Source: Treponema sp. (GTDB lineage: Bacteria > Spirochaetota > Spirochaetia > Treponematales > Treponemataceae). From it: 64,000 bases of DNA. The stretch is taken from contig JAILRG010000132.1 of the NCBI GenBank assembly GCA_024698325.1, positions 1 through 64,000 of the forward strand, given 5' to 3'. Numbering within the stretch: position 1 is the stretch's first letter; each line of letters begins with the position of its first letter. The notes beneath the pieces were generated by a model. It saw only the letters and a list, made by a program, of their open reading frames with translations. It was not told the DNA's origin and did no database searches. The position numbers and the translations under genes were made by a program. This document shows positions 1-64,000 of this stretch, in pieces.

Positions 1-1077
1 CTGTATGATTTCAAGGTGCAGAAGGCCTAAAAAGCCGCATCTAAAGCCGTTACCGAGCGCAACTGAATTGTCTTTTTCGAAGACTAAGCTTGCGTCGTTC
101 AGCTTAAGCTTTTCCATGCTGTCTTTAAGCTCTTCGTAGTCGTTGGAGTCTATCGGGTAGATTGAAGAGAAAACAACCGGCTTTACTTCCTTAAAGCCTG
201 AAAGCGGCTCCGGCGCCGGGTCTGTTGCAAGCGTTACGGTGTCGCCTACGCGTACGTCGCTTACGGTCTTTACGCCGCTTATGATGTAGCCGACGTCGCC
301 TGCTTCAAGCGATTTTTTCTCCTCGTACTTGATTTTGAAAATACCCACCTGCTCTACCTTGTATTCGGTGCCGGAGTGCATAAAGCGGATGGTGTCGCCC
401 GTCTTGATGCGGCCTTCCATCATGCGGATGTGGATGATGACTCCGCGGTATTCGTCGTAGTGGCAGTCAAAGATAAGCGCTTTTGCTTTGCCGTTTACGT
501 CTCCGGTCGGAGCGGGGAACTTGGTCACAATCGCTTCCATCAGGTCATCGATACCCTCGCCGGTCTTTGCGCTCACAGGAACGGCATCGGCACTGTCTAA
601 GCCTAAGTCATGGTCAATCTGGTGCTTTACGGAAGGAAGATCTGCAGAGGGAAGGTCAATCTTGTTGATAACCGGCACGATTGAAAGGTCATGCTCCATC
701 GCCATGTAAAGGTTCGACACAGTCTGGCTTTCTACGCCTTGGGAAGCGTCAATCAAAAGCAGCGCACCCTCGCAGGAAGCAATGGCGCGGCTTACCTCGT
801 ATGAAAAGTCTACATGGCCGGGAGTATCGACAAAGTTCAACTCGTAGTCGTTTCCGTCTTTTGCGTGGTAGGGAATGGTAACCGCCTGGCTTTTTATCGT
901 AATGCCGCGCTCGCGCTCGATATCCATGTTATCAAGGATCTGATTCATCATCTGGCGGTCGTCGATGATTTTTGCGCGCTGGATAAGGCGGTCGGCAAGC
1001 GTAGACTTACCGTGGTCAATGTGCGCAACAATACAGAAGTTGCGCTTGAATTTCAAATCTGTCATACTGATTGCCAT
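1..1077 (-). CDS. lepA: Elongation factor 4 (LepA), N-terminal part; runs off the window start
   Basis: Reverse-strand translation MAISMTDLKFKRNFCIVAHIDHGKSTLADRLIQRAKIIDDRQMMNQILDNMDIERERGITIKSQAV; GTPase P-loop AHIDHGKST and DTPGHVDFSYEV. Start could be 1077 or 1065. Confidence 0.96.
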   Translation of the reverse strand, partial: MAISMTDLKFKRNFCIVAHIDHGKSTLADRLIQRAKIIDDRQMMNQILDNMDIERERGITIKSQAVTIPYHAKDGNDYELNFVDTPGHVDFSYEVSRAIASCEGALLLIDASQGVESQTVSNLYMAMEHDLSIVPVINKIDLPSADLPSVKHQIDHDLGLDSADAVPVSAKTGEGIDDLMEAIVTKFPAPTGDVNGKAKALIFDCHYDEYRGVIIHIRMMEGRIKTGDTIRFMHSGTEYKVEQVGIFKIKYEEKKSLEAGDVGYIISGVKTVSDVRVGDTVTLATDPAPEPLSGFKEVKPVVFSSIYPIDSNDYEELKDSMEKLKLNDASLVFEKDNSVALGNGFRCGFLGLLHLEIIQ

Positions 1078-1217
1078 TTTATCAGAAAGGGCTGTCACTG
1101 TCTAATGCTTTGCAGAGCCGAGGCTGGCTAACGGTATGCTGTTGTCGGCGCTGCAGCAGCCAGGCGCCCTGCCCGCCCGCACAGGCCGCCGCCTTATGAG
1201 GAAAAGCTTCGCACAGA

Positions 1218-2876
1218 CTAGAAATAGTACGGGCTGTCCAGCGTAGCCACAAGCCCTACAGGCACATCAAGATAGCCCTTTTTGCGCTGCTTTGCATAAA
1301 TTGTAATGTAGGCAGCGCTTTTTTCCTGGTTAAACTCAACGTTCTGCACGTTTACATAATCGTTTTCAGAAAAGCCTGATTCATCTGCTGTAGAGCCGCG
1401 TATAACATGCTGAATTGAAAACTTGCGGCTTGAAAGCGATGAAACGCTCGTAAGCTTCATGCCGAGAATCGGCACAAAGGAGCTTGCAATGAGGTCGTTC
1501 TTGTAGACGGTGTAGCCGGGGTTTTCCGGCCGCTCGGCAAGGTACACGGCAGCGGTGCGTTCACTGCCATCCTCGCGCCGGGCAGTTACAGTACAGACGG
1601 TGCCCGCGCTGTAACGCAGCAGCGTATTCTGCAGGTCTTCAAGCGAGGTAACCGGCACGCCGTTAAGCGCGGTAATGACATCGCCAGCCGCAAGGGAGGC
1701 TCGGTTAGCGCCGCCTGCAGGCATTACATACTGCACTTCAAGCCCGACGTTTTTACCAAGTTCGCGTTTAGTGTGGCCATACGAAGCAAGCCACGGATGT
1801 CGCACTTTACCGCCATGGTAGAGCGCCGGAAGCACGGCCTTTAAGTATTCCACCGGAATTGCGAAATTCAAGCCTTCGTACTGGAGCATGCCGGCAAAGG
1901 CAATCGCCTGCACAAGTCCATTACCGTCAATACAGGGGCCACCGGAATTTCCGCTGTTAATCGCGGCATCTATCTGCATAACCTGCCCGGTGGTAAAAAG
2001 CTTTCTGTCAGTAGCGCTTACAATGCCTTTGGTAAGCGTGCGCTCCAAGCCGACCGGGCTTCCGATGGCGTATATGCTGTCGCCAACGTCAAGGTCTGCG
2101 CTTGAGCCAAGCGTAAACACATAGGGAGCGTCCACCTCTGCCTTTATTAGCGCCAGGTCGATAACGCTGTCATAGCCGATGACTTTTGCAGGAATGCGCG
2201 TATCGCTGTCTTCGGCAAGCTTAATGTAAAGCCGTGCATACCCTTCGTACTTGGGGTCTACCAGATTTGCGATAACGTGATGGTTCGTAACGATATAGCC
2301 GTCTTTAGCAATGAAAAAGCCCGAACCGATGACGCGGTCTGCATAGCCGACGCCGTTTTCGACTTTTATGCCCTGATCCACCCAAATGGTAACAGTGCCG
2401 TTTATGTATGCAGAGACCTTTTTGGCGGTGTCACCCGAAGCCGAAATTGAACTTACATTAGACAGCCCCGGTACATTCTGTAAAGAAAGCTCCCTGAGCG
2501 TGCCGGAATCCTTTACAAGCGCTGAAAGTTTTTCGTATCCGCAGGCTGAAAGCGACTGATACAGTGAAAGCGCTGTATACCAGTCTTCTTTTTCAATCGC
2601 TTCGTTGTAGCGGGAGACGACGGCTTCTGCACAGGAGGCGATTGTATCTGCATCTGCAAGCAAACGTGCGCGCCAGAGCGCCTCGACGGCATCTTTTTCT
2701 CGAAGAGCTGCAATGCGCTTGATTTCCTCGTTTCTCACATCTTCGGAAGTGTAGTCAGGAAGCTCATAGACATGCTTCGGCTGCTTTACCGAGGCGCAGG
2801 AAGCACACACTGACAAAACCAGCACACCTGCAAACAGGCACACGGTTTTAAGAGCGCACATGGATTTATCGCACAT
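1218..2876 (-). CDS. Trypsin-like serine protease with PDZ domain (HtrA/Deg-like), probable lipoprotein
   Basis: NHHVIANL, DLALIKAE and INSGNSGGPCIDGNG catalytic motifs; PDZ-like C-terminal half; signal peptide ending VCASC if started at internal Met (MCDKSMCALK). Confidence 0.85.
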   Translation of the reverse strand: MCDKSMCALKTVCLFAGVLVLSVCASCASVKQPKHVYELPDYTSEDVRNEEIKRIAALREKDAVEALWRARLLADADTIASCAEAVVSRYNEAIEKEDWYTALSLYQSLSACGYEKLSALVKDSGTLRELSLQNVPGLSNVSSISASGDTAKKVSAYINGTVTIWVDQGIKVENGVGYADRVIGSGFFIAKDGYIVTNHHVIANLVDPKYEGYARLYIKLAEDSDTRIPAKVIGYDSVIDLALIKAEVDAPYVFTLGSSADLDVGDSIYAIGSPVGLERTLTKGIVSATDRKLFTTGQVMQIDAAINSGNSGGPCIDGNGLVQAIAFAGMLQYEGLNFAIPVEYLKAVLPALYHGGKVRHPWLASYGHTKRELGKNVGLEVQYVMPAGGANRASLAAGDVITALNGVPVTSLEDLQNTLLRYSAGTVCTVTARREDGSERTAAVYLAERPENPGYTVYKNDLIASSFVPILGMKLTSVSSLSSRKFSIQHVIRGSTADESGFSENDYVNVQNVEFNQEKSAAYITIYAKQRKKGYLDVPVGLVATLDSPYYF

Positions 2877-5031
2877 TGCGGTTTTCCAGATTTTTTGTTT
2901 TTGAATCAGCTTCATTATTGTCCGCTGCCGGGGGCAGCTTTTCTCCAAAAATCATATTTCCAGCACGAACGGCAAGCATGCGTTCGCCTTCGTCTTCAAC
3001 TATTAAAGAAACACCTTGAAAGGCCGTTTGGTTAACAGCAGAACGAATTTTTTCCGCAGCTTTTTTACTGCCGGCATCTCCGAGCCAGTACACACCGTCG
3101 CTTTTCGTTACAGGGAGCGTCTCCTCGCCATTAGAAACAGACACGGGAACGCCATCGGTGCTTTTTACACAAACCACGGACTCGGTAAGCGGCTGATGAA
3201 AATACGCTTCCTCACGAAGCCTGCCATCTGCTTCCAGCGGCTGTTTGACATAACGGATGTCCCACAACCCGTCGCCGTCAGTATCCCAGGAAGCAATCTT
3301 TCCTTCGCCCGGCAGGTACTCTTCCGTAAAATCAGGGATAGTGTCGCCGTTCTGATCAACCTGAATCATGCGCACATAAAAACCCGTTCCGGAACTGGGA
3401 GCGCCAAAAAGGTTTGTCATAATCTGCATTTCGTCAGCAGTAGAAATATAGTCCTGATCTTCGCCGGGACCTGCATATCCATACGTTTCTGTCGTTTCAA
3501 AAAGGCCGTCGCCATCAGTATCGACCGTTCGGAGGGCCGGTAAACCGCCATCAAAATGCGCCTGTGCGTAGAGCCGCCCGTCTTTCGTATAATACCGGGC
3601 GAGCTGAGGAACGCCATCTAAAAGGCTCACGCGGATTCTAGCACCAGTGCGTTCCTTTGAGGGAAGCTCATAGCTTGTAGAAGCGAGCAGGAGCGTCCGG
3701 GCAGAAACCTGCTGCAGTTTTTCCGGCACAGAGGGATAAAAGAGATCAAGCGAAAGCGCGTTTTTTACGGAATCAAGTACCGGCATCGTAAACGGTGTCC
3801 AGGAGAGCGTCTCGCCTACCAGATTGAACTCAAGAACAGGCTCGTCTGCCGAGTCTAGATACAGCGCCTTCTGAACCCAGGGCCAGGTAGTGTACTGCAC
3901 ATCCAGAGCCCCCTCAGAAAGATGAACGACAACCGGCACGCCAAAATCGCAGTCACAGGTCCAGTCGTTTTCACCGTCCTGCGTTTCATCATAGGAGACG
4001 GTAACCGGACGGCCTCTTGCATACACAACGGAAAGGTTTGTTTCAAGGTCGCCGTCGGTATCAGAAACAATAATGCCGTCGTAAGCGGTCAGATATTCTG
4101 CCAGGTCTTTTTTTGCTGCCTCTGTCGTTACGAGAGGAACAAAAGCTTCCAGAACTGAAAGGTCAATTTCTCTGTCGGCAAATTCGAAAAAGCGGTCGAG
4201 AGCCTCATCCTCGCTCACTAAACCGGCGCGAAGCGCTGTCTCTGCATACAGAGGCGCCTTAAGCCCCCGCGCCTTAAACGAATTAAGCATGCGGGTCTTT
4301 TGCTTTCCCTCTGCAAAGATTGCGGCATACAACTCAAGCTCAGCATCTGCATCAGCATAATGCGACAGCTGCAGGATAAATGCATCGGCAAGCTTTCTTA
4401 CAAGCGGATTCATGACGACTTCGGCACCTTCCGGCGCATACAAACACGATTTCTGCAGCGGGTATTCATGAGCAAAAAACAGACGCGCAAAACGCACATC
4501 CTTCGGATAAATACGGCGCGCCGCGTCAATTTTTTCGCGGGCTTTTTCGATATGCTCTTCGTCACCGACATTGTAGAATGCTTTTACGCGAAGATATTCT
4601 GCGTCAGCAGAGTACAAAAACGGGGCGCCGTCCAGAACAGAAACGGCTTCGGTATACAGTCCGGTGCTGCAGAGAATATCTGCATACAGGATGCGCGCGC
4701 CGTCACGGTTGTAGTCGACCCACTCGGCGTCATTCAAGGCTTTTACAACCAGCGGCAGGACTTTTGCGCGGGACGAGCCGAGCATAGACTTCGTTACAGC
4801 ATTTATGTACCAGAGATCCGCTATTGTATCATCGTAGGCAAGGCCAATCTCAGCCTGGGCCTCTGCATCTTTCCAGGCTTTTTCTGAAGCATACTGCTTT
4901 GCAAGCTGCAGATAGCGTATAGCCGTGCGGCGGTTAGCAATCATGGCGCTGCTTCCCGCTTCTGCCAGAACAGGAATCGAAAACAGTCCAAAAACTGAAC
5001 ATACTACTGCTGCCAGAAATGTCTTTTTCAT
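2866..5031 (-). CDS. Exported TPR-like protein with repeated DxDGDG motifs, unknown function
   Basis: Signal peptide MKKTFLAAVVCSVFGLFSIPVLAEA; N-terminal TPR-like helices; C-terminal DTDGDGLFET, DQNGDTIPDF, DTDGDGLWDI motifs. Confidence 0.7.
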   Translation of the reverse strand: MKKTFLAAVVCSVFGLFSIPVLAEAGSSAMIANRRTAIRYLQLAKQYASEKAWKDAEAQAEIGLAYDDTIADLWYINAVTKSMLGSSRAKVLPLVVKALNDAEWVDYNRDGARILYADILCSTGLYTEAVSVLDGAPFLYSADAEYLRVKAFYNVGDEEHIEKAREKIDAARRIYPKDVRFARLFFAHEYPLQKSCLYAPEGAEVVMNPLVRKLADAFILQLSHYADADAELELYAAIFAEGKQKTRMLNSFKARGLKAPLYAETALRAGLVSEDEALDRFFEFADREIDLSVLEAFVPLVTTEAAKKDLAEYLTAYDGIIVSDTDGDLETNLSVVYARGRPVTVSYDETQDGENDWTCDCDFGVPVVVHLSEGALDVQYTTWPWVQKALYLDSADEPVLEFNLVGETLSWTPFTMPVLDSVKNALSLDLFYPSVPEKLQQVSARTLLLASTSYELPSKERTGARIRVSLLDGVPQLARYYTKDGRLYAQAHFDGGLPALRTVDTDGDGLFETTETYGYAGPGEDQDYISTADEMQIMTNLFGAPSSGTGFYVRMIQVDQNGDTIPDFTEEYLPGEGKIASWDTDGDGLWDIRYVKQPLEADGRLREEAYFHQPLTESVVCVKSTDGVPVSVSNGEETLPVTKSDGVYWLGDAGSKKAAEKIRSAVNQTAFQGVSLIVEDEGERMLAVRAGNMIFGEKLPPAADNNEADSKTKNLENRNVR

Positions 5032-5038
5032 ATTGTGA

Positions 5039-6406
5039 TTATAACTTCCTTTCTTTTTCTATCCAGTCAGGTTTTCCACACAGGGAACCAAGAACACAGA
5101 CTATGGGCTGCCCGGCAGCTGCAAGTTCCTGCACCACAGGAATCTGACAGCGCTCGTCTTGAGCAACATGCCATGCAGAAAAAAGTCCGCTTACAGAACG
5201 GGGGTTTCCATCTGGACCGGAAACTACGTCTTGCGCCTGAACACTGCGTATGCAGGCTGGAAGCGAAACCCGGCACACAGCCCGGGCGGACGCATCCGGC
5301 TCCAGACAGGTAAGCACGCCGTCATCGTTTACGGCAAAAACGATACCGCAAAGGACACAGTTTTTTCCGCGCTCTGTAAGTATACCAAGAAATCCCGTTT
5401 CAGTCGCCTTTTTTTGCTGTTTTTTTACATAAAGCCGGTCTTTTTTTATGTGACAGACGATGCCGGCGGCTTCAAGCCTGCCGGAAACAGCAAAGTCCGG
5501 AGAGATGACAGTACGCACGGCAGTGTACGGGAAACGACTGTCGGTCTGAAGGGCTGTAAGCGCGCGATATAAGGCACGGCGGCGAAGCGCAGCTGGAAGT
5601 GCATAAAAAAAGCCCGCAGGAAGAGAAAGGCCCTGCTCTCCTTTTTTTTCCCATAAAATCTTACCTGCTTCTGCTTCCAGATAGTCATTGTCATCAGAAG
5701 ATTTTTCCGCACCAGAAAGGACGGCCCGCCGCCAGCCTGGATAGACGCCATCGAGAGCGGGAAGCAGCGTGTGCCGGATTGCATTCCTAAGATACTGCGT
5801 ATCACTGTTAGTAGCATCGGTCCGCCAGCTGATGCCCTGTAGCCTGAGGTAGCGTTCGATGTCCGCACGGGGAATCAACAGCATGGGGCGTATGAACACA
5901 TCCCTCTGAAACGCAATTCCCTGAGACGCGGAACTTCCCTGAAGAAAGCGCATAACAAGCGTCTCAAGCTGGTCATTTTGATTATGCGCAAGCGAAACAG
6001 CGCAAAGTTTTTCTTCCTTGGCAAACTGTCTGAATGCCTGATAGCGGAGAAAGCGGGCGGCTTCCTCAATCCCTTTACCGCGTTTTTCTGCAGTTTCTTT
6101 CACCATTCCCCGGGGAATCGTATGCACACGAAAAGCTACTCCGCAGGAAGCGCAATATGAGGAGACAAAATCCGCATCCCCCTTCGATTCTGCTTCCGGC
6201 CGTATATTGTGATTTACAGTAAGGACCGCCAGAGCTTTTGCGCCAAAAAGGTGCAGCAGTGCGGTAAGAAGTGCCATAGAATCGGCGCCTCCAGAAACAG
6301 CGACTCCCAGCCGCTCTCCCCGGGACATAGCGCTCCGTATAGCGTCGTCAAAACAGAGAGATGAGTCAAACCGTGCAATAAAATCATCGTTTGAAATGGC
6401 AGTCAT
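5039..6406 (-). CDS. tilS: tRNA(Ile)-lysidine synthetase
   Basis: PP-loop VAVSGGADSMALLTALLHLF; HNQNDQLETLVMRFLQG; RNAIRHTLLPAL. Confidence 0.93.
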   Translation of the reverse strand: MTAISNDDFIARFDSSLCFDDAIRSAMSRGERLGVAVSGGADSMALLTALLHLFGAKALAVLTVNHNIRPEAESKGDADFVSSYCASCGVAFRVHTIPRGMVKETAEKRGKGIEEAARFLRYQAFRQFAKEEKLCAVSLAHNQNDQLETLVMRFLQGSSASQGIAFQRDVFIRPMLLIPRADIERYLRLQGISWRTDATNSDTQYLRNAIRHTLLPALDGVYPGWRRAVLSGAEKSSDDNDYLEAEAGKILWEKKGEQGLSLPAGFFYALPAALRRRALYRALTALQTDSRFPYTAVRTVISPDFAVSGRLEAAGIVCHIKKDRLYVKKQQKKATETGFLGILTERGKNCVLCGIVFAVNDDGVLTCLEPDASARAVCRVSLPACIRSVQAQDVVSGPDGNPRSVSGLFSAWHVAQDERCQIPVVQELAAAGQPIVCVLGSLCGKPDWIEKERKL

Positions 6407-6427
6407 AAAAAGAGCGTGCAGAAGGCT

Positions 6428-6463
6428 ATAAAAAAAGCCCCCTCAGGCGGGGGCTTTTTCTGC
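6428..6463 (-). terminator. Rho-independent terminator downstream of rplY
   Basis: Minus strand GAAAAAGCCCCCGCCTGAGGGGGCTTTTTTT. Confidence 0.85.
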
Positions 6464-6473
6464 AGATTCAGGC

Positions 6474-7025
6474 CTAGCGAGCCGGAGCTACAGTAACCAG
6501 TGATGCTTCCGGATTGGTCAGGATAGTAACCTTATCGCCAAGGTCAAGATCCTTAACGCATAGATTGTCACCGATGTTTACTTTAGAAACATCAACAACC
6601 AGGCGCACCGGGAGATCTTTCGGCAGACACTTAATCACAACTTCCGGAATGTGCTTAACCATAAAGCCACCCTTCAGTACACCAGCAGCAGTACCGCTGT
6701 ACTGTACCTTGTACTTTCTGGTTACGGGCTTTGTGTTTGTTACCGCGAAGAAATCTGCATGAAGAACAGAATCTGTCTTGATGTCGTACTCTGTTGCACG
6801 GATGAATGCATCATAAGATGTGCCTTCAACGTTCAATGTTACGAGCGTTGTAGATGTGATAGTACGCCACACTTTGTTGAATGCTGCGCTATCCACGTCG
6901 AGAGAAACGGCCTCTCCCTTTTCGTTGTACATAACTGCAGGAATACGACCTGCAGCACGAAGCTGTTTGGCAACCTTTTTACCGGTCTCCGCACGTTTTT
7001 TTGCTTCAATTACCAACTGATCCAT
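6474..7025 (-). CDS. rplY: 50S ribosomal protein L25/general stress protein Ctc
   Basis: RIPAVMYNEKGEAVSLDVD and L25/TL5 C-terminal beta domain; length 183 aa. Confidence 0.92.
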   Translation of the reverse strand: MDQLVIEAKKRAETGKKVAKQLRAAGRIPAVMYNEKGEAVSLDVDSAAFNKVWRTITSTTLVTLNVEGTSYDAFIRATEYDIKTDSVLHADFFAVTNTKPVTRKYKVQYSGTAAGVLKGGFMVKHIPEVVIKCLPKDLPVRLVVDVSKVNIGDNLCVKDLDLGDKVTILTNPEASLVTVAPAR

Positions 7026-7061
7026 TTTTTGGACTCCTTACCGTAATAAAATTTAGGTTTG

Positions 7062-7134
7062 CTGGGACGACAGGATTCGAACCTGTGGAATACCGGCACC
7101 AAAAGCCGGGGGCTTACCGCTTGCCGACGTCCCA
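7062..7134 (-). tRNA. tRNA-Gln (anticodon TTG)
   Basis: Minus strand TGGGACGTCGGCAAGCGGTAAGCCCCCGGCTTTTGGTGCCGGTATTCCACAGGTTCGAATCCTGTCGTCCCAG; complete cloverleaf, loop TT-TTG-GT, discriminator G; CCA not encoded. Confidence 0.95.
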
Positions 7135-7147
7135 AAAATTTACAATT

Positions 7148-7438
7148 TTAATCATCCTCGGCTTCACCGGGAGCAGCTTCTTCAACATGCCCCGCGACGT
7201 ATTCCGAAAGGATTTTATCCTGCAGCGCATTTCTAAACTCCGGGCTTATCGGATGCGCCACATCTTTGTACTCACCGTTTGCCGTCTTCCGGCTCGGCAT
7301 TGCGATAAACAAGCCTGTTTTTCCTTCAATGATTTTGACATTGTGAATAACAAAGCAGTTATCAAATGTTACCGTCACATAAGCGCGAAGCTTTCCTTCT
7401 GCCGTGACCTTACGAATGCGCAGTTCTGTTACTTCCAT
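7148..7438 (-). CDS. spoVG: SpoVG family regulator
   Basis: MEVTELRIRKV...NVKIIEGKTGLFIAMPSRKTANGEYKDVAHPISPEFR is the SpoVG signature. Confidence 0.96.
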   Translation of the reverse strand: MEVTELRIRKVTAEGKLRAYVTVTFDNCFVIHNVKIIEGKTGLFIAMPSRKTANGEYKDVAHPISPEFRNALQDKILSEYVAGHVEEAAPGEAEDD

Positions 7439-7477
7439 AATGCATTCCTCCGCTGTACGATTGCCAAAACTGCTATG

Positions 7478-8344
7478 TCAAGTCAGCGCAAGGACACAGC
7501 GTTTCCATGTTTTCTGCAGCAAATTATATGCTTTTGTTGCCGAATCTGCCGAATCATACACGCCAAAAACTACAGCGCCCGAACCGGTCATCTCCGACCA
7601 AACAGCTCCGCTATTTCGTATATCCTGTAATGCATGTCCGATTACCGGATATTTTGTAACAAGAGCAGGCGTAAATGTATTAGCAAACGTCCAGTCCTTC
7701 ACAGAACCGGCATACATACGCTCAAGCTCTAAAAAAGGCGGGCATCGAACATCGCTGCCTGCCATAAACGCCGCATCTACCAGACCATACGCCTCTTTTG
7801 TAGAGGAATGTACTTCCGGCAGAACCAGCACGAAATGTAAATCTTTACGGCGCAGGATTGTCTGAACAACCTCGCCCCTTCCGCTCACCAGCGCAGCGCC
7901 CGTTTCATCTTTACAGTGCATAAAGAAAAACACATCACTGCCCACATTCGCTGCTATAGCATCCAGCAAGTCCTGTGTAAGTGCAGTTTCCGTAAGCCGC
8001 GCAAAAGCCTTTACGAAGGAAGCCGCATCCGAAGAGCCGCCCCCAAGACCACCGCCAGCCGGAATACGCTTGGTAAGCATTACCTGCACGCCAGTATGAA
8101 CGCCGGTTAAGCGGCAGAACTCACGGTATGCAGCTGTTATCGTATTTTCAGCCGGGAGCGTCATCTGCTCACAACTGACAATGCATCTTTCATTCTCCTG
8201 TAACGGACGTATCACGATATCATCATAAAAATCAACCGTCTGAAAAATGCTCTCGATGTTATGAAATCCGTCCTCTCTCCGAGGCAGAACCCTCAGACCG
8301 ATATTCACCTTTGCAGGCGCACGAATTTGCACATCGGATAACAT
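7478..8344 (-). CDS. ispE: 4-diphosphocytidyl-2-C-methyl-D-erythritol kinase
   Basis: GHMP kinase motif KRIPAGGGLGGGSSDAASF; APAKVNIGLRVLPRREDGFHNIESIF. Confidence 0.94.
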   Translation of the reverse strand: MLSDVQIRAPAKVNIGLRVLPRREDGFHNIESIFQTVDFYDDIVIRPLQENERCIVSCEQMTLPAENTITAAYREFCRLTGVHTGVQVMLTKRIPAGGGLGGGSSDAASFVKAFARLTETALTQDLLDAIAANVGSDVFFFMHCKDETGAALVSGRGEVVQTILRRKDLHFVLVLPEVHSSTKEAYGLVDAAFMAGSDVRCPPFLELERMYAGSVKDWTFANTFTPALVTKYPVIGHALQDIRNSGAVWSEMTGSGAVVFGVYDSADSATKAYNLLQKTWKRCVLALT

Positions 8345-8353
8345 AGTTCCTTA

Positions 8354-8381
8354 ATTATACTAAATTCCCTTGTAAAGTCAA
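8354..8381 (-). promoter_or_regulatory. Sigma-70-type promoter of ispE
   Basis: Minus strand TTGACT-N16-TATAAT; -10 edge is 9 nt from the ispE ATG. Confidence 0.7.
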
Positions 8382-8456
8382 TATTATTAATCACACAAGG
8401 ATGTCTACAGACATTGCAAATAACAGAGAATTGTACTGTATTTTACCGTTATCTTG

Positions 8457-8486
8457 TTGACATTACAAATACACTGGCTTTATAGT
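8457..8486 (+). promoter_or_regulatory. Sigma-70-type promoter of the acidic-protein gene
   Basis: TTGACA-N18-TATAGT, followed by GGTAGC then ATG at 8493. Confidence 0.8.
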
Positions 8487-8492
8487 GGTAGC

Positions 8493-8750
8493 ATGGCAAA
8501 CGAAGGCACTTATTTCGACCCGTCAGAGATGGAAGCGTATGGATTCTCCTATGATGATGAATACAATGATGACGTCTCTGAAGAAGATGACTTTGAGGAC
8601 GAAGACGATTACGACGACTTCGATGATGACACATTGTATGAAGACAGCTTCGACGATGATTTAGCTGCGGATGATGACCTTGACGAAGATTTTGATGACT
8701 TCGATGATGATTCCGCGGATGACAACGGATTCGAAGACGACTTCAACTAA
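8493..8750 (+). CDS. Extremely acidic 85-aa protein of unknown function
   Basis: MANEGTYFDPSEMEAYGFSYDD...; 33 Asp + 11 Glu, no Lys/Arg/His; own promoter and terminator. Confidence 0.8.
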   Translation: MANEGTYFDPSEMEAYGFSYDDEYNDDVSEEDDFEDEDDYDDFDDDTLYEDSFDDDLAADDDLDEDFDDFDDDSADDNGFEDDFN

Positions 8751-8751
8751 A

Positions 8752-8789
8752 ACAAAAAAAAGAGCGCCGTTATAGCGCTCTTTTTTTTG
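8752..8789. terminator. Bidirectional terminator between convergent genes
   Basis: aaaaaaaaagAGCGCcgttataGCGCTcttttttttg. Confidence 0.85.
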
Positions 8790-9146
8790 CTACTTCAGGA
8801 CAGTTCCTGCGTGCCAGAGTTTTTCAAGCTCATAGAATTCGCGGGCAGACGCTGACATCAAATGCACGACAACCGGGCCGATATCAATCAGATTCCAGTC
8901 ATCGCCATCAGGAAGCTTGTTGTGAGTCTGATGGATCTGCATGTTATGAGCCTTTACATAGTCGGAAACCTGCTTTACAAGTCCCTGCCAGTGGGCCGAG
9001 CTCTTAATTGTTGCAATAACAAAACAATCCGTCCAGCTGTTCAGCTCTGAAACATCAATAACGGTTACCTGCTCACCTTTGCCATCTTCCAAAACCTGCG
9101 CAATTTCCAGCGCCTGTGTTTTAATCTCATCACTAATCATAAACAT
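8790..9146 (-). CDS. rsfS: Ribosomal silencing factor RsfS (Iojap)
   Basis: ELNSWTDCFVIATIKSSAHWQGLV; GPVVVHLMSASAREFYELEKLW. Confidence 0.94.
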   Translation of the reverse strand: MFMISDEIKTQALEIAQVLEDGKGEQVTVIDVSELNSWTDCFVIATIKSSAHWQGLVKQVSDYVKAHNMQIHQTHNKLPDGDDWNLIDIGPVVVHLMSASAREFYELEKLWHAGTVLK

Positions 9147-9163
9147 TCACCTCTTGCATTGTA

Positions 9164-10354
9164 TTACTTAACATAACGACCGTCAAAATCGCGGCCAAGA
9201 ATAATCGTAAAATCGACGTTAAAGTTTGCATTCTCAGCATCTTTTTCCGACACAACTTCTTCATCGATAATATCCGTACAGTGAATAAAATCACCGATAT
9301 TCTTTGCTACATCACTATTTCCGATATGATTGATTATTACCGTCTTTTCATAATCATTGCGATCTGCGTTGACCGTACTAAGCACATCGTACCCCGCTCC
9401 CTGCAGAAGCACCGCCGTATTGCGCGCAAGGCCCTGAACCAGCGTTCCATTCTGAATCTCCAGCACATACGTGCGGTTACCGGCGTTTTCATCAAGTGAA
9501 ATAAGCGCCGACGTCGTCTGCCGGACGACATCCTTAATAAGCTGACCGTCATAGAACGGGAACAGCAGCACTTTTCCGTCAACAACACGACGCGATCCGG
9601 TAATTGCCTGCGGCTGAATACGCTCCGCATCCAGATTTGAAATCTCCATCATAAGGCGCTGCAGGTTTGCGCCCTCAATATTTGAATCCATGCGGGCTTC
9701 GTACATCGGAAAACTGAGCGGAAACTTGTAAGCTTCGCGTCCAAGCGCTCCAAGGAATGCCAGCATGACATTCTGGCGGCGATCCTGAATCTCTGCCATT
9801 GTTTCATCAGGTTTTACGTACGTCAGATATGTATTGATTTTATCTCCATCCAGCGTAACAGCACCGCTCGGAAGCAGCCAGCGGTTCCCCTCATCATCCT
9901 TGATATCCACCGGGGACGGCACAAATACTTTCATGCCGCCGAGCATATCGGTAAGCTCTCCGAACTGGTCACGATGCAGCACAATGTAAAAAGGAATAGG
10001 CATGTCTATAAGCGTCTCTATTTCCTTTTTGTATGTAGCTATGCCAAGCTCCGTGTAGATGGCATCAATTCGATCTACGCGTCCCAAACTCGAATAGATT
10101 GCACCGGTATTTCCCAGAATATTGATAAGCGCGCCTCTTTTGGAGACCGGATAATACAAGAGCACGTCGGTAAAAAGCACCTGGTTTCTGTCTTCCATAA
10201 CGAAAAGGACTTTGATGACTGAATCATTTTTCAGCGTCTCATCGATGGTGTTAGTATGAAGCGACAGGGCAAGGACGACCGTCATCGTCACAAGGATAAG
10301 AAAAATCAGCAGGAGGAAAATGCCGCCGCTACGTTCTACTCTGTCTTTTTTCAT
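9164..10354 (-). CDS. LytR-CpsA-Psr family protein with LytR C-terminal domain
   Basis: Single N-terminal TM helix; DRIDAIYTELG...VLHRDQFGELTDMLGGMKVFVPSPVDIKDDE...LTYVKPDE..DRRQNVMLAFL. Confidence 0.85.
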   Translation of the reverse strand: MKKDRVERSGGIFLLLIFLILVTMTVVLALSLHTNTIDETLKNDSVIKVLFVMEDRNQVLFTDVLLYYPVSKRGALINILGNTGAIYSSLGRVDRIDAIYTELGIATYKKEIETLIDMPIPFYIVLHRDQFGELTDMLGGMKVFVPSPVDIKDDEGNRWLLPSGAVTLDGDKINTYLTYVKPDETMAEIQDRRQNVMLAFLGALGREAYKFPLSFPMYEARMDSNIEGANLQRLMMEISNLDAERIQPQAITGSRRVVDGKVLLFPFYDGQLIKDVVRQTTSALISLDENAGNRTYVLEIQNGTLVQGLARNTAVLLQGAGYDVLSTVNADRNDYEKTVIINHIGNSDVAKNIGDFIHCTDIIDEEVVSEKDAENANFNVDFTIILGRDFDGRYVK

Positions 10355-10357
10355 GCT

Positions 10358-10945
10358 TTAATTCCTCCCCGAAGCAACACTGGCCAAAAGCTCATCACGG
10401 AATGCAAGCGAAGCAGGAGCAGCCTTTTTTCCCCGGCGTGCAAGGTAGTCGATATTTTCCTGCACTACAGAAAGCGTCATCTCGTCAAGCGGGAGCGACA
10501 AAAGACGCGCGCGGTATTCGTCTGTTGACTGTGGACGCCCCGGTTCGATTTTATCAGCGGCAAACAGGATTTTTGCCAGCGGACAGAGCTTTACGCCGCC
10601 AAACGTGTGACAGGCAACAGCCTCAAGCAGCTCTTCATCCGTAATGCCGTATTCATTCCGAAGTACTACGGCAGCAGCCCTGCCGTGCAGGAGTGACGGC
10701 GCATCTTTTTCAACTGCAGTAATCTCTCCGCCGTCTTTTGCTGCAAGCGAAAGCATGTCCTCATCGCTTACATCTTTGCACATATCATGAAAAACACCGG
10801 CAAGATAGCCTTTTTCAGGGTCCACGCCGTAACGAGCACACATTTCTTTTGCCATGCTGCCAGTACGAAGTGAATGAGCATACCGCTTTTCGGTCACTGA
10901 CGCCTGCACCCTTGCCCTTATCTGTTCAAACAGTTCCGTATCCAT
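10358..10945 (-). CDS. yqeK: HD-domain bis(5'-nucleosyl)-tetraphosphatase, YqeK family
   Basis: KRYAHSLRTGSMAKEMC..AGVFHDMCKD..LLHGRAAAVVLRNEYG; adjacent to nadD. Confidence 0.85.
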   Translation of the reverse strand: MDTELFEQIRARVQASVTEKRYAHSLRTGSMAKEMCARYGVDPEKGYLAGVFHDMCKDVSDEDMLSLAAKDGGEITAVEKDAPSLLHGRAAAVVLRNEYGITDEELLEAVACHTFGGVKLCPLAKILFAADKIEPGRPQSTDEYRARLLSLPLDEMTLSVVQENIDYLARRGKKAAPASLAFRDELLASVASGRN

Positions 10946-11570
10946 AAAGCTTATGCTCTTCAATATAGTGAAAAACCCCGTCGTTTACAAGGTAACGCCA
11001 TGATTTACCCGAGGCAATACGGGCGCGTATATCCGAAGAAGAAAGCACAATCTGGGGATTAGAGAGCCTTCTGTGCCGGTAATGGGAAATATCAGCTTCC
11101 TCATCGTCAGAAGCATACGGGCCGACAGGAACATTGCAGAAAGAAGCAGCCACCTGATCTTCGGGGCGGCAGGCTAGAATCAAGTCTGCAATCTCCGATA
11201 GCTCGCGGGCATGATTCCATTTTCCGTAATTGCGGGCTAAGTCCATGCCGAACACAACACCGATTTTGCCGGTAAGCACCCCTGCGTATTTTTCCATGAG
11301 GTAGCACACCGTATCGTACGTATACGACACACCGCCCCGCTCTATTTCGCACGGCTCACATTCAAAGCGCTCATCAGTGCGCACCAGTGCCTGCACCATG
11401 GAAAGCCTGTCCTCTGCAGAAACTGCTGCCTGCAGTTCCTTATGAGAAGGCTTACAGACCGGTACAAAAAGCACACGGTCATAGCCAAGCTCCGTGCAGA
11501 CGCTGTCAGCAAGAATCAGATGCGCGATATGGGGCGGATTAAAGCTCCCGCCCAGCACAGCTATTTTCAC
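10926..11570 (-). CDS. nadD: Nicotinate-nucleotide adenylyltransferase
   Basis: MKIAVLGGSFNPPHIAHLILAD; SSSDIRARIASGKSWRYLV. Confidence 0.94.
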   Translation of the reverse strand: MKIAVLGGSFNPPHIAHLILADSVCTELGYDRVLFVPVCKPSHKELQAAVSAEDRLSMVQALVRTDERFECEPCEIERGGVSYTYDTVCYLMEKYAGVLTGKIGVVFGMDLARNYGKWNHARELSEIADLILACRPEDQVAASFCNVPVGPYASDDEEADISHYRHRRLSNPQIVLSSSDIRARIASGKSWRYLVNDGVFHYIEEHKLYGYGTV

Positions 11571-12700
11571 TGCTCCGACCCCGGATACTGCACTTCAAGG
11601 TCTTCGTCAACAGAACGTGTCGCCATAAAGTCAGGATTTAAGCTTCCGCCTTCAGCGCGGGAAGCAAGCACAGCCTTCTTGCCATCCTGCTCCTCGAGGC
11701 GTTCAACCATATGCAGCAGCGCAAGACGCACATCGTTCATGTTGGTGCGCATCATAACAGAGACCATGAGCACCTGTGTTTCAGGTTCTGCGGCCTGAAT
11801 AGCTTCCGTAAGTTTTGCAGCACGCTCAGGAGCACCTTCTACATCAATTTTATTGCAAAGCACAATGCGCGGTTTTTGCAGCAGCTCCTCAGAAAAGCCT
11901 GCAAGTTCCTTTTTAAGCGTATCGTAGGCGGAAAAACATTCGTCATCCGAACAGTCTATCATAAAGAGGAGGCATGCCGTTCGGGAAATGTGCTTTAAGA
12001 ACCGGATTCCAAGACCGGCTCCTTCCGCAGCACCCTCGATAATTCCCGGAATGTCTGCAATAATAATGTCACGCTCGCTGTCAGCGCGAAGAACGCCCAA
12101 ATTCGGTATTTTTGTCGTAAAAGGATACGGCGCAATCTTCGGGCGGGCATTAGTAAAGGCGTCCAGCAGTGAGGATTTTCCCGCATTCGGGAAGCCTACC
12201 AGGCCGACATCTGCCATGATGCTCAGCTCCAGACGAAGCTTTCTCGTTTCGCCTTCCTGCCCCTTATTTGCGGTACGCGGCGCCTGATTCGTAGAGCTTT
12301 TAAAATGAACATTGCCCCAGCCGCCGTTTCCGCCCTTTAAGAACACAAAGCGCTCTTCTTCGCTTTCTGTCGTAAAATCATGAATAAGCTCATTAGTTTC
12401 TGCATCGCGGATAGAGGTTCCCGGAGGAACTGCAATAACAATATCCTCGCCGTCTTTTCCATAGCGGTTCCAGCCCATGCCGTCGCCGCCGTTTTTCGCA
12501 CGGAAAATGCGCTTAAAACGGATGTTTGCAAGCGTTTTTACATTACGCTTGACGGTAAATACAACATCGCCGCCTTTTCCACCGTCGCCACCATTCGGAC
12601 CGCCCATTGGGATGTACTTTTCACGGCGGAAGGCTACACAGCCATTTCCACCCTTGCCGGAAGTAACTTCAATAACCGCTTCATCTGCAAACAGATTCAT
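11567..12700 (-). CDS. obg: GTPase Obg/CgtA
   Basis: Gly-rich N-domain SGKGGNGCVAFRREKYIPMGGPNGGDGGKGG; G1 GFPNAGKSSLL; DIPGIIEGA. Confidence 0.97.
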   Translation of the reverse strand: MNLFADEAVIEVTSGKGGNGCVAFRREKYIPMGGPNGGDGGKGGDVVFTVKRNVKTLANIRFKRIFRAKNGGDGMGWNRYGKDGEDIVIAVPPGTSIRDAETNELIHDFTTESEEERFVFLKGGNGGWGNVHFKSSTNQAPRTANKGQEGETRKLRLELSIMADVGLVGFPNAGKSSLLDAFTNARPKIAPYPFTTKIPNLGVLRADSERDIIIADIPGIIEGAAEGAGLGIRFLKHISRTACLLFMIDCSDDECFSAYDTLKKELAGFSEELLQKPRIVLCNKIDVEGAPERAAKLTEAIQAAEPETQVLMVSVMMRTNMNDVRLALLHMVERLEEQDGKKAVLASRAEGGSLNPDFMATRSVDEDLEVQYPGSEQ

Positions 12701-12739
12701 ATAAAATCCTTTCTATGCCGGCCTACTTCCGGCAGCTAA

Positions 12740-12780
12740 AAAAAAATACCCGGTACAGCAAGACTGTATCCGGGTATCAT
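12740..12780 (-). terminator. Terminator downstream of rpmA
   Basis: Minus strand ATACCCGGATACAGTCTTGCTGTACCGGGTATTTTTTTTT. Confidence 0.85.
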
Positions 12781-12795
12781 CATACATCGCAGGAC

Positions 12796-13050
12796 TTATG
12801 CATTTGCAACAACAGAAACAATCTTTCTGTTATTGCGCTCGCCGAACTGAACTTTGCCGTCAGCTACTGCGAACAGGCTGTCGTCACCGGCTTTCTTTAC
12901 ATTGTCACCGGGATGGATTTTTGTTCCACGCTGCTTTACGATGATTGAACCAGCTTTTACTGTTTCACCACTGTATCTTTTAACACCAAGGTGTTTCGGG
13001 TTTGAATCACGGCCGTTCTTTGCGCCGCTACCGCCTTTACTGCGTCCCAT
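12796..13050 (-). CDS. rpmA: 50S ribosomal protein L27
   Basis: [47 protein letters not shown]. Confidence 0.97.
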
Positions 13051-13063
13051 AGTAAGCCTCCGC

Positions 13064-13420
13064 TTAAACCGCTTCCGCGGCTGTTATTTTTTCAGTTTCT
13101 TCCCGCAGCTTTACAAACTGCGGATAATCGGACATTACCGAACGGATACCCGTCCGTAGAAAATCCGCTATGCAGACTAGGCGCTGCTCCGTTCCCGGAT
13201 TAGCGTGGGTCACTTCCACCGAAAGCTTACCGGCTTCTGCAACCTCTGCATCGATTGTTATGCCGTCAGAATCCGAAAGCAACTGTAAAGCGGTTCGCAA
13301 CAACACTGTAACCGCCGCACATACGATATCAGACCCCTTACCGGCAAATCCGGCATGCCCCTCAGCATTAAAAGCCTTAAAACAGCCGGCTTTATCGCAC
13401 AAAAGCGTTACATTGGTCAT
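13064..13420 (-). CDS. prp: Ribosomal-processing cysteine protease Prp
   Basis: [26 protein letters not shown] with GHA and C dyad; located between rplU and rpmA. Confidence 0.92.
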
Positions 13421-13734
13421 TATGCAATGACAATGTCCTTAATGCGCACATTGGTATACTCTTCTCTGTGACCAATGAGGCGGTGATAGTCTTTCTTGCT
13501 CTTGTACTTGAAAACGAGCACTTTCTTGTCGCGGAATGAATCTTCAACTTCCACAGAAACTTTAGCGCCCTTTACATACGGAGTACCGACACTAATTTTG
13601 TCCCCATCGCTTACGAGCAGAACAGAATCGATATCGATTTTTTCACCTTTTTCTGCGTCGATCTTATCGACCTGCACCAGAGCGTCTTTTTCAGCTTTGT
13701 ACTGCTTGCCCTTATATTCAAAAAGTGCGTACAT
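13420..13734 (-). CDS. rplU: 50S ribosomal protein L21
   Basis: MYALFEYKGKQYKAEKDALVQVDKI..KVLVFKYKSKKDYHRLIGHREEYTNVRI. Confidence 0.96.
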   Translation of the reverse strand: MYALFEYKGKQYKAEKDALVQVDKIDAEKGEKIDIDSVLLVSDGDKISVGTPYVKGAKVSVEVEDSFRDKKVLVFKYKSKKDYHRLIGHREEYTNVRIKDIVIA

Positions 13735-13810
13735 AATAAAACAACCTCTTAGAAAATTGCGTGCAGAGGGTAACGGGTTCTCCGCAAGCTAAAATAAATA
13801 TGAGTACGGT

Positions 13811-13840
13811 ATAATAGCAAAATCAAACCGATTTAGTCAA
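13811..13840 (-). promoter_or_regulatory. Promoter of rplU-prp-rpmA operon
   Basis: Minus strand TTGACT-N18-TATTAT, followed by a ~75 nt leader. Confidence 0.75.
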
Positions 13841-13845
13841 GCAAC

Positions 13846-15348
13846 TTACCTGTTCAGCTTATAGTGGCTGGTTGAAATAGTATGACCATCATTATACACA
13901 TCAAACCAGATTTCTTTAGTTGAACTGGTGTCCATCGCCTTGTAAAAGTCTTCGAGGGACGTTACTTTCTTGTCATTTACCGCAGTGATGACATCCCCGT
14001 TCTGCAGGCGCAGGGCTGCTGCAGGAGACTTTTCAAGTACATTCGTCACGACAACACCCTTAATGCTCTTGTCATCAATCTCAAGCTTTTTGCGCATGTC
14101 ATCGGTGAGCGGACTTGCAATAAAGCCAGGCCACAGCTTGGAATTATCAGTGCTTACGTCCTTTGTGCGCTCCTCAATCTTTACGGTAAGCGTAACACGC
14201 TTTCCGCCGCGGATAACCACAAAGGTTGCATCCTTGTTCGCCGGAAGATAGCCTACCTCGCGCACCAGTTCAGTCTGTCCCTTAACTTCCTTGCCGTTCA
14301 ATTCAACGATAAAGTCGCCGGCCTGCAAGCCGCCCTTGAATGCCGGAGAGCCGACAAATACCTGAGAAGCAAAGGCTCCGTTTACGTCTTTTATGCCCAG
14401 GGCTTCCTTGTAGTCTGCATTCACATCCAGCAGAGAAACGCCAAGCCAGCCGTAGGTGATTTTTCCCTTGCTGATAAAGTCATCGATTGCCTTTTTAACG
14501 CTGTTAATCGGAAGCGCAAATCCTAAGCCAACGCTACCGCCAGAGCTGGAAGCTATCCAAGTGTTAATGCCAACAACCTCGCCGTAAATGTTTACTAGAG
14601 GACCGCCAGAGTTACCCTGATTGATTGCGGCATCAGTCTGAATAAAGTCATTCATATTGCCAATCTGATTTCCGCTGCGACCGGTAGCGCTTACAATACC
14701 CTGCGTAACCGACTGGCTGTAGCCTAAGGGTGCGCCCATGGCAAGCACGATGTCACCTACCTGCACCTTGTCGCTGTCAGCAAGCTGCGCCACGGTGATA
14801 GTAGAGTCTTTTTTTGCTTCAAAAGACACAAGCGCAATGTCCTGACGTTCATCGCTACCGACAAGCTTTCCGGTAAATTCCTGACCATCATTCAGTTTTA
14901 CACTGATTTCCGTCGCGCTTCCGGCAACGTGATTGTTTGTAAGGACATACACTGTATCGCCCGTCCTACGCACGATGACACCGCTTCCTAGGCCTTTCTG
15001 CTCATACTCGCGCTCGCGCTTTCCGCTTCCATCGCGCTGATTCGGCATGCCAAAGAAGAAAAACGGCAGATCATCAAACGGAGTAGCCTGCACCGTCTTC
15101 TTTTCTGTTACATCGATTTCCACAACAGCCGGCAGGACGCCGCTTGAAATAGAACGGAACGACGTCTGCAACGCCTCAAGCATGCCGAGCGCATTAGTCG
15201 GAATAGAAACAGCCGGAGCTACGGTATCAGCAAAAGCGGTGTCTGCAGTGCCGCTGACCGCCGTCTTTGTACAGGAAAAAGAAATTGCGGCAAAAGCAAA
15301 CGCACCTGCAGCTGTCGCACCAAAAATACGTTTAGTCCACGTTTTCAT
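13846..15348 (-). CDS. htrA: DegP/HtrA (Do family) periplasmic serine protease with two PDZ domains
   Basis: TNNHVAG, DIALVSFE, QTDAAINQGNSGGPLVN; two PDZ-like regions. Confidence 0.95.
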   Translation of the reverse strand: MKTWTKRIFGATAAGAFAFAAISFSCTKTAVSGTADTAFADTVAPAVSIPTNALGMLEALQTSFRSISSGVLPAVVEIDVTEKKTVQATPFDDLPFFFFGMPNQRDGSGKREREYEQKGLGSGVIVRRTGDTVYVLTNNHVAGSATEISVKLNDGQEFTGKLVGSDERQDIALVSFEAKKDSTITVAQLADSDKVQVGDIVLAMGAPLGYSQSVTQGIVSATGRSGNQIGNMNDFIQTDAAINQGNSGGPLVNIYGEVVGINTWIASSSGGSVGLGFALPINSVKKAIDDFISKGKITYGWLGVSLLDVNADYKEALGIKDVNGAFASQVFVGSPAFKGGLQAGDFIVELNGKEVKGQTELVREVGYLPANKDATFVVIRGGKRVTLTVKIEERTKDVSTDNSKLWPGFIASPLTDDMRKKLEIDDKSIKGVVVTNVLEKSPAAALRLQNGDVITAVNDKKVTSLEDFYKAMDTSSTKEIWFDVYNDGHTISTSHYKLNR

Positions 15349-15499
15349 ATAAAAGCCTCCAAAAATGGAATATATCTGTTCTGTTTACATTAAGATAACG
15401 ACAAAAACTGTAATGCGTTACAAAAAAATGATTCAAAAAAAGGCAGACAAAGAAAGGTGTGTCCGGAAGAATACGGCAAAGAAAAGCCTTGCATACAAT

Positions 15500-15546
15500 G
15501 AAAAAAAACAAGCTCCCGCTTAATCAAAAGCAAGCAGGAGCTGTAT
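15500..15546 (-). terminator. Terminator downstream of map
   Basis: Minus strand AGCTCCTGCTT-loop-AAGCGGGAGCTTGTTTTTTTTC. Confidence 0.8.
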
Positions 15547-15569
15547 GTACAAACTGCTAGCGGAGGACG

Positions 15570-16340
15570 TTACGCCCAGCTCGGAAGCCCATCACATTCG
15601 GTAAGCACTTCAGTGTGGTCGCGGAACACGGCAACAGTATGCTCCTCGTGACAGCTCCAGGTGCCGTCAGCTGTAAGCACGGTCCAGTCATCATCGGCAA
15701 CCGTGACGTCTGCAGTTCCCAGATTAATCATCGGCTCAATAGCAAGCACCATGCCCGCCTGAATGCGCGGATTTGAGCCGCCGTTCCAGACATTCGGCAC
15801 GGACGGATCTTCATGCACATCAAGGCCAACGCCGTGACCACAGTATTCGTACACAACGCCATACCCATAGCGGCCGTAGGCAACGTCGTTTACAGCGTCA
15901 GCAATGTCTTTAATACGGTTACCGGCTTTGCAGGCTGCAATACCGGCAAGGAGGCTTTCGCGGGTTGCCTGCACCAGCTTTTTATACTGCGGTTTAACGT
16001 TTCCCACCATGACCGTGTGCGTAGAATCGCTTATGTAGCCGTCAAGGTCGATACCGATATCCAGAGACACAAGGTCGCCGTCGTGAATTATCCGTTTTTT
16101 TGACGGAATGCCGTGAATAACCTCATTGTTAATGCTGATACATGCCGCACCGGGGAAATTTTCGCGGTACCAGGCGGGCGTTCCGCCTATCTTTTTAATG
16201 AACTTGACCACAAGATCGTCTACATCTTTGGTACTCATTCCCGGATGAACCTGAGGAATCACTTCCCGGAACAAATCCGCAAGTGCGTGGCAGGAAACAC
16301 GAATCCCGTCAATTTCTTTTTCATTCTTTAAACGAATCAT
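15570..16340 (-). CDS. map: Methionine aminopeptidase, type I
   Basis: ACISINNEVIHGIPSKKRI, SLDIGIDLDGYISDSTHT, CGHGVGLDVHEDPSV. Confidence 0.95.
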   Translation of the reverse strand: MIRLKNEKEIDGIRVSCHALADLFREVIPQVHPGMSTKDVDDLVVKFIKKIGGTPAWYRENFPGAACISINNEVIHGIPSKKRIIHDGDLVSLDIGIDLDGYISDSTHTVMVGNVKPQYKKLVQATRESLLAGIAACKAGNRIKDIADAVNDVAYGRYGYGVVYEYCGHGVGLDVHEDPSVPNVWNGGSNPRIQAGMVLAIEPMINLGTADVTVADDDWTVLTADGTWSCHEEHTVAVFRDHTEVLTECDGLPSWA

Positions 16341-16373
16341 ATATGTTCACTCCCTAGACTGTTTGCGAAAAAA

Positions 16374-16459
16374 CTGCGTTTTTTCAACGAGAAACTTCGC
16401 TTCTCGCGAAAAAAACTGCGTTTTGCTCAACGAGAGGCTGTGCTTCTCGCGAAAAAAAA
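16374..16459 (-). repeat. Two tandem ~42-44 bp hairpin units (serial hairpin array) between dnaJ-like gene and map
   Basis: CTGCGTTTTTTCAACGAGAAACTTCGCTTCTCGCGAAAAAAA followed by CTGCGTTTTGCTCAACGAGAGGCTGTGCTTCTCGCGAAAAAAAA. Confidence 0.85.
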
Positions 16460-17227
16460 TCAGCCACCAAGGCGGACAGCCTCTTCCTCACAGATGCGAG
16501 CTGTGCGCTCATCACCTAACCGGCGATAGGCTTCTGCCATTTTATGCAAAAAACAAGCATCATCTTTTGCCCCAAAGCCCAGCTCCAGGGCGCGTTCCCA
16601 GCTGTCCAATGCAAGCTCGTCATTCACCTTGCCGTCAAGATGCTGGCGCAGCACAGAACGGGCTAAATCCATCACCTCGGGGAAAAAGAGCTTAAAGTAT
16701 GCAAACGACCGCTCCATGCGGATTATCTGCTCTAAAAGTACAAATGCGTCATAGTATTCCTGGCGCAGCACAAGCTCTTCGGCTAAAATAAAACCGTAAT
16801 CCATAAAGTCTTCGCGCGTAAACCACTTTGCAAGACGGAAGCCTGCATAATTTGTGCTCATGCGCTTGAACTCCGCAACAGCATCGTCTTCGCGATTGTG
16901 CATCAGGTCGAAAAAAATAAGCTTTGAACGGCTCTCCTCATCCTCGCGGGCCAAAAGCCAGGTGCGGTAGTCAAAGGACTCTTCCGAACGGCGTCCCCGG
17001 GAATAGCGCGAACCGGAAGCGCGCATAAAAAATGATTCATCAAAAAGAGAGCGCTGGCGCACATCAGAAAGAATTTCGTACGCCTTGACAAGCGCCCGGA
17101 ATTCCGCCGAAGTTTCGCTACCGGATGAGTCAGGATGCAGCTGTTTTGCTTTTAAGCGGTATGCGCGTTTAATTTCTGCCGCCGTAGCGTTGTGGCGCAC
17201 ACCAAGGATTTTGTAACAGTCTTCCAA
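16460..17227 (-). CDS. DnaJ-domain protein (TTG start)
   Basis: J domain DCYKILGVRHNATAAEIKRAYRLKAKQLHPDSSGS (HPD motif); C-terminal helical region. First codon in the track ORF is TTG. Confidence 0.85.
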   Translation of the reverse strand: MEDCYKILGVRHNATAAEIKRAYRLKAKQLHPDSSGSETSAEFRALVKAYEILSDVRQRSLFDESFFMRASGSRYSRGRRSEESFDYRTWLLAREDEESRSKLIFFDLMHNREDDAVAEFKRMSTNYAGFRLAKWFTREDFMDYGFILAEELVLRQEYYDAFVLLEQIIRMERSFAYFKLFFPEVMDLARSVLRQHLDGKVNDELALDSWERALELGFGAKDDACFLHKMAEAYRRLGDERTARICEEEAVRLGG

Positions 17228-17266
17228 AGTGAGAAGATGATAGCGTTTTTTACCGTTTTGCGCAAT

Positions 17267-17770
17267 CTATGCTATTCTAAAGAGCTTTTCTATGTCTGCC
17301 TGTTTTACGACGATTATATTCCGGCCACTTGAACCGATAATTTCGGCGTTGGTTACAGAAGCCATGTCGTGCTTATTTACAATGCCGGTTGTAACATGAC
17401 TGTGCGGGCGGCCGCCAAGCAGGATTACGCTCGCATCAAATTCATCACTTGCAGTAAGAACTGACGACCAGACAGCCCCGTGTAAAAGCTCTGTTTCTAT
17501 CTTTACGCCTTTGCTTTTCGCAAGCTCTGACACATAGGAAAGATAGCGCTCACCGTCGGCCTTCATGCTCTCTTCATAAGAAGCGCTTTCTTCGCTGATA
17601 AAAAACTTACTCAGAGTAAGCTGCTTAAGCGTTGCCGTATCAACAACATACACCGCTTTCAGCGCACATTTAAGCTGCTTTGCAAGCAGAATACCATACA
17701 TCGCAGCACGAATTGAATCCTCAGAGCCGTTTACGGCCACCAGAATCCTCTGCAACAGGGGTTTTATCAT
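17267..17770 (-). CDS. Universal stress protein (UspA family)
   Basis: ILVAVNGSEDSIRAAMYGILLAKQL; VILLGGRPHSH; GSSGRNIIVVK. Confidence 0.88.
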   Translation of the reverse strand: MIKPLLQRILVAVNGSEDSIRAAMYGILLAKQLKCALKAVYVVDTATLKQLTLSKFFISEESASYEESMKADGERYLSYVSELAKSKGVKIETELLHGAVWSSVLTASDEFDASVILLGGRPHSHVTTGIVNKHDMASVTNAEIIGSSGRNIIVVKQADIEKLFRIA

Positions 17771-17819
17771 GATACAGCCTCACTTTTTATACTCGCAGAA
17801 ACGCGTGTTACCGCATCTG

Positions 17820-18440
17820 CTACTTGTTCTTACGGTTTTTCAGTGATTTCAGCACGAACACATTTTCGCGATCGCGCTCCTCAAGCACACTTTCTATATA
17901 CACCTTAGTTTCCCGAGTCTGGGGAATGACCATCTTATCAAGCGCGTTTACCCGGCGCTGCGTTTTTTTAACCTCGTTCGCAAGGCGCCACACAATAGTG
18001 CGGATAGAAGCCATGTCGGTTAAAAGCGCAAGCAGCTTGAAGAACGACACCATAACCTTGTCGCTGTCAGCCGCCGTACCCATAAACGAATAGAATAGCT
18101 GCTGCTTGGGCAGTTCCACTTCGATTGAATCAAACGACATGCCGCCGATAGTTACCGTCTTTTCCTTCATCGTAAAATCGTACTTAACCGCATGTGCTAT
18201 GCGCTCAACCCGGTCACCACCGACAGTCATCAGCATGGACTTAAGCGCAGGATACGCCCTGGCAATGCTCTTGTCTATTTCGCGCTCCAAAAGCTTGACC
18301 CGCTCAACCATGCGCATCAGTTCCATGACAAGGATTTCGCGCTTCTGCTCCAGAAGCTCATAGCCGTCTGCTGCTATCGAAAGCTGTTCCTTTACCGCGA
18401 GAAGATTTGATTTTGTCGGCGCAATATTCAGTTTAGCCAT
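17820..18440 (-). CDS. atpD: V-type ATP synthase subunit D
   Basis: IAPTKSNLLAVKEQLSIAADGYELLEQKREILVMELM; TQRRVNALDKMVIP. Confidence 0.93.
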   Translation of the reverse strand: MAKLNIAPTKSNLLAVKEQLSIAADGYELLEQKREILVMELMRMVERVKLLEREIDKSIARAYPALKSMLMTVGGDRVERIAHAVKYDFTMKEKTVTIGGMSFDSIEVELPKQQLFYSFMGTAADSDKVMVSFFKLLALLTDMASIRTIVWRLANEVKKTQRRVNALDKMVIPQTRETKVYIESVLEERDRENVFVLKSLKNRKNK

Positions 18441-18518
18441 AATTCATAATGCGCGGATTTATGATGCGTACTGCATAATCAGCTTATGCTAATCTGGCAG
18501 CACCCATTCCGCACTGCC

Positions 18519-19898
18519 TCATTCTCCTTTGGGTAAGTACTTCTCGATAAGCTCCGGCTTAATGCGTGTCAAATCGCCGCGCGGAAGCATTGCCAGAAGC
18601 TTCCAGCCAAGGTCCAGCGTCTGCTCAATAGAGCGGTTTTCACGCTCGCCCTGCGTAAAGAACTCACCTTCAAGCGCGTTGCCAAACTTCAAGTACATCT
18701 TGTCTTCGGCGCCAAGTTCCTCTTCACCAATAATGGCAGCAAGATTGCGGATGCCTTTTACCTTAGAGTACGCCGCAAACAGCTGGCTGGAAACAGCGCT
18801 GTGATCTTCGCGCGTCATGCCTTCTCCGATACCGTCTTTCATAAGGCGGCTTAAAGAGGGTAAGCCCGACACCGGCGGATAAATACCTTTCTGACTAAGC
18901 TCGCGGTCAAGAACAATCTGGCCTTCTGTAATATAGCCGGTAAGGTCAGGAATCGGATGCGAGATGTCGTCGTTCGGCATCGTAAGAATCGGAATCTGCG
19001 TAATTGAGCCGGTAGAACCTTTGATTTTTCCCGCACGCTCGTACAGCTCAGCAAGGTCAGAGTAGAGGTATCCCGGATAGCCTTTGCGGCCCGGAACCTC
19101 GCCGCGCGTCGTAGAAATTTCGCGCAAGGCCTCACAGTAGTTTGTCATATCGGTCATGACGACCAGAACGTGCATGTTCTTTTTGAACGCAAGGTATTCA
19201 GCTGCCGTCAGTGCACAGCGTGGCGTAATGATACGCTCGATTGAAGGCGCATCTGCAAGCGACTGGAACATGACGACCTTGCTTAAAACTCCGGATTCCT
19301 CAAATGATTTTACGAAGAACTGCGCCTGGTCATACTTAATGCCCATGCCCGCAAAAACCATGACGAACTGCTCATCCGAGTTTCTGATTTTTGCCTGACG
19401 GATAATCTGTGCGGCAAGCCGGTTGTGCGGGAGACCGTTTCCGCTAAAAATCGGAAGCTTCTGTCCACGAATCAGCGTGTTCATGCCGTCAATCGAAGAA
19501 ATGCCGGTCTGAATAAAGTCACGCGGGTATACGCGGGCAAACGGGTTTATCGGCATACCGTTTACATCAATTTTTTCAGAAGAAACAATCGGCGGAAGCC
19601 CATCTATCGGCTCTCCAAGACCGTTAAAGATGCGGCCGAGCAGGCCTTCGCCCACACGCAGCTCCAGCGGCTGGGAAAGAAATTCCATGCTCGTTTCGTT
19701 AAGGTCAAGGCCGGTCGTGCTTCCGAAAATCTGCACGACAGCGGTATCACTGTTTACGTCGATAACACGTCCGGTCTTTTTTTCTCCGTTTTTGTCGCGG
19801 ACGTATACAGTCTCGTTATAAAACACATTCTGCGGACGGCGCACCACAACAATCGGACCGTCAACGGATGTTAAGCCACGATATTCAATACCTTTCAT
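18519..19898 (-). CDS. atpB: V-type ATP synthase subunit B
   Basis: [46 protein letters not shown]. Confidence 0.96.
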
Positions 19899-19918
19899 AG
19901 TAACACTCCACGCTCCTG

Positions 19919-21679
19919 CTATCTGCGGTACATCCGCTCTAAGGCGCCAAACTGCTCATCAAGATGATTTTCCACATCTTTAATCTGCTCTAATTTGTCG
20001 TTAGGCACTGTGGACTTAATGCGCACAATTTCTTCGCGCACTGGAAGCTCATGCACCTTAAGAAGCGGAGCGCCCAGCTTAATGACAGCAAGAGACCGCT
20101 CGTAGAACTGCATCATAAGGAGCAGAACCTGAATCTGCTTTTCCGGCACGCTGTACACGTCAACCGCGTCGAACGCACTCTGCTGCAAGAAGCCGTTTTT
20201 AATCATGTCAGCGACGGTAAGCACGAGACGCTCGGTGTCGGGAAGCGCATCCGGACCAATAAGGCGCACAATCTGCTGCAAGCGCTGTTCTTTTTTCAGA
20301 AGCTCCAGTGCAGAAAGACGAACCTGTGCCCAGCGGCCGTCAAGTTTATCCCACCATTCGCGGATTTCATCAGCATATTCTGAGTAGCTGTCAATCCAGC
20401 CGATTGCCGGATAGTGGCGCGCATTTGCCAATTCACGGTCGAGCGCCCAGAAACAGCGGATAAAGCGCTTGGTGTGCTGGGTAACCGGCTCCGAAAAGTC
20501 ACCGCCCGGAGGAGAGACCGCACCGATAACGCTGACAGAGCCTTCCTGCCCGTTTAGGCTCGTTACGCGGCCTGCGCGCTCGTAAAACTCGGCAAGGCGT
20601 GTCGGAAGGTATGCCGGGAAGCCTTCTTCTGCAGGCATCTCTTCCATACGGCCGCTAAGCTCGCGCAAAGCCTCTGCCCAGCGGGAAGTTGAGTCAGCCA
20701 TGATTGCGACATGCATTCCCATATCGCGGTAATATTCTGCAAGCGTAATGCCACTGTAAAGCGAAACTTCGCGCGCGGCGACCGGCATGTTCGATGTATT
20801 TGCAATCAGAATCGTTCGCTCCATAAGGGAGCGGCCGGTGCGCGGGTCAATCAATGTCGGGAACTCGGTCAAAACATCGGTCATCTCGTTACCGCGCTCA
20901 CCGCAGCCGATGTAGACAATCAGGTCCGCATCGCACCATTTTGCGATAGCGTGCTGCGTCATCGTCTTACCGGTGCCGAAGCCGCCAGGGATTGCAGCAG
21001 TTCCACCCTTAGAAAGCGGGAAAAACACGTCGATAACACGCTGACCGGTAATCAACGGCTCGCTAACCGTAAGTTTTTTTGCAAACGGACGCGGGCGGCG
21101 AAGCGGCCAGTAGTGACTGAGCTTTATGTCCTCGTCAAGTTCGGTCGTACCAATAACGTCGTCTACCGTGTAGCTTCCGGCGCCTTTCCAGGTTTTAAGC
21201 ACGCGCCCGCGCACTGTCGGCGGCACCATAATCGCATGCCGGATAGAAGCAGTCTCCTGCACGTAGCCCAGCACGATGCCCGGCGCAATCGCCATGCCTT
21301 CTTTTGTGCCGTCAGCAGGTTCAAGCTTCCACTGCTTTGTAACGTCAATCGGTTCAGTACGCTGTCCCGGATGCAGAAATGCACCGGACTGATTAAACAT
21401 CGTCTCAAGCGGGCGCTGAATGCCATCATAAATCGTGCCGACAAGTCCCGGCCCCAGACGAAGGCTAAGAGGCCGCTCGTAAGAAACGACTTCTTCGCCA
21501 ATGTGCATTCCGGTATCATCTTCGTATACCTGAATGGTTGCACTGCCCTTATTCTGGCGGATAATCTCGCCGATAAGCTTTTTATTGCCAACGTCCACAA
21601 CGTCGTACAGACCGCAGCCTTCGAGCCCTTCTGCATAGACAATCGGACCGGAAATGCGGGTAATTTTACCTGTTATCAT
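19919..21679 (-). CDS. atpA: V-type ATP synthase catalytic subunit A
   Basis: P-loop [36 protein letters not shown]. Confidence 0.97.
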
Positions 21680-22314
21680 GCCGGCAACCTCCCGCCGAAC
21701 AATGTAGTCGCAAGTTCTGCGCTGTATGTATCTTTAAGTTCGCTCACCAGCTGATCTGTTGTCAGACGACAGCGCACGGAGCGGTCTTCACTTTCCAAAA
21801 TAATGCCTTCGTGCACATTGTTCAGCAATGCGCACTCCTCGCCGGACAGCTCAAACGAAGTTTCCGTGCAGGAAAGCACAGTCTTTCCGAATGCTTTTTC
21901 CAGCTGTTTTTTTACATCTGCACAGGCAAAGCCGTATACCTTTGCCGTAATGTTTTTTCCTGCCAGCGCTTCTTTTGCAGCCGGCAGTCTGGTAAGCACC
22001 AGCGCCAGACGCTTTTCTTCGCCTAAAGCAGTCAAATAGTCGTTAAGAGAGCCAGCAACCGATTCTGCATAGAAAGACGCTAAGAAACGTTCCTTTTCAA
22101 GAGGAAGCGAAGCGTCCAGATTAGCGGAAAAAGAGGCAAGCTTTTCTTCGTAATACCGTTTTTTTTCGTCTGCAGCCTGCTGCACACGGCCACTAACCCC
22201 GTCAAGCAGCTGCTGACATTCCGCATCCGCATTTGCAAGCAGCTTTTCCGCTTTCTTGCGGGCATCAGCTTCAATCTCTTTATCAAGAATCTCGGTTGAG
22301 CGTAGTTCTTCCAT
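21676..22314 (-). CDS. atpE: V-type ATP synthase subunit E
   Basis: Coiled-coil peripheral stalk protein in operon context upstream of subunit A. Confidence 0.75.
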
Positions 22315-22326
22315 TGTTCACACGTC

Positions 22327-22650
22327 CTAGATTTGAATACCGACGGCATCGCGGATTGCGTCAGAAAGCGACCTCTTTCCAGAGAGGTGTCCGTTCAAGC
22401 CCGGTATTTCAACAATAAGCGGATAAGTCGCCTTCTTCTGCCAGACAAGCACTTCTTCATCCAGCAGGGAAGAGACTTCCTCCGTAAGAATAAGCACCTT
22501 TGGGCGTTCAGGCACAGGAACATCGCCCATGCCGGTTACGCGATTAAACGCTTCCAGAGCTTCGCTGCGGTTGGCGGCAATTGCGCCGTCCACACCAACC
22601 AGCTTAAAGCCGAGTACCAGTTCCCGTTCGCCTATAACAAAATATTCCAA
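22327..22650 (-). CDS. V-type ATP synthase subunit F
   Basis: MEYFVIGERELVLGFKLVGVDGAIA...VLILTEEVSSLL; subunit F pattern. Confidence 0.85.
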   Translation of the reverse strand: MEYFVIGERELVLGFKLVGVDGAIAANRSEALEAFNRVTGMGDVPVPERPKVLILTEEVSSLLDEEVLVWQKKATYPLIVEIPGLNGHLSGKRSLSDAIRDAVGIQI

Positions 22651-22666
22651 AGCCGTAAGCCCGCTT

Positions 22667-23029
22667 TTACAGAATGATGATAAGCAGTGCTACCAGGAAG
22701 CCCCACAGACAGATACCTTCTGCAAGACCAACGAACGGAAGCGCCTTACCAGAAAGCTCCGCATTTTCACTCATTGCGCCCATAGCAGCAGCACCGATTT
22801 TACCGACAGCCATACCACCGGCAATACAGGCAAGGCCAACTGCAAGACCTGCAGCGACATACTTGATTGCAGAACCGCTGTCAGCTTCCTGTACGACAGC
22901 CGTGTTTTCAGCAGCAGCTTCTACTGCTACAGGAGCGTCTGATACAGCTTCTCCAGCAGCCTGAGCAGTTAATCCAGCAACTGCAAAGCAAACCAGTGCA
23001 GCTGCAACAGCAAAAATCTTCTTGTTCAT
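22667..23029 (-). CDS. atpK: V-type ATP synthase proteolipid subunit K with N-terminal signal/Ala-Glu linker
   Basis: Two TM helices with GLAEGICLWGFLVALLIIIL after MNKKIFAVAAALVCFAVAGLTAQAAGEAVSDAPVAVEAAAENTAVV. Confidence 0.9.
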   Translation of the reverse strand: MNKKIFAVAAALVCFAVAGLTAQAAGEAVSDAPVAVEAAAENTAVVQEADSGSAIKYVAAGLAVGLACIAGGMAVGKIGAAAMGAMSENAELSGKALPFVGLAEGICLWGFLVALLIIIL

Positions 23030-23044
23030 AGTGTTAACCTCACT

Positions 23045-25036
23045 CTAAGATTTATATTCAAACGCGAACGGTTTGAATTCGCGTCCTGTTTCATTAAAGA
23101 ATTTTGAGAAGAACTCATAGTACTGCAAGCGGATTACCTGAATGGCAACAATCATGCCTTCAAGCACCACTACAATCGCATTTCCCAGAATCAGCACTGC
23201 AAGTCCCCCTGCTCCGCCGACCGTTTCTGTCATCATATTGATGATAAAGCCCAGAACCGCATGAGCAAGCGCAAAGGCACCTACACGCACAAAGCTGATT
23301 GAGCAGGAAAGGTACGTTGATACCAGCTCTATGATTTCTACTATGCCACCGATTATCATGGCACCAACACCGTTTTCAAGTACGGGGCGCTCACCGTCCA
23401 CAAGCCGTTCAAACGGCTCGCCAAAGGCCGCAAAGAAAACCAAAAGCCCGATGATGACCCAGTCAAGCACTGAGGCAGAGTAGCCGGAAAGCACCATGCG
23501 CAGGACAAGCACGACAACATACCAGAAGAACGCTGCGCCGGCAAAGCCAGTTTTTCCGAAAAATGCCTTTCCGAAGCGCTTCCCAGACAGATTGTTCACC
23601 ATGTTGATGACAAGACCTATGGAATTGATGACAAAGCCAATGCCGATTGTTACACCGAAAATGCCGAAGATGGCGCCAATGTAGTTTTTGCTGATAGGAC
23701 TTAAGTTTATGATGGGAGCACGTGACTCGCCAAAAAGGCCTGTTATCCAGTGCGCCACCGGCTCCAGCACGCTTTCTGTCGCAAAGAACTCGCCGGTAAG
23801 CAGACCCATAATCATGCTTGAACAGCCGATAGCCATAAAAATCGGAGCAAACTTATTCCAGCCGCCCACATTGATTACTTTTTTTGCCATTAAAATGCCG
23901 GCAAGCAGGAAGATTAATCCCTGTCCCGCATCTCCAAACATAATGCCGAACAAGAGCGTAAAGAACACGGCCACAAAGGGGGTCGGGTCAACATTGCCGT
24001 ACAGCGGAGAACCATAGCTGAAGATCATGCGCTCAAATGCGCCGACAAGCTTTCCGTGGCGAAGCAACACCGGCACTTTTTCCTGCCCGGAAAGCACGCT
24101 TGGCACTTCCATCGGGTGATAAACGCGGATTGCAGCCCGGCTTTCGGTAAGCTTATCCAAATCCTTCATCATTTCGTGGCTGTCGCGTTCAGGAATCCAG
24201 CCGGTAATGCGATATACAAGGCTTGTAGATTCAAGCCGGTTCTTTACAGCGGAAATCTGTGCAGAAAGCGAGAATGAAGCAAGCAGCGAACGGAGAGAGG
24301 CCGCATGTGTTTCTGCAAAATTATGCCGTTCTTCCTCAATAACAGACAGAGCTTTCTTAGCCGCTTCATCCTGTAACGCAAGGCTTTCAAGCACATCATC
24401 CGGGATGCCCTTAAAGTCCTCAGGAATTTCCAGATTAACAAAGCCAAAGTTTTTAAGTTCAGTATCCAGCGCAAAGCGGCCTTTTTTACTTGAAGCCGCC
24501 ATAATGCGGCTGTGATCGTCACCCAGAGCCACAATAACGGCCCTGCTGCCGATTGTCTGCTTAAGTTCCTCAAAGCAGGCGGGATCTATGCGGCCAATAC
24601 GCAGCGAAAGAAATGAAAGATGTTCCAGTTCCGTATAGGGAACCTTTAAGTTCGCAAAAGCGCGTGCTTCAGAAAGCGCTTCGCTCGTGCGTTTTACCTC
24701 GGCACTCTTAGCCAGCTCACGTTCTTTAAGAGCTTCAATGTCTGAAAGCAGTTTTTGAGCCGTCTCGCGTTCTGACTCGGATGGTGTCTTTGCATTACGC
24801 AAATTCTCTTCTGTAAAATCTTCGCTGTTCAAATACAGGCGCGCAGTTTCCAGAGCGTTAAATACCTCGCCGTCAGGATTCTGCTGCTGATTGCGTTCAA
24901 TACTGGCACTCGTAAAAGGTGCGCTTCCATCCTGAAACTGAAAATTCCCCCGTTTTCCCAGAAATTCAATGACCATATCGATGTCATTTTTGAGAATCAT
25001 CAGTTCTACCAGACGCATAGGTGTCGTTCTTGCCAT
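23045..25036 (-). CDS. atpI: V-type ATP synthase subunit I (a-type)
   Basis: FTLLFGIMFGDAGQGLIFLLAGI; LSCSISFVRVGAFALAHAVLGFIIN. Confidence 0.95.
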   Translation of the reverse strand: MARTTPMRLVELMILKNDIDMVIEFLGKRGNFQFQDGSAPFTSASIERNQQQNPDGEVFNALETARLYLNSEDFTEENLRNAKTPSESERETAQKLLSDIEALKERELAKSAEVKRTSEALSEARAFANLKVPYTELEHLSFLSLRIGRIDPACFEELKQTIGSRAVIVALGDDHSRIMAASSKKGRFALDTELKNFGFVNLEIPEDFKGIPDDVLESLALQDEAAKKALSVIEEERHNFAETHAASLRSLLASFSLSAQISAVKNRLESTSLVYRITGWIPERDSHEMMKDLDKLTESRAAIRVYHPMEVPSVLSGQEKVPVLLRHGKLVGAFERMIFSYGSPLYGNVDPTPFVAVFFTLLFGIMFGDAGQGLIFLLAGILMAKKVINVGGWNKFAPIFMAIGCSSMIMGLLTGEFFATESVLEPVAHWITGLFGESRAPIINLSPISKNYIGAIFGIFGVTIGIGFVINSIGLVINMVNNLSGKRFGKAFFGKTGFAGAAFFWYVVVLVLRMVLSGYSASVLDWVIIGLLVFFAAFGEPFERLVDGERPVLENGVGAMIIGGIVEIIELVSTYLSCSISFVRVGAFALAHAVLGFIINMMTETVGGAGGLAVLILGNAIVVVLEGMIVAIQVIRLQYYEFFSKFFNETGREFKPFAFEYKS

Positions 25037-25038
25037 TT

Positions 25039-26067
25039 CTACCTCTTTTTTTCTATGGGGCTTTCGCCGGCGGCGGCCATAACCTGAGCGGGTTCTGCAT
25101 TCAGGCGCAATCCTTCAGCAACCGTACGGATACAATCAAGCTCATGCAGCTTTATCTTGTACCATGAAACTAGAACCATAGCCGTAAAGGGATGCTTATG
25201 GAATGCATGCAGCGCTTTTGCGTTAAGCATTCTGCGCAGAGAAAGTTCCACATATGACGGATCTAATTCCCAGATAACGCCTTCCTCATGAGGATTCAAG
25301 GCATCTGCATACTTCCAGTCCTTCCAATCTTCCCACGAGTCCGTGTTTTTTTCAAGGATTTTTAATGCAGCACCGGCAAAAACATCACGCCTACCGTCAG
25401 AAGGATTTGCAAACACAAGGCGGCTGGAAATCTCTTCAGGCGAAAGAAAATAAAAGACTTTAAGGCGAAGCGCCCAGATAATATTGTTAAAGGCAATTTC
25501 AGTCTGAATGAGGTCAGCGACAGGCTCGCGCTCATAAGCAGGGAGCTTCTGCACGCTCGCCCACAGCTCATGCACATACTGCGCGTCAAGTTTTGTGTCC
25601 ATCAGCGTCTGTTCAGATGGCTTGGGAACTTTTGTGTACCAGGAAACAGGAGAGCCTTCCGTCATGCGCTCCAAATTCGGCCATGCCTTGTAATTAAGCA
25701 TACTGTAGCTTCCGATATCAGCATAAACCGGCGGGGTACGCTCGTTATAGCAGAGTGCGGCGCCAATTTCCTTCAGATTGTCATAATCAAAGAATCGCAG
25801 CAAGGCAACAAGCACATCATCAGGCTTCGAAAAAGAAGACAGCAGGGAACTGTAGTCGCGGATAAAAGCTTTTTCCGCATTCTGTTCAATAAGACGGGCA
25901 AGTAATGTCTCGGGGAGGGCTGGCATTTCACCAGAAAAGAGAAGCCCCCACAACTCCTCAAGCGACTTAGCCGCAAACAGCTGAGAGGCACGAGGTCCCA
26001 CGAAGGACTTTGCAAGCATACCGCTTGCCTTTGCATAGATGTAAGCCGACGCAGCAGAACGATCCAT
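25039..26067 (-). CDS. V-type ATP synthase subunit C (AC39 family)
   Basis: YIYAKASGMLAKSFVG...FDYDNLKEIGAALC; operon context. Confidence 0.8.
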   Translation of the reverse strand: MDRSAASAYIYAKASGMLAKSFVGPRASQLFAAKSLEELWGLLFSGEMPALPETLLARLIEQNAEKAFIRDYSSLLSSFSKPDDVLVALLRFFDYDNLKEIGAALCYNERTPPVYADIGSYSMLNYKAWPNLERMTEGSPVSWYTKVPKPSEQTLMDTKLDAQYVHELWASVQKLPAYEREPVADLIQTEIAFNNIIWALRLKVFYFLSPEEISSRLVFANPSDGRRDVFAGAALKILEKNTDSWEDWKDWKYADALNPHEEGVIWELDPSYVELSLRRMLNAKALHAFHKHPFTAMVLVSWYKIKLHELDCIRTVAEGLRLNAEPAQVMAAAGESPIEKKR

Positions 26068-26078
26068 AGCGCACCGTC

Positions 26079-26387
26079 CTATGCCTGCAACACCTTGTCG
26101 CAGAACGCATTAAACGCCGGCACTGTTTTTTCCGCACTGGAAATACGGGCCGTATAATCTTCAACGGACTTCTTATATTGTGCAGTAAGAGCAGAAACTT
26201 TCTCGTCATAGTTCTTCTCTTCCGCAGCTACAATTGTTTCAAATTGTTTTCGGAATGACTCATCTGCCTGAAGCCTTGCCTGAGAAAGCCTTTTATCAGC
26301 TTCTTCCTGTGCTTCAGTCAGCAATGTTGCAGCATGGCGTTCAACGTCAATAAGGTGATCAATTACAGAAGCTTCAAGTTCCGCCAT
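26079..26387 (-). CDS. V-type ATP synthase subunit H/G (peripheral stalk)
   Basis: Short coiled coil IDHLIDVERHAATLLTEAQEEADKRLSQARLQADESF at the head of the ATPase genes. Confidence 0.7.
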   Translation of the reverse strand: MAELEASVIDHLIDVERHAATLLTEAQEEADKRLSQARLQADESFRKQFETIVAAEEKNYDEKVSALTAQYKKSVEDYTARISSAEKTVPAFNAFCDKVLQA

Positions 26388-26399
26388 ACAAAACTCCTT

Positions 26400-26867
26400 T
26401 TATTTTCCGATTGCAGACTCTTCAGAGCGCAGTACGGTATGCACATCCGATGCAGACGTGCACTGCAGTAACCTCTCTACCGTGTCAGGCTTTTCCAAAA
26501 CAGCAGAGAGCGTCTTTAAAATCTGCACATGCTTCCCGGTCTGTCCGGGGGCAGCAAGCAGCATGAATACAATATGAACGGGTTTTTTATCTAATGAATC
26601 AAAGTCGATGCCACTACGGCTGATGCCGATAGCACCGACAGTTTCCTGCAATGAGGGACAGACCGCATGAGGAACAGCGACTGACGGCAAAATCCCCGTC
26701 GTCATTTTCTGTTCCCGTGCAAGCAGCGCAGAAACTGCTTCTTCGCGCACTAACTCCGGGTGTGCTGCATGGAGAACTTCTACAAGCTCTTCAAACAGCT
26801 CATCCTTTTCCGTACTTTCTAATCCGATAACAATCGTCTCTTTCGGAAAAACTCGGTCTAAAACCAT
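26400..26867 (-). CDS. PTS EIIA type-2/PtsN-like protein
   Basis: EQKMTTGILPSVAVPHAVCPSLQETVGAIGISRSGIDFDSLDKKPVHIVFMLLAAPGQTGKHVQILKTLSAVL. Confidence 0.88.
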   Translation of the reverse strand: MVLDRVFPKETIVIGLESTEKDELFEELVEVLHAAHPELVREEAVSALLAREQKMTTGILPSVAVPHAVCPSLQETVGAIGISRSGIDFDSLDKKPVHIVFMLLAAPGQTGKHVQILKTLSAVLEKPDTVERLLQCTSASDVHTVLRSEESAIGK

Positions 26868-26876
26868 GAATCCTTC

Positions 26877-27266
26877 TTAGTTTGCTGCAGCTGTTTCCGC
26901 AGCAGGCTCAGCAGACTCCGTTGCAGGAGCCTCAGCATCTTTCCACCAGTCGCCAGCAGCACCAGTCTCAGCCGGCGTCTCTACAGTCTGTTCAAGCTGT
27001 TCTGCAGCTGCAGAAAGACTTGCATCATCAGACGGTTTTTTATTCAGCAGCGCGATAAAGAACGTTGCCACAAAGAACAAAACAGTCAGAACTATAGTTG
27101 TCTTAGTCAACACAGTTGCTGAATGTGCACCAAAGGCTGCAGACTGACCGCCGCCAAGCAGACCGCCCATACCGCCGTTATTCTCATCCTGAACGAGAAC
27201 CAGCAGCACCAGCAGAACGCAGATGATAACAAACGCAACCAACAAAATGACACTAATAGCACCCAT
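26877..27266 (-). CDS. secG: Preprotein translocase subunit SecG
   Basis: LLVLVQDENNGGMGGLLGGGQSAAFGAHSATVLTKTTIVLTVLFF. Confidence 0.92.
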   Translation of the reverse strand: MGAISVILLVAFVIICVLLVLLVLVQDENNGGMGGLLGGGQSAAFGAHSATVLTKTTIVLTVLFFVATFFIALLNKKPSDDASLSAAAEQLEQTVETPAETGAAGDWWKDAEAPATESAEPAAETAAAN

Positions 27267-27347
27267 TTTTATAACTCCAAAAAAAACTTATAATTAGTAA
27301 GTTACCGTAGTTTATCGGAAATAGAACGCACAGTCAAGAAAACAATA

Positions 27348-27388
27348 AAAAATAGCCTGCCCGGGATTATCCCGAACAGGCTGCATAT
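27348..27388 (-). terminator. Terminator downstream of tpiA
   Basis: Minus strand GCCTGTTCGGGATAATCCCGGGCAGGCTATTTTTT. Confidence 0.85.
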
Positions 27389-27405
27389 ACCATGTATAAG
27401 GCAAC

Positions 27406-28155
27406 TTATGCTTCGCAGATAGCAGTAAAGCTGTCTACTTTGAGTGATGCGCCGCCGATAAGACCGCCGTCAATATCAGGCTGTGCAAGCAATTCTTTTG
27501 CGTTTTCCGGCTTCATTGAGCCGCCGTACTGGATAATCACCTCATCGGCAACAGCTTTTGAGTACAGCTTTGCAATGTAGTCGCGGCAGAACTTGTGGAT
27601 TGCCTGAGCGTCAGCCGGAGTTGCAGTCTTTCCGGTACCGATAGCCCAAACAGGCTCGTATGCAATCGTCACTTTTTTCATCTGCTCAGCAGTTACGCCG
27701 GCGAGACCTGCAGAAAGCTGGAATGCGCAAACCTGCTCAGCTTCACCTGCCTCGCGTTCGCTAAGCAATTCGCCGATACAGAGCACAACCTCAAGGCCGT
27801 CAGCAAGTGCCTTGCGCACTTTTTTATTGATAAGCTCGTCGCTTTCGCCGATTTCGTGACGGCGCTCTGAATGGCCGAGGATTACGCTGGAAACGCCCAC
27901 ATCTTTGAGCATTGCGGTAGAAACCTCACCTGTATGTGCACCGTTGTTCGTATTTGCTACGTCCTGTGCGCCGAGCAGGATATTGCTGCCCTTCACAATC
28001 TGTCCGACTGCGTCAAGGTAGACGTAGGGAACGCCAATCATGAACTTACCGCTCTTTCCTTTGAGCGAAGCAACAAGTCCCTCTGCGAGCTTAACCGCAT
28101 CGGCCTTGCAAGTATTCATCTTCCAGTTACCGGCAATATATTTTGTCCGTGCCAT
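27406..28155 (-). CDS. tpiA: Triosephosphate isomerase
   Basis: GNWKMNTCKADA; VILGHSERR; AYEPVWAIGTGKTATPADAQAIH; QYGGSMKPENA. Confidence 0.98.
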   Translation of the reverse strand: MARTKYIAGNWKMNTCKADAVKLAEGLVASLKGKSGKFMIGVPYVYLDAVGQIVKGSNILLGAQDVANTNNGAHTGEVSTAMLKDVGVSSVILGHSERRHEIGESDELINKKVRKALADGLEVVLCIGELLSEREAGEAEQVCAFQLSAGLAGVTAEQMKKVTIAYEPVWAIGTGKTATPADAQAIHKFCRDYIAKLYSKAVADEVIIQYGGSMKPENAKELLAQPDIDGGLIGGASLKVDSFTAICEA

Positions 28156-28178
28156 AGTTTCTCCTTATTAAATCAGTA

Positions 28179-28347
28179 GCACAGCTTACGCTCCGCGCAA
28201 ACTGTGCTCTGCGATTTTGTCTTCTTCTCGCCAAAATCAGTCGGTGGCTGACGCCACCTAAGTATTTCAGCTACTTTGTAGCTAAAATCAGACGTACGCA
28301 AGCTGCGCTTGCGTACTCTGCGATTTCAGCTACTTCGTAGCCAAAAT
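28179..28347 (-). repeat. Serial hairpin array: three X-Y hairpin modules between pgk and tpiA
   Basis: Hairpins at 28323-28347, 28294-28316, 28264-28288, 28243-28258, 28214-28237, 28179-28207 with constant linkers CGCAG/(N)CTG. Confidence 0.9.
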
Positions 28348-29601
28348 CGCGATGCCCGGGAGGGTTTTGCCTTCCAGGAACTCGAGGCTTGCGCCACCGC
28401 CAGTAGAAACGTGGCTCATCTTGTCTGCCAGCTTGAACTTGTTGACAGCAGCAACAGAATCGCCGCCACCGACAACAGTCATAGCGCCGTTACCGGTAGC
28501 TTCTGCAACCAGTTTTGCAACAGTCTCGGTGCCTTTAGCGAAAGCGTCGAACTCGAATACGCCGACCGGGCCGTTCCATACGATAGACTTAGCAGAAGAA
28601 ATGACTTTCTTGTACTCTTCAATAGTCTTCGGACCAACGTCCATAGCCATAAGCTCGTCCGGAATGTCGATGCCGTCTACAGCAACCGGAGCTGCATCTG
28701 CGCTGAACTCTTTTGCGCCCACGTGGTCAACAGGAAGCAGAATCTGCACATTCTTTGCTTTTGCATCTGCCAGCAGTTTCTTTGCTGTGTCGATGAAATC
28801 ATCCTCAACCAGAGACTTACCGACTTTGTAGCCCTGTGCTTTCAGGAAGGTGTATGCCATGCCGCCGCCGATAACGAGGGCAGAAGCGTTCTTCAAAAGG
28901 CTTTCAAGAACAGCTATCTTAGAAGAAACCTTAGCGCCGCCAATGATTGCAACCATCGGTTTTGCAGGATTTGTTACCATCGGCTCAATGTACTTGACTT
29001 CTTTTTCCATGAGGAAGCCGCCAACCGGTTCTGCGCTCATGAACTTTGCGATGGTGGCAGTAGAAGCCTGGTCGCGGTGTGCGGTGCCGAATGCATCGTT
29101 TACGAAAATGTCGCCATAGGTAGCCAGTTCTTTTGCCATTGACTCGCGCTCAGCGTCGTCCTTGCTGGTCTCTTCCTTGTGGAAGCGGACGTTTTCAAGC
29201 ATTGCGACTGCGCCTTCCGGCAGAGCGTCGATAGCAGTCTTCTGTCCCAGAGCATCGGGCAGGAAAGTAACCGGGCGACCGAGTTTTGCAGCAAAATATT
29301 CCACAACCGGCTTCATGCGGTTCTTACCGTTGATAAACTTCTCTTTATCGGCATCAGTCCAGGTCTTTCCGGCTTTTTCCGCCTTCTCCTGTGCTTTTTT
29401 TACGTCTTTTTTCGGGTCACCGAGGTGGCTCATCAGAACGAGGCTTCTCGGATTCTGTTCAAGAATGTATTTGATTGTCGGAAGAGCAGCCATAATGCGG
29501 GTATCATCCTGCACCACGCCGTCTTTCATCGGTACGTTAAAATCAACGCGCATAATAATGCGCTTTCCTTTCAAATCGACATCTTTAACTGTCTTAATCA
29601 T
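28330..29601 (-). CDS. pgk: Phosphoglycerate kinase
   Basis: [50 protein letters not shown]. Confidence 0.98.
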
Positions 29602-29741
29602 TGTGGAATATTCCTCCGTTAAAATTGGTTACCGCCATATTACCCCAATGCGACGGTAAAGTAAAGAAAGACAAAAGCATCGGTTGAATTTTTTGCCATT
29701 CAACCGTGCATAAAAAAACAGCCCCGAAGCACTTGATGCAT

Positions 29742-29774
29742 AAACAAAAAAAACAGCGCCAAGGATGGCGCTGC
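29742..29774 (-). terminator. Terminator downstream of Fe-ADH
   Basis: Minus strand CAGCGCCATCCTTGGCGCTGTTTTTTTT. Confidence 0.85.
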
Positions 29775-29793
29775 ATACAAAACCAAATGATGC

Positions 29794-29851
29794 GACAGTT
29801 TCCGCAATGCAGAAACTGTCAGAGTCAGCATTACATGGATGTAATGCTGAC
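29794..29851 (-). repeat. Serial hairpin pair in the 3' region of Fe-ADH
   Basis: Minus strand GTCAGCATTACAT-CC-ATGTAATGCTGAC then TCT then GACAGTTTCTGC-ATT-GCGGAAACTGTC. Confidence 0.9.
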
Positions 29852-29854
29852 GAC

Positions 29855-31006
29855 TTATTTCAACAGGCTATTGAAGAGGTCAAGCACGTCCTGCTTTGAA
29901 GCGTCGCGCGGGTTACCCGGTGCACATGCGTCTTTGATTGCGCATTCAGACAGGTAGTCCAAATCCTCAGTCTTTACGATGCCTTTGAGGCTCTGAGGAA
30001 TGCCAACGTCGATAGAAAGCTGGCGCACTGCGTCAACAGCTGCCTTGCGGTACTCTTCCTGGCTCATCTTATCCACGTCTTTTACGCCCATAACGCGTGC
30101 AATCTCGCGATATTTTTCGCCAGAAGCAGGTGCGTTGAATTCCATGACTGTCGGAAGGAGGATTGCACAGGCAACACCGTGGGGTGTGTCGTAGAAAGCG
30201 CTCAAAGTGTGAGCCATAGCGTGGTCAATACCCAGACCAACATTTGAGAAGCCCATACCGGCGATGTACTGGCCCAGAGCCATCTCTTCGCGGCCTTTTG
30301 CATCTCCCTTAACAGAAGCGCGCAGTGAGCGGCCGATGATTTCGATGGCTTTCAGGTGCATCATGTCTGTCATTTCCCAGGCAGCCTTGGTGATGTAGCC
30401 TTCGATAGCGTGTGTCAAAGCGTCCATACCGGTAGAAGCAGCCAGTTTTGCGGGCATAGACATCATCATGTCCGGGTCAACGAATGCTACGAGCGGAATG
30501 TCATGTACGTCAACGCAGACGAACTTGCGCTTTGCCTGAACGTCGGTGATAACGTAGTTGATTGTTACTTCAGCTGCAGTACCAGATGTGGTCGGAACAG
30601 CAAGAATCGGAAGACAAGCGTTCTTTGTTGCAGCAACGCCTTCCAGAGAGCGGACGTCTGCAAACTCGGGGTTTGTCATGATGATGCCGACAGCCTTTGC
30701 GGTATCCATTGAAGAACCGCCGCCGATGGCGATGATGTAGTCAGCGCCGCATTTTTTGCAGGCTGCAACACCGGCAGTTACGTTTTCTACCGGAGGATTG
30801 GGTTTAATGTCTGAATATACTTCGTAAGCCAGTCCTGCATTGTCCAGAACGTCGGTTACTTTTTTAGTCACGCCGAACTTAATCAAGTCAGGGTCGGTGC
30901 ACACAAAAGCTTTTTTCCAGCCGTGTGATTTTGCTTCGTTTACGATTTCGTTGATGGCTCCTTTACCATGGTAAGAAGTCTGGTTCAGCGTAATTCTGTT
31001 TGCCAT
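29855..31006 (-). CDS. Iron-containing alcohol dehydrogenase
   Basis: IAIGGGSSMDTAKAVGII; VPTTSGTAAEVTINYVITD; GIDHAMAHTLSAFYDTPHGVACA. Confidence 0.93.
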   Translation of the reverse strand: MANRITLNQTSYHGKGAINEIVNEAKSHGWKKAFVCTDPDLIKFGVTKKVTDVLDNAGLAYEVYSDIKPNPPVENVTAGVAACKKCGADYIIAIGGGSSMDTAKAVGIIMTNPEFADVRSLEGVAATKNACLPILAVPTTSGTAAEVTINYVITDVQAKRKFVCVDVHDIPLVAFVDPDMMMSMPAKLAASTGMDALTHAIEGYITKAAWEMTDMMHLKAIEIIGRSLRASVKGDAKGREEMALGQYIAGMGFSNVGLGIDHAMAHTLSAFYDTPHGVACAILLPTVMEFNAPASGEKYREIARVMGVKDVDKMSQEEYRKAAVDAVRQLSIDVGIPQSLKGIVKTEDLDYLSECAIKDACAPGNPRDASKQDVLDLFNSLLK

Positions 31007-31109
31007 TTTTTTGATACCTCCAATTTTGCGGGTACGATACCGCTTTTTACATGGATAGTATCTGTCCTGACTCCTGATTTTGCAAGCAAAAAAAAAGCAG
31101 AAAAGCGCA

Positions 31110-31230
31110 CAAAAACGTCAGTCAGCCTGCAGGGCGATTCCAAGAAGCCCGCAGGATAATTGCCGGGCGCCTTCAAAAAGCATGCAGGCAATTGCGGGGC
31201 CGGCGCAAACTTTTGCCAGCCAGAAAGCTA
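31110..31230 (-). repeat. GC-rich degenerate tandem hairpin repeat
   Basis: Minus strand CTGCATGCTTTTTGAAGGCGCCCGGCA and CTGCGGGCTTCTTGGAATCGCCCTGCA in tandem; flanking GGCTGGCAAAAGTTTGCGCCGGCC. Confidence 0.65.
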
Positions 31231-31491
31231 CTTACCGGTTACCAGTCCCCAGCCAGCAGGAATCTCCACCGCCGGCTTTTTGCCGCCAGCGCCTGCACCA
31301 GAAGAGCCTCCGGGAGCCGCTTTCGGGGGCGTGGCTTTCTTAAAGGCATCCAGCGCCTGATCCAGCAGCACCATGGCCATGTTCATGGTCTGGTCGGTCT
31401 TGCGGTCGATATCCTCAATCTTCTTCCAGTTGTCAAAAAGCGTATTGTAAGCCTTGTTCATGGCCACATAGGTCTCGCGGTCTAACGTCAT
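31228..31491 (-). CDS. Small hypothetical protein with Pro/Gly/Ala-rich C-terminus
   Basis: MTLDRETYVAMNKAYNTLFDNWKKIEDIDRKTDQTMNMAMVLLDQALDAFKKATPPKAAPGGSSGAGAGGKKP. Confidence 0.6.
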   Translation of the reverse strand: MTLDRETYVAMNKAYNTLFDNWKKIEDIDRKTDQTMNMAMVLLDQALDAFKKATPPKAAPGGSSGAGAGGKKPAVEIPAGWGLVTGK

Positions 31492-31567
31492 GTTCTTCCT
31501 CTGACATCCATAGTAGGCGGAATGCCGGGTTTTATCAACCGGCTTTTGCAAAGCGGCAATGCTGCCG

Positions 31568-32404
31568 CTAGACCCGCACGATGGGGCGGTAGAAGAAAGT
31601 CACGTGGCGGCGGCTGGTAGCCTGCTCTTTCTTCATCTCAAAGTCATCGTCAAAGTATTCAATCAGGTCGGTAAGCTTCCTAAAGCCGTAGTCCACGGTG
31701 TCAAAGCCGGGATCCTGCCGCTTAAAGAAAGAGCCTGCAGCGCTCACGTCTGCCCAGCCGGTATCATCCACGTATTTGTCGTAGGCGGTGTTCAAAAGCT
31801 TGAAGATTTTGCGGAACTGGCGGTCGCTCATGGCAACCTCGCCGTCCTTATTCTTGCGTAACAGGCCCAGAAGCTTCTTTTTGGGCTTATCGGCAGCCTT
31901 GTGGCTCTTGCGCTTCTGCTCGGCAAAGGCGGCGTCCTCTTCCGGCGACAGCTCTTCCTGCTCGTCGGCAAGGTTTTCAATGTAGATAAAGTCATCACAG
32001 GCGCTGATGAAGGACTGTGGCGTTTTTTTCTGGCCCACGCCAAAGACGTAGAGCTGGCTTTCGCGAAGCCGTGTGGCAAGCTTGGTAAAGTCACTGTCAC
32101 TGGTGACAAGCGCAATCGCATCGTACTTGTCTGTGTAGAGCAAATCCATGGCGTCGATAATCATGGCGCTGTCGCTGGAATTCTTTCCCTGGGTGTAGGC
32201 AAACTGCTGCACGGGAATAATCGCATTGTCGTTCAGCTCTGTCTTCCAGTTTTTGAGTGTCGGAAGCGAAAAATCGCCGTAGGCACGCTTGGTAATGATG
32301 TGGCCGTGCACTGCAATTTCCTGCAGGATTGCCCGAAGCTTTTTGCACGGCGTATTGTCAGCGTCAATCAAGACGGCAATATTTTTCTGTTCAATTTCGT
32401 CCAT
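31568..32404 (-). CDS. NYN-domain (LabA/DUF88-like) putative RNase with probable C-terminal OST-HTH/LOTUS domain
   Basis: IAVLIDADNTPCKKLRAIL...GKNSSDSAMIIDAMDLLYTDKYDAIALVTSDSDFTKLATRLRESQLYVFGVG; C-terminal ~75 aa HTH-like. Confidence 0.88.
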   Translation of the reverse strand: MDEIEQKNIAVLIDADNTPCKKLRAILQEIAVHGHIITKRAYGDFSLPTLKNWKTELNDNAIIPVQQFAYTQGKNSSDSAMIIDAMDLLYTDKYDAIALVTSDSDFTKLATRLRESQLYVFGVGQKKTPQSFISACDDFIYIENLADEQEELSPEEDAAFAEQKRKSHKAADKPKKKLLGLLRKNKDGEVAMSDRQFRKIFKLLNTAYDKYVDDTGWADVSAAGSFFKRQDPGFDTVDYGFRKLTDLIEYFDDDFEMKKEQATSRRHVTFFYRPIVRV

Positions 32405-32449
32405 GCCCGGAGTGTAGCACAAAAAAGTCTGTAAGAACAGCGCAAAGTA

Positions 32450-32458
32450 TGCTATAGT
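32450..32458 (+). promoter_or_regulatory. Extended -10 promoter (TGCTATAGT) of the exonuclease gene
   Basis: TGC-TATAGT ends 7 nt before the ATG at 32466. Confidence 0.6.
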
Positions 32459-32465
32459 CCAACAG

Positions 32466-33239
32466 ATGACCTATCTTTTTTTTGACATTGAATGCGCCAA
32501 CAGCTTTGGCGGCATTGGTAAAATCTGTTCCTTTGGCTATGTGCTCTGTACCGCAAAGACAGACGGAAGCGGCTTTGAAATCATCGAGACGGACGACATT
32601 CTGACAAACCCGAAGGCGCCCTTTGACTGGTACCTCTTTAAGCCCGGCTCAAAATGCACCCTCAGCTACAGCCGCGACGAATACCAAAAGCAGCCAGACT
32701 TTTCCCAGTTCTACAGCACCATAGCATCACTGCTGTCGGCCCCGGACCGTCTTGTAGTAGGCTTTGGCTGCAAGAACGACATCTCTACCATTATTTGCGA
32801 GTGCATCCGCTACCGGCTTCCTCTGCCAGACTTTAGCTGCTACGATATTCATCCCCTGCTGGAGCAGCACTACCAGAGCCAGGGCGGCTTAAGCGCCTTT
32901 GTGCAGGCGCTCGGCATAGACACTGAGGACATGGCCTTTCACGACAGCCGGGCGGACGCCTATTTTACGATGAAAGTGACTGAAAAACTCATGCAGGATG
33001 CATCCAGGCCTGTCCACGAATTAGTCGCCGGCCTCGCTCCACTTACAAGCGCACAGGCACTAAAAGACCTGCAAAAAAAGCTCTATAAAAAATGGTGCGA
33101 AAACGAAGAAAAGCGCAAGGCCGAAAAAGCCTCCCGCGAAGGAGAAACGTACAAGCCGCGCCGTATTTCAAAACGAGTGACGGTGCCAGACTGGTTTGAC
33201 TGGCAGAAAGCGTTTGATAATCAACTAAAAGCCCACTAG
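32466..33239 (+). CDS. DEDD (DnaQ-like) 3'-5' exonuclease family protein
   Basis: FFDIECANSFGGIGKICSFGYV; VGFGCKNDISTI; AFHDSRADAYFTMKVTEKLM. Confidence 0.8.
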   Translation: MTYLFFDIECANSFGGIGKICSFGYVLCTAKTDGSGFEIIETDDILTNPKAPFDWYLFKPGSKCTLSYSRDEYQKQPDFSQFYSTIASLLSAPDRLVVGFGCKNDISTIICECIRYRLPLPDFSCYDIHPLLEQHYQSQGGLSAFVQALGIDTEDMAFHDSRADAYFTMKVTEKLMQDASRPVHELVAGLAPLTSAQALKDLQKKLYKKWCENEEKRKAEKASREGETYKPRRISKRVTVPDWFDWQKAFDNQLKAH

Positions 33240-33340
33240 GCTTAATTTCCACCAGGCTTACTTACCCGCTCAAATCCTCATTCATTCCTCTTTTTTCCAG
33301 AAACACAGCTGTTTATTTAAAAACCGGCGTAGTTTTTTTG

Positions 33341-33369
33341 TTGACAGAAACTGATAGCACCTCTATCAT
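33341..33369 (+). promoter_or_regulatory. Sigma-70-type promoter of porin/alpha-galactosidase operon
   Basis: TTGACA-N17-TATCAT. Confidence 0.8.
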
Positions 33370-33399
33370 AATTATGAAATTGTGATAGTAGCACTATCA
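33352..33399 (+). promoter_or_regulatory. Two copies of candidate operator TGATAG-N5-CTATCA
   Basis: 33352-33368 TGATAGcacctCTATCA overlapping the -10; 33383-33399 TGATAGtagcaCTATCA just downstream of the predicted TSS; centres 31 bp apart. Confidence 0.85.
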
Positions 33400-33435
33400 G
33401 TTACAAAGTGTTCTGATGACAAAAAGGAGGACTTT

Positions 33436-35364
33436 ATGAAGTTACAGAAAAAAGCTAAACGTGCTGTCACGGCAATTGCAGCACTAACCCTTACAGCCAG
33501 CTTGTCTTTCGGCGAAACATACGAGACGGCAAAGGCGCGCACCCTAAAGACCGACATCGGTGACATTTCGTTCGGCGCCTGGGGCCGGTCAACCTTTGAG
33601 TTCGGCCACCAGAAAACCAGCACAAAGATTACAGCGGATACAACCGCGACAGGAGATACGGCTGTAGCGGCAGGTGTCGCAGCCATGGCCGACTATGCCG
33701 TCAACGACGGGTCTGTAACACTGGCATCCGACGGCAGCAATGCAGAAGCTTATGCAACCGCAGTCGGCACCTACGCAGGCAGCGCATGGGCAACAGCAAA
33801 TCAGTCTGATTTAACAACCGCCGCTATAAACGCAGGCTGCACCACACCAGAACAAATCACAGCCTATATTACAGAAGCTGCTACACAATACGGCACTAAA
33901 ATCGGGAATGCTGTTGCAGGCACTATACTCGTCAACACCCTCAAAGGCCTTGAAAGCGACACCACCGACAGCTCAAACTACGCGGCCTTAGAGCCGGACT
34001 GGAGCTATGGAAACCGCATCGGCTTCTGGATTATCGGCCGCACGCCGGATCAGAAATTCGGCTTTGACTTCAACCTGGACGCCGACGGCCGCGCCCTCTT
34101 CGTCCACAAACTCTGGGACTCAACAGAGTCAACAGCAGACACCAACTACAACGAAGACGGAAAATATGCGGTTGCCATCGGCGATCAGGCAAAAATCTGG
34201 GGACTTTTCGACAATCCGCTTTTCCAGACAAAAGTAGCCTTTGGCCGCATGCGCGAAAACGAGCTTCGCGGCTCCATCGGTGACTTTGGCCAGCGGGAAT
34301 CCAGCGACGTAAAATCAGAAGACGACATCTTCCAGGAAATCTGGACTGCCACCGGCCTCTTTGCATCAGTCAAAGGCAATGCAGACTCTCCGCTCAAGGG
34401 CTTTTACGCAAACGCCGCCATTGACCCGGCAGGCTTAATCGGCATTACCACCGATTCAGACGGAAACCTCGTGTCCTCCAGCGACAGTGCAACCGATACC
34501 GACAGCTCAAAGGCCGTCAGCCTCTACAAGGCAGTGCGGAACTTTCAGGGCGGCGTCGGCTACACCATCCCCGGCATCGCGCAGATTAAAGCCCAGTACT
34601 GGGGCGACTCCATCGACACGTCAAACTACCGCTATGCCACCAGCACCTATGCAAGTGCCCGCAGCGCCGGTTACGGCTTAAACGACTACTACGGACGCAT
34701 GGAGTTCGGCATCGACTGGCTTGGCTTTATGGGCGGCGCCACGTCTATTGGCGAAGTTGACCTTGAAAAAACTCCCAACGCAAGCCTGATTGAGCTTGGC
34801 TTTAAGGTGCCGATTGTCACCGACAGCAACCTGCGTGACTACGACCCGGAAAAATTCTACAACTGGTACAGCTGCCTTGGCACTCTGGGCGTCATTCAGA
34901 AGGGATTCATCATGTACAAGGGCCACATCTGGGGCGGACAGGGCGTTTCAAATCTGTCACAGTACTCCTACGGTCTGGTCAACATGAACAAGGGTGACGG
35001 CGCCGACATCTTCATGGCGGGCATCGACTTCCTGACCGAAATCTGCATCAATCCGTTCGGCAAGCAGAACCTGTTCCTCGGCCTTTCCGGTAACTACAAC
35101 ATCACCTCTGCCAGCGCAGACGGCAAGATGACCTACAGCGGCGCCACCGTCAGCATTTCCGACCTGGAGCTGCTCCAGCACAAGTTCGCCGCAGAGCTGT
35201 ACTTTAAGAAAACCTTTGCCGCAAACAACTTCATGTTCGCCGGTATCGCAGGCAACTGGTCAATCCAGACCCTTAATGGAACGGTTAGCGACGTTGTAGA
35301 CTTAAGCTACAAGTCAACAAGTCAGAAGTTCTACATGCCGATTGGCGTAGAGCTGTTCTTCTAA
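33436..35364 (+). CDS. Putative outer-membrane porin-like beta-barrel protein
   Basis: Signal peptide MKLQKKAKRAVTAIAALTLTASLSFG; ISFGAWGRSTFEFGHQ; repeated amphipathic strands; C-terminal YMPIGVELFF ending in aromatic residues. Confidence 0.75.
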   Translation: MKLQKKAKRAVTAIAALTLTASLSFGETYETAKARTLKTDIGDISFGAWGRSTFEFGHQKTSTKITADTTATGDTAVAAGVAAMADYAVNDGSVTLASDGSNAEAYATAVGTYAGSAWATANQSDLTTAAINAGCTTPEQITAYITEAATQYGTKIGNAVAGTILVNTLKGLESDTTDSSNYAALEPDWSYGNRIGFWIIGRTPDQKFGFDFNLDADGRALFVHKLWDSTESTADTNYNEDGKYAVAIGDQAKIWGLFDNPLFQTKVAFGRMRENELRGSIGDFGQRESSDVKSEDDIFQEIWTATGLFASVKGNADSPLKGFYANAAIDPAGLIGITTDSDGNLVSSSDSATDTDSSKAVSLYKAVRNFQGGVGYTIPGIAQIKAQYWGDSIDTSNYRYATSTYASARSAGYGLNDYYGRMEFGIDWLGFMGGATSIGEVDLEKTPNASLIELGFKVPIVTDSNLRDYDPEKFYNWYSCLGTLGVIQKGFIMYKGHIWGGQGVSNLSQYSYGLVNMNKGDGADIFMAGIDFLTEICINPFGKQNLFLGLSGNYNITSASADGKMTYSGATVSISDLELLQHKFAAELYFKKTFAANNFMFAGIAGNWSIQTLNGTVSDVVDLSYKSTSQKFYMPIGVELFF

Positions 35365-35423
35365 TATAAACAGACATCCATGCCTTTTTCTGCTTACCGG
35401 CAGCAAGAGGCACAGATCAACAC

Positions 35424-35457
35424 CCCCTGCGGGTCGTAACGCCGCAGGGGCTTTTTT
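35424..35457 (+). terminator. Intra-operon terminator after porin gene
   Basis: CCCCTGCGG-gtcgtaacg-CCGCAGGGG-CTTTTTT, immediately before GH36. Confidence 0.85.
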
Positions 35458-35469
35458 GGGGAGAGGGAG

Positions 35470-37365
35470 ATGAGTAAACCCGTCATATCAGAATACCGCT
35501 ACCATGGTACCGGCGAGACAGATACAGAAAACCGCGTCATTGACATTCTTTCGATACAGGCGCTCATTGATTCAGCGGTAGACGCCGGGGAAAAAGACTT
35601 CTGTAAAAAACATGATTTTGCCTTTTACGGTTCCGGCTGGCAGAGCTGGGGCTTTGGCGGCGAGCTTGATCCCGGCTGTTTTCAGAAACGCTATATTCCG
35701 GTCGTGCCCCAATGGAAGCAGTATTTTTCGATTCCCGGCGTACAGAAAAAAATTGTCCGCAGAAAAAAGCTCTTACAAGGCTCTTTTTTCATCTATTTGC
35801 GCTGGAACAATGGCGGCAAAAACACCTGGCTTTGCATCGCTTCTGTAGGAAACGTCCACACGCAGAAAGACGGACAAAAACCACTCCCACCCGTAAACTT
35901 TTTTGTAGACCGCAAAAGACGCGAAATTGTCTGCACCGCCTGCACCGACGGCAAACGATGGGAAGCAGACGAGCTTATGGCGCAGATTGCTGTTTTTTCA
36001 GCAGCAGATTTCTTTACGCTGCGCGATACGACGCGAAATCTCTTTGCTGAAGACAGAAACGCGCGGTTTGGCTCGCTTGCCTTTTTGAATACACGCGCTG
36101 ACAGCACACTGATTCGCACTGGCGGCTGGGAAAGCTGGTACAACCACTATGCTGACATCAACCACACGCTTATCGAAGGCGACTTACAGGCCCTCGGCAC
36201 CACCGAAAACCTTATTAAGACAGAGCTGCTTGATGCCAATGCCCCCTGTGTATTTCAGGTAGATGACGGCTGGGAAATTGCATTAGGTGACTGGGATGCC
36301 CGCACCGACCGCTTTCCCGGCGGCATGAAGGCGCTTTCGCAGAGCATCGCAGACAAAGGCTATATTCCCGGACTGTGGATGGCACCCTTTGCAGTTGACT
36401 GGCGGAGCGAAACCGCACGCGCGCACCGCGACTGGATTTTGCGCGGCAACGACGGTAAGCCAATCGCCGCCGGCATGAACCTGCTGTGGGGGGCCAGGTT
36501 CGGTCGTGAGCAGCCCTCACTCCCCTATTCCTACTTCTGTCTGGACCTAAGCCGCGACGACGTTATCGCGCATCTGGACGCGCTTATGGAAAAAGCGGTC
36601 AATGAATGGGGCTTCCGCTACCTGAAGCTCGACTTTCTGTTTGCAGGACTTCTTGCCGGCGCTCATGCAAACGGAGGTGCCGCCTATGAATGGTATGACA
36701 AAGCCGTGCGAACACTCACCCGCCGGACGCGCAACAACAGGGGCGAACCTGTCGCCTACCTTGGCTGCGGCATGCCCTTTGAATCAAGCTTTAACGCATT
36801 CCCGCTTTCCCGCATCGGGCCTGACACAAAAGAAGCATGGGACATCGGCTGGATGAAGCGCGCGCAGTACGAAGCCCGCCCCAGCGCCTTTGCTTCCCTG
36901 CAGAGCACGCTCGGCCATGCATTCTGGGACAACGCGGTGTATATCAACGACCCCGACGTGGTGTTTCTGCGTTACCAGAACATCAGCTTAAACGACAAGG
37001 AAAAACTGTTAATTGCGCTGGTAAACTTTCTCTTTGCAAGCCAGCTTATGCATTCCGATGATCCGGTGCACTTTGATGCAGAAAAAGAAGGCGCCTTTAC
37101 CCAAAAGGTACGCGCATTGTACCGGCAGTTTGACGGCGTTGAATTCGGCCTTGAAAACCTGAACTCGACAAGCTACCGCATTTTCTCCCGAGACGGCGCA
37201 TACGCAGGCTGCATCAACCTGGGCGAAAAACCGGTGACAGTCACAAAGGCAACGCTATGCAAAAGCAAGGAAAAATCGCTTGCAGCAGTGCTGGAATACG
37301 CACAAGAGACCGCTGACAGCTATATATTCGAGCCGCACTCAATTTCAATGTACGCATTAGCCTAA
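35470..37365 (+). CDS. Alpha-galactosidase-like glycoside hydrolase (GH36 family)
   Basis: FQVDDGWEIALGDWDARTDRFPGGMKALSQSIADKGYIPGLWMAPFAV; WGFRYLKLDFLFAG catalytic-Asp motif. Confidence 0.85.
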   Translation: MSKPVISEYRYHGTGETDTENRVIDILSIQALIDSAVDAGEKDFCKKHDFAFYGSGWQSWGFGGELDPGCFQKRYIPVVPQWKQYFSIPGVQKKIVRRKKLLQGSFFIYLRWNNGGKNTWLCIASVGNVHTQKDGQKPLPPVNFFVDRKRREIVCTACTDGKRWEADELMAQIAVFSAADFFTLRDTTRNLFAEDRNARFGSLAFLNTRADSTLIRTGGWESWYNHYADINHTLIEGDLQALGTTENLIKTELLDANAPCVFQVDDGWEIALGDWDARTDRFPGGMKALSQSIADKGYIPGLWMAPFAVDWRSETARAHRDWILRGNDGKPIAAGMNLLWGARFGREQPSLPYSYFCLDLSRDDVIAHLDALMEKAVNEWGFRYLKLDFLFAGLLAGAHANGGAAYEWYDKAVRTLTRRTRNNRGEPVAYLGCGMPFESSFNAFPLSRIGPDTKEAWDIGWMKRAQYEARPSAFASLQSTLGHAFWDNAVYINDPDVVFLRYQNISLNDKEKLLIALVNFLFASQLMHSDDPVHFDAEKEGAFTQKVRALYRQFDGVEFGLENLNSTSYRIFSRDGAYAGCINLGEKPVTVTKATLCKSKEKSLAAVLEYAQETADSYIFEPHSISMYALA

Positions 37366-37378
37366 GGAAGAACACAAC

Positions 37379-38884
37379 ATGGATAAGTCATCAGTCATTT
37401 TTGGAAACCGCATAGACGCGAAAACGCTCCGCAAAGCTGCGGCACAGCAGAAGAAATTCCTCAAGAAGTTCGGCGACGACCGGAATACGCCATATCACTT
37501 AAAGGCTGTCGATAACGACGTTCTTACGCCCGCTTTTGGGGCAAAAGTCCTGGTGCTGACAGACGAGCCGTCGCCCGCGCTTCCGGAAAAAGCAATCATC
37601 ATCGGAAACATCCGCATGGGATTCGGCCATTACCGCATCTCCATGGCAATGGCAAGCGCCGCACATGCGCTCGGCTATACGCCGCTCTGGCTGGACTTAA
37701 ACTCATTCCCAGAGACCACCGGTACAAAAATAATTGCCTGGCAGAATAGACTGTACTCGATGGCAAGCCGCCTGTCGCAAAAATCCCGTCTCTTTAACAA
37801 GCTCGTCTGGGACCCGCTGAACACTGAAGGCTTTAAAAAGCTTACCTACAACGCAGTCGACCAGAAAACCTCAGAGCTTATGACTCCGATTCTGCACGAC
37901 CTTCCGCGCGAAACGCCGTTCATAGCCACCCACGTCTGGCCAAGCCAGGCCGCCATACACGCAGGCTTTACGCATGTCGTAAACGCCATTCCCGATAACT
38001 GGGCAATGGCGCTCCATTTAAGCGAAGGCGCCCGGCACACCGTGCAGACGCCGTCTACCTACCAGAGCTACCGCATGCTCAAAGGCTTTGCCGGCGACAA
38101 AGTACTCACCCCCATGGCTGCAGACGACATCGCCTACACAGGGCAGTACATCGACGACGAGCTGGTGGCAAACATTGAATCAGATTGCAAAATGCGCCTT
38201 GAGCGCCTCTCTTCTCATACCTCTCCTCAGTGCCTTCGGTTCCTCCTGACAATAGGCGGAGCTGGTGCTCAGGGCGATTATTTTGCAAACCTCATACAGA
38301 CGCTTCTGCCATACATCATGGAAAAGCGAGCCTGCCTGTATCTGAACATAGGCGACTACGAAAACATGTGGCAGTTTTTTAAGGAAAAACTCCCCGAGAT
38401 TGTGCCTCTCTCAGAAACGCATTTTAACGACTGGACCGCCACAAAAGCGTTTGCAGAAAAAGCCCTGCGCGCCTCCAGCTCCGAGCCTGAATCGCACGGC
38501 ATTCACGTATTCTGCCACACCGATATTTTCGCGGCCGTCTACGCAACAAACCTGCTGCTCCGCGCAAGCGACGTGCTTATAACAAAGCCGAGCGAGCTTG
38601 CGTTCTATCCGGTGCCAAAGCTGATGATTCAGCATGTAGGCGGACACGAGTGCTGGGGCGCAATCCGCGCGGCAGAACTTGGAGACGGCACGCCCGAATG
38701 CCCGAACCTTGCCTACGCACAAACCATGCTTAAGACATTCATCGAAAGCCCCGACTTGCTCCAGCAGATGAACATGGCTATTATTTCAAACAAAAAAGCC
38801 GGCATCTACAACGGGGCATATCATGCTGTCGAACTTGCAGCCGGCACAAAGGAGAGTAACTATGAGTGGCCAGGTCGTCAGTAA
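37379..38884 (+). CDS. GT-B fold glycosyltransferase-like protein (MGDG synthase/MurG-like N-terminal motif)
   Basis: IRMGFGHYRISMAMASAAHALGYTPLWLDLN resembles the GxGHxxxA motif; SDVLITKPSELAFYPVPKLMI resembles the C-terminal donor-binding region. Confidence 0.6.
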   Translation: MDKSSVIFGNRIDAKTLRKAAAQQKKFLKKFGDDRNTPYHLKAVDNDVLTPAFGAKVLVLTDEPSPALPEKAIIIGNIRMGFGHYRISMAMASAAHALGYTPLWLDLNSFPETTGTKIIAWQNRLYSMASRLSQKSRLFNKLVWDPLNTEGFKKLTYNAVDQKTSELMTPILHDLPRETPFIATHVWPSQAAIHAGFTHVVNAIPDNWAMALHLSEGARHTVQTPSTYQSYRMLKGFAGDKVLTPMAADDIAYTGQYIDDELVANIESDCKMRLERLSSHTSPQCLRFLLTIGGAGAQGDYFANLIQTLLPYIMEKRACLYLNIGDYENMWQFFKEKLPEIVPLSETHFNDWTATKAFAEKALRASSSEPESHGIHVFCHTDIFAAVYATNLLLRASDVLITKPSELAFYPVPKLMIQHVGGHECWGAIRAAELGDGTPECPNLAYAQTMLKTFIESPDLLQQMNMAIISNKKAGIYNGAYHAVELAAGTKESNYEWPGRQ

Positions 38885-39542
38885 ACGGGAAGAAAATAAA
38901 AATGCGCGCATGCAGGCAATCATCGAATGTACATTCGGGCTGTTTGCAGAGCACGGCATTGATCCAATTTCGATGAATGATATCGCTGATAAAGCAAACA
39001 TCGGAGTTGCATCACTGTACCGGTATTTTCTGACAAAAGAGGATCTGGCAATTGCCGTAGCAACCTATGCCTGGAATATCGAAAAGGCAGTCTTTACCGG
39101 CGTTTTTACGTCAGGTGCCTACAATGCGCTTGACGGCTTCCATCAGATACAGGAGCTTCTGGAGATTTTCGAGGATGCACTTGTTACGCAGCGGAGCTTT
39201 TTCAGCTTTGTCTACTATTTTGATGCCTTTATCAAAAAGGAAAACGTAGCGCCGGAACGGCTTCAAGAATACGAAAAAGCCATCAGCGAGACGAACCTGA
39301 TTGTCGTGCGGGCACTTGAAAAAGGCATTGCAGACGGCTCCATCTCTTTCAACGAGTCTGAAAACGAAGTCCTGCATGCGGCAACCACGCAGGAAATGTT
39401 CATCACCATGATGCATTCGCTATTCTGCCTTGCACAGAAGCTTTCCATATCGGGAGAACTGCTTGATCAGGATAAAACGGTGGAAAGCCGCCGGCAGATA
39501 GAAATTTTAATCAATATGATTCTTGTTGCATTAAAAAAATAG
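38862..39542 (+). CDS. TetR/AcrR family transcriptional regulator
   Basis: HTH: RMQAIIECTFGLFAEHGIDPISMNDIADKANIGVASLYRYFLTKEDLAIAVA. Confidence 0.92.
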   Translation: MSGQVVSKREENKNARMQAIIECTFGLFAEHGIDPISMNDIADKANIGVASLYRYFLTKEDLAIAVATYAWNIEKAVFTGVFTSGAYNALDGFHQIQELLEIFEDALVTQRSFFSFVYYFDAFIKKENVAPERLQEYEKAISETNLIVVRALEKGIADGSISFNESENEVLHAATTQEMFITMMHSLFCLAQKLSISGELLDQDKTVESRRQIEILINMILVALKK

Positions 39543-39548
39543 GAGGAA

Positions 39549-41009
39549 TTGATGTTAACCGTAAAAGAAAAACTCAGCTATGGATTGGGCGCTGTCGGTA
39601 AAGACATGGTGTACATGCTTTCTGCAAGCTACATTCTGTACTACTTTCAGGACATTCTGGGCGTTAGCGCGGCTGCAATGGGCGTTATCCTGCTGATTGC
39701 GCGCGTATTCGATGCATTTAACGACCCAATCATGGGCGTTATCGTCGCCAAAACAAAGACTCGCTGGGGAAAATTCCGGCCGTGGCTTTTAATCGGCACG
39801 CTGACAAACGCCGTCATCCTGTACCTGATGTTCGCAGCTCCACCCGCACTTGACGGCGCAGGCTTAGTCGCCTATGCCGCCGTCACCTACATCATGTGGG
39901 GCGTCACCTACACGATGATGGACATTCCCTACTGGTCAATGATTCCGGCATTCACATCCGGCGGCAAAGAACGCGAAGGGCTTACCACGCTTGCCCGAAG
40001 CGCAGCCGGCGTAGGTTCAGCCATCATCTCCATCGCAACCATGATTGTCGTTCCGCTGCTCGGAAAGATGTTCGTCGGAGCTGTTCCTCAGGAACTTGCC
40101 TCGCGCTACCCTGGCCAGCAGTGGATTGAACTGAACGGCTTTAAGTACTTTACGCTCGGAGTTGCCGTGCTGTTCCTGCTGTTCACGGTGATTATGTGCA
40201 TGGCCGTCAAAGAAAAATCATCCGTCAACATGAAGACTGCCAGCGTCAAGGACATGTTCAAGGCGCTTGTCCAGAACGACCAGGCGATGACCGTGGTTTT
40301 TACGATTGTCGTCATCAACATCGCGCTCTACATCACCTCAAACCTGGTGATTTACTTCTTTAAGTACGATTTGGGTGGAGCCGACTGGAACGCAGGCTAT
40401 GCGCTTTTTAACATGGTCGGCGGCGGAACCCAGATTCTTGCCATGATGCTGCTCTACCCGTTCCTGCGAAACGCGCTCAAACTGAACAACATCAAGATTT
40501 TCTATGTGAGCATCTCGATGAGCATCTTCGGCTATGTGGCGCTCCTGGCAATGGCGACGGTCGGCGTAAACGACGTCGTTCCGTTCCTGATTCCGGGCGT
40601 GCTCGTCATGGCAAGCGCCGGCGTGAACAACGTAATCATCACCGTGTTCCTTGCAAACACCGTAGACTACGGCGACTTAAAGAACGGCCGCCGCGACGAA
40701 AGCGTCATTTTCAGCATGCAGACCTTCGTCGTAAAGCTTGCTTCCGGCGTTTCCGCCTTTATCGCATCCATCGCACTGTGCGTACTGAACCTGAAGCAGG
40801 GCGCCGGAGAAGGCATTACCAGCAACATCGACTTTTCGCTCGGCGTTGCCACAAGCTCAAAACTGGGCCTGCGCCTCGTCATGACCGTCATTCCGATTGT
40901 CGTACTGATTTTTGGCGCCCTTATCTTCAAGGCAAAGTTCATCCTGCATGATGAAAAAGTTGCAGAAATCGCATCTGAACTAAAAAAACGCCACAGCGAA
41001 GACGCATAA
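39549..41009 (+). CDS. GPH-family (MelB-like) sugar:cation symporter, MFS
   Basis: LSYGLGAVGKDMVYMLSASYILYYFQDILG; RVFDAFNDPIMGVIVAKTKTRWGKFRPWLLIG; DYGDLKNGRRDESVIFSMQTFVVKL. Confidence 0.92.
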   Translation: MMLTVKEKLSYGLGAVGKDMVYMLSASYILYYFQDILGVSAAAMGVILLIARVFDAFNDPIMGVIVAKTKTRWGKFRPWLLIGTLTNAVILYLMFAAPPALDGAGLVAYAAVTYIMWGVTYTMMDIPYWSMIPAFTSGGKEREGLTTLARSAAGVGSAIISIATMIVVPLLGKMFVGAVPQELASRYPGQQWIELNGFKYFTLGVAVLFLLFTVIMCMAVKEKSSVNMKTASVKDMFKALVQNDQAMTVVFTIVVINIALYITSNLVIYFFKYDLGGADWNAGYALFNMVGGGTQILAMMLLYPFLRNALKLNNIKIFYVSISMSIFGYVALLAMATVGVNDVVPFLIPGVLVMASAGVNNVIITVFLANTVDYGDLKNGRRDESVIFSMQTFVVKLASGVSAFIASIALCVLNLKQGAGEGITSNIDFSLGVATSSKLGLRLVMTVIPIVVLIFGALIFKAKFILHDEKVAEIASELKKRHSEDA

Positions 41010-41039
41010 CAAAACGAGCGTTGCCCCTGATTTAAAAGC

Positions 41040-41507
41040 TCAGGGGAGGATGACTGCCTGGTACGCGTACATACCGAATACGTCTTTCCAGCTGGCGCCG
41101 TCGGTATAGCGAATCTGACGAACATACAGGTCTTCGACAGAAGCGGGCGCGCTCAGAGCGGAATCCATGAACGCTTCCAGCGGCACCGTACACAGCGTCC
41201 TGTCGCCGGGAGCCACCGCCTGTAAGCAGACGGCAGCAGTTTCATCATCAGAAAGAAGGACTCCCTCAGTATCGTACAGGCGGAACACCACCTGCAGGCT
41301 GCGGATTTCCCGGAAACTGTCATTAAAAAGGAAAAACTGCAGTTTTACAGAACGGTTTTCGCCGCCAGCAGTGACAGTCACCTCGTCAATACGGTACGGG
41401 CAGCGGAAAGAAAAAGAGATGCACCCTGTAAAAAGGCTGCAGACGACGGATACCAGCACGCCATAAAACAGATACATGCGCTTCATTTTTACCCCCTTGC
41501 GCTTCAT
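41040..41507 (-). CDS. Small putative lipoprotein, unknown function
   Basis: MKRMYLFYGVLVSVVCSLFTGC lipobox. Confidence 0.65.
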   Translation of the reverse strand: MKRKGVKMKRMYLFYGVLVSVVCSLFTGCISFSFRCPYRIDEVTVTAGGENRSVKLQFFLFNDSFREIRSLQVVFRLYDTEGVLLSDDETAAVCLQAVAPGDRTLCTVPLEAFMDSALSAPASVEDLYVRQIRYTDGASWKDVFGMYAYQAVILP

Positions 41508-41648
41508 CTTTTATATACCCGCAGAAGTGAAGCTTCTTACCTGTTTTGTAAAAAAAATGCGTATTTTTTTTGGGGATTTGTTGTTTTTCTATAGCGTACA
41601 CGCTAAAATAGCGGGAAGCCCGGCGCGGGCACATAAAAAGGTTGTGAC

Positions 41649-42644
41649 ATGATTACTCTCTGGCAGCAGGAAGAAGGACTTTTTGTCCGCAAAGAAAAAG
41701 ACGAAATTGACACAAACGCCCGCCTGTGGATTGATGCGCGGAATCTCTCTGCTATGGAGATTCAGGAACTTGAAAGCTCCTACCACATTGACCACGACCA
41801 GATGCTCGACATGATGGACCCGGACGAACTTTCGCGCCTCGAGACGGATGACGACTACACAGTTGCCATTGCGCGCCTTCCGGTATTCCAGCCAAACGCA
41901 GACATCAGCTACACCACAGCCCCTGTAGGCATCATCATCTTTGAAGACAAAATAATTACCGTCTGCTGGACTGACTGCGAGGTTCTGCACGACATGGCAG
42001 AAAACCGCATAAAAGGCTTAAGCCTGAACGACTTTCCAGCATTCGTTATCCGCGTGTTAAGCCGTGCCGACACGATGTTCCTTCGCTACCTGAAGGAAAT
42101 CAACCGGCGCACCAACGTGATTCAGCAGGAATTGCAGGAATCCGTCGCCAACAACGAGCTGATTCAGTTGCTCAATATCGAAAAGTCGCTGACCTTCTTT
42201 ACGACATCGCTTAAGTCGAACCAGCTGCTGCTCGAAAAAATCCGCAAGACGCGCATCCTTAAGCTGGACGAAGAAGACCGCGACTGGCTTGACGACGTGG
42301 AGATTGATTCTAAGCAGGCTATGGAAATGGCAGCTACCTACAGCACCATTACTGCAGGCACGATGGATGCATTCGCCTCTGTCATCAACAACAATATGAA
42401 CGAAGTCATGCGTAAACTGACTGTCATTACGCTCACGCTGCAGCTTGCGGCAATCATCACCGGCTTTATGGGCATGAACATCCGCCTGCCGTTCGGCAGA
42501 AGCGAAAGCTGGGTAGGCGTAATCGTCATATCAGTCCTCTGCCTGCTTTCCACAGTAGGCTCCTATCTTTATTTCCAGTACCGTCCCGAAAAAATTGACG
42601 GAAAAATGGGCGGAAAATCTGGCAGCAAGCGGAGACGAAAATAA
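41649..42644 (+). CDS. corA: CorA family magnesium/cobalt transporter
   Basis: C-terminal FMGMNIRLPF (GMN motif) and two TM helices. Confidence 0.92.
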   Translation: MITLWQQEEGLFVRKEKDEIDTNARLWIDARNLSAMEIQELESSYHIDHDQMLDMMDPDELSRLETDDDYTVAIARLPVFQPNADISYTTAPVGIIIFEDKIITVCWTDCEVLHDMAENRIKGLSLNDFPAFVIRVLSRADTMFLRYLKEINRRTNVIQQELQESVANNELIQLLNIEKSLTFFTTSLKSNQLLLEKIRKTRILKLDEEDRDWLDDVEIDSKQAMEMAATYSTITAGTMDAFASVINNNMNEVMRKLTVITLTLQLAAIITGFMGMNIRLPFGRSESWVGVIVISVLCLLSTVGSYLYFQYRPEKIDGKMGGKSGSKRRRK

Positions 42645-43670
42645 ATGAAAAAACTGCTACATGCCTTTGTCCTTACCGGTGTGCTGCTGGCAGCCGGCGC
42701 AGAAGATGCGCTCATGCTCATATCTGAGTTTGACCCGGTCAGCGAAGTTACGCTTGGGCCTACGGACGGAGCCGTCTACGACATCTATGTAATCGGCGAC
42801 GGGAGCCAGTCCATTACAGCCACGCGCTGGATAACACCGTTTTCAATGAACCGCTACGAAACCCCCTACAGCCTGTGGTACGAGGTACGCATTCAGGCGG
42901 AAAAAGCCGGCTACCGTTTTGCAAATCCCGGCCAGGAAGGTTCCCGCGGAAAAAGAGGCGCGCGCCCGTCCCGCATGAACGGAAGCCAGCCGGTCACCAT
43001 GATTTCCTGGTACGACGCTATCGTCTGGTGCAATGCCTATAGCGAACAATGCGGACTTCCTCCCTGCTACACCTACAACAATGCCGCGCTTAAAGACTCC
43101 ACCGACACAGCAGCCCTGGACCTTGCAGAATGCGACTGGGAAGCAGGCGGCTGGCGTCTTCCGAGCGAAGCTGAATGGGAATACGCTGCACGAAAAACAG
43201 CAGCAGGCTTTCAGAGTGGAGACGCGGCGAGCGGGCAAGTAGACGAAAGCGGGCATACCGACGAAAGCATACCGGAAGAAGAAGTGGCCTGGACCGCGCT
43301 AAATGCAGACCAGACGCACCGCGTAGGAACGGCCGGCACTCCGTTTGAGCCAAAAGCACCGCCGGCTCCTGCAAGCGGAAACCCCAACGCCGCCGGTTTA
43401 TTTGACATGAGTGGAAATGTGCTTGAATTCTGCTGGGACTGGATGGGAAGCTACCGGGAAACAGAGCCGGGAAAGCGTGCTACCGGCCCTGATTTTGGCG
43501 CACAGCGGGTAAGCCGCGGCGGAAGCTGGAGCGAATACACACCATTCTGCTACACAGGCGACCGCTACAGCTACACCGCAAGTGAATGTTACAACTATAT
43601 GGGGTTCCGCTTCTGCCGAACTATACCCGCAAAAACTCTGTCGGCGGGTCCCAGCGACGGCAAAAAGTAA
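42645..43670 (+). CDS. SUMF1/formylglycine-generating-enzyme-like exported protein
   Basis: MNRYETPYSLWYEVR...PVTMISWYDAIVWCNAYSEQCGLPPCYTYNN...WRLPSEAEWEYAARK...GLFDMSGNVLEFCWDW...RVSRGGSW...GFRFCRT. Confidence 0.93.
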   Translation: MKKLLHAFVLTGVLLAAGAEDALMLISEFDPVSEVTLGPTDGAVYDIYVIGDGSQSITATRWITPFSMNRYETPYSLWYEVRIQAEKAGYRFANPGQEGSRGKRGARPSRMNGSQPVTMISWYDAIVWCNAYSEQCGLPPCYTYNNAALKDSTDTAALDLAECDWEAGGWRLPSEAEWEYAARKTAAGFQSGDAASGQVDESGHTDESIPEEEVAWTALNADQTHRVGTAGTPFEPKAPPAPASGNPNAAGLFDMSGNVLEFCWDWMGSYRETEPGKRATGPDFGAQRVSRGGSWSEYTPFCYTGDRYSYTASECYNYMGFRFCRTIPAKTLSAGPSDGKK

Positions 43671-43736
43671 GGTATCCCCCGCCCTGCGGTGCCCCCTTAC
43701 TTTCTTGCCTGCGTCCCGCAGCATAAGTTTTTGCTG

Positions 43737-44432
43737 CTATAATTTACACAATTCTGCCTTTACGATTGACCACGTGCCGTCGGCTGACTGCGCCGCTTCG
43801 GCAACAGCGTATTTTCCTTCAAACAGGGCACCGGGGTTTACGACGGTCGTGCGGCCGACAGTGTCTATGCCGGCACTTTCGTGAATATGACCGGTAAGCA
43901 CTAAAAGCGGCTGCATATCTTCGATAACAGCGCGGAGGGCCGCACTTCCCACATGAATGCCACCGGGAATCATATCACATGCAGTATCTTTCGGCGGATT
44001 ATGCATAATCAGCACCAGATTATTCCAGCGGCCGTTTTCGTCCGCACACTGCGAGGCTGACTGCTTCAAAATGTCATAGTCGGCGACTATTTCTTCTTCG
44101 GTGCGCTCAAAAGGCGTGTCACCACTGAATTTTGTTCCGCCGCCGCTTCCCGCAAACACAAGCCCGTCATGAAACACCATGCCGTTCTGCACGGAAATGT
44201 CGGCTCCTTCAATTTCAGAGAGAAAATCCGGTTCATCACAGTTACCAATAACGGCATATACTGTCTCGTGTTTTTTTACGAGCGTTTCAAGAGCCGGTAA
44301 GCCTGTCTCAGCATGGCCAAACTTCGCAAAATCGCCGCCAAAAAGCACGGCATCAGCTTTCGCAAACTCGTCAGCAAGCTTTTCAATAACGGCTGTATCG
44401 CCGTGCATATCAGATAACAGTAAAAAGCGCAT
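43737..44432 (-). CDS. Metallophosphoesterase family protein
   Basis: LLLSDMHGD; LFGGDFAKFG; VIGNCDEPD; VLTGHIHES. Confidence 0.88.
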   Translation of the reverse strand: MRFLLLSDMHGDTAVIEKLADEFAKADAVLFGGDFAKFGHAETGLPALETLVKKHETVYAVIGNCDEPDFLSEIEGADISVQNGMVFHDGLVFAGSGGGTKFSGDTPFERTEEEIVADYDILKQSASQCADENGRWNNLVLIMHNPPKDTACDMIPGGIHVGSAALRAVIEDMQPLLVLTGHIHESAGIDTVGRTTVVNPGALFEGKYAVAEAAQSADGTWSIVKAELCKL

Positions 44433-44455
44433 ATAATCCTCCTTAAAAAAAACGC

Positions 44456-45643
44456 CTACAGCTGTTCCATAGCTTTTTTGAGCGCAAACATCTGTTCGTG
44501 CGTACCAATCGTAATGCGAAGGAAGTCTTCAATACCGGGCGTTGCAAAATGCCGAACCAGAATCCCCTGCTCCTTTATCGCGCGGTACATCGCTTCTCCG
44601 CTCTTTGCTTTCCCCGTTGCTTCATCAATTTTTCGGGCAAACACAAAGTTGGTCTTACTCGGAATAACATCCCAGCCCCTGTCCTTAAGGAACGTGATAA
44701 AACTTTCGCGCTCTTCCACAACAAGCTTAGAAGCACGCACATAGTAACCAGCGTCTTTGCAGGAAGCAATGCCCGCCTGCTGGGCGATGTAATCTACCGG
44801 AAAGTGATTCAGACTGTTCTTTACCGTCGTAACGGCATTTACAAGGTCGGGGCTTGCAACAAGATAGCCCAGGCGCATACCGGCCCCGCACAGGCTCTTG
44901 CTGAATGTGCGCACCACGACAAGATTCGGGAAATCTGTCAGAAGCGGAATGCAGCTTTCGCCGCCAAAATCCACATATGCTTCGTCAACCACAAATACGC
45001 GGTCTTTAGGCGCTTTTTCAAGCAGTGCACGCACTTCGGCACGGCTTAACCCAATGCCTGTCGGCGCATTTGGATTTGCAAAAATGATGCTGGTATCCGC
45101 ACTGTTTGCCCGGGAAAGCATGGCGTCGGTATCCAGCGACCAGTCGGCCTTAAGCGGCACCGCATCCAGCGGAATCTGATAGAAACCGGCATAGACCGGA
45201 TAAAAGCTGTAAGTAAAGGCAGGAAGCACCAGCGGGCGGTCACTGTTAAAGAATGCATAGAAGACAAAGCTCAGCACCTCATCACTTCCGTTACCGCAAT
45301 ATATCATGTCGCTGGTTACCGCAAACGGGATGCGGTCATGTGCGTCCGGAGTGCAGTCCGCACCAGAGCCGTTTTTTCTGCCGCCGGAAAGCACCGTCCT
45401 GGAAAGAACGCCGCCAGTCTTGTTCAGCATGTCGGCAATAGCTTCTTTTAATTCATGCGAGTCCGGATCCGGGTACAGCCCCATGCGAGCACGCTGTTTT
45501 TTTGCGGCCTTACATACCGCTTTCTGCACAACAGGAGACGGCGAATAGGGATTTTCATTGGCATTCAGTTTGATATAGTCACGGTCTTTCGGCTGCTCCC
45601 CGGGAACGTAGGGATGCAGGTTTTTCATGCGCTCTGCAAGCAT
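44456..45643 (-). CDS. hisC: Histidinol-phosphate aminotransferase
   Basis: KLNANENPYSPSPVV; MIYCGNGSDEVL; NPNAPTGIGLSR; VVRTFSKSLCGAGMRLGYL. Confidence 0.92.
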   Translation of the reverse strand: MLAERMKNLHPYVPGEQPKDRDYIKLNANENPYSPSPVVQKAVCKAAKKQRARMGLYPDPDSHELKEAIADMLNKTGGVLSRTVLSGGRKNGSGADCTPDAHDRIPFAVTSDMIYCGNGSDEVLSFVFYAFFNSDRPLVLPAFTYSFYPVYAGFYQIPLDAVPLKADWSLDTDAMLSRANSADTSIIFANPNAPTGIGLSRAEVRALLEKAPKDRVFVVDEAYVDFGGESCIPLLTDFPNLVVVRTFSKSLCGAGMRLGYLVASPDLVNAVTTVKNSLNHFPVDYIAQQAGIASCKDAGYYVRASKLVVEERESFITFLKDRGWDVIPSKTNFVFARKIDEATGKAKSGEAMYRAIKEQGILVRHFATPGIEDFLRITIGTHEQMFALKKAMEQL

Positions 45644-45661
45644 ATTTTTACTCCTGGCCGT

Positions 45662-45690
45662 ATTTTACGCTTTAGCACTGCTAAATGCAA
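45662..45690 (-). promoter_or_regulatory. hisC promoter with palindromic operator in its spacer
   Basis: Minus strand TTGCAT-N17-TAAAAT; perfect dyad TTTAGCA-G-TGCTAAA at 45671-45685. Confidence 0.65.
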
Positions 45691-45849
45691 TACAGCCGGA
45701 TAAAAACTGCCGGACACGCTCCTCAGGGCACAGCCCGCTACCCCCGCGAACCGCACCCCACCAGCAGCGCCCAGGGCCCCCACCTGCAAGCTAAAAGCAG
45801 CTGCCGGAAGGTGGAAGCTGACGCTGGAAAGTGGAAGCCGCAGACTGTT

Positions 45850-46881
45850 CTACAAGCTGCGTCCCTCGACAGCTGCGTACTTACCGAGTACGCCCATCAG
45901 CTCGTCAAACTGAACCGGCGTCAGGCTCTGCTCGCCGTCGCACAGCGCTTTCTCGGGATTATTATGCACTTCGATAATAAGGCCGTCGGCGCCCACGGCG
46001 ACAGCCGCCTTTGCAAGTGTCGGCACCATCCAGCGAATGCCGCAGGCGTGGCTCGGGTCGATAATGACCGGTAAATGAGTCTCGCGCTTTAAGTACGGCA
46101 CAATGCTCAAATCCAGGCAATTGCGCGTATAATTGTCGAACGTACGGATTCCGCGCTCGCACAAAATCACATTCTCGTTTCCGCTTGCCATGATGTACTC
46201 CGCACTCATCAAAAACTCTTTTACCGTAGCGCTCAAGCCCCGTTTCAGGAGAATCGGCGCTTTCAGTTTGCCCACTTCCTTCAAAAGGTCAAAATTCTGC
46301 ATGTTACGCGCACCAATTTGAATGATGTCCACGTCCTCAAACAGCGGAATCTGGTTGATAGCCATAAGCTCCGTAACAATTGGAAGTCCGGTTTCCTTAC
46401 GGGCAAGCTTTAAAAGCTCAAGACCGTCGGCGCCCAGCCCCTGGAAGCTGTACGGACTTGTCCGCGGCTTAAACGCACCACCGCGCAGGAAACGCGCGCC
46501 GCTTGCCTTTACCGCCTTCGCGACAGCAATCACCTGCTCCTCGGTTTCTACTGAGCAGGGGCCTGCCATTATCGCAACACTTTTTCCGTCGCCGATATCT
46601 GCACCAAGACTGCTGTCAGCACCGTGTACGCGTACCACCGTGTCAGCAGGATGGAAACTGCGGCTAGCCTGTTTGTAAGGCGCCTTAACGCGCTGCACGC
46701 TTTCAACAGCCTCATTTGCCATAAGCTCTTCCGGAACGATACGGCTTGTATCGCCTATTAAGCCAAGAATCGTTACATCAGTACCCTTTGACTCATGAAT
46801 ATCCAGTCCACGGCTTTTAATACCGGCTTTAAGCTCATCAACTTTTGCTTTTGGGGCGTCCTTTTTCAATACAACTATCAT
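45850..46881 (-). CDS. aroF: 3-deoxy-7-phosphoheptulonate synthase (DAHP synthase)
   Basis: MIVVLKKDAPKAKVDELKAGI; VAIMAGPCSVETEEQVIAVAKAVKASGARFLRGGAFKPRTSPYSFQGLG; VIIDPSHACGIRWMV. Confidence 0.95.
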   Translation of the reverse strand: MIVVLKKDAPKAKVDELKAGIKSRGLDIHESKGTDVTILGLIGDTSRIVPEELMANEAVESVQRVKAPYKQASRSFHPADTVVRVHGADSSLGADIGDGKSVAIMAGPCSVETEEQVIAVAKAVKASGARFLRGGAFKPRTSPYSFQGLGADGLELLKLARKETGLPIVTELMAINQIPLFEDVDIIQIGARNMQNFDLLKEVGKLKAPILLKRGLSATVKEFLMSAEYIMASGNENVILCERGIRTFDNYTRNCLDLSIVPYLKRETHLPVIIDPSHACGIRWMVPTLAKAAVAVGADGLIIEVHNNPEKALCDGEQSLTPVQFDELMGVLGKYAAVEGRSL

Positions 46882-46888
46882 TACGTTA

Positions 46889-47021
46889 CTCCTTACATAA
46901 ACTCCGCGCCTAAGGTGCTGCATGGAAGGGCAGCTTTGCTTCCGGCGGGCAACGAATCGCAGTTTTGTCAACGACAAAACCCGCACGTGCCAAAAAGCAC
47001 ATGAGAGTTCTTTTTAGCACG
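46889..47021 (-). repeat. Serial hairpin leader upstream of aroF
   Basis: Hairpins CGTGCTAAAAAG/CTTTTTGGCACG (46986-47021), GTTTTGTC-GTT-GACAAAAC (46962-46980), and GCACCTTAGGCGCGGAGTTTATGTAAGGAG block. Confidence 0.8.
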
Positions 47022-47076
47022 TCTTTTGATTCGTTATATATTTTTTTATGCCACACGACCATGGTTCCGCGGGCAT

Positions 47077-47109
47077 AAAAAAAAGGACTTCCTTTTTAAG
47101 GAAGTCCTT
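47077..47109 (-). terminator. Strong terminator after 43-aa sORF/sRNA
   Basis: Minus strand GGACTTCCTTAAAAAGGAAGTCCTTTTTTTT. Confidence 0.88.
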
Positions 47110-47146
47110 TAGAATGCCTTTTATTACCAGCACCTATGCAGTTTCA

Positions 47147-47278
47147 TCATCTTGTGAAGAAGCTGCGAACTTCCTTCTGCGGGCGAGTAAAGTAAAAGCC
47201 ATAATAAAAGTAAGCCTTCGTTGAAAAGCTTTCGGCTGAGAAATTCTTTACTGTCGCATATGAAGTGATGCGGTTCAT
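47147..47278 (-). CDS. Candidate small protein (43 aa), or a small RNA overlapping it
   Basis: ATG...TGA encoding MNRITSYATVKNFSAESFSTKAYFYYGFYFTRPQKEVRSFFTR; upstream TTGACT-N17-AATTAT, downstream terminator; below the 60-aa cutoff of the supplied track. Confidence 0.45.
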   Translation of the reverse strand: MNRITSYATVKNFSAESFSTKAYFYYGFYFTRPQKEVRSFFTR

Positions 47279-47325
47279 AGCGCTATAATTGCAGAAACTT
47301 CAGTATTAGTCAAGTAGCATTTGGC

Positions 47326-49215
47326 TTATACCTTGAACATGCTTATCTGCGAAGAAATCTCTTCAATTGCATCGCGTACTTCGCCCGAATTGTGGGCAAG
47401 GGCCGAGCCGCTTTCGCCGATACGATGCGCACCACCGGAAATCTCTTCCACGCCCTTGCGCATGGAGTCGGTGGACTGCCGCAGCTTCTGCATTTCTCCC
47501 AGAATCATGTCATTTTTGCCGGCAATATCCTTTGACGCCCGGCGCACTTCGCCAGTGCTGTCATTCATGCCTTTAAGCGCATGATTTATCTGGCGGGAGC
47601 CTTCGTTCTGCTCATCCATTGCAAGCTTAATCTGCCGGACAAGCTGTTCGGTTTCGCCGATTTTTCCTGAGACCAGGGAGAAGGCTGTGCTTGCTTCGGT
47701 AGAGGCAACAACAACCCCGGAAATAGAGTCCTTAATGTTATTCAGCTGCTGACCGATTGTCTTTGACTGAGCGCTCGATGTTTCCGAAAGCTTTCTGATT
47801 TCGTCAGCAACAACCGCAAAGCCTTTTCCCGCCTCGCCCGCATGGGCCGCCTCGATGGCAGCGTTCATCGCAAGCAGATTCGTCTGGCTTGCAATACTTG
47901 AAATGGCGAGGTTCGCATCATGCAGCATCTTACTCTGCACTTCAATCTGCTGAATACGCTCATTTACATCCTGCTGCTTGGTAACCCCCGTGTCGGTATT
48001 CTTTGCAAGCACTTCAAAGGACTCTGCCATTTTGTCAACGGAAGCGTTTACCGAAGCAATATTGCCAATCATCTCCTCGACAGCACTGGAAGCTTCGCTT
48101 ACGCTCGCAGACTGGTTCTCAATCATATCGTCAAGCTGCGTGATATTCGATGCAATGGTATTCACGGCATCGGCCGCCTGATTGACGCCATTACTCTGAT
48201 CTGCAATCTGTCCGTTCACCCCGTCAATATTCGAGATAATCTGACTGATGGCGTTTGAAGTTCCCTCTGCGTTTCCGGCAAGGGACTCGCCAAGCGACTG
48301 CATGCCAGATGCATTTGTCTTAATGTGAGAAATCGCCGTGCGGAGCTTGTCTATCGTCCGGTTAAAGTATTCGCTGAGCTGGGCTATTTCGTCCGTGCCA
48401 TGCACTGGAAGCCGTGCCGTCAGGTCGCCTTCGCCCTCGGATATGTCGCGGAAATTTTCCGTAATGCGGGAAATCGGACGGACAAAGATACGGACGATGA
48501 TAAACACAAAGATAACGCAGGCTGCAATGACCATGACAATGCTCATGCAAATCTGGCCAGTCACAATTTTGGCAAAGCGGGAAATCTGACCTTTTTCTTC
48601 AGCAGCAATCGCCTTATCGATGTCGTCAATGTAGTTACCGGTTCCAACGACCCAGGAATACGGTTTATACGGCGCTGTATACGAGCGCTTCGGCTCCGGC
48701 TTATCGCTTCCCAGCTTAGGATACTTAAAGTCTGTAAAGCCGCCTTCATCAGTTTTGCCAATTTCGATAAAGTCACTGACCATGGGCTTTCCGTCTTCAT
48801 CCGTCCAGTCAAGGCGGTTCGTGCCTTCAGTTTCCGGCTTCGGCGGAAGCAGCACATTAACGCCGTCGAACGTATCAATCCAGAAATAGCCGTCCGCTCC
48901 GTAGCGGAGTCCCCGCACCAGCTCTTTTACACGAGCCTTGCGTTCAGAAAGCGAAAGCCCCTGTTTTTCATACACTGCATCATATGTTTTTAAAAGTGAG
49001 ATGACATTCTGTACCTGCCACTGGATTTTCTCATCGTACGCTGCCAGCATAAGCTCGCGCTGTTTTTCAAGCGCCTCCCGCTGCTGGAAGAGAATCGTTT
49101 TTAGTGCAGAAGCTGTGTATACAGCCACCACCACAAGCAAAACACAGACAGAAAAAAAGCCGACCTTAGCCTTTAACGTTCCAAACAAGCCTCGCGCAAC
49201 CCGTTTTTCCATACG
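47326..49215 (-). CDS. Methyl-accepting chemotaxis protein with Cache-type sensor domain
   Basis: TM helix; single-Cache-like [82 protein letters not shown]. Likely start is an internal Met ([10 protein letters not shown]). Confidence 0.93.
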
Positions 49216-49313
49216 ATATATATGCCCCCTTATTAAGACTATTATATCCCAAAAAAAACGAGCCGTCCAACTTTTTTCAGCTAAAATACAGCATGTAGCA
49301 ACGTATGCTGCCG

Positions 49314-50267
49314 CTAGAACAAATCCCAATGGTTAAATGTACGAATCCGGTCATATTCCTCTTCGGTTATCGGGAGAATCGTACCATGCTTAAATCCATA
49401 GGGAAATGCAAATGATGCGTCAGAACGGACAAACGCGCCGGAAGCCATACTGTCGGCAACAAACGGCACATAGCCCTGACCTGCACCCTTTACGCCGTAA
49501 AAATCCAGGAACAGACACCAGCGGCCGTCTTCTGTTTTTACAGCTGTCGGCGCTTCATACAGGCCTTCCTGAATTGCAAGCATGCTTTCGTCAAATGCCG
49601 TCACCCGCTCCCACGGACCGGTCGGCGTATCTGATACCAGCTGCAGGATTCGGCTGGGAGCGCGCTCGCTCTTTACGAACAGGTAGTACCGGCCGTCCTC
49701 CTCGTACATGGCAGAATCAATGACAGGCCCGTCTTTTTTATACAGGATTTCCGGCGCCGTAAAATGCTCAAAGTCAGCTGTGCGGGAATAGAAAATGCAT
49801 TTATCGCCGTAGTTGTTTCCGGCATAAGAAGAAGACCAGTGCAGAATATAGTCGCCATGCGCGCTGTCATATATAACATCCGGCGCCCACAGACAGCCAA
49901 ATTCTTCGCCGCCATAGTTTCCAGGTGAAAAGAGGCGCTGTTCTTTCCAGTTTACCAGGTCCTCAGATTCCCAGATGGCAAGCTGCTTGCTTCCGTTGCG
50001 GCTTACTTCTGCCCATGAGTTGTGGAATTTACCGCGCATGCCGTACGCAAGGCTCAAATCTGTCGCAATGATGTAGAACTTGCCGTTATTCTTACATCTC
50101 GTAATGGTAAAATCCCGCACCCCCCTGTCACCATAAAAAGCCCAGAGAACCGGCTGCCCGCCATTTACTTCTTCCCAGTGAAAGCCGTCCTTACTGAGGC
50201 CAAAATATACCTGCTCGCCATCCGGCGTGCGTTTTTCCTTAAAATGTACAAAAAGATAATGCTGCAT
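49314..50267 (-). CDS. Glycoside hydrolase family 43-like beta-propeller protein
   Basis: [71 protein letters not shown]. Confidence 0.75.
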
Positions 50268-50295
50268 AGCGATAATGTCTCACTTTTGATTGAAT

Positions 50296-50335
50296 TTAAA
50301 AAGCCCGCGCACTGTATGCAACAGCACGCGGACTT
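50296..50335 (-). terminator. Terminator downstream of adhE
   Basis: Minus strand GTCCGCGTGCTGTTGCATACAGTGCGCGGGCTTTTT, 12-bp stem with G.U wobbles. Confidence 0.8.
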
Positions 50336-50370
50336 ATCATGCATTACGCACTAAACATATGCGTTAGAAA

Positions 50371-52998
50371 TTATGCATTGTTCTTCGGGAAGAATTCTGT
50401 CGTGTAGTATGCATCGGTCAGAATCTTCTTCATATCCTCGATCATCGGAACGCGCGGGTTAGCCGGTGAGCACTGGTCTTCGTAAGCAAGGAATGCAAGC
50501 TTATCGACAGCTGCAAGGTACTCTTTCTCGTCCAGGCCCTGGCTCTGGAAGTTCATCTGGATGCCCAGTCTCATACCCAGTTCGCCACAAGCCTTTGCGT
50601 AAGACTCAACGCCTTCTTCAACGGTCTTTGCGGGCAAGCCCAGCATGCGGGCAAGCTCTGCATAGCGTTCAGCTGCCTTGTAGTAGTTGTACTTCGGCCA
50701 AGTAGCAAGCTTGGTCGGCTGCGTACCGTTGTAGCGGATGGTGAACGGCAGAAGGATTGCGTTAGCGCGTCCGTGCGGAACATGGAATTCGCCGCCAATC
50801 TTATGAGCCATAGAGTGGTTCATGCCCAAGAATGCGTTTGCAAATGCCATACCAGCCAGACAAGAAGCGTTGTGCATCTTCTCTTTTGCCTCGTAGTCCT
50901 CGGCGCCAGTGTGGTTGTAGCTTCTCTCCAGATACTGGAATACAAGCTTGATTGCCTGCAGGGCCAAGCCGTCGGTAAAGTCGTTTGCCAGCTGTGAGAC
51001 ATATGCCTCAGTAGCGTGGGTCAGAACGTCCATGCCGGTGTCAGCGATAATCTTTTTCGGCAGGCTTAGCGTGAATGTCGGGTCAATAATGGCGACAGTC
51101 GGTGTCAGGCTGTAGTCTGTCAGCGGATACTTTTTGTGCTCCTCTTTGTCGGTGATAACGGCAAACGGAGTAACCTCAGAACCGGTACCTGATGTGGTCG
51201 GGATACAGACAAGCTTTGCCTTCTTTCCGAGCTGCGGATAGCGGAATGCACGCTTTCTGATGTCCATGAACTTCTGTTTCAGGTCATTGAAGTCAACTTC
51301 CGGATTTTCGAAGAAGAGCCACATGCCTTTTGCACAGTCCATTGATGAACCGCCGCCTAAGGCGATAATCGTGTCCGGGTTGAATGCGCGCATAAGCTCA
51401 ACGCCCTTGCGTACAGTCTGGATTGAAGGATCCGGCTCAACGTCGCAGAAGAGCTGGTACTGGACCGGGTCGCGGCGAAGCTTGAGCTGGTCGGTAATCT
51501 TGTCAACAAAGCCAAGCTCAACCATAGAGCGGTCGGTGACGATGATGACTTTGTGCATACTCTTCATCTGGTGCAGATATTCGATTGAATCGCGCTCAAA
51601 GTAAATCTTTGACGGTAACTTAAACCACTGCATATTGTTGCGTCTCCTTCCCAGTTTTTTGATGTTCAACAGGTTCACTGCACTGACGTTGTCGTCGGTT
51701 GAGTTGTGGCCGTATGAGCCGCATCCCAAAGTTAGTGACGGAATGAATGAGTTGTAGACGTTTCCGATGCCGCCGAATGTTGACGGGCTGTTCCAGATAA
51801 CGCGGATAGCGGGAACGAGATCGCCGAACTTTTCAGCAAGCTCTTTGTTGTTGGTGTGGATGGCAGCAGAGTGGCCGAGGCCGCCGAATTCAAGGAACTG
51901 CTTTGCCTTGTTCATGCCGTCTTCGGTGCTGTTTGCTTTCAAGAGAGCCAAAACCGGAGAAAGCTTTTCACGGGTGAGCGGCTCGTTTACGCCGACTTCC
52001 TTACATTCAGCAAGGATGATGCTCGTGCCTTCCGGAATGTCGAAGCCTGCGTTCTTTGCAAGCACGACCGGATTCATGCCCGGAACAACAGCGTTCAGCT
52101 TTGCAACCGTCGGGTCGCCGTCTACACCGAACATGTATTTTTCGAGCATTTTCTTTTCTTTGTCATTACACAGATATGCGCGGTACTCTTTGAATGTTTT
52201 GACCGCCTCGTTGTAAATCTCTTTGTCGATGATTGCGCCCTGTTCAGAAGCACAGATCATGCCGTTATCAAAGGCCTTTGACATAACGATGTCGTTGATT
52301 GCCTGCTTGAGGTTTGCAGTCTTTTCGATGTATGCCGGAACGTTACCAGCGCCTACGCCCAGAGCCGGTTTACCCTGTGAGTAAGCGGCGCGAACCATTG
52401 CGTTACCGCCGGTTGCAAGAATTGTTGCAACTCCCGGGTGACCGATAAGCAGGTTGGTCTTTTCAAGTGACGGCTCTTCAATCCACTGGATACAGTTTTT
52501 CGGAGCGCCTGCTGCAACAGCTGCGTCATAAACGATTTTTGCCGCTGCGATAGAGCATTTGATTGCGCTCGGGTGGAATGAGAAGATAATCGGGTTACGA
52601 GTCTTAAGACAGATAAGTGATTTGAAGATAGCTGTAGAGGTCGGATTGGTTACCGGAGTCAGGCCTGCAACAACGCCTACTGGCTCTGCGATTTTTACGA
52701 TGCCAGTTACATCATCATCTTCTACAACGCCTACTGTTTTCAGGTGGCGCATGTGGTTCACTACGTATTCGCAAGCGAACAGGTTCTTTGTGGCCTTGTC
52801 TTCCAGAACGCCGCGTTTTGTTTCTTCAACGGCGAGTTTTGCAAGATACCCGTGCTGGTCAAGCGCCGCGACGCTCGCCTTTGCGACGATGTAGTCAATT
52901 TTTTCCTGATCATAGCTGGCGTAGTCCTGCAAGGCTTTCTGGGCTTTTTCTACCAGCTCATTGATCTCTTTCTGAGGTTGGGTCAATTCTTCGCTCAT
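50371..52998 (-). CDS. adhE: Bifunctional acetaldehyde-CoA/alcohol dehydrogenase
   Basis: N-terminal aldehyde dehydrogenase (FDNGMICASEQ) fused to Fe-ADH (GGGSSMDCAKGMW, GMNHSMAHKIGGEFHVPHGRANAI). Confidence 0.97.
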   Translation of the reverse strand: MSEELTQPQKEINELVEKAQKALQDYASYDQEKIDYIVAKASVAALDQHGYLAKLAVEETKRGVLEDKATKNLFACEYVVNHMRHLKTVGVVEDDDVTGIVKIAEPVGVVAGLTPVTNPTSTAIFKSLICLKTRNPIIFSFHPSAIKCSIAAAKIVYDAAVAAGAPKNCIQWIEEPSLEKTNLLIGHPGVATILATGGNAMVRAAYSQGKPALGVGAGNVPAYIEKTANLKQAINDIVMSKAFDNGMICASEQGAIIDKEIYNEAVKTFKEYRAYLCNDKEKKMLEKYMFGVDGDPTVAKLNAVVPGMNPVVLAKNAGFDIPEGTSIILAECKEVGVNEPLTREKLSPVLALLKANSTEDGMNKAKQFLEFGGLGHSAAIHTNNKELAEKFGDLVPAIRVIWNSPSTFGGIGNVYNSFIPSLTLGCGSYGHNSTDDNVSAVNLLNIKKLGRRRNNMQWFKLPSKIYFERDSIEYLHQMKSMHKVIIVTDRSMVELGFVDKITDQLKLRRDPVQYQLFCDVEPDPSIQTVRKGVELMRAFNPDTIIALGGGSSMDCAKGMWLFFENPEVDFNDLKQKFMDIRKRAFRYPQLGKKAKLVCIPTTSGTGSEVTPFAVITDKEEHKKYPLTDYSLTPTVAIIDPTFTLSLPKKIIADTGMDVLTHATEAYVSQLANDFTDGLALQAIKLVFQYLERSYNHTGAEDYEAKEKMHNASCLAGMAFANAFLGMNHSMAHKIGGEFHVPHGRANAILLPFTIRYNGTQPTKLATWPKYNYYKAAERYAELARMLGLPAKTVEEGVESYAKACGELGMRLGIQMNFQSQGLDEKEYLAAVDKLAFLAYEDQCSPANPRVPMIEDMKKILTDAYYTTEFFPKNNA

Positions 52999-53066
52999 GT
53001 CAGTCATCTCCAAATATAATAAAAGTCTCTAAGGAAGAGCCGAAGCGTCTGCTGCAAGCCATCCTT

Positions 53067-53105
53067 ATGCAATAAACTATAGACCATGAAGCAAGGAGTG
53101 TCTAG
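53067..53105 (-). promoter_or_regulatory. Candidate adhE promoter
   Basis: Minus strand TAGACA-N17-TATAGT. Confidence 0.6.
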
Positions 53106-53148
53106 CGCATTTGCCCGCTTTTTGCCACTTTTAGGTGCAAAAACGTTC

Positions 53149-53231
53149 ATATTCAATCATATTCAATCAAACTGATTCATTTTTAGTGAGATTTAAGCTG
53201 ATATTCACCACAATTCCGTCAAATTCCGTCA
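53149..53231. repeat. Two pairs of perfect 10-bp tandem repeats upstream of adhE
   Basis: ATATTCAATC x2 (53149-53168) and AATTCCGTCA x2 (53212-53231). Confidence 0.85.
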
Positions 53232-53304
53232 CACGCACTCAAGCTGATTAGGGCACACCCGTATGAAAAAAGCGGGCAGCCCCGCATTTTTTTCTACCAG
53301 CGCC

Positions 53305-54118
53305 TCAAGTAGCGCCATCACCCGACTGAGGCTTCTTCTTTCGTATGCAGCAAAACCGAATGTCATTAAGAAAATTAGGATCTCGTTCTTGCAGGGCGTG
53401 GTCTTCTGCACTCTCCTCGAACACACACTGCAGCAGGTGTTTTATGCCGGCTTTGGCGCTTTCATCCCCGGCAGCGAAGATAATGCCACTGTCAACACAT
53501 TCCTGTGTGCAGTACGGCGTAAGCGTGTCCTTTTTGCAGGCGGCTATGCCCGCAAGCGTTCCGTCAAAGACTTTGTGGCGCATCTCTGATTTCTCACCTT
53601 CTACGCCGTCATCGTCGTCATCGCTTTTGATTACTTTGCCGCTGTAGGAGCCAAGTATTAGCCGAATCTGCCGCATGGCAAGCTCATGGTAGTTTTCAAG
53701 GGACTCCACCATAGGACCGTAAACAACATCGTTTGCATACGCGCTGATTTTCTGCTCAATCTGGCGGCTCAGGTAGGCTTCCAAACCTTCGCCATCCCGA
53801 GCTGGCTCATCATCGTCGCCTGATTCCTCCAAGCCGTCCTGCAAAAGAGCGGAAACCCGTGCTACAAGCCGCATATGCACGTCCGTATACAGCTTCTTGA
53901 GCGCTTCCTATTGTCTTAAGCCCGTCCTGATGCGAAACATCTGTAAGGAGATCGCAGTCGGCAAATGCGCTGTCAGGAATCCGCGTTACGCCCGCAGAAA
54001 CCGTGACGCGTTCTAAAAGCAGGCAGCCTGAAAATGCCGCCGCTACAAAACAAACTACCGCCGGCCAAAGTCCGCGAGGTTTTCCAAACCGCGCTTGAAC
54101 TGCGGAATTCTGGCACAT
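53305..54118 (-). pseudogene. Frameshifted (split) putative lipoprotein gene
   Basis: ORF 53810-54118 (signal plus lipobox-like FSGC, then ...DGLKTIG) and ORF 53305-53880 would join as ...DGLKTI/EALKKLYTDVHMRLVARVSALLQDG... by removal of one base near 53905-53911. Confidence 0.5.
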
Positions 54119-55095
54119 GCTGTGGTGTTCCAGCCGCTCCGGTCGCCGCGGGCAAGGAAATGATAGGCAACACCGGCAATCATCGCGCCGTTATCACCAC
54201 AGAGCTTTAAGGGCGGGAACACGCATTTTATGTCATCGCGCTCGGCTAAAAGCTCTCGCAGGCGGCTGTTTGCAGCAACTCCGCCGCCGGCAACCACGGT
54301 CTTTAAGCCGGTATCGTCAATCGCGCGGAACAGGCGGCTGATGAGCGTGCGGCAGGCAGTCTCCTGGAAGCTCGCGCAGATGTTTTCTTTTGTCGGCTCG
54401 TAGCCGGCCTTCAAAAACTGCTCTGCCTGATGAATCACGGCGGTTTTTAAGCCGCTGAATGACACGTCATAGCGATGGCCTTCCCGCTTGTCGATTTTAG
54501 GCACGGGGAAAGAGAACGCCGCCTTGTCGCCCTCTTTGGAAAGCTTGTCGATAATCACGCCGCCAGGATAGCCTAAGCCATAGAATTTTGCGACTTTATC
54601 GAAGGCTTCGCCCACGCTGTCGTCAATCGTAGTTCCGAGCACTTCAAGGTCGTCAAAACCGTTTACGCGGGCGATGATGCTGTGCCCGCCGGAGACTAAA
54701 AGGCCGATGTAAGGATAGGGAATGTCGTTTACTAGATGTGCCGCGTACAGATGGCCGAGCATGTGGTTTACAGCGATAAATGGCTTTCCGGTTGCCCATG
54801 CAAGCGTTTTTCCAAAAGTGAGCCCGACTAACAGGCTTCCCATAAGACCGGGACGGTTGGTTGCGGCAACGGCATCAATATCATCCATTGTCATATTCGC
54901 CTCGGTGAGCGCCTGACGCACTACGGGCAGAATCCACTCCGCGTGTTTGCGGCTTGCGATTTCGGGAACAACGCCCTTGTAGACTTCATGGAACGGAATC
55001 TGCGTAGCGACCACATTGCTGTATATTTTCTTACCGTCCTCGACGATGGCACACGCCGTCTCGTCGCAGGAGGATTCAATACCTAAAACTTTCAT
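54055..55095 (-). CDS. tsaD: tRNA N6-adenosine threonylcarbamoyltransferase
   Basis: MKVLGIESSCDETACAIVEDG; VNHMLGHLYA; LLVSGGHS; GYPGGVIIDKL; VAGGGVAANSRLRE. Confidence 0.97.
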   Translation of the reverse strand: MKVLGIESSCDETACAIVEDGKKIYSNVVATQIPFHEVYKGVVPEIASRKHAEWILPVVRQALTEANMTMDDIDAVAATNRPGLMGSLLVGLTFGKTLAWATGKPFIAVNHMLGHLYAAHLVNDIPYPYIGLLVSGGHSIIARVNGFDDLEVLGTTIDDSVGEAFDKVAKFYGLGYPGGVIIDKLSKEGDKAAFSFPVPKIDKREGHRYDVSFSGLKTAVIHQAEQFLKAGYEPTKENICASFQETACRTLISRLFRAIDDTGLKTVVAGGGVAANSRLRELLAERDDIKCVFPPLKLCGDNGAMIAGVAYHFLARGDRSGWNTTACARIPQFKRGLENLADFGRR

Positions 55096-55148
55096 GCTAC
55101 CATTATAGCGAAATGCTGAAAGCCCCGCAACGAAAGCGGCTCGAAAGC

Positions 55149-56369
55149 TTATTTTACTGGAAGACTGCCTGGCGTTGCAAAACGATAGCCTTTCTGCTTA
55201 AGGTACGGGTACATATCTGCCAGCAGTTTCGGAAGTATATCCGCACTCTTATCAACATGCCCGATGATAATGGCATACCCGGCTTTATTTGCCACCGCAA
55301 GGCTTTTCATGATTTCAGAAAGCATTTCCTCGCGACTTACCGCATTGTCCAAAAACGGCGCATTCCGTTCATAAATGTGCATGTCGCGTTCAAGCGCCGC
55401 CTGCCGGGCCTTGCTTTGAGCGGACGTGCGGCTATCAAGAAAATACACGCCCTCGCTTGCGGCCGTTTCCAGCACGGCGCCCATTTTTATCTCATCTTCG
55501 GTAATCAGCGAGCCTTCGTGATTGTTGAATCCCTTTACCCCGCCGCCAAGTTCCGCGATGTTTTCCTTTATCTGTGCCGCAATCTGATAGGTGTTCATAT
55601 CCGGGGAGATTTTACCGGCGCCGGGATTTATGCTTAAGTTCACCGCCTGCATGGGCTGATGCAGCATAAGTTCTTTACCGTCCCGGCGAACCTGAGCGGC
55701 GCACTCCTTGGTATGCGACAGTTTTGGAAGCACTGCGACTGTAAGCGGAAAAGGAAGCGCCGTGTATTTTTTCACGTTATCTACATGAAGCCCCGCATCA
55801 TCAATGACAAACACGAGTGTCGCGCCATTTTTTGCCTGCGGAATATTAAACGGGTCGGCAGGTTTTACTGGCGCTGGAGCCGGGGCTGGCGCTACGGGAA
55901 CTGGCGCTCTAGGGGCTTTTTTTGCATCTGGCGTGGGTTTAGGCACGGGCTTTGCCGGAGTGGATTTACCTGCCGGAGACGACTTAGCAGGAGTTGATTT
56001 TTGCGCGGGCGCAGGAGCCGGGGCTGGAAGTGGAGTCGGTGCTGGCGCTGGAACTGGAGCCGGCTTACGGGACGCTCCTTCTGAGGGAGCCTTTTTTTTC
56101 GTTTCCGATGCAGGGACCGGATTTTTTTCAGGCTCAGGCTTTTTTGACGGAGCCATTTTTTTCTCCGGAGCAGGAGATGGCTTTTCCGTCACATCCGGCT
56201 TTGCCGAAGCTACAGTCTGCGTTCCCTGCGCCAGGAAAACACTGGTCGCAAGGCTTCCCGCACACACAAGCACGATGACTGCACACAATATATATACTTT
56301 TTTAGCTGAAAGCCGTACTTTCGGCTTTGGTGACTTTTTCTTTTTTGACGGTGCTTTTTTGGTTGGCAT
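55149..56369 (-). CDS. Divergent polysaccharide deacetylase family protein with long Pro/Ala/Lys linker
   Basis: TLVFVIDDAGLHVDNVKKYTALPFPLTVAVLPKLSHT; KELMLHQPMQA; GVKGFNNHEGSLIT; N-terminal TM and ~125-residue P/A/K repeat. Confidence 0.88.
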   Translation of the reverse strand: MPTKKAPSKKKKSPKPKVRLSAKKVYILCAVIVLVCAGSLATSVFLAQGTQTVASAKPDVTEKPSPAPEKKMAPSKKPEPEKNPVPASETKKKAPSEGASRKPAPVPAPAPTPLPAPAPAPAQKSTPAKSSPAGKSTPAKPVPKPTPDAKKAPRAPVPVAPAPAPAPVKPADPFNIPQAKNGATLVFVIDDAGLHVDNVKKYTALPFPLTVAVLPKLSHTKECAAQVRRDGKELMLHQPMQAVNLSINPGAGKISPDMNTYQIAAQIKENIAELGGGVKGFNNHEGSLITEDEIKMGAVLETAASEGVYFLDSRTSAQSKARQAALERDMHIYERNAPFLDNAVSREEMLSEIMKSLAVANKAGYAIIIGHVDKSADILPKLLADMYPYLKQKGYRFATPGSLPVK

Positions 56370-56401
56370 ATTTTTTAAATCGGCTTTTTTTCAATACAGG
56401 T

Positions 56402-57238
56402 TTAGCCAAGAAGCTCATTCTGAGTCTCTCTCTCCTGACGGCGTGCCATCAAGAGGCGGCGCATACGGCGAACAGCACGTAATTCCATCTGCCGGATAGT
56501 CTCTGCTGACACATCAAGCTCTATGCTCAGTTCGCGCAGAGTCTTAACGTGAAGCGCATGCTCAAAATTGTAGCGGCTAAAAATCACCGTACGTTCTGCC
56601 AGCGGTAGCGTGTCCAGAAGCGCGGTTACCTCATGCCGGGCTTCGTCCTGCAGATACAGCGTTTCGGGGCTGTATGCAGAATCCGGCAAGAGCTCGCCCA
56701 CCGTTACGTCTCCATCCTCAGAGCAAGGTGCGTCCAGGCTCGAAATAGAATAAGAGTATGCCATCAGTCCTTTCAGCTCACACTCATCCATATGCAGATA
56801 CTGCGCAATTTCCCTGCAGTCAGGCTCCCGCCCCAGCTTCTGCTTGAGAGAGGCCTGTGCCTTGCGAGCCTTCCGCAGCACTTCTTCCTTGCGGTGCGGA
56901 ATAGCAATCAGCGAAGTGCAGTTATACAGATAGCGCAGCATATACTGCATAATCCACGTATACGCATACGTAGAAAAACGGGTTTTAAATGAATAATGAT
57001 ATTTTTCCGCTGCAGTCATAAGTCCAAGATTTCCCTCCTGAACCAGATCCATGACAGAAACCTTATCGCAGCAGAAGCGCTTGGCAACGCTTACAACCAG
57101 GCGCAGATTACAACGAACCAGCTCGTCAAAAGCAGCCTTATCACCGGCTTCTATACGTTTTGAAAGAGCGGCCTCCTGCTCAGCTGTCAACAACGCATAC
57201 CGTTGTATTTCGCTCAGATAATTTTCGTACATTTCCAT
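56402..57238 (-). CDS. Sigma-70 family RNA polymerase sigma factor (group 2/3-like)
   Basis: Region 2 DKAAFDELVRCNLRLVVSVAKRF..DLVQEGNLGLMTAAEKYHYSFKTRFSTYAYTWIMQ; region 4 TLRELSIELDVSAETIRQMELRAVRRMRRLL. Confidence 0.93.
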   Translation of the reverse strand: MEMYENYLSEIQRYALLTAEQEAALSKRIEAGDKAAFDELVRCNLRLVVSVAKRFCCDKVSVMDLVQEGNLGLMTAAEKYHYSFKTRFSTYAYTWIMQYMLRYLYNCTSLIAIPHRKEEVLRKARKAQASLKQKLGREPDCREIAQYLHMDECELKGLMAYSYSISSLDAPCSEDGDVTVGELLPDSAYSPETLYLQDEARHEVTALLDTLPLAERTVIFSRYNFEHALHVKTLRELSIELDVSAETIRQMELRAVRRMRRLLMARRQERETQNELLG

Positions 57239-57279
57239 AACAGCCTCCATACGACGCCGTACTACGGCATGTATGAATA

Positions 57280-57296
57280 TGCAAAATGTATGCCAA
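57280..57296 (-). promoter_or_regulatory. Sigma-54 (-24/-12) type promoter upstream of the sigma factor gene
   Basis: Minus strand TTGGCATACATTTTGCA; GG-N10-GC spacing, close to YTGGCACG-N4-TTGCW. Confidence 0.7.
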
Positions 57297-57550
57297 CCTG
57301 TCATTTTAAAGGAATTAAAACAAGGATAAGTTTGAAGAGAATCTATAACCTTTTATAATACAAAAAAATGCAAATAATCATTATAATTATAACGCAAAAA
57401 AATGATATTTCAAGGAATCTGAAATATTTTTCCATCTGTGCACAATTGTATACAAACCAACCGTCTACTTTTATGCACAGACAGAATTATGACTGAGTCC
57501 CGCAAAACTTTTCCTCGTATCGCATTTTCCGGCACTAGTGCATCTTTGCC

Positions 57551-57579
57551 TTGCGTCCGCGCTTACTAAATGCTACACT
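57551..57579 (+). promoter_or_regulatory. Candidate thrH promoter
   Basis: TTGCGT-N17-TACACT. Confidence 0.55.
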
Positions 57580-57606
57580 CTGCAATAACATTTAAGAAGG
57601 AGCAAT

Positions 57607-57702
57607 GATACTAAAAATGACATCCATGTCATTTTTAGTATCTGCAGTTTTGCTTGCGGCAAAACTGCGGTTCGTTGCATCCATGCAACGCCGCTAACGC
57701 GG
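57607..57702 (+). repeat. Serial hairpin leader upstream of thrH
   Basis: 57607-57642 perfect 17-bp arms around CC; 57644-57668 GCAGTTTTGC-TTGCG-GCAAAACTGC; 57673-57690 CGTTGCAT-CC-ATGCAACG; 57691-57702 CCGC-TAA-CGCGG. Confidence 0.92.
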
Positions 57703-57721
57703 AGTTTATAAGGAGCAGTAT

Positions 57722-58327
57722 ATGTATATAACCTGTCTGGACTTGGAAGGTGTTCTCGTTCCCGAAATCTGGATTGCATTCAGCGAAGCAAGCGGCATTC
57801 CAGAGCTTAAGCGCACCACGCGAGACGAGCCTGACTACAACAAGCTGATGAACTGGAGGATAGGCATCTTAAAAGAGCACGGCTTGGGCTTAAAAGAGAT
57901 TCAGGACGTAATCGCAAAGATTGATCCGCTTCCCGGTGCAAAGGAATTTTTAGACACACTCAGAAGTGAATGTCAGACAATCATCATCAGCGACACCTTT
58001 ACACAGTTTGCCGCTCCATTGATGAAAAAGCTCGGTATGCCGACAATTTTCTGCAACGAGCTTGTCGTCGCACCGTCTGGAGAAATTACCGGATTTAAAA
58101 TGCGCATCGAAAAATCAAAGCTGGCGACCGTAAAAGCACTTCAGTCCATCGGCTATGACACAATTGCAAGCGGAGACAGCTACAACGACCTCGGCATGAT
58201 TGAAGCAAGCAAGGCGGGCTTTTTGTTCCGCACAACGGACAAAATCAAGGCTGATTACCCGAACCTTCCCGCATTCACAGAATACGATGAGTTACTCGCC
58301 GCCATCCGGGAGCAACTGAAAAAATAA
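57722..58327 (+). CDS. thrH: Bifunctional phosphoserine phosphatase/homoserine phosphotransferase ThrH
   Basis: CLDLEGVLVPEIWIAFSEASGIPELKRTTRDEPDYNKLM; GDSYNDLGMIEASKAGFLFR. Confidence 0.92.
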   Translation: MYITCLDLEGVLVPEIWIAFSEASGIPELKRTTRDEPDYNKLMNWRIGILKEHGLGLKEIQDVIAKIDPLPGAKEFLDTLRSECQTIIISDTFTQFAAPLMKKLGMPTIFCNELVVAPSGEITGFKMRIEKSKLATVKALQSIGYDTIASGDSYNDLGMIEASKAGFLFRTTDKIKADYPNLPAFTEYDELLAAIREQLKK

Positions 58328-58335
58328 GCATTCAC

Positions 58336-58380
58336 AAAAAAAGGCCTTCCATGCAACAACACAGGAAGGCCTTTTCCATA
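58336..58380. terminator. Bidirectional terminator between thrH and rsuA
   Basis: aaaaaaAGGCCTTCCatgcaacaacacaGGAAGGCCTtttcc. Confidence 0.85.
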
Positions 58381-58384
58381 CCTA

Positions 58385-59206
58385 CTACTGAAAGAGCAGC
58401 TCCAGCTCTAAAGCTGTAAGCTCCCTAAAACTGCCCGGAGGAATTGCACCGTCAAGCGCAAGCGTCCCCATGGAAACACGCTTTAAGTACACCACTTCGT
58501 TCCCGACGGCAGCAAACATGCGCTTTACCTGATGGAACTTTCCCTCGTAAATTGTAAGCAGGCAATCACAGGATTTTCCAGAGGAGTCACAGGCAAGCGG
58601 CACAACGGAAGCACAATCGCCATCTGCCGTGCAAGAGCCATCCGTACCAAGCCATGCAAGCTCAGCGCCTTCAGCGTCAAACTCGCTTTCGTTTCCCTCT
58701 CGCGGAATATGCAGGCCTTCTGCAAAGCGGCGCACATAGTCAGCTTTTGCAGATTCATCTACGCGGTCACGCAGGCGTACGGCATAAGTCTTTGGAATAT
58801 GGGTTTTCGGCGTGATAAGCCGGTGCGTTAAACCGCCATCGGTAGTCAGAAGAAGCAGGCCTTCGGTGTCGATGTCCAAACGTCCTATGGTGTGCAGCTC
58901 ACTTCCGAGATACGTTCCGCGCAAGCCTTCATCCTGCTCGAATATCAGGTCAAACACGGTACGATGCTCGCCGTCCTTGTTTGCGCACACCACACCGGCG
59001 CACTTATTCATCATCAAATACAGATGCTGCTGCAAAGTAAGCTTTTCGTCATCTACGCACAGCTCGTCGTGCAGCATGTCGATGTGTGCCCCCGGGTCTG
59101 TCACACGCGTTCCGTTCAGGGTGACGACCGAGGACCTCAGCAGTTTTTTTACATCTTTTCGCGTGCCAAATCCCTGATGAGCTAAAACTTTATCGAGACG
59201 TTCCAT
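58385..59206 (-). CDS. RsuA-family pseudouridine synthase
   Basis: S4 domain MERLDKVLAHQGFGTRKDVKKLLRSSVVTLNG; TIGRLDIDTEGLLLLTTDGGLTHRLI; EGKFHQVKRMFAAVGNEV. Confidence 0.94.
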   Translation of the reverse strand: MERLDKVLAHQGFGTRKDVKKLLRSSVVTLNGTRVTDPGAHIDMLHDELCVDDEKLTLQQHLYLMMNKCAGVVCANKDGEHRTVFDLIFEQDEGLRGTYLGSELHTIGRLDIDTEGLLLLTTDGGLTHRLITPKTHIPKTYAVRLRDRVDESAKADYVRRFAEGLHIPREGNESEFDAEGAELAWLGTDGSCTADGDCASVVPLACDSSGKSCDCLLTIYEGKFHQVKRMFAAVGNEVVYLKRVSMGTLALDGAIPPGSFRELTALELELLFQ

Positions 59207-59215
59207 TAAGCCGGC

Positions 59216-60565
59216 CTACACGCGCTTTTCAATCGGGATATAGTCCAGCTCTTCGCACACGTTCTTGTATGCCGGGCGGTAAATGCGTCCGCCTGCAACA
59301 ATCTCTTCGATACGGTGCGCGCACCATCCTGCAATACGGCTTACCGCAAAGAGCGGCGTAAACAGCTCGCGCGGAATCTTAAGCATAGAGTAGACAAAGC
59401 CTGAGTACAAGTCCACGTTTGCACAGATACGTTTTCCATCACCGTGCAGCTCGTACAGAATCTCCGGCGCCAGGCGTTCAATCATCTTGTACAGGTTAAA
59501 CTCTTCAAGCAGGCCTTTTTCAGCAGCGAGCTGACCTGCATGATCACGCAGGATTGACGCACGGGGGTCATTTACGGTGTAGACTGCATGGCCCATACCG
59601 TAAATCAGACCGGTGTGGTCAAACGCTTTCTTAGAAGCAATCTGCAGCAGGTAAGAACGAACTTCGCCCTCGTTTGACCAGTCGCGCACATGCTCCTTGA
59701 TGTCATCCATCATTTCCATAACGCGGATATTTGCACCACCGTGGCGGCGACCTTTCAGGGAGCCGACAGCGGCACCTACAGCAGAATAGGTATCGGTATC
59801 AGCAGAAGAAACAACATGAATGGTAAGCGAAGAGTTGTTGCCGCCGCCGTGCTCTGCATGCAGAATCAGCGCAATATCAAGCAGCTTTGCTTCTGCGTCA
59901 CTGTATTCTGTATTGCTGCGAATCAAGCGAAGGAAGTTCTCTGCGGTTGACAGATTCGGCTGGGGGTTGTGAATGTACATGGACTTACCGTCGTAGTAAC
60001 GGCGCTTTGCCTGATAACCGTAAGCGGCAAGCGTAGAAAAGCGGGAAACCAGCTCAATGCACTGGCGGAGCACGTTCTGCAGGCTGCGGTCTTCAGGATT
60101 GCGGTCATATGAGTAGGAAGCGAGGACACCGCGCGCAAGCTTATTCATAATGTCGTTTGACGGCGCCTTCATAATCATGTCTTCGGTAAAGTTGTCCGGC
60201 AAGTTGCGTTTTGAACCAAGGAAAGCGGAAAATTCCTCAAGCTCGGTCTGCGTCGGGAGCTTTCCGAACAGCAGCAGGTACGCACACTGCTCATAGCCGA
60301 ACTGATTGTGGCTTTCTGCATCTTTTATGAGGCTTTCGACATTGTACCCGCGGTACATCAGGCGGCCGGGAACGGCTACTTTCTGACCGTCTTTAAGGTC
60401 GTAACCGACAACATCGCCAATGCGCGTTAAGCCCACAAGAACACCGGTGCCGTTGGCATTGCGCAGACCACGCTTTACGTCATATTTTCCATAGAGAGAA
60501 GTATCAATCTGGTCATCATTTGTCACCAGCTCAGACCATTTTTGAAAAAGCTCAGATTCTTCCAT
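59216..60565 (-). CDS. gltA: Citrate synthase
   Basis: ILHAEHGGGNNSSLTIHVVSSADTDTYSAVGAAVGSLKGRRHGGANIRVMEMM; GMGHAVYTVNDPRA; CANVDLYSGFVYSMLKIPRELFTPLFAVSRIAGWCAHRIEE. Confidence 0.95.
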   Translation of the reverse strand: MEESELFQKWSELVTNDDQIDTSLYGKYDVKRGLRNANGTGVLVGLTRIGDVVGYDLKDGQKVAVPGRLMYRGYNVESLIKDAESHNQFGYEQCAYLLLFGKLPTQTELEEFSAFLGSKRNLPDNFTEDMIMKAPSNDIMNKLARGVLASYSYDRNPEDRSLQNVLRQCIELVSRFSTLAAYGYQAKRRYYDGKSMYIHNPQPNLSTAENFLRLIRSNTEYSDAEAKLLDIALILHAEHGGGNNSSLTIHVVSSADTDTYSAVGAAVGSLKGRRHGGANIRVMEMMDDIKEHVRDWSNEGEVRSYLLQIASKKAFDHTGLIYGMGHAVYTVNDPRASILRDHAGQLAAEKGLLEEFNLYKMIERLAPEILYELHGDGKRICANVDLYSGFVYSMLKIPRELFTPLFAVSRIAGWCAHRIEEIVAGGRIYRPAYKNVCEELDYIPIEKRV

Positions 60566-60704
60566 GATTTCCTCCCGAAACGCCACAGCACCCGCTGCTT
60601 TATGCAAATTTTATGCATAATTATACAAAAATATTAAATATATGCAAGCGAATACAAAGCCGGCACCTGTATTTTTGCTTTTCTGGTGCCAGCTGTATCA
60701 ACGT

Positions 60705-61952
60705 TTAGAATTTACAGAGCGGTAAAACGGCATATGCCGTCGTTTTTGTAACATTATACATAGTTGCCTTTGAAAAATTGAGGTACCAGGCTGATTTTAT
60801 GTAGTCGGTATTCTCAGAAGCCTCAGGACAGGTTGATGACCAGTAAGATTCTGTCAGCTGCAAAAGCCCCAGACTAGAAAGCGTTTCGTTTATTTCGGTA
60901 AGGTTCTGGTATACCGCATAGAGTTCTGCAATTGCAGGAAGGTACCAGCCGGACCTTATGTCTTCCGACAGTCCACGCTCGGAAGCATATGAGGCGACAG
61001 CGGAAAAAGCCGGATACAAGTCGTTCGAAGAAGCTGCGTCGCTGTCGGCTTCTGTAACCGCCTGCCAGTTATCACTTCCGTCAATGTCCCCGCTGAACGT
61101 GCAGTCGGACAGGGCGGCACCGCTCCCCGTCACCGACAGGCTGCAGCCAATCGCAGAAATAATCTTTGAAGCGCCGGCTGAACCAGCTTTAGCCCACTGA
61201 TAGCTTTCTGAAAGCGGGATTCCTGCCGCGACATAGCCGTCGTCCGTAAGATATGCAATGACGGCGGCGACTCCGGTTTGTGCAACAAGAGCTGAAGCCG
61301 CATCGAGCTGTGAGCGGGATAAGCGCCGCCCGTCGCACAAAAGCACGTCTCCGACACAAGGCTCCGTCTCCGCTAGAAGCCATTCGTCTTCGGAATCCGT
61401 CTCTCCAAGCGAAGAGTCTTCCGCTTCTCCGTCTTCTGTAAGCCCTGCACTCTCCTCAGCTTCAGAAGCGTCCGCCTCCAGTGTCGCCGTGTCGTCTGCA
61501 GACGCAGTTGCTTCTGTAGAGGATGCGGCGGTTTCCTCCGTCGCAGCACCATCTGTCGCTGTTTCCGAAGTAGCATCAGCATCCGCCGCTGTTTCCGCAA
61601 TGGCAGTTCCCGCAGCCGCAGTTTCCGAAGCGGCAGCTTCAGAAGCTGCCGCCACGTCAGCCGAAGCTGTCTCTGTAGCGCCAGAAGCAGCACCGCTACC
61701 TGCAGAATCTGCAGAGTTCTCTCCTTTCGAGACTGCATCATCCTCAGAAGAAGACTCCTGCTCCAGCGCTGCCGTCTCCTCCCCAGCTGCAGCGCTTTCT
61801 GTCAGAAGCTCCGATTCTTCCATCGCCGCCGCAGTCTCCGGGCTGTCAGCCGCATCACTTCCATGATGACAGGATGCCAGCGACAGGCTCAAAGCCGCCA
61901 GAGCAATACCACTGAAAGCAAACCCCGCTTTCATCCAGACAGAACTTTTCAT
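60705..61952 (-). CDS. Lipoprotein with long Ala/Ser/Thr/Glu low-complexity region and DUF1566/Lcl-like C-terminal domain
   Basis: Lipobox LSLASC; ~150-residue A/S/T/E/D tract; C-terminal SGWYLPAIAELYAVYQNL...ESYWSSTCPEAS...AWYLNFSKATMYNVTKTTAYAVLPLCKF. Confidence 0.75.
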   Translation of the reverse strand: MKSSVWMKAGFAFSGIALAALSLSLASCHHGSDAADSPETAAAMEESELLTESAAAGEETAALEQESSSEDDAVSKGENSADSAGSGAASGATETASADVAAASEAAASETAAAGTAIAETAADADATSETATDGAATEETAASSTEATASADDTATLEADASEAEESAGLTEDGEAEDSSLGETDSEDEWLLAETEPCVGDVLLCDGRRLSRSQLDAASALVAQTGVAAVIAYLTDDGYVAAGIPLSESYQWAKAGSAGASKIISAIGCSLSVTGSGAALSDCTFSGDIDGSDNWQAVTEADSDAASSNDLYPAFSAVASYASERGLSEDIRSGWYLPAIAELYAVYQNLTEINETLSSLGLLQLTESYWSSTCPEASENTDYIKSAWYLNFSKATMYNVTKTTAYAVLPLCKF

Positions 61953-62155
61953 ACCGTTCCTCCAAATCGTGAATATCAAGGGCCACAGGCAAACGCCTGA
62001 AACGGCGCCCCGGACAAACTGTCCTACCTTTTATATAGGCGCAAAAGCCGCAAAAATTTCACTTTTCGGAGAAAAAAAGGGCTGCTCCTAAAGCCCTGCA
62101 CGTACCGTACAGTCTTCTCCAGAGCAGCCGCTTTTAGTCAGCGCTTGTCAGCATC

Positions 62156-64000
<1,845 letters not shown>

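Follow-up and report, generated by a model that had tools for sequence, protein, structure and literature searches.

A small, highly acidic and predicted disordered protein family beside rsfS and ispE in Treponema and its order

The C-terminal region of the delta subunit (RpoE) of Bacillus RNA polymerase is 83 residues long and carries a charge of -47 (PMC7749165). In size and charge this acidic, disordered stretch resembles a protein encoded in a Treponema genome, which has 85 residues and a net charge of -44. The two differ in several respects: the Treponema protein is the product of a stand-alone gene, it lacks the folded N-terminal HARE-HTH domain of delta (PF05066), and it belongs to a family with an aromatic ladder and a C-terminal motif of its own. 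The family gave no match to PF05066, and searches of 16 genomes in the order, including the one studied here, did not find the domain, while controls from Bacillus, Lactococcus and Thermus were positive. Because the domain that defines delta is absent, the acidic protein is not a delta subunit. Size and charge would be weak grounds for ascribing a delta-like role to it.

Three other proteins invite comparison. CrsL of actinobacteria is an example of a tiny disordered protein that can act on RNA polymerase (PMC12709188). Like the family described here, it is very small and disordered, is confined to one large clade and was annotated as hypothetical until it was studied; it binds CarD and RNA polymerase, and its likeness to the acidic family is one of description, with no sequence relation seen. 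The DNA mimic Ocr of phage T7 (PMC7064336) is also small and very acidic, but Ocr is a compact folded phage dimer, whereas the protein considered here comes from a conserved chromosomal gene and has no predicted fold. Yeast Rpb6 (ABC23), which has an acidic stretch in its N-terminal tail, is the sole PDB sequence touched by our order-wide profile; the match is not significant (E = 0.13), and Rpb6 also has a folded domain.

The acidic gene and its surroundings

The window, by which we mean the whole 64,000-nucleotide stretch that was analysed, belongs to a MAG of Treponema sp. The features of the locus are collected in Table 1. By direct reading, the frame runs from an ATG at 8493-8495 to a TAA stop codon at 8748-8750. 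Its translation agrees with the initial annotation, which had counted 33 D and 11 E and no K, R or H; it also contains 9 F, 6 Y and no C. Among the 277 window ORFs of at least 60 amino acids it is far ahead in acidity, with 45% D+E (counted from an upstream TTG) against 20% for the runner-up. No signal peptide was seen by eye.

The layout TTGACA-N18-TATAGT-GGTAGC-ATG claimed for this gene was read again at 8457-8495, with TTGACA at 8457-8462, an 18-nt spacer, TATAGT at 8481-8486 and GGTAGC directly before the ATG; there is indeed no Shine-Dalgarno sequence upstream. With 11 of 12 consensus bases, the promoter is the joint best within 5 kb. The gene had also been credited with its own terminator. 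A strong hairpin (folding energy -20.3 kcal/mol, z -5.9) does follow the stop codon, but it is the gene's own only in part: since it is symmetrical, flanked by A8 and by U8, it can serve the convergent rsfS as well, and it probably ends both transcripts. Sister lineages (L002, L003, L010, L161-L163, L165) have, just 3' of the acidic gene, a long hairpin terminator in which a CACACA loop recurs; Rfam gave no match for it. Elsewhere in the window, a tRNA-like sequence (7063-7135, minus strand; by eye) lies between the L25 and SpoVG genes.

Table 1. Features of the acidic gene locus in the window
Feature	Position	Strand	Evidence
Sigma-70-type promoter, TTGACA-N18-TATAGT	8457-8486	+	11/12 matches; TTGAC(A/T)-N17/18 promoter at same place in relatives
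Putative transcription start at or next to the A of the ATG (leaderless)	8493	+	Six-base spacing from -10; same layout heads ORFs of at least 85 aa at 12/15 matches in this genome
Acidic gene; product of 85 aa, net charge -44, predicted disordered	8493-8750	+	Synteny, selection, conservation
Conserved FSYDDEY core, codons 18-24	8544-8564	+	Column conservation in alignment of genus members
C-terminal FEDDFN, codons 80-85, counterpart of YDDFDE tail of other genera	8730-8747	+	Comparison with other genera
A/U-flanked symmetrical hairpin terminator, probably common with rsfS	8753-8789		Folding
rsfS, convergent neighbour	8790-9146	-	ORF; relatives found with it
ispE, divergent neighbour	7478-8344	-	ORF; relatives found with it

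Synteny, constraint and conserved residues

The initial annotation knew no family for this protein, and the searches bear this out: there was no credible profile match in Pfam, NCBIfam or PHROGs and no significant match in the PDB. Single members matched PSCyt2 in Pfam (E 0.004) and Cas13d in NCBIfam (E 0.03); both were taken as composition noise. We found no paper on the protein itself. AlphaFold2, which is weak on such compositions, gave no confident fold with either of two alignments (pLDDT 60 and 58). The family is predicted to be disordered, and the models may speak against a compact DNA-mimic fold. No domain fusion appeared in the long open frames inspected.

It had been foreseen that composition would blind similarity searches and that orthologs should be sought by synteny beside ispE and rsfS. 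We located relatives in this way, through the DNA around the two genes, and found them across the genus and the order. In most genus loci an acidic ORF lies between rsfS and ispE on the opposite strand, and these loci yielded 93 distinct candidate proteins. A search with a single sequence matched merely a handful of genus members. A profile search was positive in 128 of 196 genus genomes (65%), a lower bound on prevalence because three genomes that the profile did not report were found on inspection of the locus to carry the gene. Profile searches of the family and order had also led us to the view that the family ends at the genus border. This was wrong: the rsfS neighbourhood of 24 genomes from 19 other genera contains an acidic ORF in 17 cases, four other families of the order among them. 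In 15 genomes it lies between rsfS and ispE, and in two it adjoins rsfS, with ispE not seen within the piece examined. Composition hides this family from similarity search, and synteny reveals it at once.

Two genomes without an acidic ORF at this place were scanned further. One, complete at 1,139,633 bp, presumably about the size of the T. pallidum genome, has a single strongly acidic ORF (72 amino acids from its ATG, ending in DLDFDE), which adjoins ispE in divergent orientation. The first 1.2 Mb of the other, a 2.8-Mb genome, also contain a single such ORF; it ends in LDYDDFDE and lies at a different chromosomal place. Twenty-eight proteins sampled across the order have roughly 70 to 118 residues and net charges of -32 to -81. 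In the family D is about twofold more frequent than E. The neighbourhood across the order comprises rsfS, obg, rplU (L21), rpmA (L27) and, beyond spoVG, L25. TP0370, which is annotated as a pseudogene for some subspecies of T. pallidum, was considered as a candidate but could not be identified with the acidic gene, and we rest nothing on it.

The coding sequences are under strong constraint. In nearly all close pairs dN/dS lies between 0.02 and 0.2, with changes concentrated at codon position 3, and dN of the acidic protein falls below the ispE value in 10 of 15 comparable pairs. Synteny and selection together firmly exclude the possibility, raised by the initial annotation, that the frame is not conserved in relatives. 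From these comparisons we conclude that the window ORF is a real, protein-coding gene, and that its family, hitherto undescribed, consists of small and highly acidic proteins that are predicted to be disordered.

If charge alone mattered, exchanges between D and E would be nearly free. They are found in 51 of 877 GAN codons, against transversions in 67 of 332 fourfold codons of the same genes, which makes them about 3.5 times rarer per site; the difference in ts:tv between the two comparisons has a p-value of about 1E-9. This rarity indicates that selection acts on the choice of D versus E and not on charge alone. In an alignment of 43 genus members, 86-100% of the sequences have a hydrophobic residue, for the most part F or Y, at positions 18, 20, 24, 34, 40, 43, 49, 53, 67 and 80 (window protein numbering), and we regard these residues as a ladder of F/Y/L anchors kept by selection. 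Conservation spans the whole length of the protein. Most members from other genera end in YDDFDE or a similar sequence. The C-terminal pattern aromatic-acid-acid-F-acid occurs in 15 of 28 proteins compared with 0.5 expected in shuffles, a statistic that is somewhat inflated because the pattern was written post hoc; the C-terminus of the window protein matches it.

The start of the gene

The gene has the layout that we take as leaderless, namely a -10 element followed after 5-7 nt by the start codon, in the absence of a Shine-Dalgarno sequence. Going by the spacing alone, transcription would start at A8493. The ATG at this position is supported by the relatives, which start at the same place, about 16 residues before the FSY core. 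The leaderless mRNA proposed in the initial annotation is thus plausible for the window gene, but it is not a trait of the family. Most relatives have a similar TTGAC promoter, with 25-60 nt between the end of its -10 element and the start, and a Shine-Dalgarno sequence of at least four bases is present in 68 of 93 (some starts are uncertain); the six-base spacing with a plausible start was found in only one relative, L025. For these reasons we read leaderlessness here as a local, lineage-specific loss of the leader. Very short promoter-to-start distances at three further loci (L066, L067, L068) proved to be first-Met artefacts.

The fusion of promoter and ATG is general in the genus. The pattern TTGAC-N17/19-TANANT-N5/7-ATG occurs 15 times in this genome versus 2 times in the reversed control. 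ORFs of at least 85 amino acids follow 12 of these 15 matches, among them DeoR-, CRP-, TrpR- and CheA-like genes (named by eye). Across 39 genus genomes there are 764 matches versus 220 in the control; with the ATG moved five bases further the numbers are 338 and 243. Since the spacing of 5-7 nt is enriched throughout the genus, leaderless genes are probably an ordinary class in it. Leaderless genes have been mapped in the spirochaete Leptospira (PMC5243855); for Treponema we found no paper on leaderless genes with mapped starts.

Several observations from these scans may be recorded. Besides the acidic gene, eleven ORFs of at least 85 amino acids in this genome (G000; loci L167-L181) begin with a fusion of promoter and ATG, which, with the enrichment across the genus, suggests an unmapped leaderless class in Treponema. 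Two of these loci, L175 (contig C82) and L178 (contig C128), are nearly identical TrpR/YerC-like genes (by eye) on short-flanked contigs, both with the leaderless layout; they may be a recent duplication or an assembly duplicate. Matches of the leaderless type are unusually numerous in genome G009 (47 versus 5 in the control).

Possible roles of the acidic protein

The initial annotation had named a DNA or RNA mimic, an acidic factor that binds the polymerase and a metal buffer as possible roles. We put at about 0.4 the probability that the family supplies some core machine of spirochaetes, with RNA polymerase and the ribosome as the likeliest, with a stand-alone, order-wide polyanionic factor as an accessory, one that would dock by its YDDFDE tail and aromatic ladder, is also present in a 1.14-Mb genome and has stayed nameless owing to its composition. 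In favor of the mechanism sketched below we count the synteny and the single copies in the two scanned genomes, the low dN/dS, the selection on D and E, the aromatic ladder, the C-terminal pattern, the lack of a predicted fold, the delta-like size and charge, the absence of a delta-type HARE-HTH protein from the 16 genomes searched and the precedent of CrsL. Against it counts that the family has no folded docking domain.

The best account we can offer of how such a factor would work is a tentative one. In the window lineage, the gene would be transcribed from a strong promoter straight onto its ATG and the leaderless mRNA translated, giving a stable, free cytoplasmic polyanion. The aromatic anchors and the C-terminus may then dock on a basic nucleic-acid-binding surface of the core machine, our first guess being RNA polymerase or its sigma factor and our second the ribosome or a ribosomal protein. 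The docked polyanion would compete with DNA or RNA and make release or recycling easier, which is the action ascribed to the acidic tail of delta on Bacillus RNA polymerase.

A ribosomal partner would agree no less well with the neighborhood of rsfS, obg, L21, L27 and L25. The protein could be a chaperone or modulator dedicated to a basic ribosomal protein, to an assembly factor or to the ribosome, its acidic chain shielding the surfaces that bind rRNA, either before these are used or between rounds. The gene is kept in this ribosome-linked cluster across the order, but it runs opposite to its neighbors and in several genomes lies apart from rsfS or ispE, so that the cluster need not mean function, and we consider this account unlikely. 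Slightly more doubtful is a partnership with a basic nucleoid or nucleic-acid-binding protein, e.g., HU or the neighboring SpoVG, in which the acidic protein would keep its partner off DNA or RNA. Alternating acidic and aromatic residues might suit basic nucleic-acid-binding surfaces, and most loci have spoVG beyond ispE; the linkage of spoVG to the acidic gene, however, is not constant.

A buffer for charge or for metal (Mg2+ or Ca2+), in which bulk acidity alone is relevant, would agree with the excess of D over E. It is improbable in view of the selected D/E identity and aromatic positions, which argue against a simple buffer, of a constraint resembling that of neighboring enzymes, and of the C-terminal motif. 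It is still harder to believe that the frame is a regulatory leader whose acidic nascent chain destabilizes ribosomes and whose peptide is dispensable: D/E runs of this type are reported to cause intrinsic ribosome destabilization (PMC9718836), but the protein is conserved over its whole length, and the gene is followed by a terminator and then a convergent gene, which leaves no downstream target to control. That the frame is a compositional artefact, in which a non-coding or antisense tract of low complexity happens to be open, might be suggested by its low-complexity codons and by its lying antisense to the flanking operon, and is refuted by strong purifying selection in frame and order-wide synteny.

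A gene that is kept order-wide under enzyme-like constraint, without a fold or a name, likely touches something central. One member occurs in a genome of what we take to be T. pallidum size and another in a genome of 2.8 Mb from the same family; the role may therefore be testable in cultured relatives. The family is also a concrete case in which composition can conceal a core protein family that synteny exposes.

Follow-up and report, generated by a model that had tools for sequence, protein, structure and literature searches.

A pair of 17-bp dyads at the promoter of a porin/alpha-galactosidase operon in the window (the whole 64,000-nucleotide stretch of Treponema sp. DNA analyzed here) probably serve as operators for the TetR-family repressor encoded in the operon itself; this repressor would block the promoter until a ligand releases it. 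We put the probability of this reading at about 0.87; binding, repression, autoregulation and ligand are all things we infer from sequence.

By direct reading of the window, the promoter (TTGACA-N17-TATCAT, 33341-33369, forward strand) is of the sigma-70 type, with TTGACA at 33341-33346, a 17-bp spacer and TATCAT at 33364-33369; with 11 of 12 matches it was the best sigma-70-like site within 33200-41600. Operator 1, TGATAGCACCTCTATCA (33352-33368, no strand assigned), overlaps the spacer and the -10 box, the latter consisting of the operator's right arm plus one T. Its arms are only 6 bp long, as the seventh positions (C and T) depart from the consensus T and A. Operator 2, TGATAGTAGCACTATCA (33383-33399, likewise without strand), lies at about +7 to +23 from the predicted start and fits the full consensus with 7-bp arms, TGATAGT-N3-ACTATCA. 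The initial annotation had described this promoter, two 17-bp dyads with identical arms and a distance of 31 bp between their centers, and each of these elements was found as described.

A genome scan for TGATAG-N5-CTATCA, which that annotation had proposed, returned two perfect matches in the 2.84-Mb genome of the same organism, both in this promoter; they are also the only perfect matches in the 64-kb window, and a reversed control pattern had no match in the genome. Under an i.i.d. model a genome would be expected to hold ~0.16 perfect matches by chance, and a pair within 60 bp has an expectation of ~5e-7. The refuting case named in the initial annotation, a common motif unrelated to this regulon, does not apply. 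Own-genome sites with one or two mismatches were listed and those with one mismatch examined, none of which was at a relevant promoter; the one-mismatch sites considered as further operators (C92, C145) were rejected, being at or inside unrelated ORFs and looking like chance occurrences.

All genes of the operon are on the forward strand. The 642-residue product of the first (33436-35364) matched no Pfam family, and we call it an outer-membrane porin-like protein from its name in the initial annotation, its signal-like N-terminus and the presence of paralogues under the same operator. It is followed by a 631-residue melibiase-family (GH36-like) alpha-galactosidase (35470-37365; Pfam PF02065, 7.8e-14), a DUF6937-DUF6938 protein (37379-38884), the TetR-family protein that is the putative binder of both operators (38862-39542) and a MelB-like GPH-family sugar:cation symporter (39549-41009; TIGR00792, 1.5e-98, with a match to the MelB model of 1.1e-102 that is below that model's cut-off). 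The region does not form one simple, uniform operon, as the gap between the porin and melibiase genes holds a terminator-like hairpin and U run (35424-35457, forward strand; -20.2 kcal/mol, z -1.9). Genes past the porin may therefore be expressed at a lower level or depend on read-through. The consensus scanner that scored the promoter does not report this hairpin. The corresponding gap is 24 bp in one relative (G020), and in another (G028) a separate operator is located inside it (L038:5735).

The regulator attributed to the operon by the initial annotation reads from an ATG at 38862, and its residues 20-66 match the TetR_N helix-turn-helix family (PF00440, 5.8e-13, 48.8 bits against a cut-off of 24). 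An AlphaFold model (pLDDT 91.5) predicted an all-helical TetR fold, and its top Foldseek matches were TetR-family proteins, with alignments spanning almost the whole length; on this domain match and predicted fold we classify it as a TetR-family regulator. The fold search with this model pointed to no ligand class, with FadR-, HapR- and KstR2-like structures scoring alike, and the Tn10 TetR repressor model gave no match to the protein, there being only a weak TetC match far below cut-off.

We searched the same 200 genomes of the genus for relatives of this TetR and for the exact dyad. Of the 67 genomes with a TetR relative 60 had the dyad, as did 11 of the 133 without one (286 sites; Fisher 1.8e-31, a value that, like the p-value below, assumes independent genomes though the species are related). 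The control pattern, read backwards, occurred zero or one time per genome. A second test covered 80 named DUF6937 loci from spirochaetes and Clostridia, including Treponema bryantii, Ruminococcus albus, R. flavefaciens, Clostridium bowmanii, Butyrivibrio and Lachnospira. Part of its treponeme loci belong to genomes already covered by the genus test, the Clostridia being new. Where a TetR relative was linked, 27 of 31 loci had the dyad, against 0 of the 49 lacking one (p about 2e-17). Since DUF6937 is in all 80 loci, the dyad tracks TetR rather than the metabolic genes. The four TetR-linked loci without a match comprise three on contigs ending near the operon (L189, L192, L194) and one with three tandem one-mismatch sites (L253). 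The link also survives rearrangement: in Ruminococcus and some Treponema the TetR and DUF6937 genes are divergent, and in one genome (G040) TetR and dyad are present without galA or DUF6937. That the association repeats across phyla, in Spirochaetota and in Clostridia, is a stronger argument than the p-values. The recognition helix of the TetR group, GVA[ST]-x-Y-R...TK, is nearly invariant, with overall identity down to about 30%. The proposal of the initial annotation that the operon's own TetR would bind the dyads and repress the operon is strongly supported by this two-phylum co-occurrence despite changed gene order, and by the almost invariant recognition helix.

There were exceptions of both kinds in the genus. 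Seven genomes with a TetR relative have no exact dyad, and in G026 galA lies directly behind another gene, without an operator. Conversely, 11 genomes have dyads and no detected TetR, some of them (G024, G166, G025, G141) carrying 5-10 sites. G024 and G025 are also without DUF6937, and most of the 11 assemblies are incomplete; these genomes may reflect an assembly gap, or a regulator that was lost or replaced. Draft MAGs make up most of the genome set, and this accounts for many of the exceptions, though perhaps not for every one. Among 38 genomes outside the genus the sole match (L175/G062) falls within an ORF, and we took it for a chance occurrence.

Comparison of 88 distinct treponeme sites found T at the seventh arm base in 77% of half-sites. 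The TGATAG hexamers of the initial annotation are thus present, but most sites have an arm of 7 bp (TGATAGT), so that the fuller operator reads TGATAGT-N3-ACTATCA. The 31-bp distance between centers had been read as three helical turns, putting two dimers on the same face of the DNA. This geometry is not conserved: paired sites are spaced by 27, 28, 31, 34, 35 or 36 bp in treponemes and by 19-20 bp in Clostridia. Spacing this variable means that the two sites need not keep to one helical phase, and it rules out a same-face, three-turn arrangement as a functional rule. The TTGACA-N17-TATCAT promoter with its overlying dyad is kept in the orthologous porin promoters of G051, G020, G108 and RGIG2619, each with a second dyad downstream; the G022 counterpart has TATCGT and a one-mismatch dyad. 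At promoters where the galactosidase gene comes first, the dyad is usually just past the -10 box instead. In Ruminococcus and other Clostridia we observed two or three operators at 19-bp spacing (L206:7812-7847, L202:7817-7852, L251:4138-4173, L253:7815-7869), often between divergent tetR and DUF6937 genes; such spacing suggests tightly packed dimers.

In the window's own genome the exact sites serve the porin/alpha-galactosidase operon only. Its galT and glpK homologues have no operator nearby (the best site there has at least four mismatches), and its galK homologue is 453 bp from the start of a contig, too near to judge. A wide regulon is visible only in relatives, for which we retrieved the flanks of sites in genomes having more of them, naming genes by Pfam matches and, for the HypA and LacI-like names, by eye from the sequence. 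Of 87 such sites, 78 are within 250 bp upstream of a gene, in DNA that is 87% coding. Their targets include galT (nine genomes), galM and galK (as galT-galM-galK), a galE-like epimerase, two phosphoglucomutase-type genes, a GH35 beta-galactosidase, GH36, MelB and more porins; one operator thus precedes several galactose-use genes in relatives, as expected of a galactose/galactoside regulon. An operon of glycerol kinase (glpK), an FAD oxidoreductase and DUF1667 is a target in seven genomes, and a carboxylesterase with a lipoprotein-like leader is another. Taken together, these site positions suggest that the repressor-operator pair governs a galactose-plus-glycerol regulon in relatives.

A PDB sequence search with the DUF6937 protein gave no match. 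Its predicted structure has the GT-B fold of GT28-like glycosyltransferases, the best structural match being the Arabidopsis galactolipid synthase MGD1 (VIA Z 20.5; 296 residues, 3.8 A), followed by MurG (18.8). We therefore predict a GT-B glycosyltransferase-like protein, whose modeled fold fits a galactolipid theme, with neither function nor direction being read from the fold. Genes for DUF6937/6938 proteins are widespread in rumen Clostridia and treponemes, adjoining MelB-like and galactosidase genes.

In the simplest mechanism, a steric block by one or two dimers, a dimer on operator 1 would cover the -10 box and a second dimer on operator 2 would cover the transcript start, and RNA polymerase would thereby be kept from binding or starting. 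A small molecule from galactoside breakdown would then bind TetR and cause it to leave the DNA, allowing the porin, alpha-galactosidase, DUF6937/6938 protein, TetR and MelB-like symporter to be made. With tetR inside the controlled unit, the repressor would also limit itself, and we propose autoregulation for this reason. The sugar-derived ligand suggested by the initial annotation fits the Leloir pathway, galactosidase and glycerol kinase targets in relatives. Since these targets join galactose and glycerol, galactosylglycerol is a candidate, and galactosylglycerol such as the head groups of plant galactolipids is a plausible natural substrate on the gene content. A broader and more tentative version, which we consider less likely than not, is that Spirochaetota and Clostridia of the rumen and gut share a TetR that detects galactosylglycerols derived from plant galactolipids and runs a dedicated head-group pathway that would comprise the porin, MelB-like uptake, alpha- and beta-galactosidase, the MGD1-like GT-B protein and the Leloir and glycerol enzymes.

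The same repressor and operators could instead respond to free galactose, galactose-1-phosphate or an alpha-galactoside (melibiose, raffinose), to which we give slightly less than an even chance. The operon's GH36-like enzyme and its MelB-like symporter, and the targeting of galT, galK, galM and galE-like genes in relatives, are what such a ligand would predict, but it leaves unexplained the glpK/FAD oxidoreductase/DUF1667 target, the carboxylesterase target and the MGD1-like protein of the operon.

The identity of the binder could also be questioned, in that a different regulator encoded elsewhere, such as a LacI-type galactose repressor, might bind the dyads, TetR being merely a member of the operon. 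The 11 genomes with dyads and no detected TetR would be accommodated by this explanation, as would a LacI-like gene at one GH35 target locus (L151); we nevertheless regard it as improbable, because among the DUF6937 loci the dyad occurs only where TetR is linked, whatever other genes are present, and the link holds across phyla and in the G040 genome, alongside the near-invariance of the recognition helix. Still harder to credit, with a probability we consider close to negligible, is that the dyads are chance palindromes or leader RNA hairpins rather than protein sites. Operator 2 is part of the expected transcript, where it might fold into a weak hairpin; against this, sites over -10 boxes would not be transcribed, the arms are fixed while the spacers vary, and neither genome-wide uniqueness nor co-occurrence with TetR is accounted for.

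Several known systems resemble this one in part. GalR and GalS, galactose repressors of LacI type, repress Leloir and galactoside genes and are relieved by a galactose-related inducer; the same job is proposed here for a regulator with a TetR fold, which belongs to another protein family. In Tn10, paired tetO operators bound by TetR block a promoter, and the hexamer TGATAG/CTATCA is the tetO half-site as well. The window regulator shares the predicted fold and the paired operators, which would likewise block a promoter, whereas the tetO hexamers face the other way (CTATCA-N-TGATAG). In Bifidobacterium, comparative genomics predicted the BgrT regulators, TetR-family proteins for the use of beta-glucosides and beta-galactosides; they are reported for Actinobacteria and two lineages of Proteobacteria, with palindromes of 18-22 nt (PMC4746261). 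Common to BgrT and the present system are a predicted TetR-family control of galactoside hydrolases and MFS transporters via palindromes, and regulons that are local and tied to the gene of the regulator; by the published description of BgrT, the present system differs in its lineages (Spirochaetota and Clostridia), its alpha-galactosidase, its Leloir and glycerol genes and its operator, TGATAGT-N3-ACTATCA. Literature searches on DUF6937, on a Treponema TetR galactose regulon and on rumen galactosylglycerol found no description of any of these. With the Bifidobacterium prediction, TetR control of galactosides is already known in kind; the lineage, operator and regulon described here were not found in the searched literature.

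Few regulators have been mapped in gut treponemes. The analysis adds a predicted one for their sugar use, along with its exact operator and its target genes, and opens the TetR ligand and the role of DUF6937/6938 to direct testing. Should the galactosylglycerol interpretation hold, it would show by what means abundant bacteria of the rumen detect and use the head groups of chloroplast lipids, which account for much of the lipid in grass.

Some targets in relatives are off a purely galactoside theme, namely HypB/flavoprotein/HypA genes and proteins with SpoIIE and HD domains. In several genomes the dyad precedes an operon of HypB-like and FeS-flavoprotein genes with HypA-like and DUF5692 genes at L168:1270-4643, L144:5037-8565 and L188:631-4949.

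Follow-up and report, generated by a model that had tools for sequence, protein, structure and literature searches.

A probable sigma-54 promoter in front of an rpoS-like sigma factor gene in Treponema and its likely kinship with the Borrelia RpoN-RpoS cascade

Introduction

Is the gene for an alternative sigma-70-family sigma factor in this gut treponeme controlled by sigma-54, and does such an arrangement share its origin with the RpoN-RpoS cascade of Borrelia or merely resemble it? Work on this cascade has treated it as a pathway of Borrelia, bound up with the tick-mammal cycle. Direct RpoN control of Borrelia burgdorferi rpoS and the requirement for Rrp2 are established experimentally (PMC3037356, PMC4014564), and the status of Borrelia RpoS as a true RpoS is disputed (PMC6719511). 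In the literature that we searched, which left out most subscription papers, no study of a link from sigma-54 to a sigma-70 factor in treponemes was found. An initial annotation of the 64,000-nucleotide stretch analyzed here (the window) had proposed a sigma-54-type promoter directly before a sigma-70-family gene and an analogous Borrelia-like cascade. We followed up both proposals computationally.

Results

A -24/-12 element precedes a divergent sigma factor gene

The features of the locus are as follows.

56402-57238, minus strand: sigma-70-family sigma factor of 278 aa, group A (domain matches, tree)
57244-57248, minus strand: Shine-Dalgarno sequence GGAGG (sequence)
57256-57268, minus strand: leader hairpin GCCGT-AGT-ACGGC (GCCGTAGTACGGC), weak (z about -1.8)
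about 57269, minus strand: predicted transcription start, 12 nt past the C of GC, inferred from established sigma-54 promoter geometry
57280-57296, minus strand: -24/-12 (sigma-54) promoter element TTGGCATACATTTTGCA (sequence, rarity, position kept in genus orthologues)
57386-57413, minus strand: possible second promoter of sigma-70 type, TTGAAA-16-TATAAT (consensus match only, 11/12)
57438-57453, minus strand: dyad copy GTATACAATTGTGCAC, 12/16, candidate activator-binding site without binding data
57463-57478, minus strand: dyad copy GTGCATAAAAGTAGAC, 12/16, candidate activator-binding site without binding data

The window protein contains Sigma70 regions 1.2, 2, 3 and 4 according to domain matches and scores far under the cut-offs of the named RpoD and RpoS (NCBIfam) and RpoH models, and is therefore considered a divergent alternative sigma factor. 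The program-made list of open reading frames opens the gene at 57304, yielding a longer frame that spans the promoter element. We place the real start at 57238 because orthologues keep MEMY/MKMY as their N terminus, with a Shine-Dalgarno sequence in front of it. Region 2.4 of the group A protein reads YAYTWIMQYM compared with YATWWIRQAI in RpoD. The positions altered in group A are those that read and melt the -10 element, and promoters recognized by group A should therefore differ from housekeeping ones. A match to TD-2 RNA (RF03162) is located between a HAD gene and the sigma gene (57604-57690, minus strand); at 43.0 bits it falls short of the gathering score, 48.7.

On the minus strand, GG at 57294-57293 and GC at 57282-57281 are separated by 10 bases (GG-N10-GC) and the surrounding TTGGCAC...TTGC context satisfies the sigma-54 promoter criterion. 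The distance from the element to the ATG is 42 bp. The predicted leader of the sigma transcript comprises 31 nt, includes GGAGG and ends at the ATG. The initial annotation had described a minus-strand 17-mer of this spacing closely matching the -24/-12 consensus, placed directly before a sigma-70-family gene, and both claims held. The geometry it gave, a start at about 57268 with a leader and then GGAGG, held as well, with our predicted start at about 57269, the leader opening at 57268-57256 and GGAGG at 57248-57244. Only some close orthologues have a leader hairpin: several form small, similar hairpins of differing sequence and others form none. A role as a generally conserved regulatory RNA was rejected because most orthologues fold no stable hairpin.

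The element is rare in the genome and conserved across spirochaetes

Our own assembly is about 90% complete and genome-wide statements rest on pattern searches. The pattern TTGGCAYN5TTGCW has four matches in the whole 2.84-Mb assembly and its reversed form has none. Two matches lie within coding sequence (hisG and thrS, named from translations) and the remaining two, the only intergenic ones, each precede a different short sigma-70 gene. Weaker sites, in which the first T is lacking, proved mostly intragenic where they were examined. Within the window, TGGCAYRN4TTGCW has a single exact match, and nine matches when one mismatch is allowed, compared with 3.6 expected from shuffles. A further exact match to TGGCAYN5TTGCW, TGGCATTACGCTTGCA, is found in the window at 20738-20753 on the minus strand.

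A close group A gene, that of the window included, is present in 23 of 59 genus genomes, with aligned orthologues 41-57% identical to the window protein. All 22 genus orthologues with an intact 5' end keep TTGGCA-N7-TGC upstream, with TTGGCA and TGC invariant and the spacing fixed. One close orthologue (L095) shows no motif. The motif is present at the locus of T. zioleckii (L094), a cultivable gut species. A scan of named genomes returned no relatives when the query was the window protein alone; an alignment used as query yielded 80 loci. The strict motif is located upstream of 85 of 113 spirochaete sigma genes, with no occurrence on the opposite strand, inside or downstream of the same 113 genes, and it is absent from all 32 relatives from outside the spirochaetes, most of which are cyanobacterial. 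A survey of 27 genomes gave 143 strict sites, 36 of which precede a sigma gene of group A or group B. As a positive control, the motif scan recovered Borrelia rpoS, a known sigma-54 target, with upstream sites such as TTGGCATGATTTTTGCA in five genomes of another family, which we take to be Borrelia from two sigma-70-type matches each and gene position. It is thus very likely that TTGGCATACATTTTGCA is a working -24/-12 promoter of the sigma gene, though promoter activity is inferred and no expression data or mapped start are available.

The second intergenic match in our genome belongs to a new feature, a second short sigma-70 gene (group B) under the same motif. It is located on contig C135 adjoining groES with the strict motif in front. 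Across the phylum, 18 group B genes were sampled, 11 with a strict and 4 with a relaxed motif.

Sigma-54 and an Rrp2 orthologue are encoded in the genome

The initial annotation would have been refuted by a genome without rpoN or by a motif not conserved upstream of orthologues. Both were checked: the motif is conserved, as described above, and rpoN is present, with AID, CBD and DBD domains in one open reading frame on contig C134. In the genus, rpoN was found in 57 of 59 genomes. Our genome encodes three distinct AAA+ enhancer-binding proteins (C141; C45 joined with C86; C90). One is a response regulator adjoining a PAS histidine kinase, a GAF-type activator is split across contigs C86 and C45 (99% identical overlap), and in the C90 activator no DNA-binding domain was recognized. 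The single full activator of Borrelia finds its best match in our genome in the response regulator (55% identity over 449 aa). The response regulator beside the PAS histidine kinase is an Rrp2 orthologue; that it acts at this promoter is inferred, and two further activators exist. A 1.1-Mb treponeme (G107), which we take to be T. pallidum-like, keeps rpoN and an Rrp2-like activator, but our searches returned no sigma gene of either group A or group B.

Group A promoters carry an upstream dyad

When promoters of group A were stacked with their -24 elements in register, repeated 16-bp dyads resembling GTATAM-AAAA-KTATAC became apparent about 100-200 bp upstream. An exact palindrome search of the upstream DNA had returned no shared site, and only the degenerate dyad emerged on stacking. 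Matches of at least 12/16 to the reference consensus GTATACAAAAGTATAC are found in 92% of group A upstream regions compared with 9% of shuffles. This consensus was read from part of the tested set and the counts are somewhat inflated. The stronger evidence is positional clustering outside the genus, where 73% of other spirochaete members score at least 12/16, mostly 94-112 bp upstream of the motif, together with a within-locus control in which 27.8 kb of upstream DNA contains 31 matches of at least 14/16 and the remaining 291 kb of locus DNA contains 2. The dyad is missing from group B promoters and from Borrelia. Its position fits an enhancer, and it is likely bound by an activator or by an auxiliary regulator, the binding protein itself being inferred. 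Neither the dyad nor the second sigma paralogue was part of the initial annotation.

The sigma-70-type box at 57386-57413 lies upstream of the sigma-54 site, about 150 nt 5' of the ATG, and several close orthologues show a similar TGYGTTATAAT box. It could serve for basal transcription or be driven by the sigma factor itself.

The window protein and Borrelia RpoS belong to one clade

A tree of 121 rows joins the window group and Borrelia RpoS with many spirochaete sigma factors in a single clade (support 100/99) that excludes E. coli RpoS, RpoD and RpoH as well as cyanobacterial sigma factors. A 48-row tree recovers the same spirochaete clade (100/99.3), and on it an AU test rejects a topology that unites the RpoS proteins of Borrelia and E. 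coli (p-AU 2.7e-5). Long branches leading to Borrelia and to a sister genus call for caution. The trees agree with the reported view that BB0771 did not arise from the duplication that made proteobacterial RpoS (PMC6719511). The well-supported clade with Borrelia RpoS, together with the Rrp2 orthologue, makes it likely that the two cascades are homologous rather than merely analogous. The Borrelia-like cascade of the initial annotation is thus supported, and the evidence points beyond the analogy it had suggested to probable homology.

The B. burgdorferi Rrp2-RpoN-RpoS system (RpoS, BB0771; Rrp2, BB0763) resembles the treponeme locus in having a sigma-54 promoter before a short sigma-70 factor, the two factors belong to one clade, and an Rrp2 orthologue (55% identity) and sigma-54 are common to both. 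In a comparison that leaves BosR-type sites (TAAATTAAAT repeats) aside, the treponeme differs from Borrelia in having a further, distinct sigma-70 paralogue with this motif in front, a dyad conserved upstream, and three activators where Borrelia has one. Gamma-proteobacterial RpoS, a group 2 sigma factor, is similar to the window protein in length and in regions 1.2 to 4, but reads YATWWIRQ in region 2.4 compared with YAYTWIMQYM and falls outside the clade of the spirochaete proteins (AU p 2.7e-5). In our scan, E. coli rpoH, likewise a sigma-70-family (heat-shock) sigma gene, also has a -24/-12-like element, CTGGCACAGTTGTTGCT, upstream. A sigma-54-dependent promoter (P6) of rpoH is known; the product of the gene belongs to another sigma subfamily, and the gene also has several further promoters.

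Sigma-54 motifs precede stress genes and a -24 element differs in a sister genus

Further strict sites in the genus stand in front of hsp20 genes, of rpoN itself and of genes of an orphan family (family C). In closed 2.8-Mb genomes of the sister genus, which we take to be probably the T. denticola group, sites precede clpB, dps, peroxiredoxin, hsp20 and family C genes (named from translations). The stress-gene and rpoN sites are those of loci L180, L182, L186, L188, L191, L316, L318, L322 and L340. Because motifs precede hsp20, clpB, dps, peroxiredoxin and rpoN in the two genera, a stress programme or candidate stress regulon is suggested, as an inference from gene content. Family C consists of orphan proteins of about 300-350 aa in 55 of 59 genus genomes, and most sampled members have the motif just upstream (L266-L295). 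The member in our genome is located near flagellin (contig C74, L086:1858-2751). The family shows weak Sigma70_r2 or C-terminal helix-turn-helix signals. Membership of the sigma factors was considered and found poorly supported: only 1 of 20 members matches Sigma70_r2, and weakly, and a sigma fold was unconvincing in comparison with group A and solved structures.

In the sister genus, both sigma promoters read TTAGCA...TTGC in place of TTGGCA (L204, L205, L206, L207, L210) and the RpoN box reads AVRTVNKYR, with an R to V change (L296-L298). The other RpoN boxes sampled are ARRTVAKYR, ARRTVNKYR or S/ARRTV variants with both arginines kept. The hsp20 sites of the sister genus still read TTGGCA, and the -24 shift is therefore incomplete. 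The -24 element and the RpoN box may have co-evolved in this lineage.

Discussion

We propose that a signal would act through a histidine kinase on an activator bound upstream, the signal step being inferred. Sigma-54 RNA polymerase, containing the rpoN product, would sit closed at 57280-57296 until an AAA+ enhancer-binding protein melts the promoter. The transcript starting near 57269 would then encode the short group-2-like sigma factor, which may redirect core polymerase to a second gene set, an inferred downstream regulon. In this view, the sigma gene corresponds in treponemes to Borrelia rpoS, and the gene, its promoter and an Rrp2-type activator were all passed down from a spirochaete ancestor that the two lineages share. 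The motif and its conservation, the gene family, and the presence of rpoN and an Rrp2 orthologue are shown by computation. The explanation as a whole, a sigma-54 promoter within a cascade of common ancestry, is very likely, with promoter activity, activator, dyad binder and regulon being inferred.

Several alternatives must be weighed against it. A motif that arose by chance, or that is bound by something other than sigma-54, can be all but ruled out. A single 17-mer in a 64-kb window would be weak evidence alone, but the strict motif was found 0 times among 113 genes in each of three matched controls, the Borrelia positive control was recovered, and changes in the -24 element and the RpoN box coincide in the sister genus. 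A real element in a cascade that arose independently in Borrelia and treponemes is improbable. The long branch of Borrelia RpoS, a Borrelia promoter without the dyad and the use of BosR at Borrelia rpoS (PMC3037356) favor such an origin. Against it stand the single clade of Borrelia RpoS and the window group (100/99), the motif on nearly all branches of this clade across the phylum and the Rrp2 orthologue common to both. We also consider it unlikely that main transcription starts from the sigma-70-type box with the sigma-54 site as a minor or fallback promoter. The box matches TTGAAA-16-TATAAT at 11 of 12 positions and similar boxes are found in some close orthologues, but it is unrecognizable in most orthologues as opposed to the invariant -24/-12 site, and both promoters may coexist.

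A further alternative concerns the dyad only, which might bind a repressor or auxiliary factor, as BosR does in Borrelia, instead of an enhancer-binding protein. The dyad is specific to group A and does not occur at group B promoters, even though sigma-54 activators presumably act on both, and symmetric GTATAC half-sites recall one-component regulators. On the other hand, the dyad outside the genus lies about 100-110 bp upstream of the -24 element, a typical enhancer position (100-150 bp upstream, PMC3037356). We consider this alternative a serious contender that falls slightly short of an even chance.

The preferred reading of common ancestry permits a bolder version, in which sigma-54 is an ancestral spirochaete master switch over a tier of sigma-70 factors. 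The tier would include the rpoS-like sigma factor, the second, RpoD-like sigma factor, possibly a third orphan sigma-like protein, stress genes and rpoN, with a dedicated dyad for the rpoS-like gene and a -24 element and RpoN box that changed together in one lineage. The Borrelia cascade would then be a reduced remnant of a spirochaete network. Taken jointly, these claims have our support by only a small margin.

The sequence evidence, computational throughout, indicates that a cascade of the Borrelia type is likely spirochaete-wide and ancient. If it is ancestral to spirochaetes, it probably began as a general stress programme before being redirected in Borrelia, and the dispute over the naming of RpoS would be answered by a separate spirochaete family. 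The coinciding -24 and RpoN box changes, if they reflect true co-evolution, would represent a rare natural case at a normally near-invariant GG. Treponemes, for their part, gain a testable sigma-54 regulon.

Follow-up and report, generated by a model that had tools for sequence, protein, structure and literature searches.

What is the row of back-to-back hairpins in the leader of a thrH-like gene of this Treponema genome, and why does it end at the ribosome-binding site? The leader lies on the plus strand of the window, the 64,000-nucleotide stretch of DNA analysed as a whole. The original prediction had placed four hairpins at 57607-57702, and an inverted-repeat scan of the window reproduced exactly the arms of 17, 10 and 8 bp (57607-57623/57626-57642, 57644-57653/57659-57668 and 57673-57680/57683-57690, respectively), each 100% complementary. 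The hairpins were as described but their extent was not: the unit was found to run from one GGAG (57599-57602), which is now its left border, to another (57712-57715).

Structure of the thrH copy and its relative ahead of aroF

Hairpin 1 (57607-57642) has perfect 17-bp arms with a CC centre and covarying pairs; folded as RNA, its loop is TCCN. Hairpin 2 (57644-57668) pairs GCAGTTTTGC with GCAAAACTGC. Hairpin 3 (57673-57690), CGTTGCAT-CC-ATGCAACG, again has a TCC loop and shows compensatory changes. The fourth stem (57691-57702), read from the sequence, is present as predicted but was corrected from CCGC-TAA-CGCGG to four pairs, CCGC-TAAC-GCGG. The right tail AGTTTATAAGGAG (57703-57715) terminates in the element's own GGAG, which serves the thrH-like gene (HAD-family phosphatase, 57722-58327, plus strand) from 6 nt ahead of its ATG at 57722.

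A covariance model was built from an alignment of 30 full copies from the same genome and its relatives. The thrH copy, which is among the building sequences, scored 106.3 bits (E 4.8e-25). The leader of aroF on the minus strand (46889-47026), which is not among them, scored 54.4 bits (E 7.9e-12) over 47026-46890, and the kinship of the two leaders that had been noticed earlier was thus confirmed: the aroF leader is a diverged copy, with its GGAG at 46892-46889 and the ATG at 46881. The amino-acid theme that the two genes seemed to share is a coincidence, thrH and aroF being two copies among many.

Copy number, distribution and covariation

In the same genome, about 16 clear places matched the thrH leader by BLAST and at least 18 copies were found with the covariance model, the scan that the original prediction had suggested. 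In the genus, the model detected the element in 128 of 200 genomes, including Treponema berlinense ATCC BAA-909 (G018). Copy counts were drawn from searches and from fetched stretches of genomes. Full-length, high-scoring copies were also present in two neighbouring genera (G278, G333 and G283), and the matches in the remaining genera were mostly weak and resembled the Rfam family TD-2. When the right-end pattern was compared with 84,980 species genomes, the matches listed came only from Treponema or other spirochaete records. The copies of T. berlinense differ by a few bases over about 122, stand ahead of unrelated genes and have unrelated flanks, which points to recent spread. Judged from these sequences, the element is a repeat of about 115 nt (112-125 bp) that has become dispersed among the genomes of Treponema from rumen and gut.

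The stems are conserved as pairs. In the 30-copy alignment, 91.3% of cells are paired and 14 of the 25 stem pairs have changes on both sides; the covariation score was 0.319, versus 0.094 after shuffling and at most 0.078 when the partners were slid. Together with the score of the thrH copy and the number of copies in the genome, this covariation puts the hairpin array far outside what chance would give.

Plasmids and phages were searched for the element and gave no match. The right-end pattern occurs once, at L319:4305-4330, on an IMG/VR contig (IMGVR_UViG_3300032007_004058) classed as viral. An identical insertion of about 60 nt within the hairpin 1 loop (ACATACGCCACTTCGTGTCGTTT...CTTGCGCACAGGAGCATCC) was seen from L279:5740 and from L275:5623 on, and a shorter one in the same loop at L046. 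In G004, two near-identical Rpn-like nuclease/transposase-type genes, named by eye, each have a copy ahead of them (L049 and L050).

Borders and placement of the copies

The order of parts is the same throughout the family: GGAG, hairpin 1 with its very regular arms, hairpins 2, 3 and 4, a T-rich tail and (A)GGAG. Of 124 full-length copies, 97 have GGAG at the left end and 113 have it at the right. The TCC of the hairpin 1 loop is conserved in 102 of 110 parsed copies, and the fourth loop base is free.

A same-strand open frame begins within 25 nt downstream of 103 of the 124 full copies. The spacing from the right GGAG to the start is 5-8 nt in 92 of these 103 (mode 6) and overlaps the native Shine-Dalgarno spacing in the same contigs. 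By reading, nine of the other 21 copies lie ahead of another copy and five ahead of a different repeat type; near each of the last seven there is a short frame, an overlapping start or the end of the contig. Intergenic GGAGs outside the copies are found at Shine-Dalgarno positions in 180 cases and elsewhere in 428, so the placement of the element is not that of random intergenic GGAGs. Purifying selection could account for part of this location bias.

Many shorter remnants retain hairpin 4, the tail and GGAG and have lost the 5′ part; the search pattern required the 3′ end, which biases the excess of 5′-eroded over 3′-eroded remnants. Such remnants are consistent with a gene that now needs the GGAG of the element. 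Truncation of the 5′ end by target priming was considered and rejected: several short copies retain the left GGAG, and internal deletion accounts for them.

Uninterrupted orthologous sites

The main evidence for the point of insertion comes from orthologous sites that lack the element. When the left flank through its GGAG is joined to the sequence past the right GGAG, an ordinary gene start results. At three loci this joined sequence agrees with an uninterrupted orthologous site, and thrH fits as a fourth. The best is the flgF/flgG junction, where the element breaks up the site in G015 (CAGTAGGAG/TGTTCA...TTTTAGGAG/AAGTAAGTAAATGG) and the site in G003 is unbroken (CAGTAGGAG/AAGTAAGTAAATGG), reading CAGTAGGAGAAGTAAGTAAATGG. 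The junction is likewise uninterrupted in G200, G074 and the 97% identical G076; this last, the closest relative at flgF/flgG, has GGGG and not GGAG at the site. At the second locus the element of G009 is matched by an uninterrupted site in G110, with the flank altered near the junction in G110. At the third, ahead of a phosphoesterase-like gene, G018 has the element and G044, G013 and G163 are uninterrupted. These sites place the insertion immediately 3′ of GGAG.

At thrH, the nearest relative (G122) reads ATGCTACACT..AAGAAGGAG-TTTACG-ATG with no element, and the window reads ATGCTACACT..AAGAAGGAG, then the element, then CAGTAT-ATG; the G122 flank is changed near the junction. Because G122 has this start without the element, the GGAG at 57599-57602 was probably the original Shine-Dalgarno of thrH. 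The element was ahead of thrH in none of sixteen further relatives checked. The thrH leader of G056 (L352) holds a seemingly eroded, hairpin-4-like remnant, ACCGCTAACGCG..AAGGAG; thrH may have received two separate insertions, or this may be an old copy.

A sequence could also pass from leader to leader by ordinary homologous recombination or by gene conversion, with no transposition involved, and the tandem copies that share tails (L014/L019, L067 and L070) do resemble local duplications. However, new sites have only GGAG and its immediate surroundings in common with the element, which is too short, and the uninterrupted orthologous sites show the whole unit gained in one step; we regard this route as extremely improbable.

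Dispersal, borders, orientation, the uninterrupted orthologous sites and the paired, covarying stems can all be read directly from the DNA. They make it highly probable that the element is a small non-coding mobile repeat which inserts, in coding-strand orientation, immediately 3′ of a Shine-Dalgarno GGAG and supplies a new one with the (A)GGAG at its right end. A mobile or duplicating element had been one of two possibilities in the original prediction, and the dispersed near-identical copies, unrelated flanks, tandem copies and uninterrupted sites support it.

Effect on the downstream gene

The other possibility was a riboregulator that masks the start site. The predicted unpaired probability of GGAG was 0.39 with the element and 0.38 in the joined empty site (n = 79), and on this folding model the start is neither masked nor freed by the element. 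Nor do the downstream genes share a pathway: copies precede genes for a HAD phosphatase, cysteinyl-tRNA synthetase (CysS), a uracil/xanthine permease, ZnuA/ZinT, PGK, ornithine carbamoyltransferase (OTCase), a FabF-type ketoacyl synthase, TIM, a semialdehyde dehydrogenase and FlgG. Masking of the start was therefore abandoned.

The same data bear on the wider idea of a cis-regulatory RNA leader (riboswitch, attenuator or protein-binding) that forms a regulon and has spread as useful regulation. Such a leader would explain why the element sits in the sense of the following gene, why its stems are strongly conserved with covariation and why the TCC loops are kept with only the fourth base free. 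It does not fit a set of unrelated genes, an accessibility of GGAG that is the same with and without the element, a plus strand with no Rfam cis-regulator match at gathering score, or the absence from thrH in all sixteen relatives, and we consider it very improbable. A conserved leader peptide, against which the original prediction had already argued, was rejected as well: the short frames past the left GGAG vary between copies and are often missing.

For the mobile repeat, insertion should be nearly neutral for initiation, as judged from predicted folding and from the GGAG, which stays at normal spacing. On the simplest reading, the element would be able to persist in 5′ leaders by providing the gene with a new ribosome-binding site.

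Relation to TD-2 and other known repeats

The original prediction could assign the hairpins to no known class. That was right for REP elements of the GTAG type, but not for Rfam, since the three large hairpins are the complement of TD-2 (RF03162, clan CL00124, type sRNA). Read in antisense to the gene, hairpins 1-3 scored 58.3 (L022), 52.1 (L021) and 50.9 bits (L036) with this model, above the gathering cut-off of 48.7 bits. Of 16 sources tested, three attain it, and the thrH copy (43.0 bits, E 3.1e-5) and the flgG copy (46.6 bits) fall below it. TD-2 is present in 98 of 244 genomes of the order. Both have hairpins 1-3 in the same order with NUCC/ANGGA loops, the conserved GGA lying in both outer loops on the strand opposite the gene, and both reach high copy number across Treponema-related genera. 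They differ in that the gene-sense strand of the element is the complement of the Rfam strand, and in that the model lacks hairpin 4, the T-rich tail and the GGAG borders. In genera g15-g17, the TD-2 loci read lack both hairpin 4 and the GGAG border, and none is followed by a start codon in the sense of the element; in a more distant family, several TD-2 loci lie directly ahead of a start codon. These comparisons suggest that the form landing on Shine-Dalgarno sites is a variant derived from TD-2.

The covariance model and reading of the sequence also revealed, at 29771-29860 of the window (minus strand), a TD-2-like relative that lacks both hairpin 4 and the GGAG end. It follows a stop codon and stands some 160 nt ahead of pgk. 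The hairpin 3 of this relative, AGCGCC-ATCCTT-GGCGCT, is followed by eight T and could, from its sequence, act as a terminator.

The match to an Rfam sRNA raises the possibility that the opposite strand is the functional one, as a TD-2-type RNA that titrates CsrA by binding it at the ANGGA loops of its hairpins. Besides the match itself (43-58 bits), hairpin 1 on that strand reads UACANGGAUGU in most copies, near the E. coli CsrA SELEX consensus RUACARGGAUGU (quoted in PMC6692469); CsrA is present in four of four genomes tested, and one promoter-like site lies on the minus strand at 57632-57605. However, the promoter scan stayed near shuffle level (3 found, 1.6 expected), and a titrating RNA leaves unexplained both the GGAG borders and the placement ahead of start codons. 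We think this reading unlikely, quite clearly so.

REP/BIME repeats, like the element, are small, high-copy extragenic palindromes with a border tetranucleotide and no coding capacity. They are mobilised by RAYT transposases, whose genes go with the GTAG type, and comprise GTAG- and CGTC-tagged palindromes (PMC3733652, PMC2817692); a GGAG tag is absent from the text of both papers. The element differs in its GGAG tag, its four hairpins and its position in the sense of the following gene at the Shine-Dalgarno. An origin as a GTAG REP moved by RAYT was rejected, the border being GGAG and not GTAG or CGTC, with no RAYT nearby and no repeat-flanked transposase among the Y1 genes sampled. Integron attC sites, suggested by CTTAGGCG and by GCTAAC motifs, were likewise set aside, as the copies precede housekeeping genes without cassette structure. 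We know of no insertion from Shine-Dalgarno to Shine-Dalgarno by the BOX and RUP repeats of Streptococcus pneumoniae. These repeats (PMC3049150) resemble the element in being modular, dispersed and presumably moved in trans.

Proposed mechanism of movement

Members of the IS200/IS605 family transpose as single strands, have asymmetric ends with hairpins and insert 3′ of a short target motif. The asymmetric borders of the element, its strand-specific insertion, its lack of a terminal inverted repeat and the target motif at both ends led us to propose enzymology of this kind by analogy. The element would move as folded single-stranded DNA, and a site-specific enzyme acting in trans would cut 3′ of GGAG. 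Once the element has landed, its right end would be kept as the ribosome-binding site of the gene while the 5′ part erodes. Single-strand transposition would give an excision junction of ...AAGGAG/GCATGATAAAA.

MITEs derived from IS200/IS605 share with the element the asymmetric hairpin ends, the insertion 3′ of a short motif and the lack of terminal inverted repeats, but for the element no matching transposase or autonomous copy was found. Pfam Y1_Tnp had no match in the assembly of the same genome, which is about 90% complete. It occurs in 12 of 59 genomes of the genus, where its presence does not visibly track copy number, and no copies flank the Y1 genes sampled from relatives. The high-copy genomes G057, G063 and G004 are without Y1_Tnp; the enzyme could have been lost, or the assemblies could be incomplete. 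No long, gene-carrying copy was found among the loci examined. Movement as folded single-stranded DNA by a trans-acting, IS200/IS605-like enzyme that cuts at GGAG is possible but rather doubtful, and the mobilising enzyme may be of a kind other than Y1. Pairing of the loop TCC with the GGAG border as a guide was also considered and is weakened by the TD-2 loci, which have the same loops without GGAG borders.

Other repeats at gene starts

A second palindromic repeat of about 150 nt starts after GGAG and ends with ...TTGACTTTTTATGGGAG a few bases ahead of the start codon. It was seen from L065:1671 on (minus strand), from L064:1652 on (plus strand), at L264 and L210 (minus strand) and in the tpiA and pgk leaders of G011 (L120 and L133), and it directly follows the first element in four loci. 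At flgF/flgG in five species (L186, L189, L190, L191 and L195), GGAGGAAGAAGC..hairpin..GCTTCT is inserted past GGAG and ahead of the flgG start and brings no second GGAG; other GC-rich repeats occupy the junction at L187, L188, L192, L193 and L196. Repeats seem often to land at gene starts in this genus. A broader proposal, that the Shine-Dalgarno is a general landing pad in spirochaetes at which at least two palindromic families insert from GGAG to GGAG through an undescribed GGAG-recognising enzyme or nucleic-acid-guided process, is plausible, yet we hold it only tentatively.

Significance of the element

From the comparisons above, the element would be a variant of a known palindromic repeat whose unusual trait is that it lands on Shine-Dalgarno sites and restores them. 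No other mobile element known to us targets the Shine-Dalgarno and restores it in one step, and a search of the open-access literature for a Shine-Dalgarno-targeting and -restoring mobile element found none. The finding also casts TD-2, listed in Rfam as an "sRNA", as a relative of a mobile repeat; which strand is the important one, and which molecule, becomes a question. As T. berlinense is a named and sequenced strain, the claims made here can be tested. By landing in this way, a selfish repeat would gain a large set of near-harmless sites. For its hosts, the element lengthens the 5′ leaders of housekeeping genes, whose ribosome-binding site would then be derived from the element.
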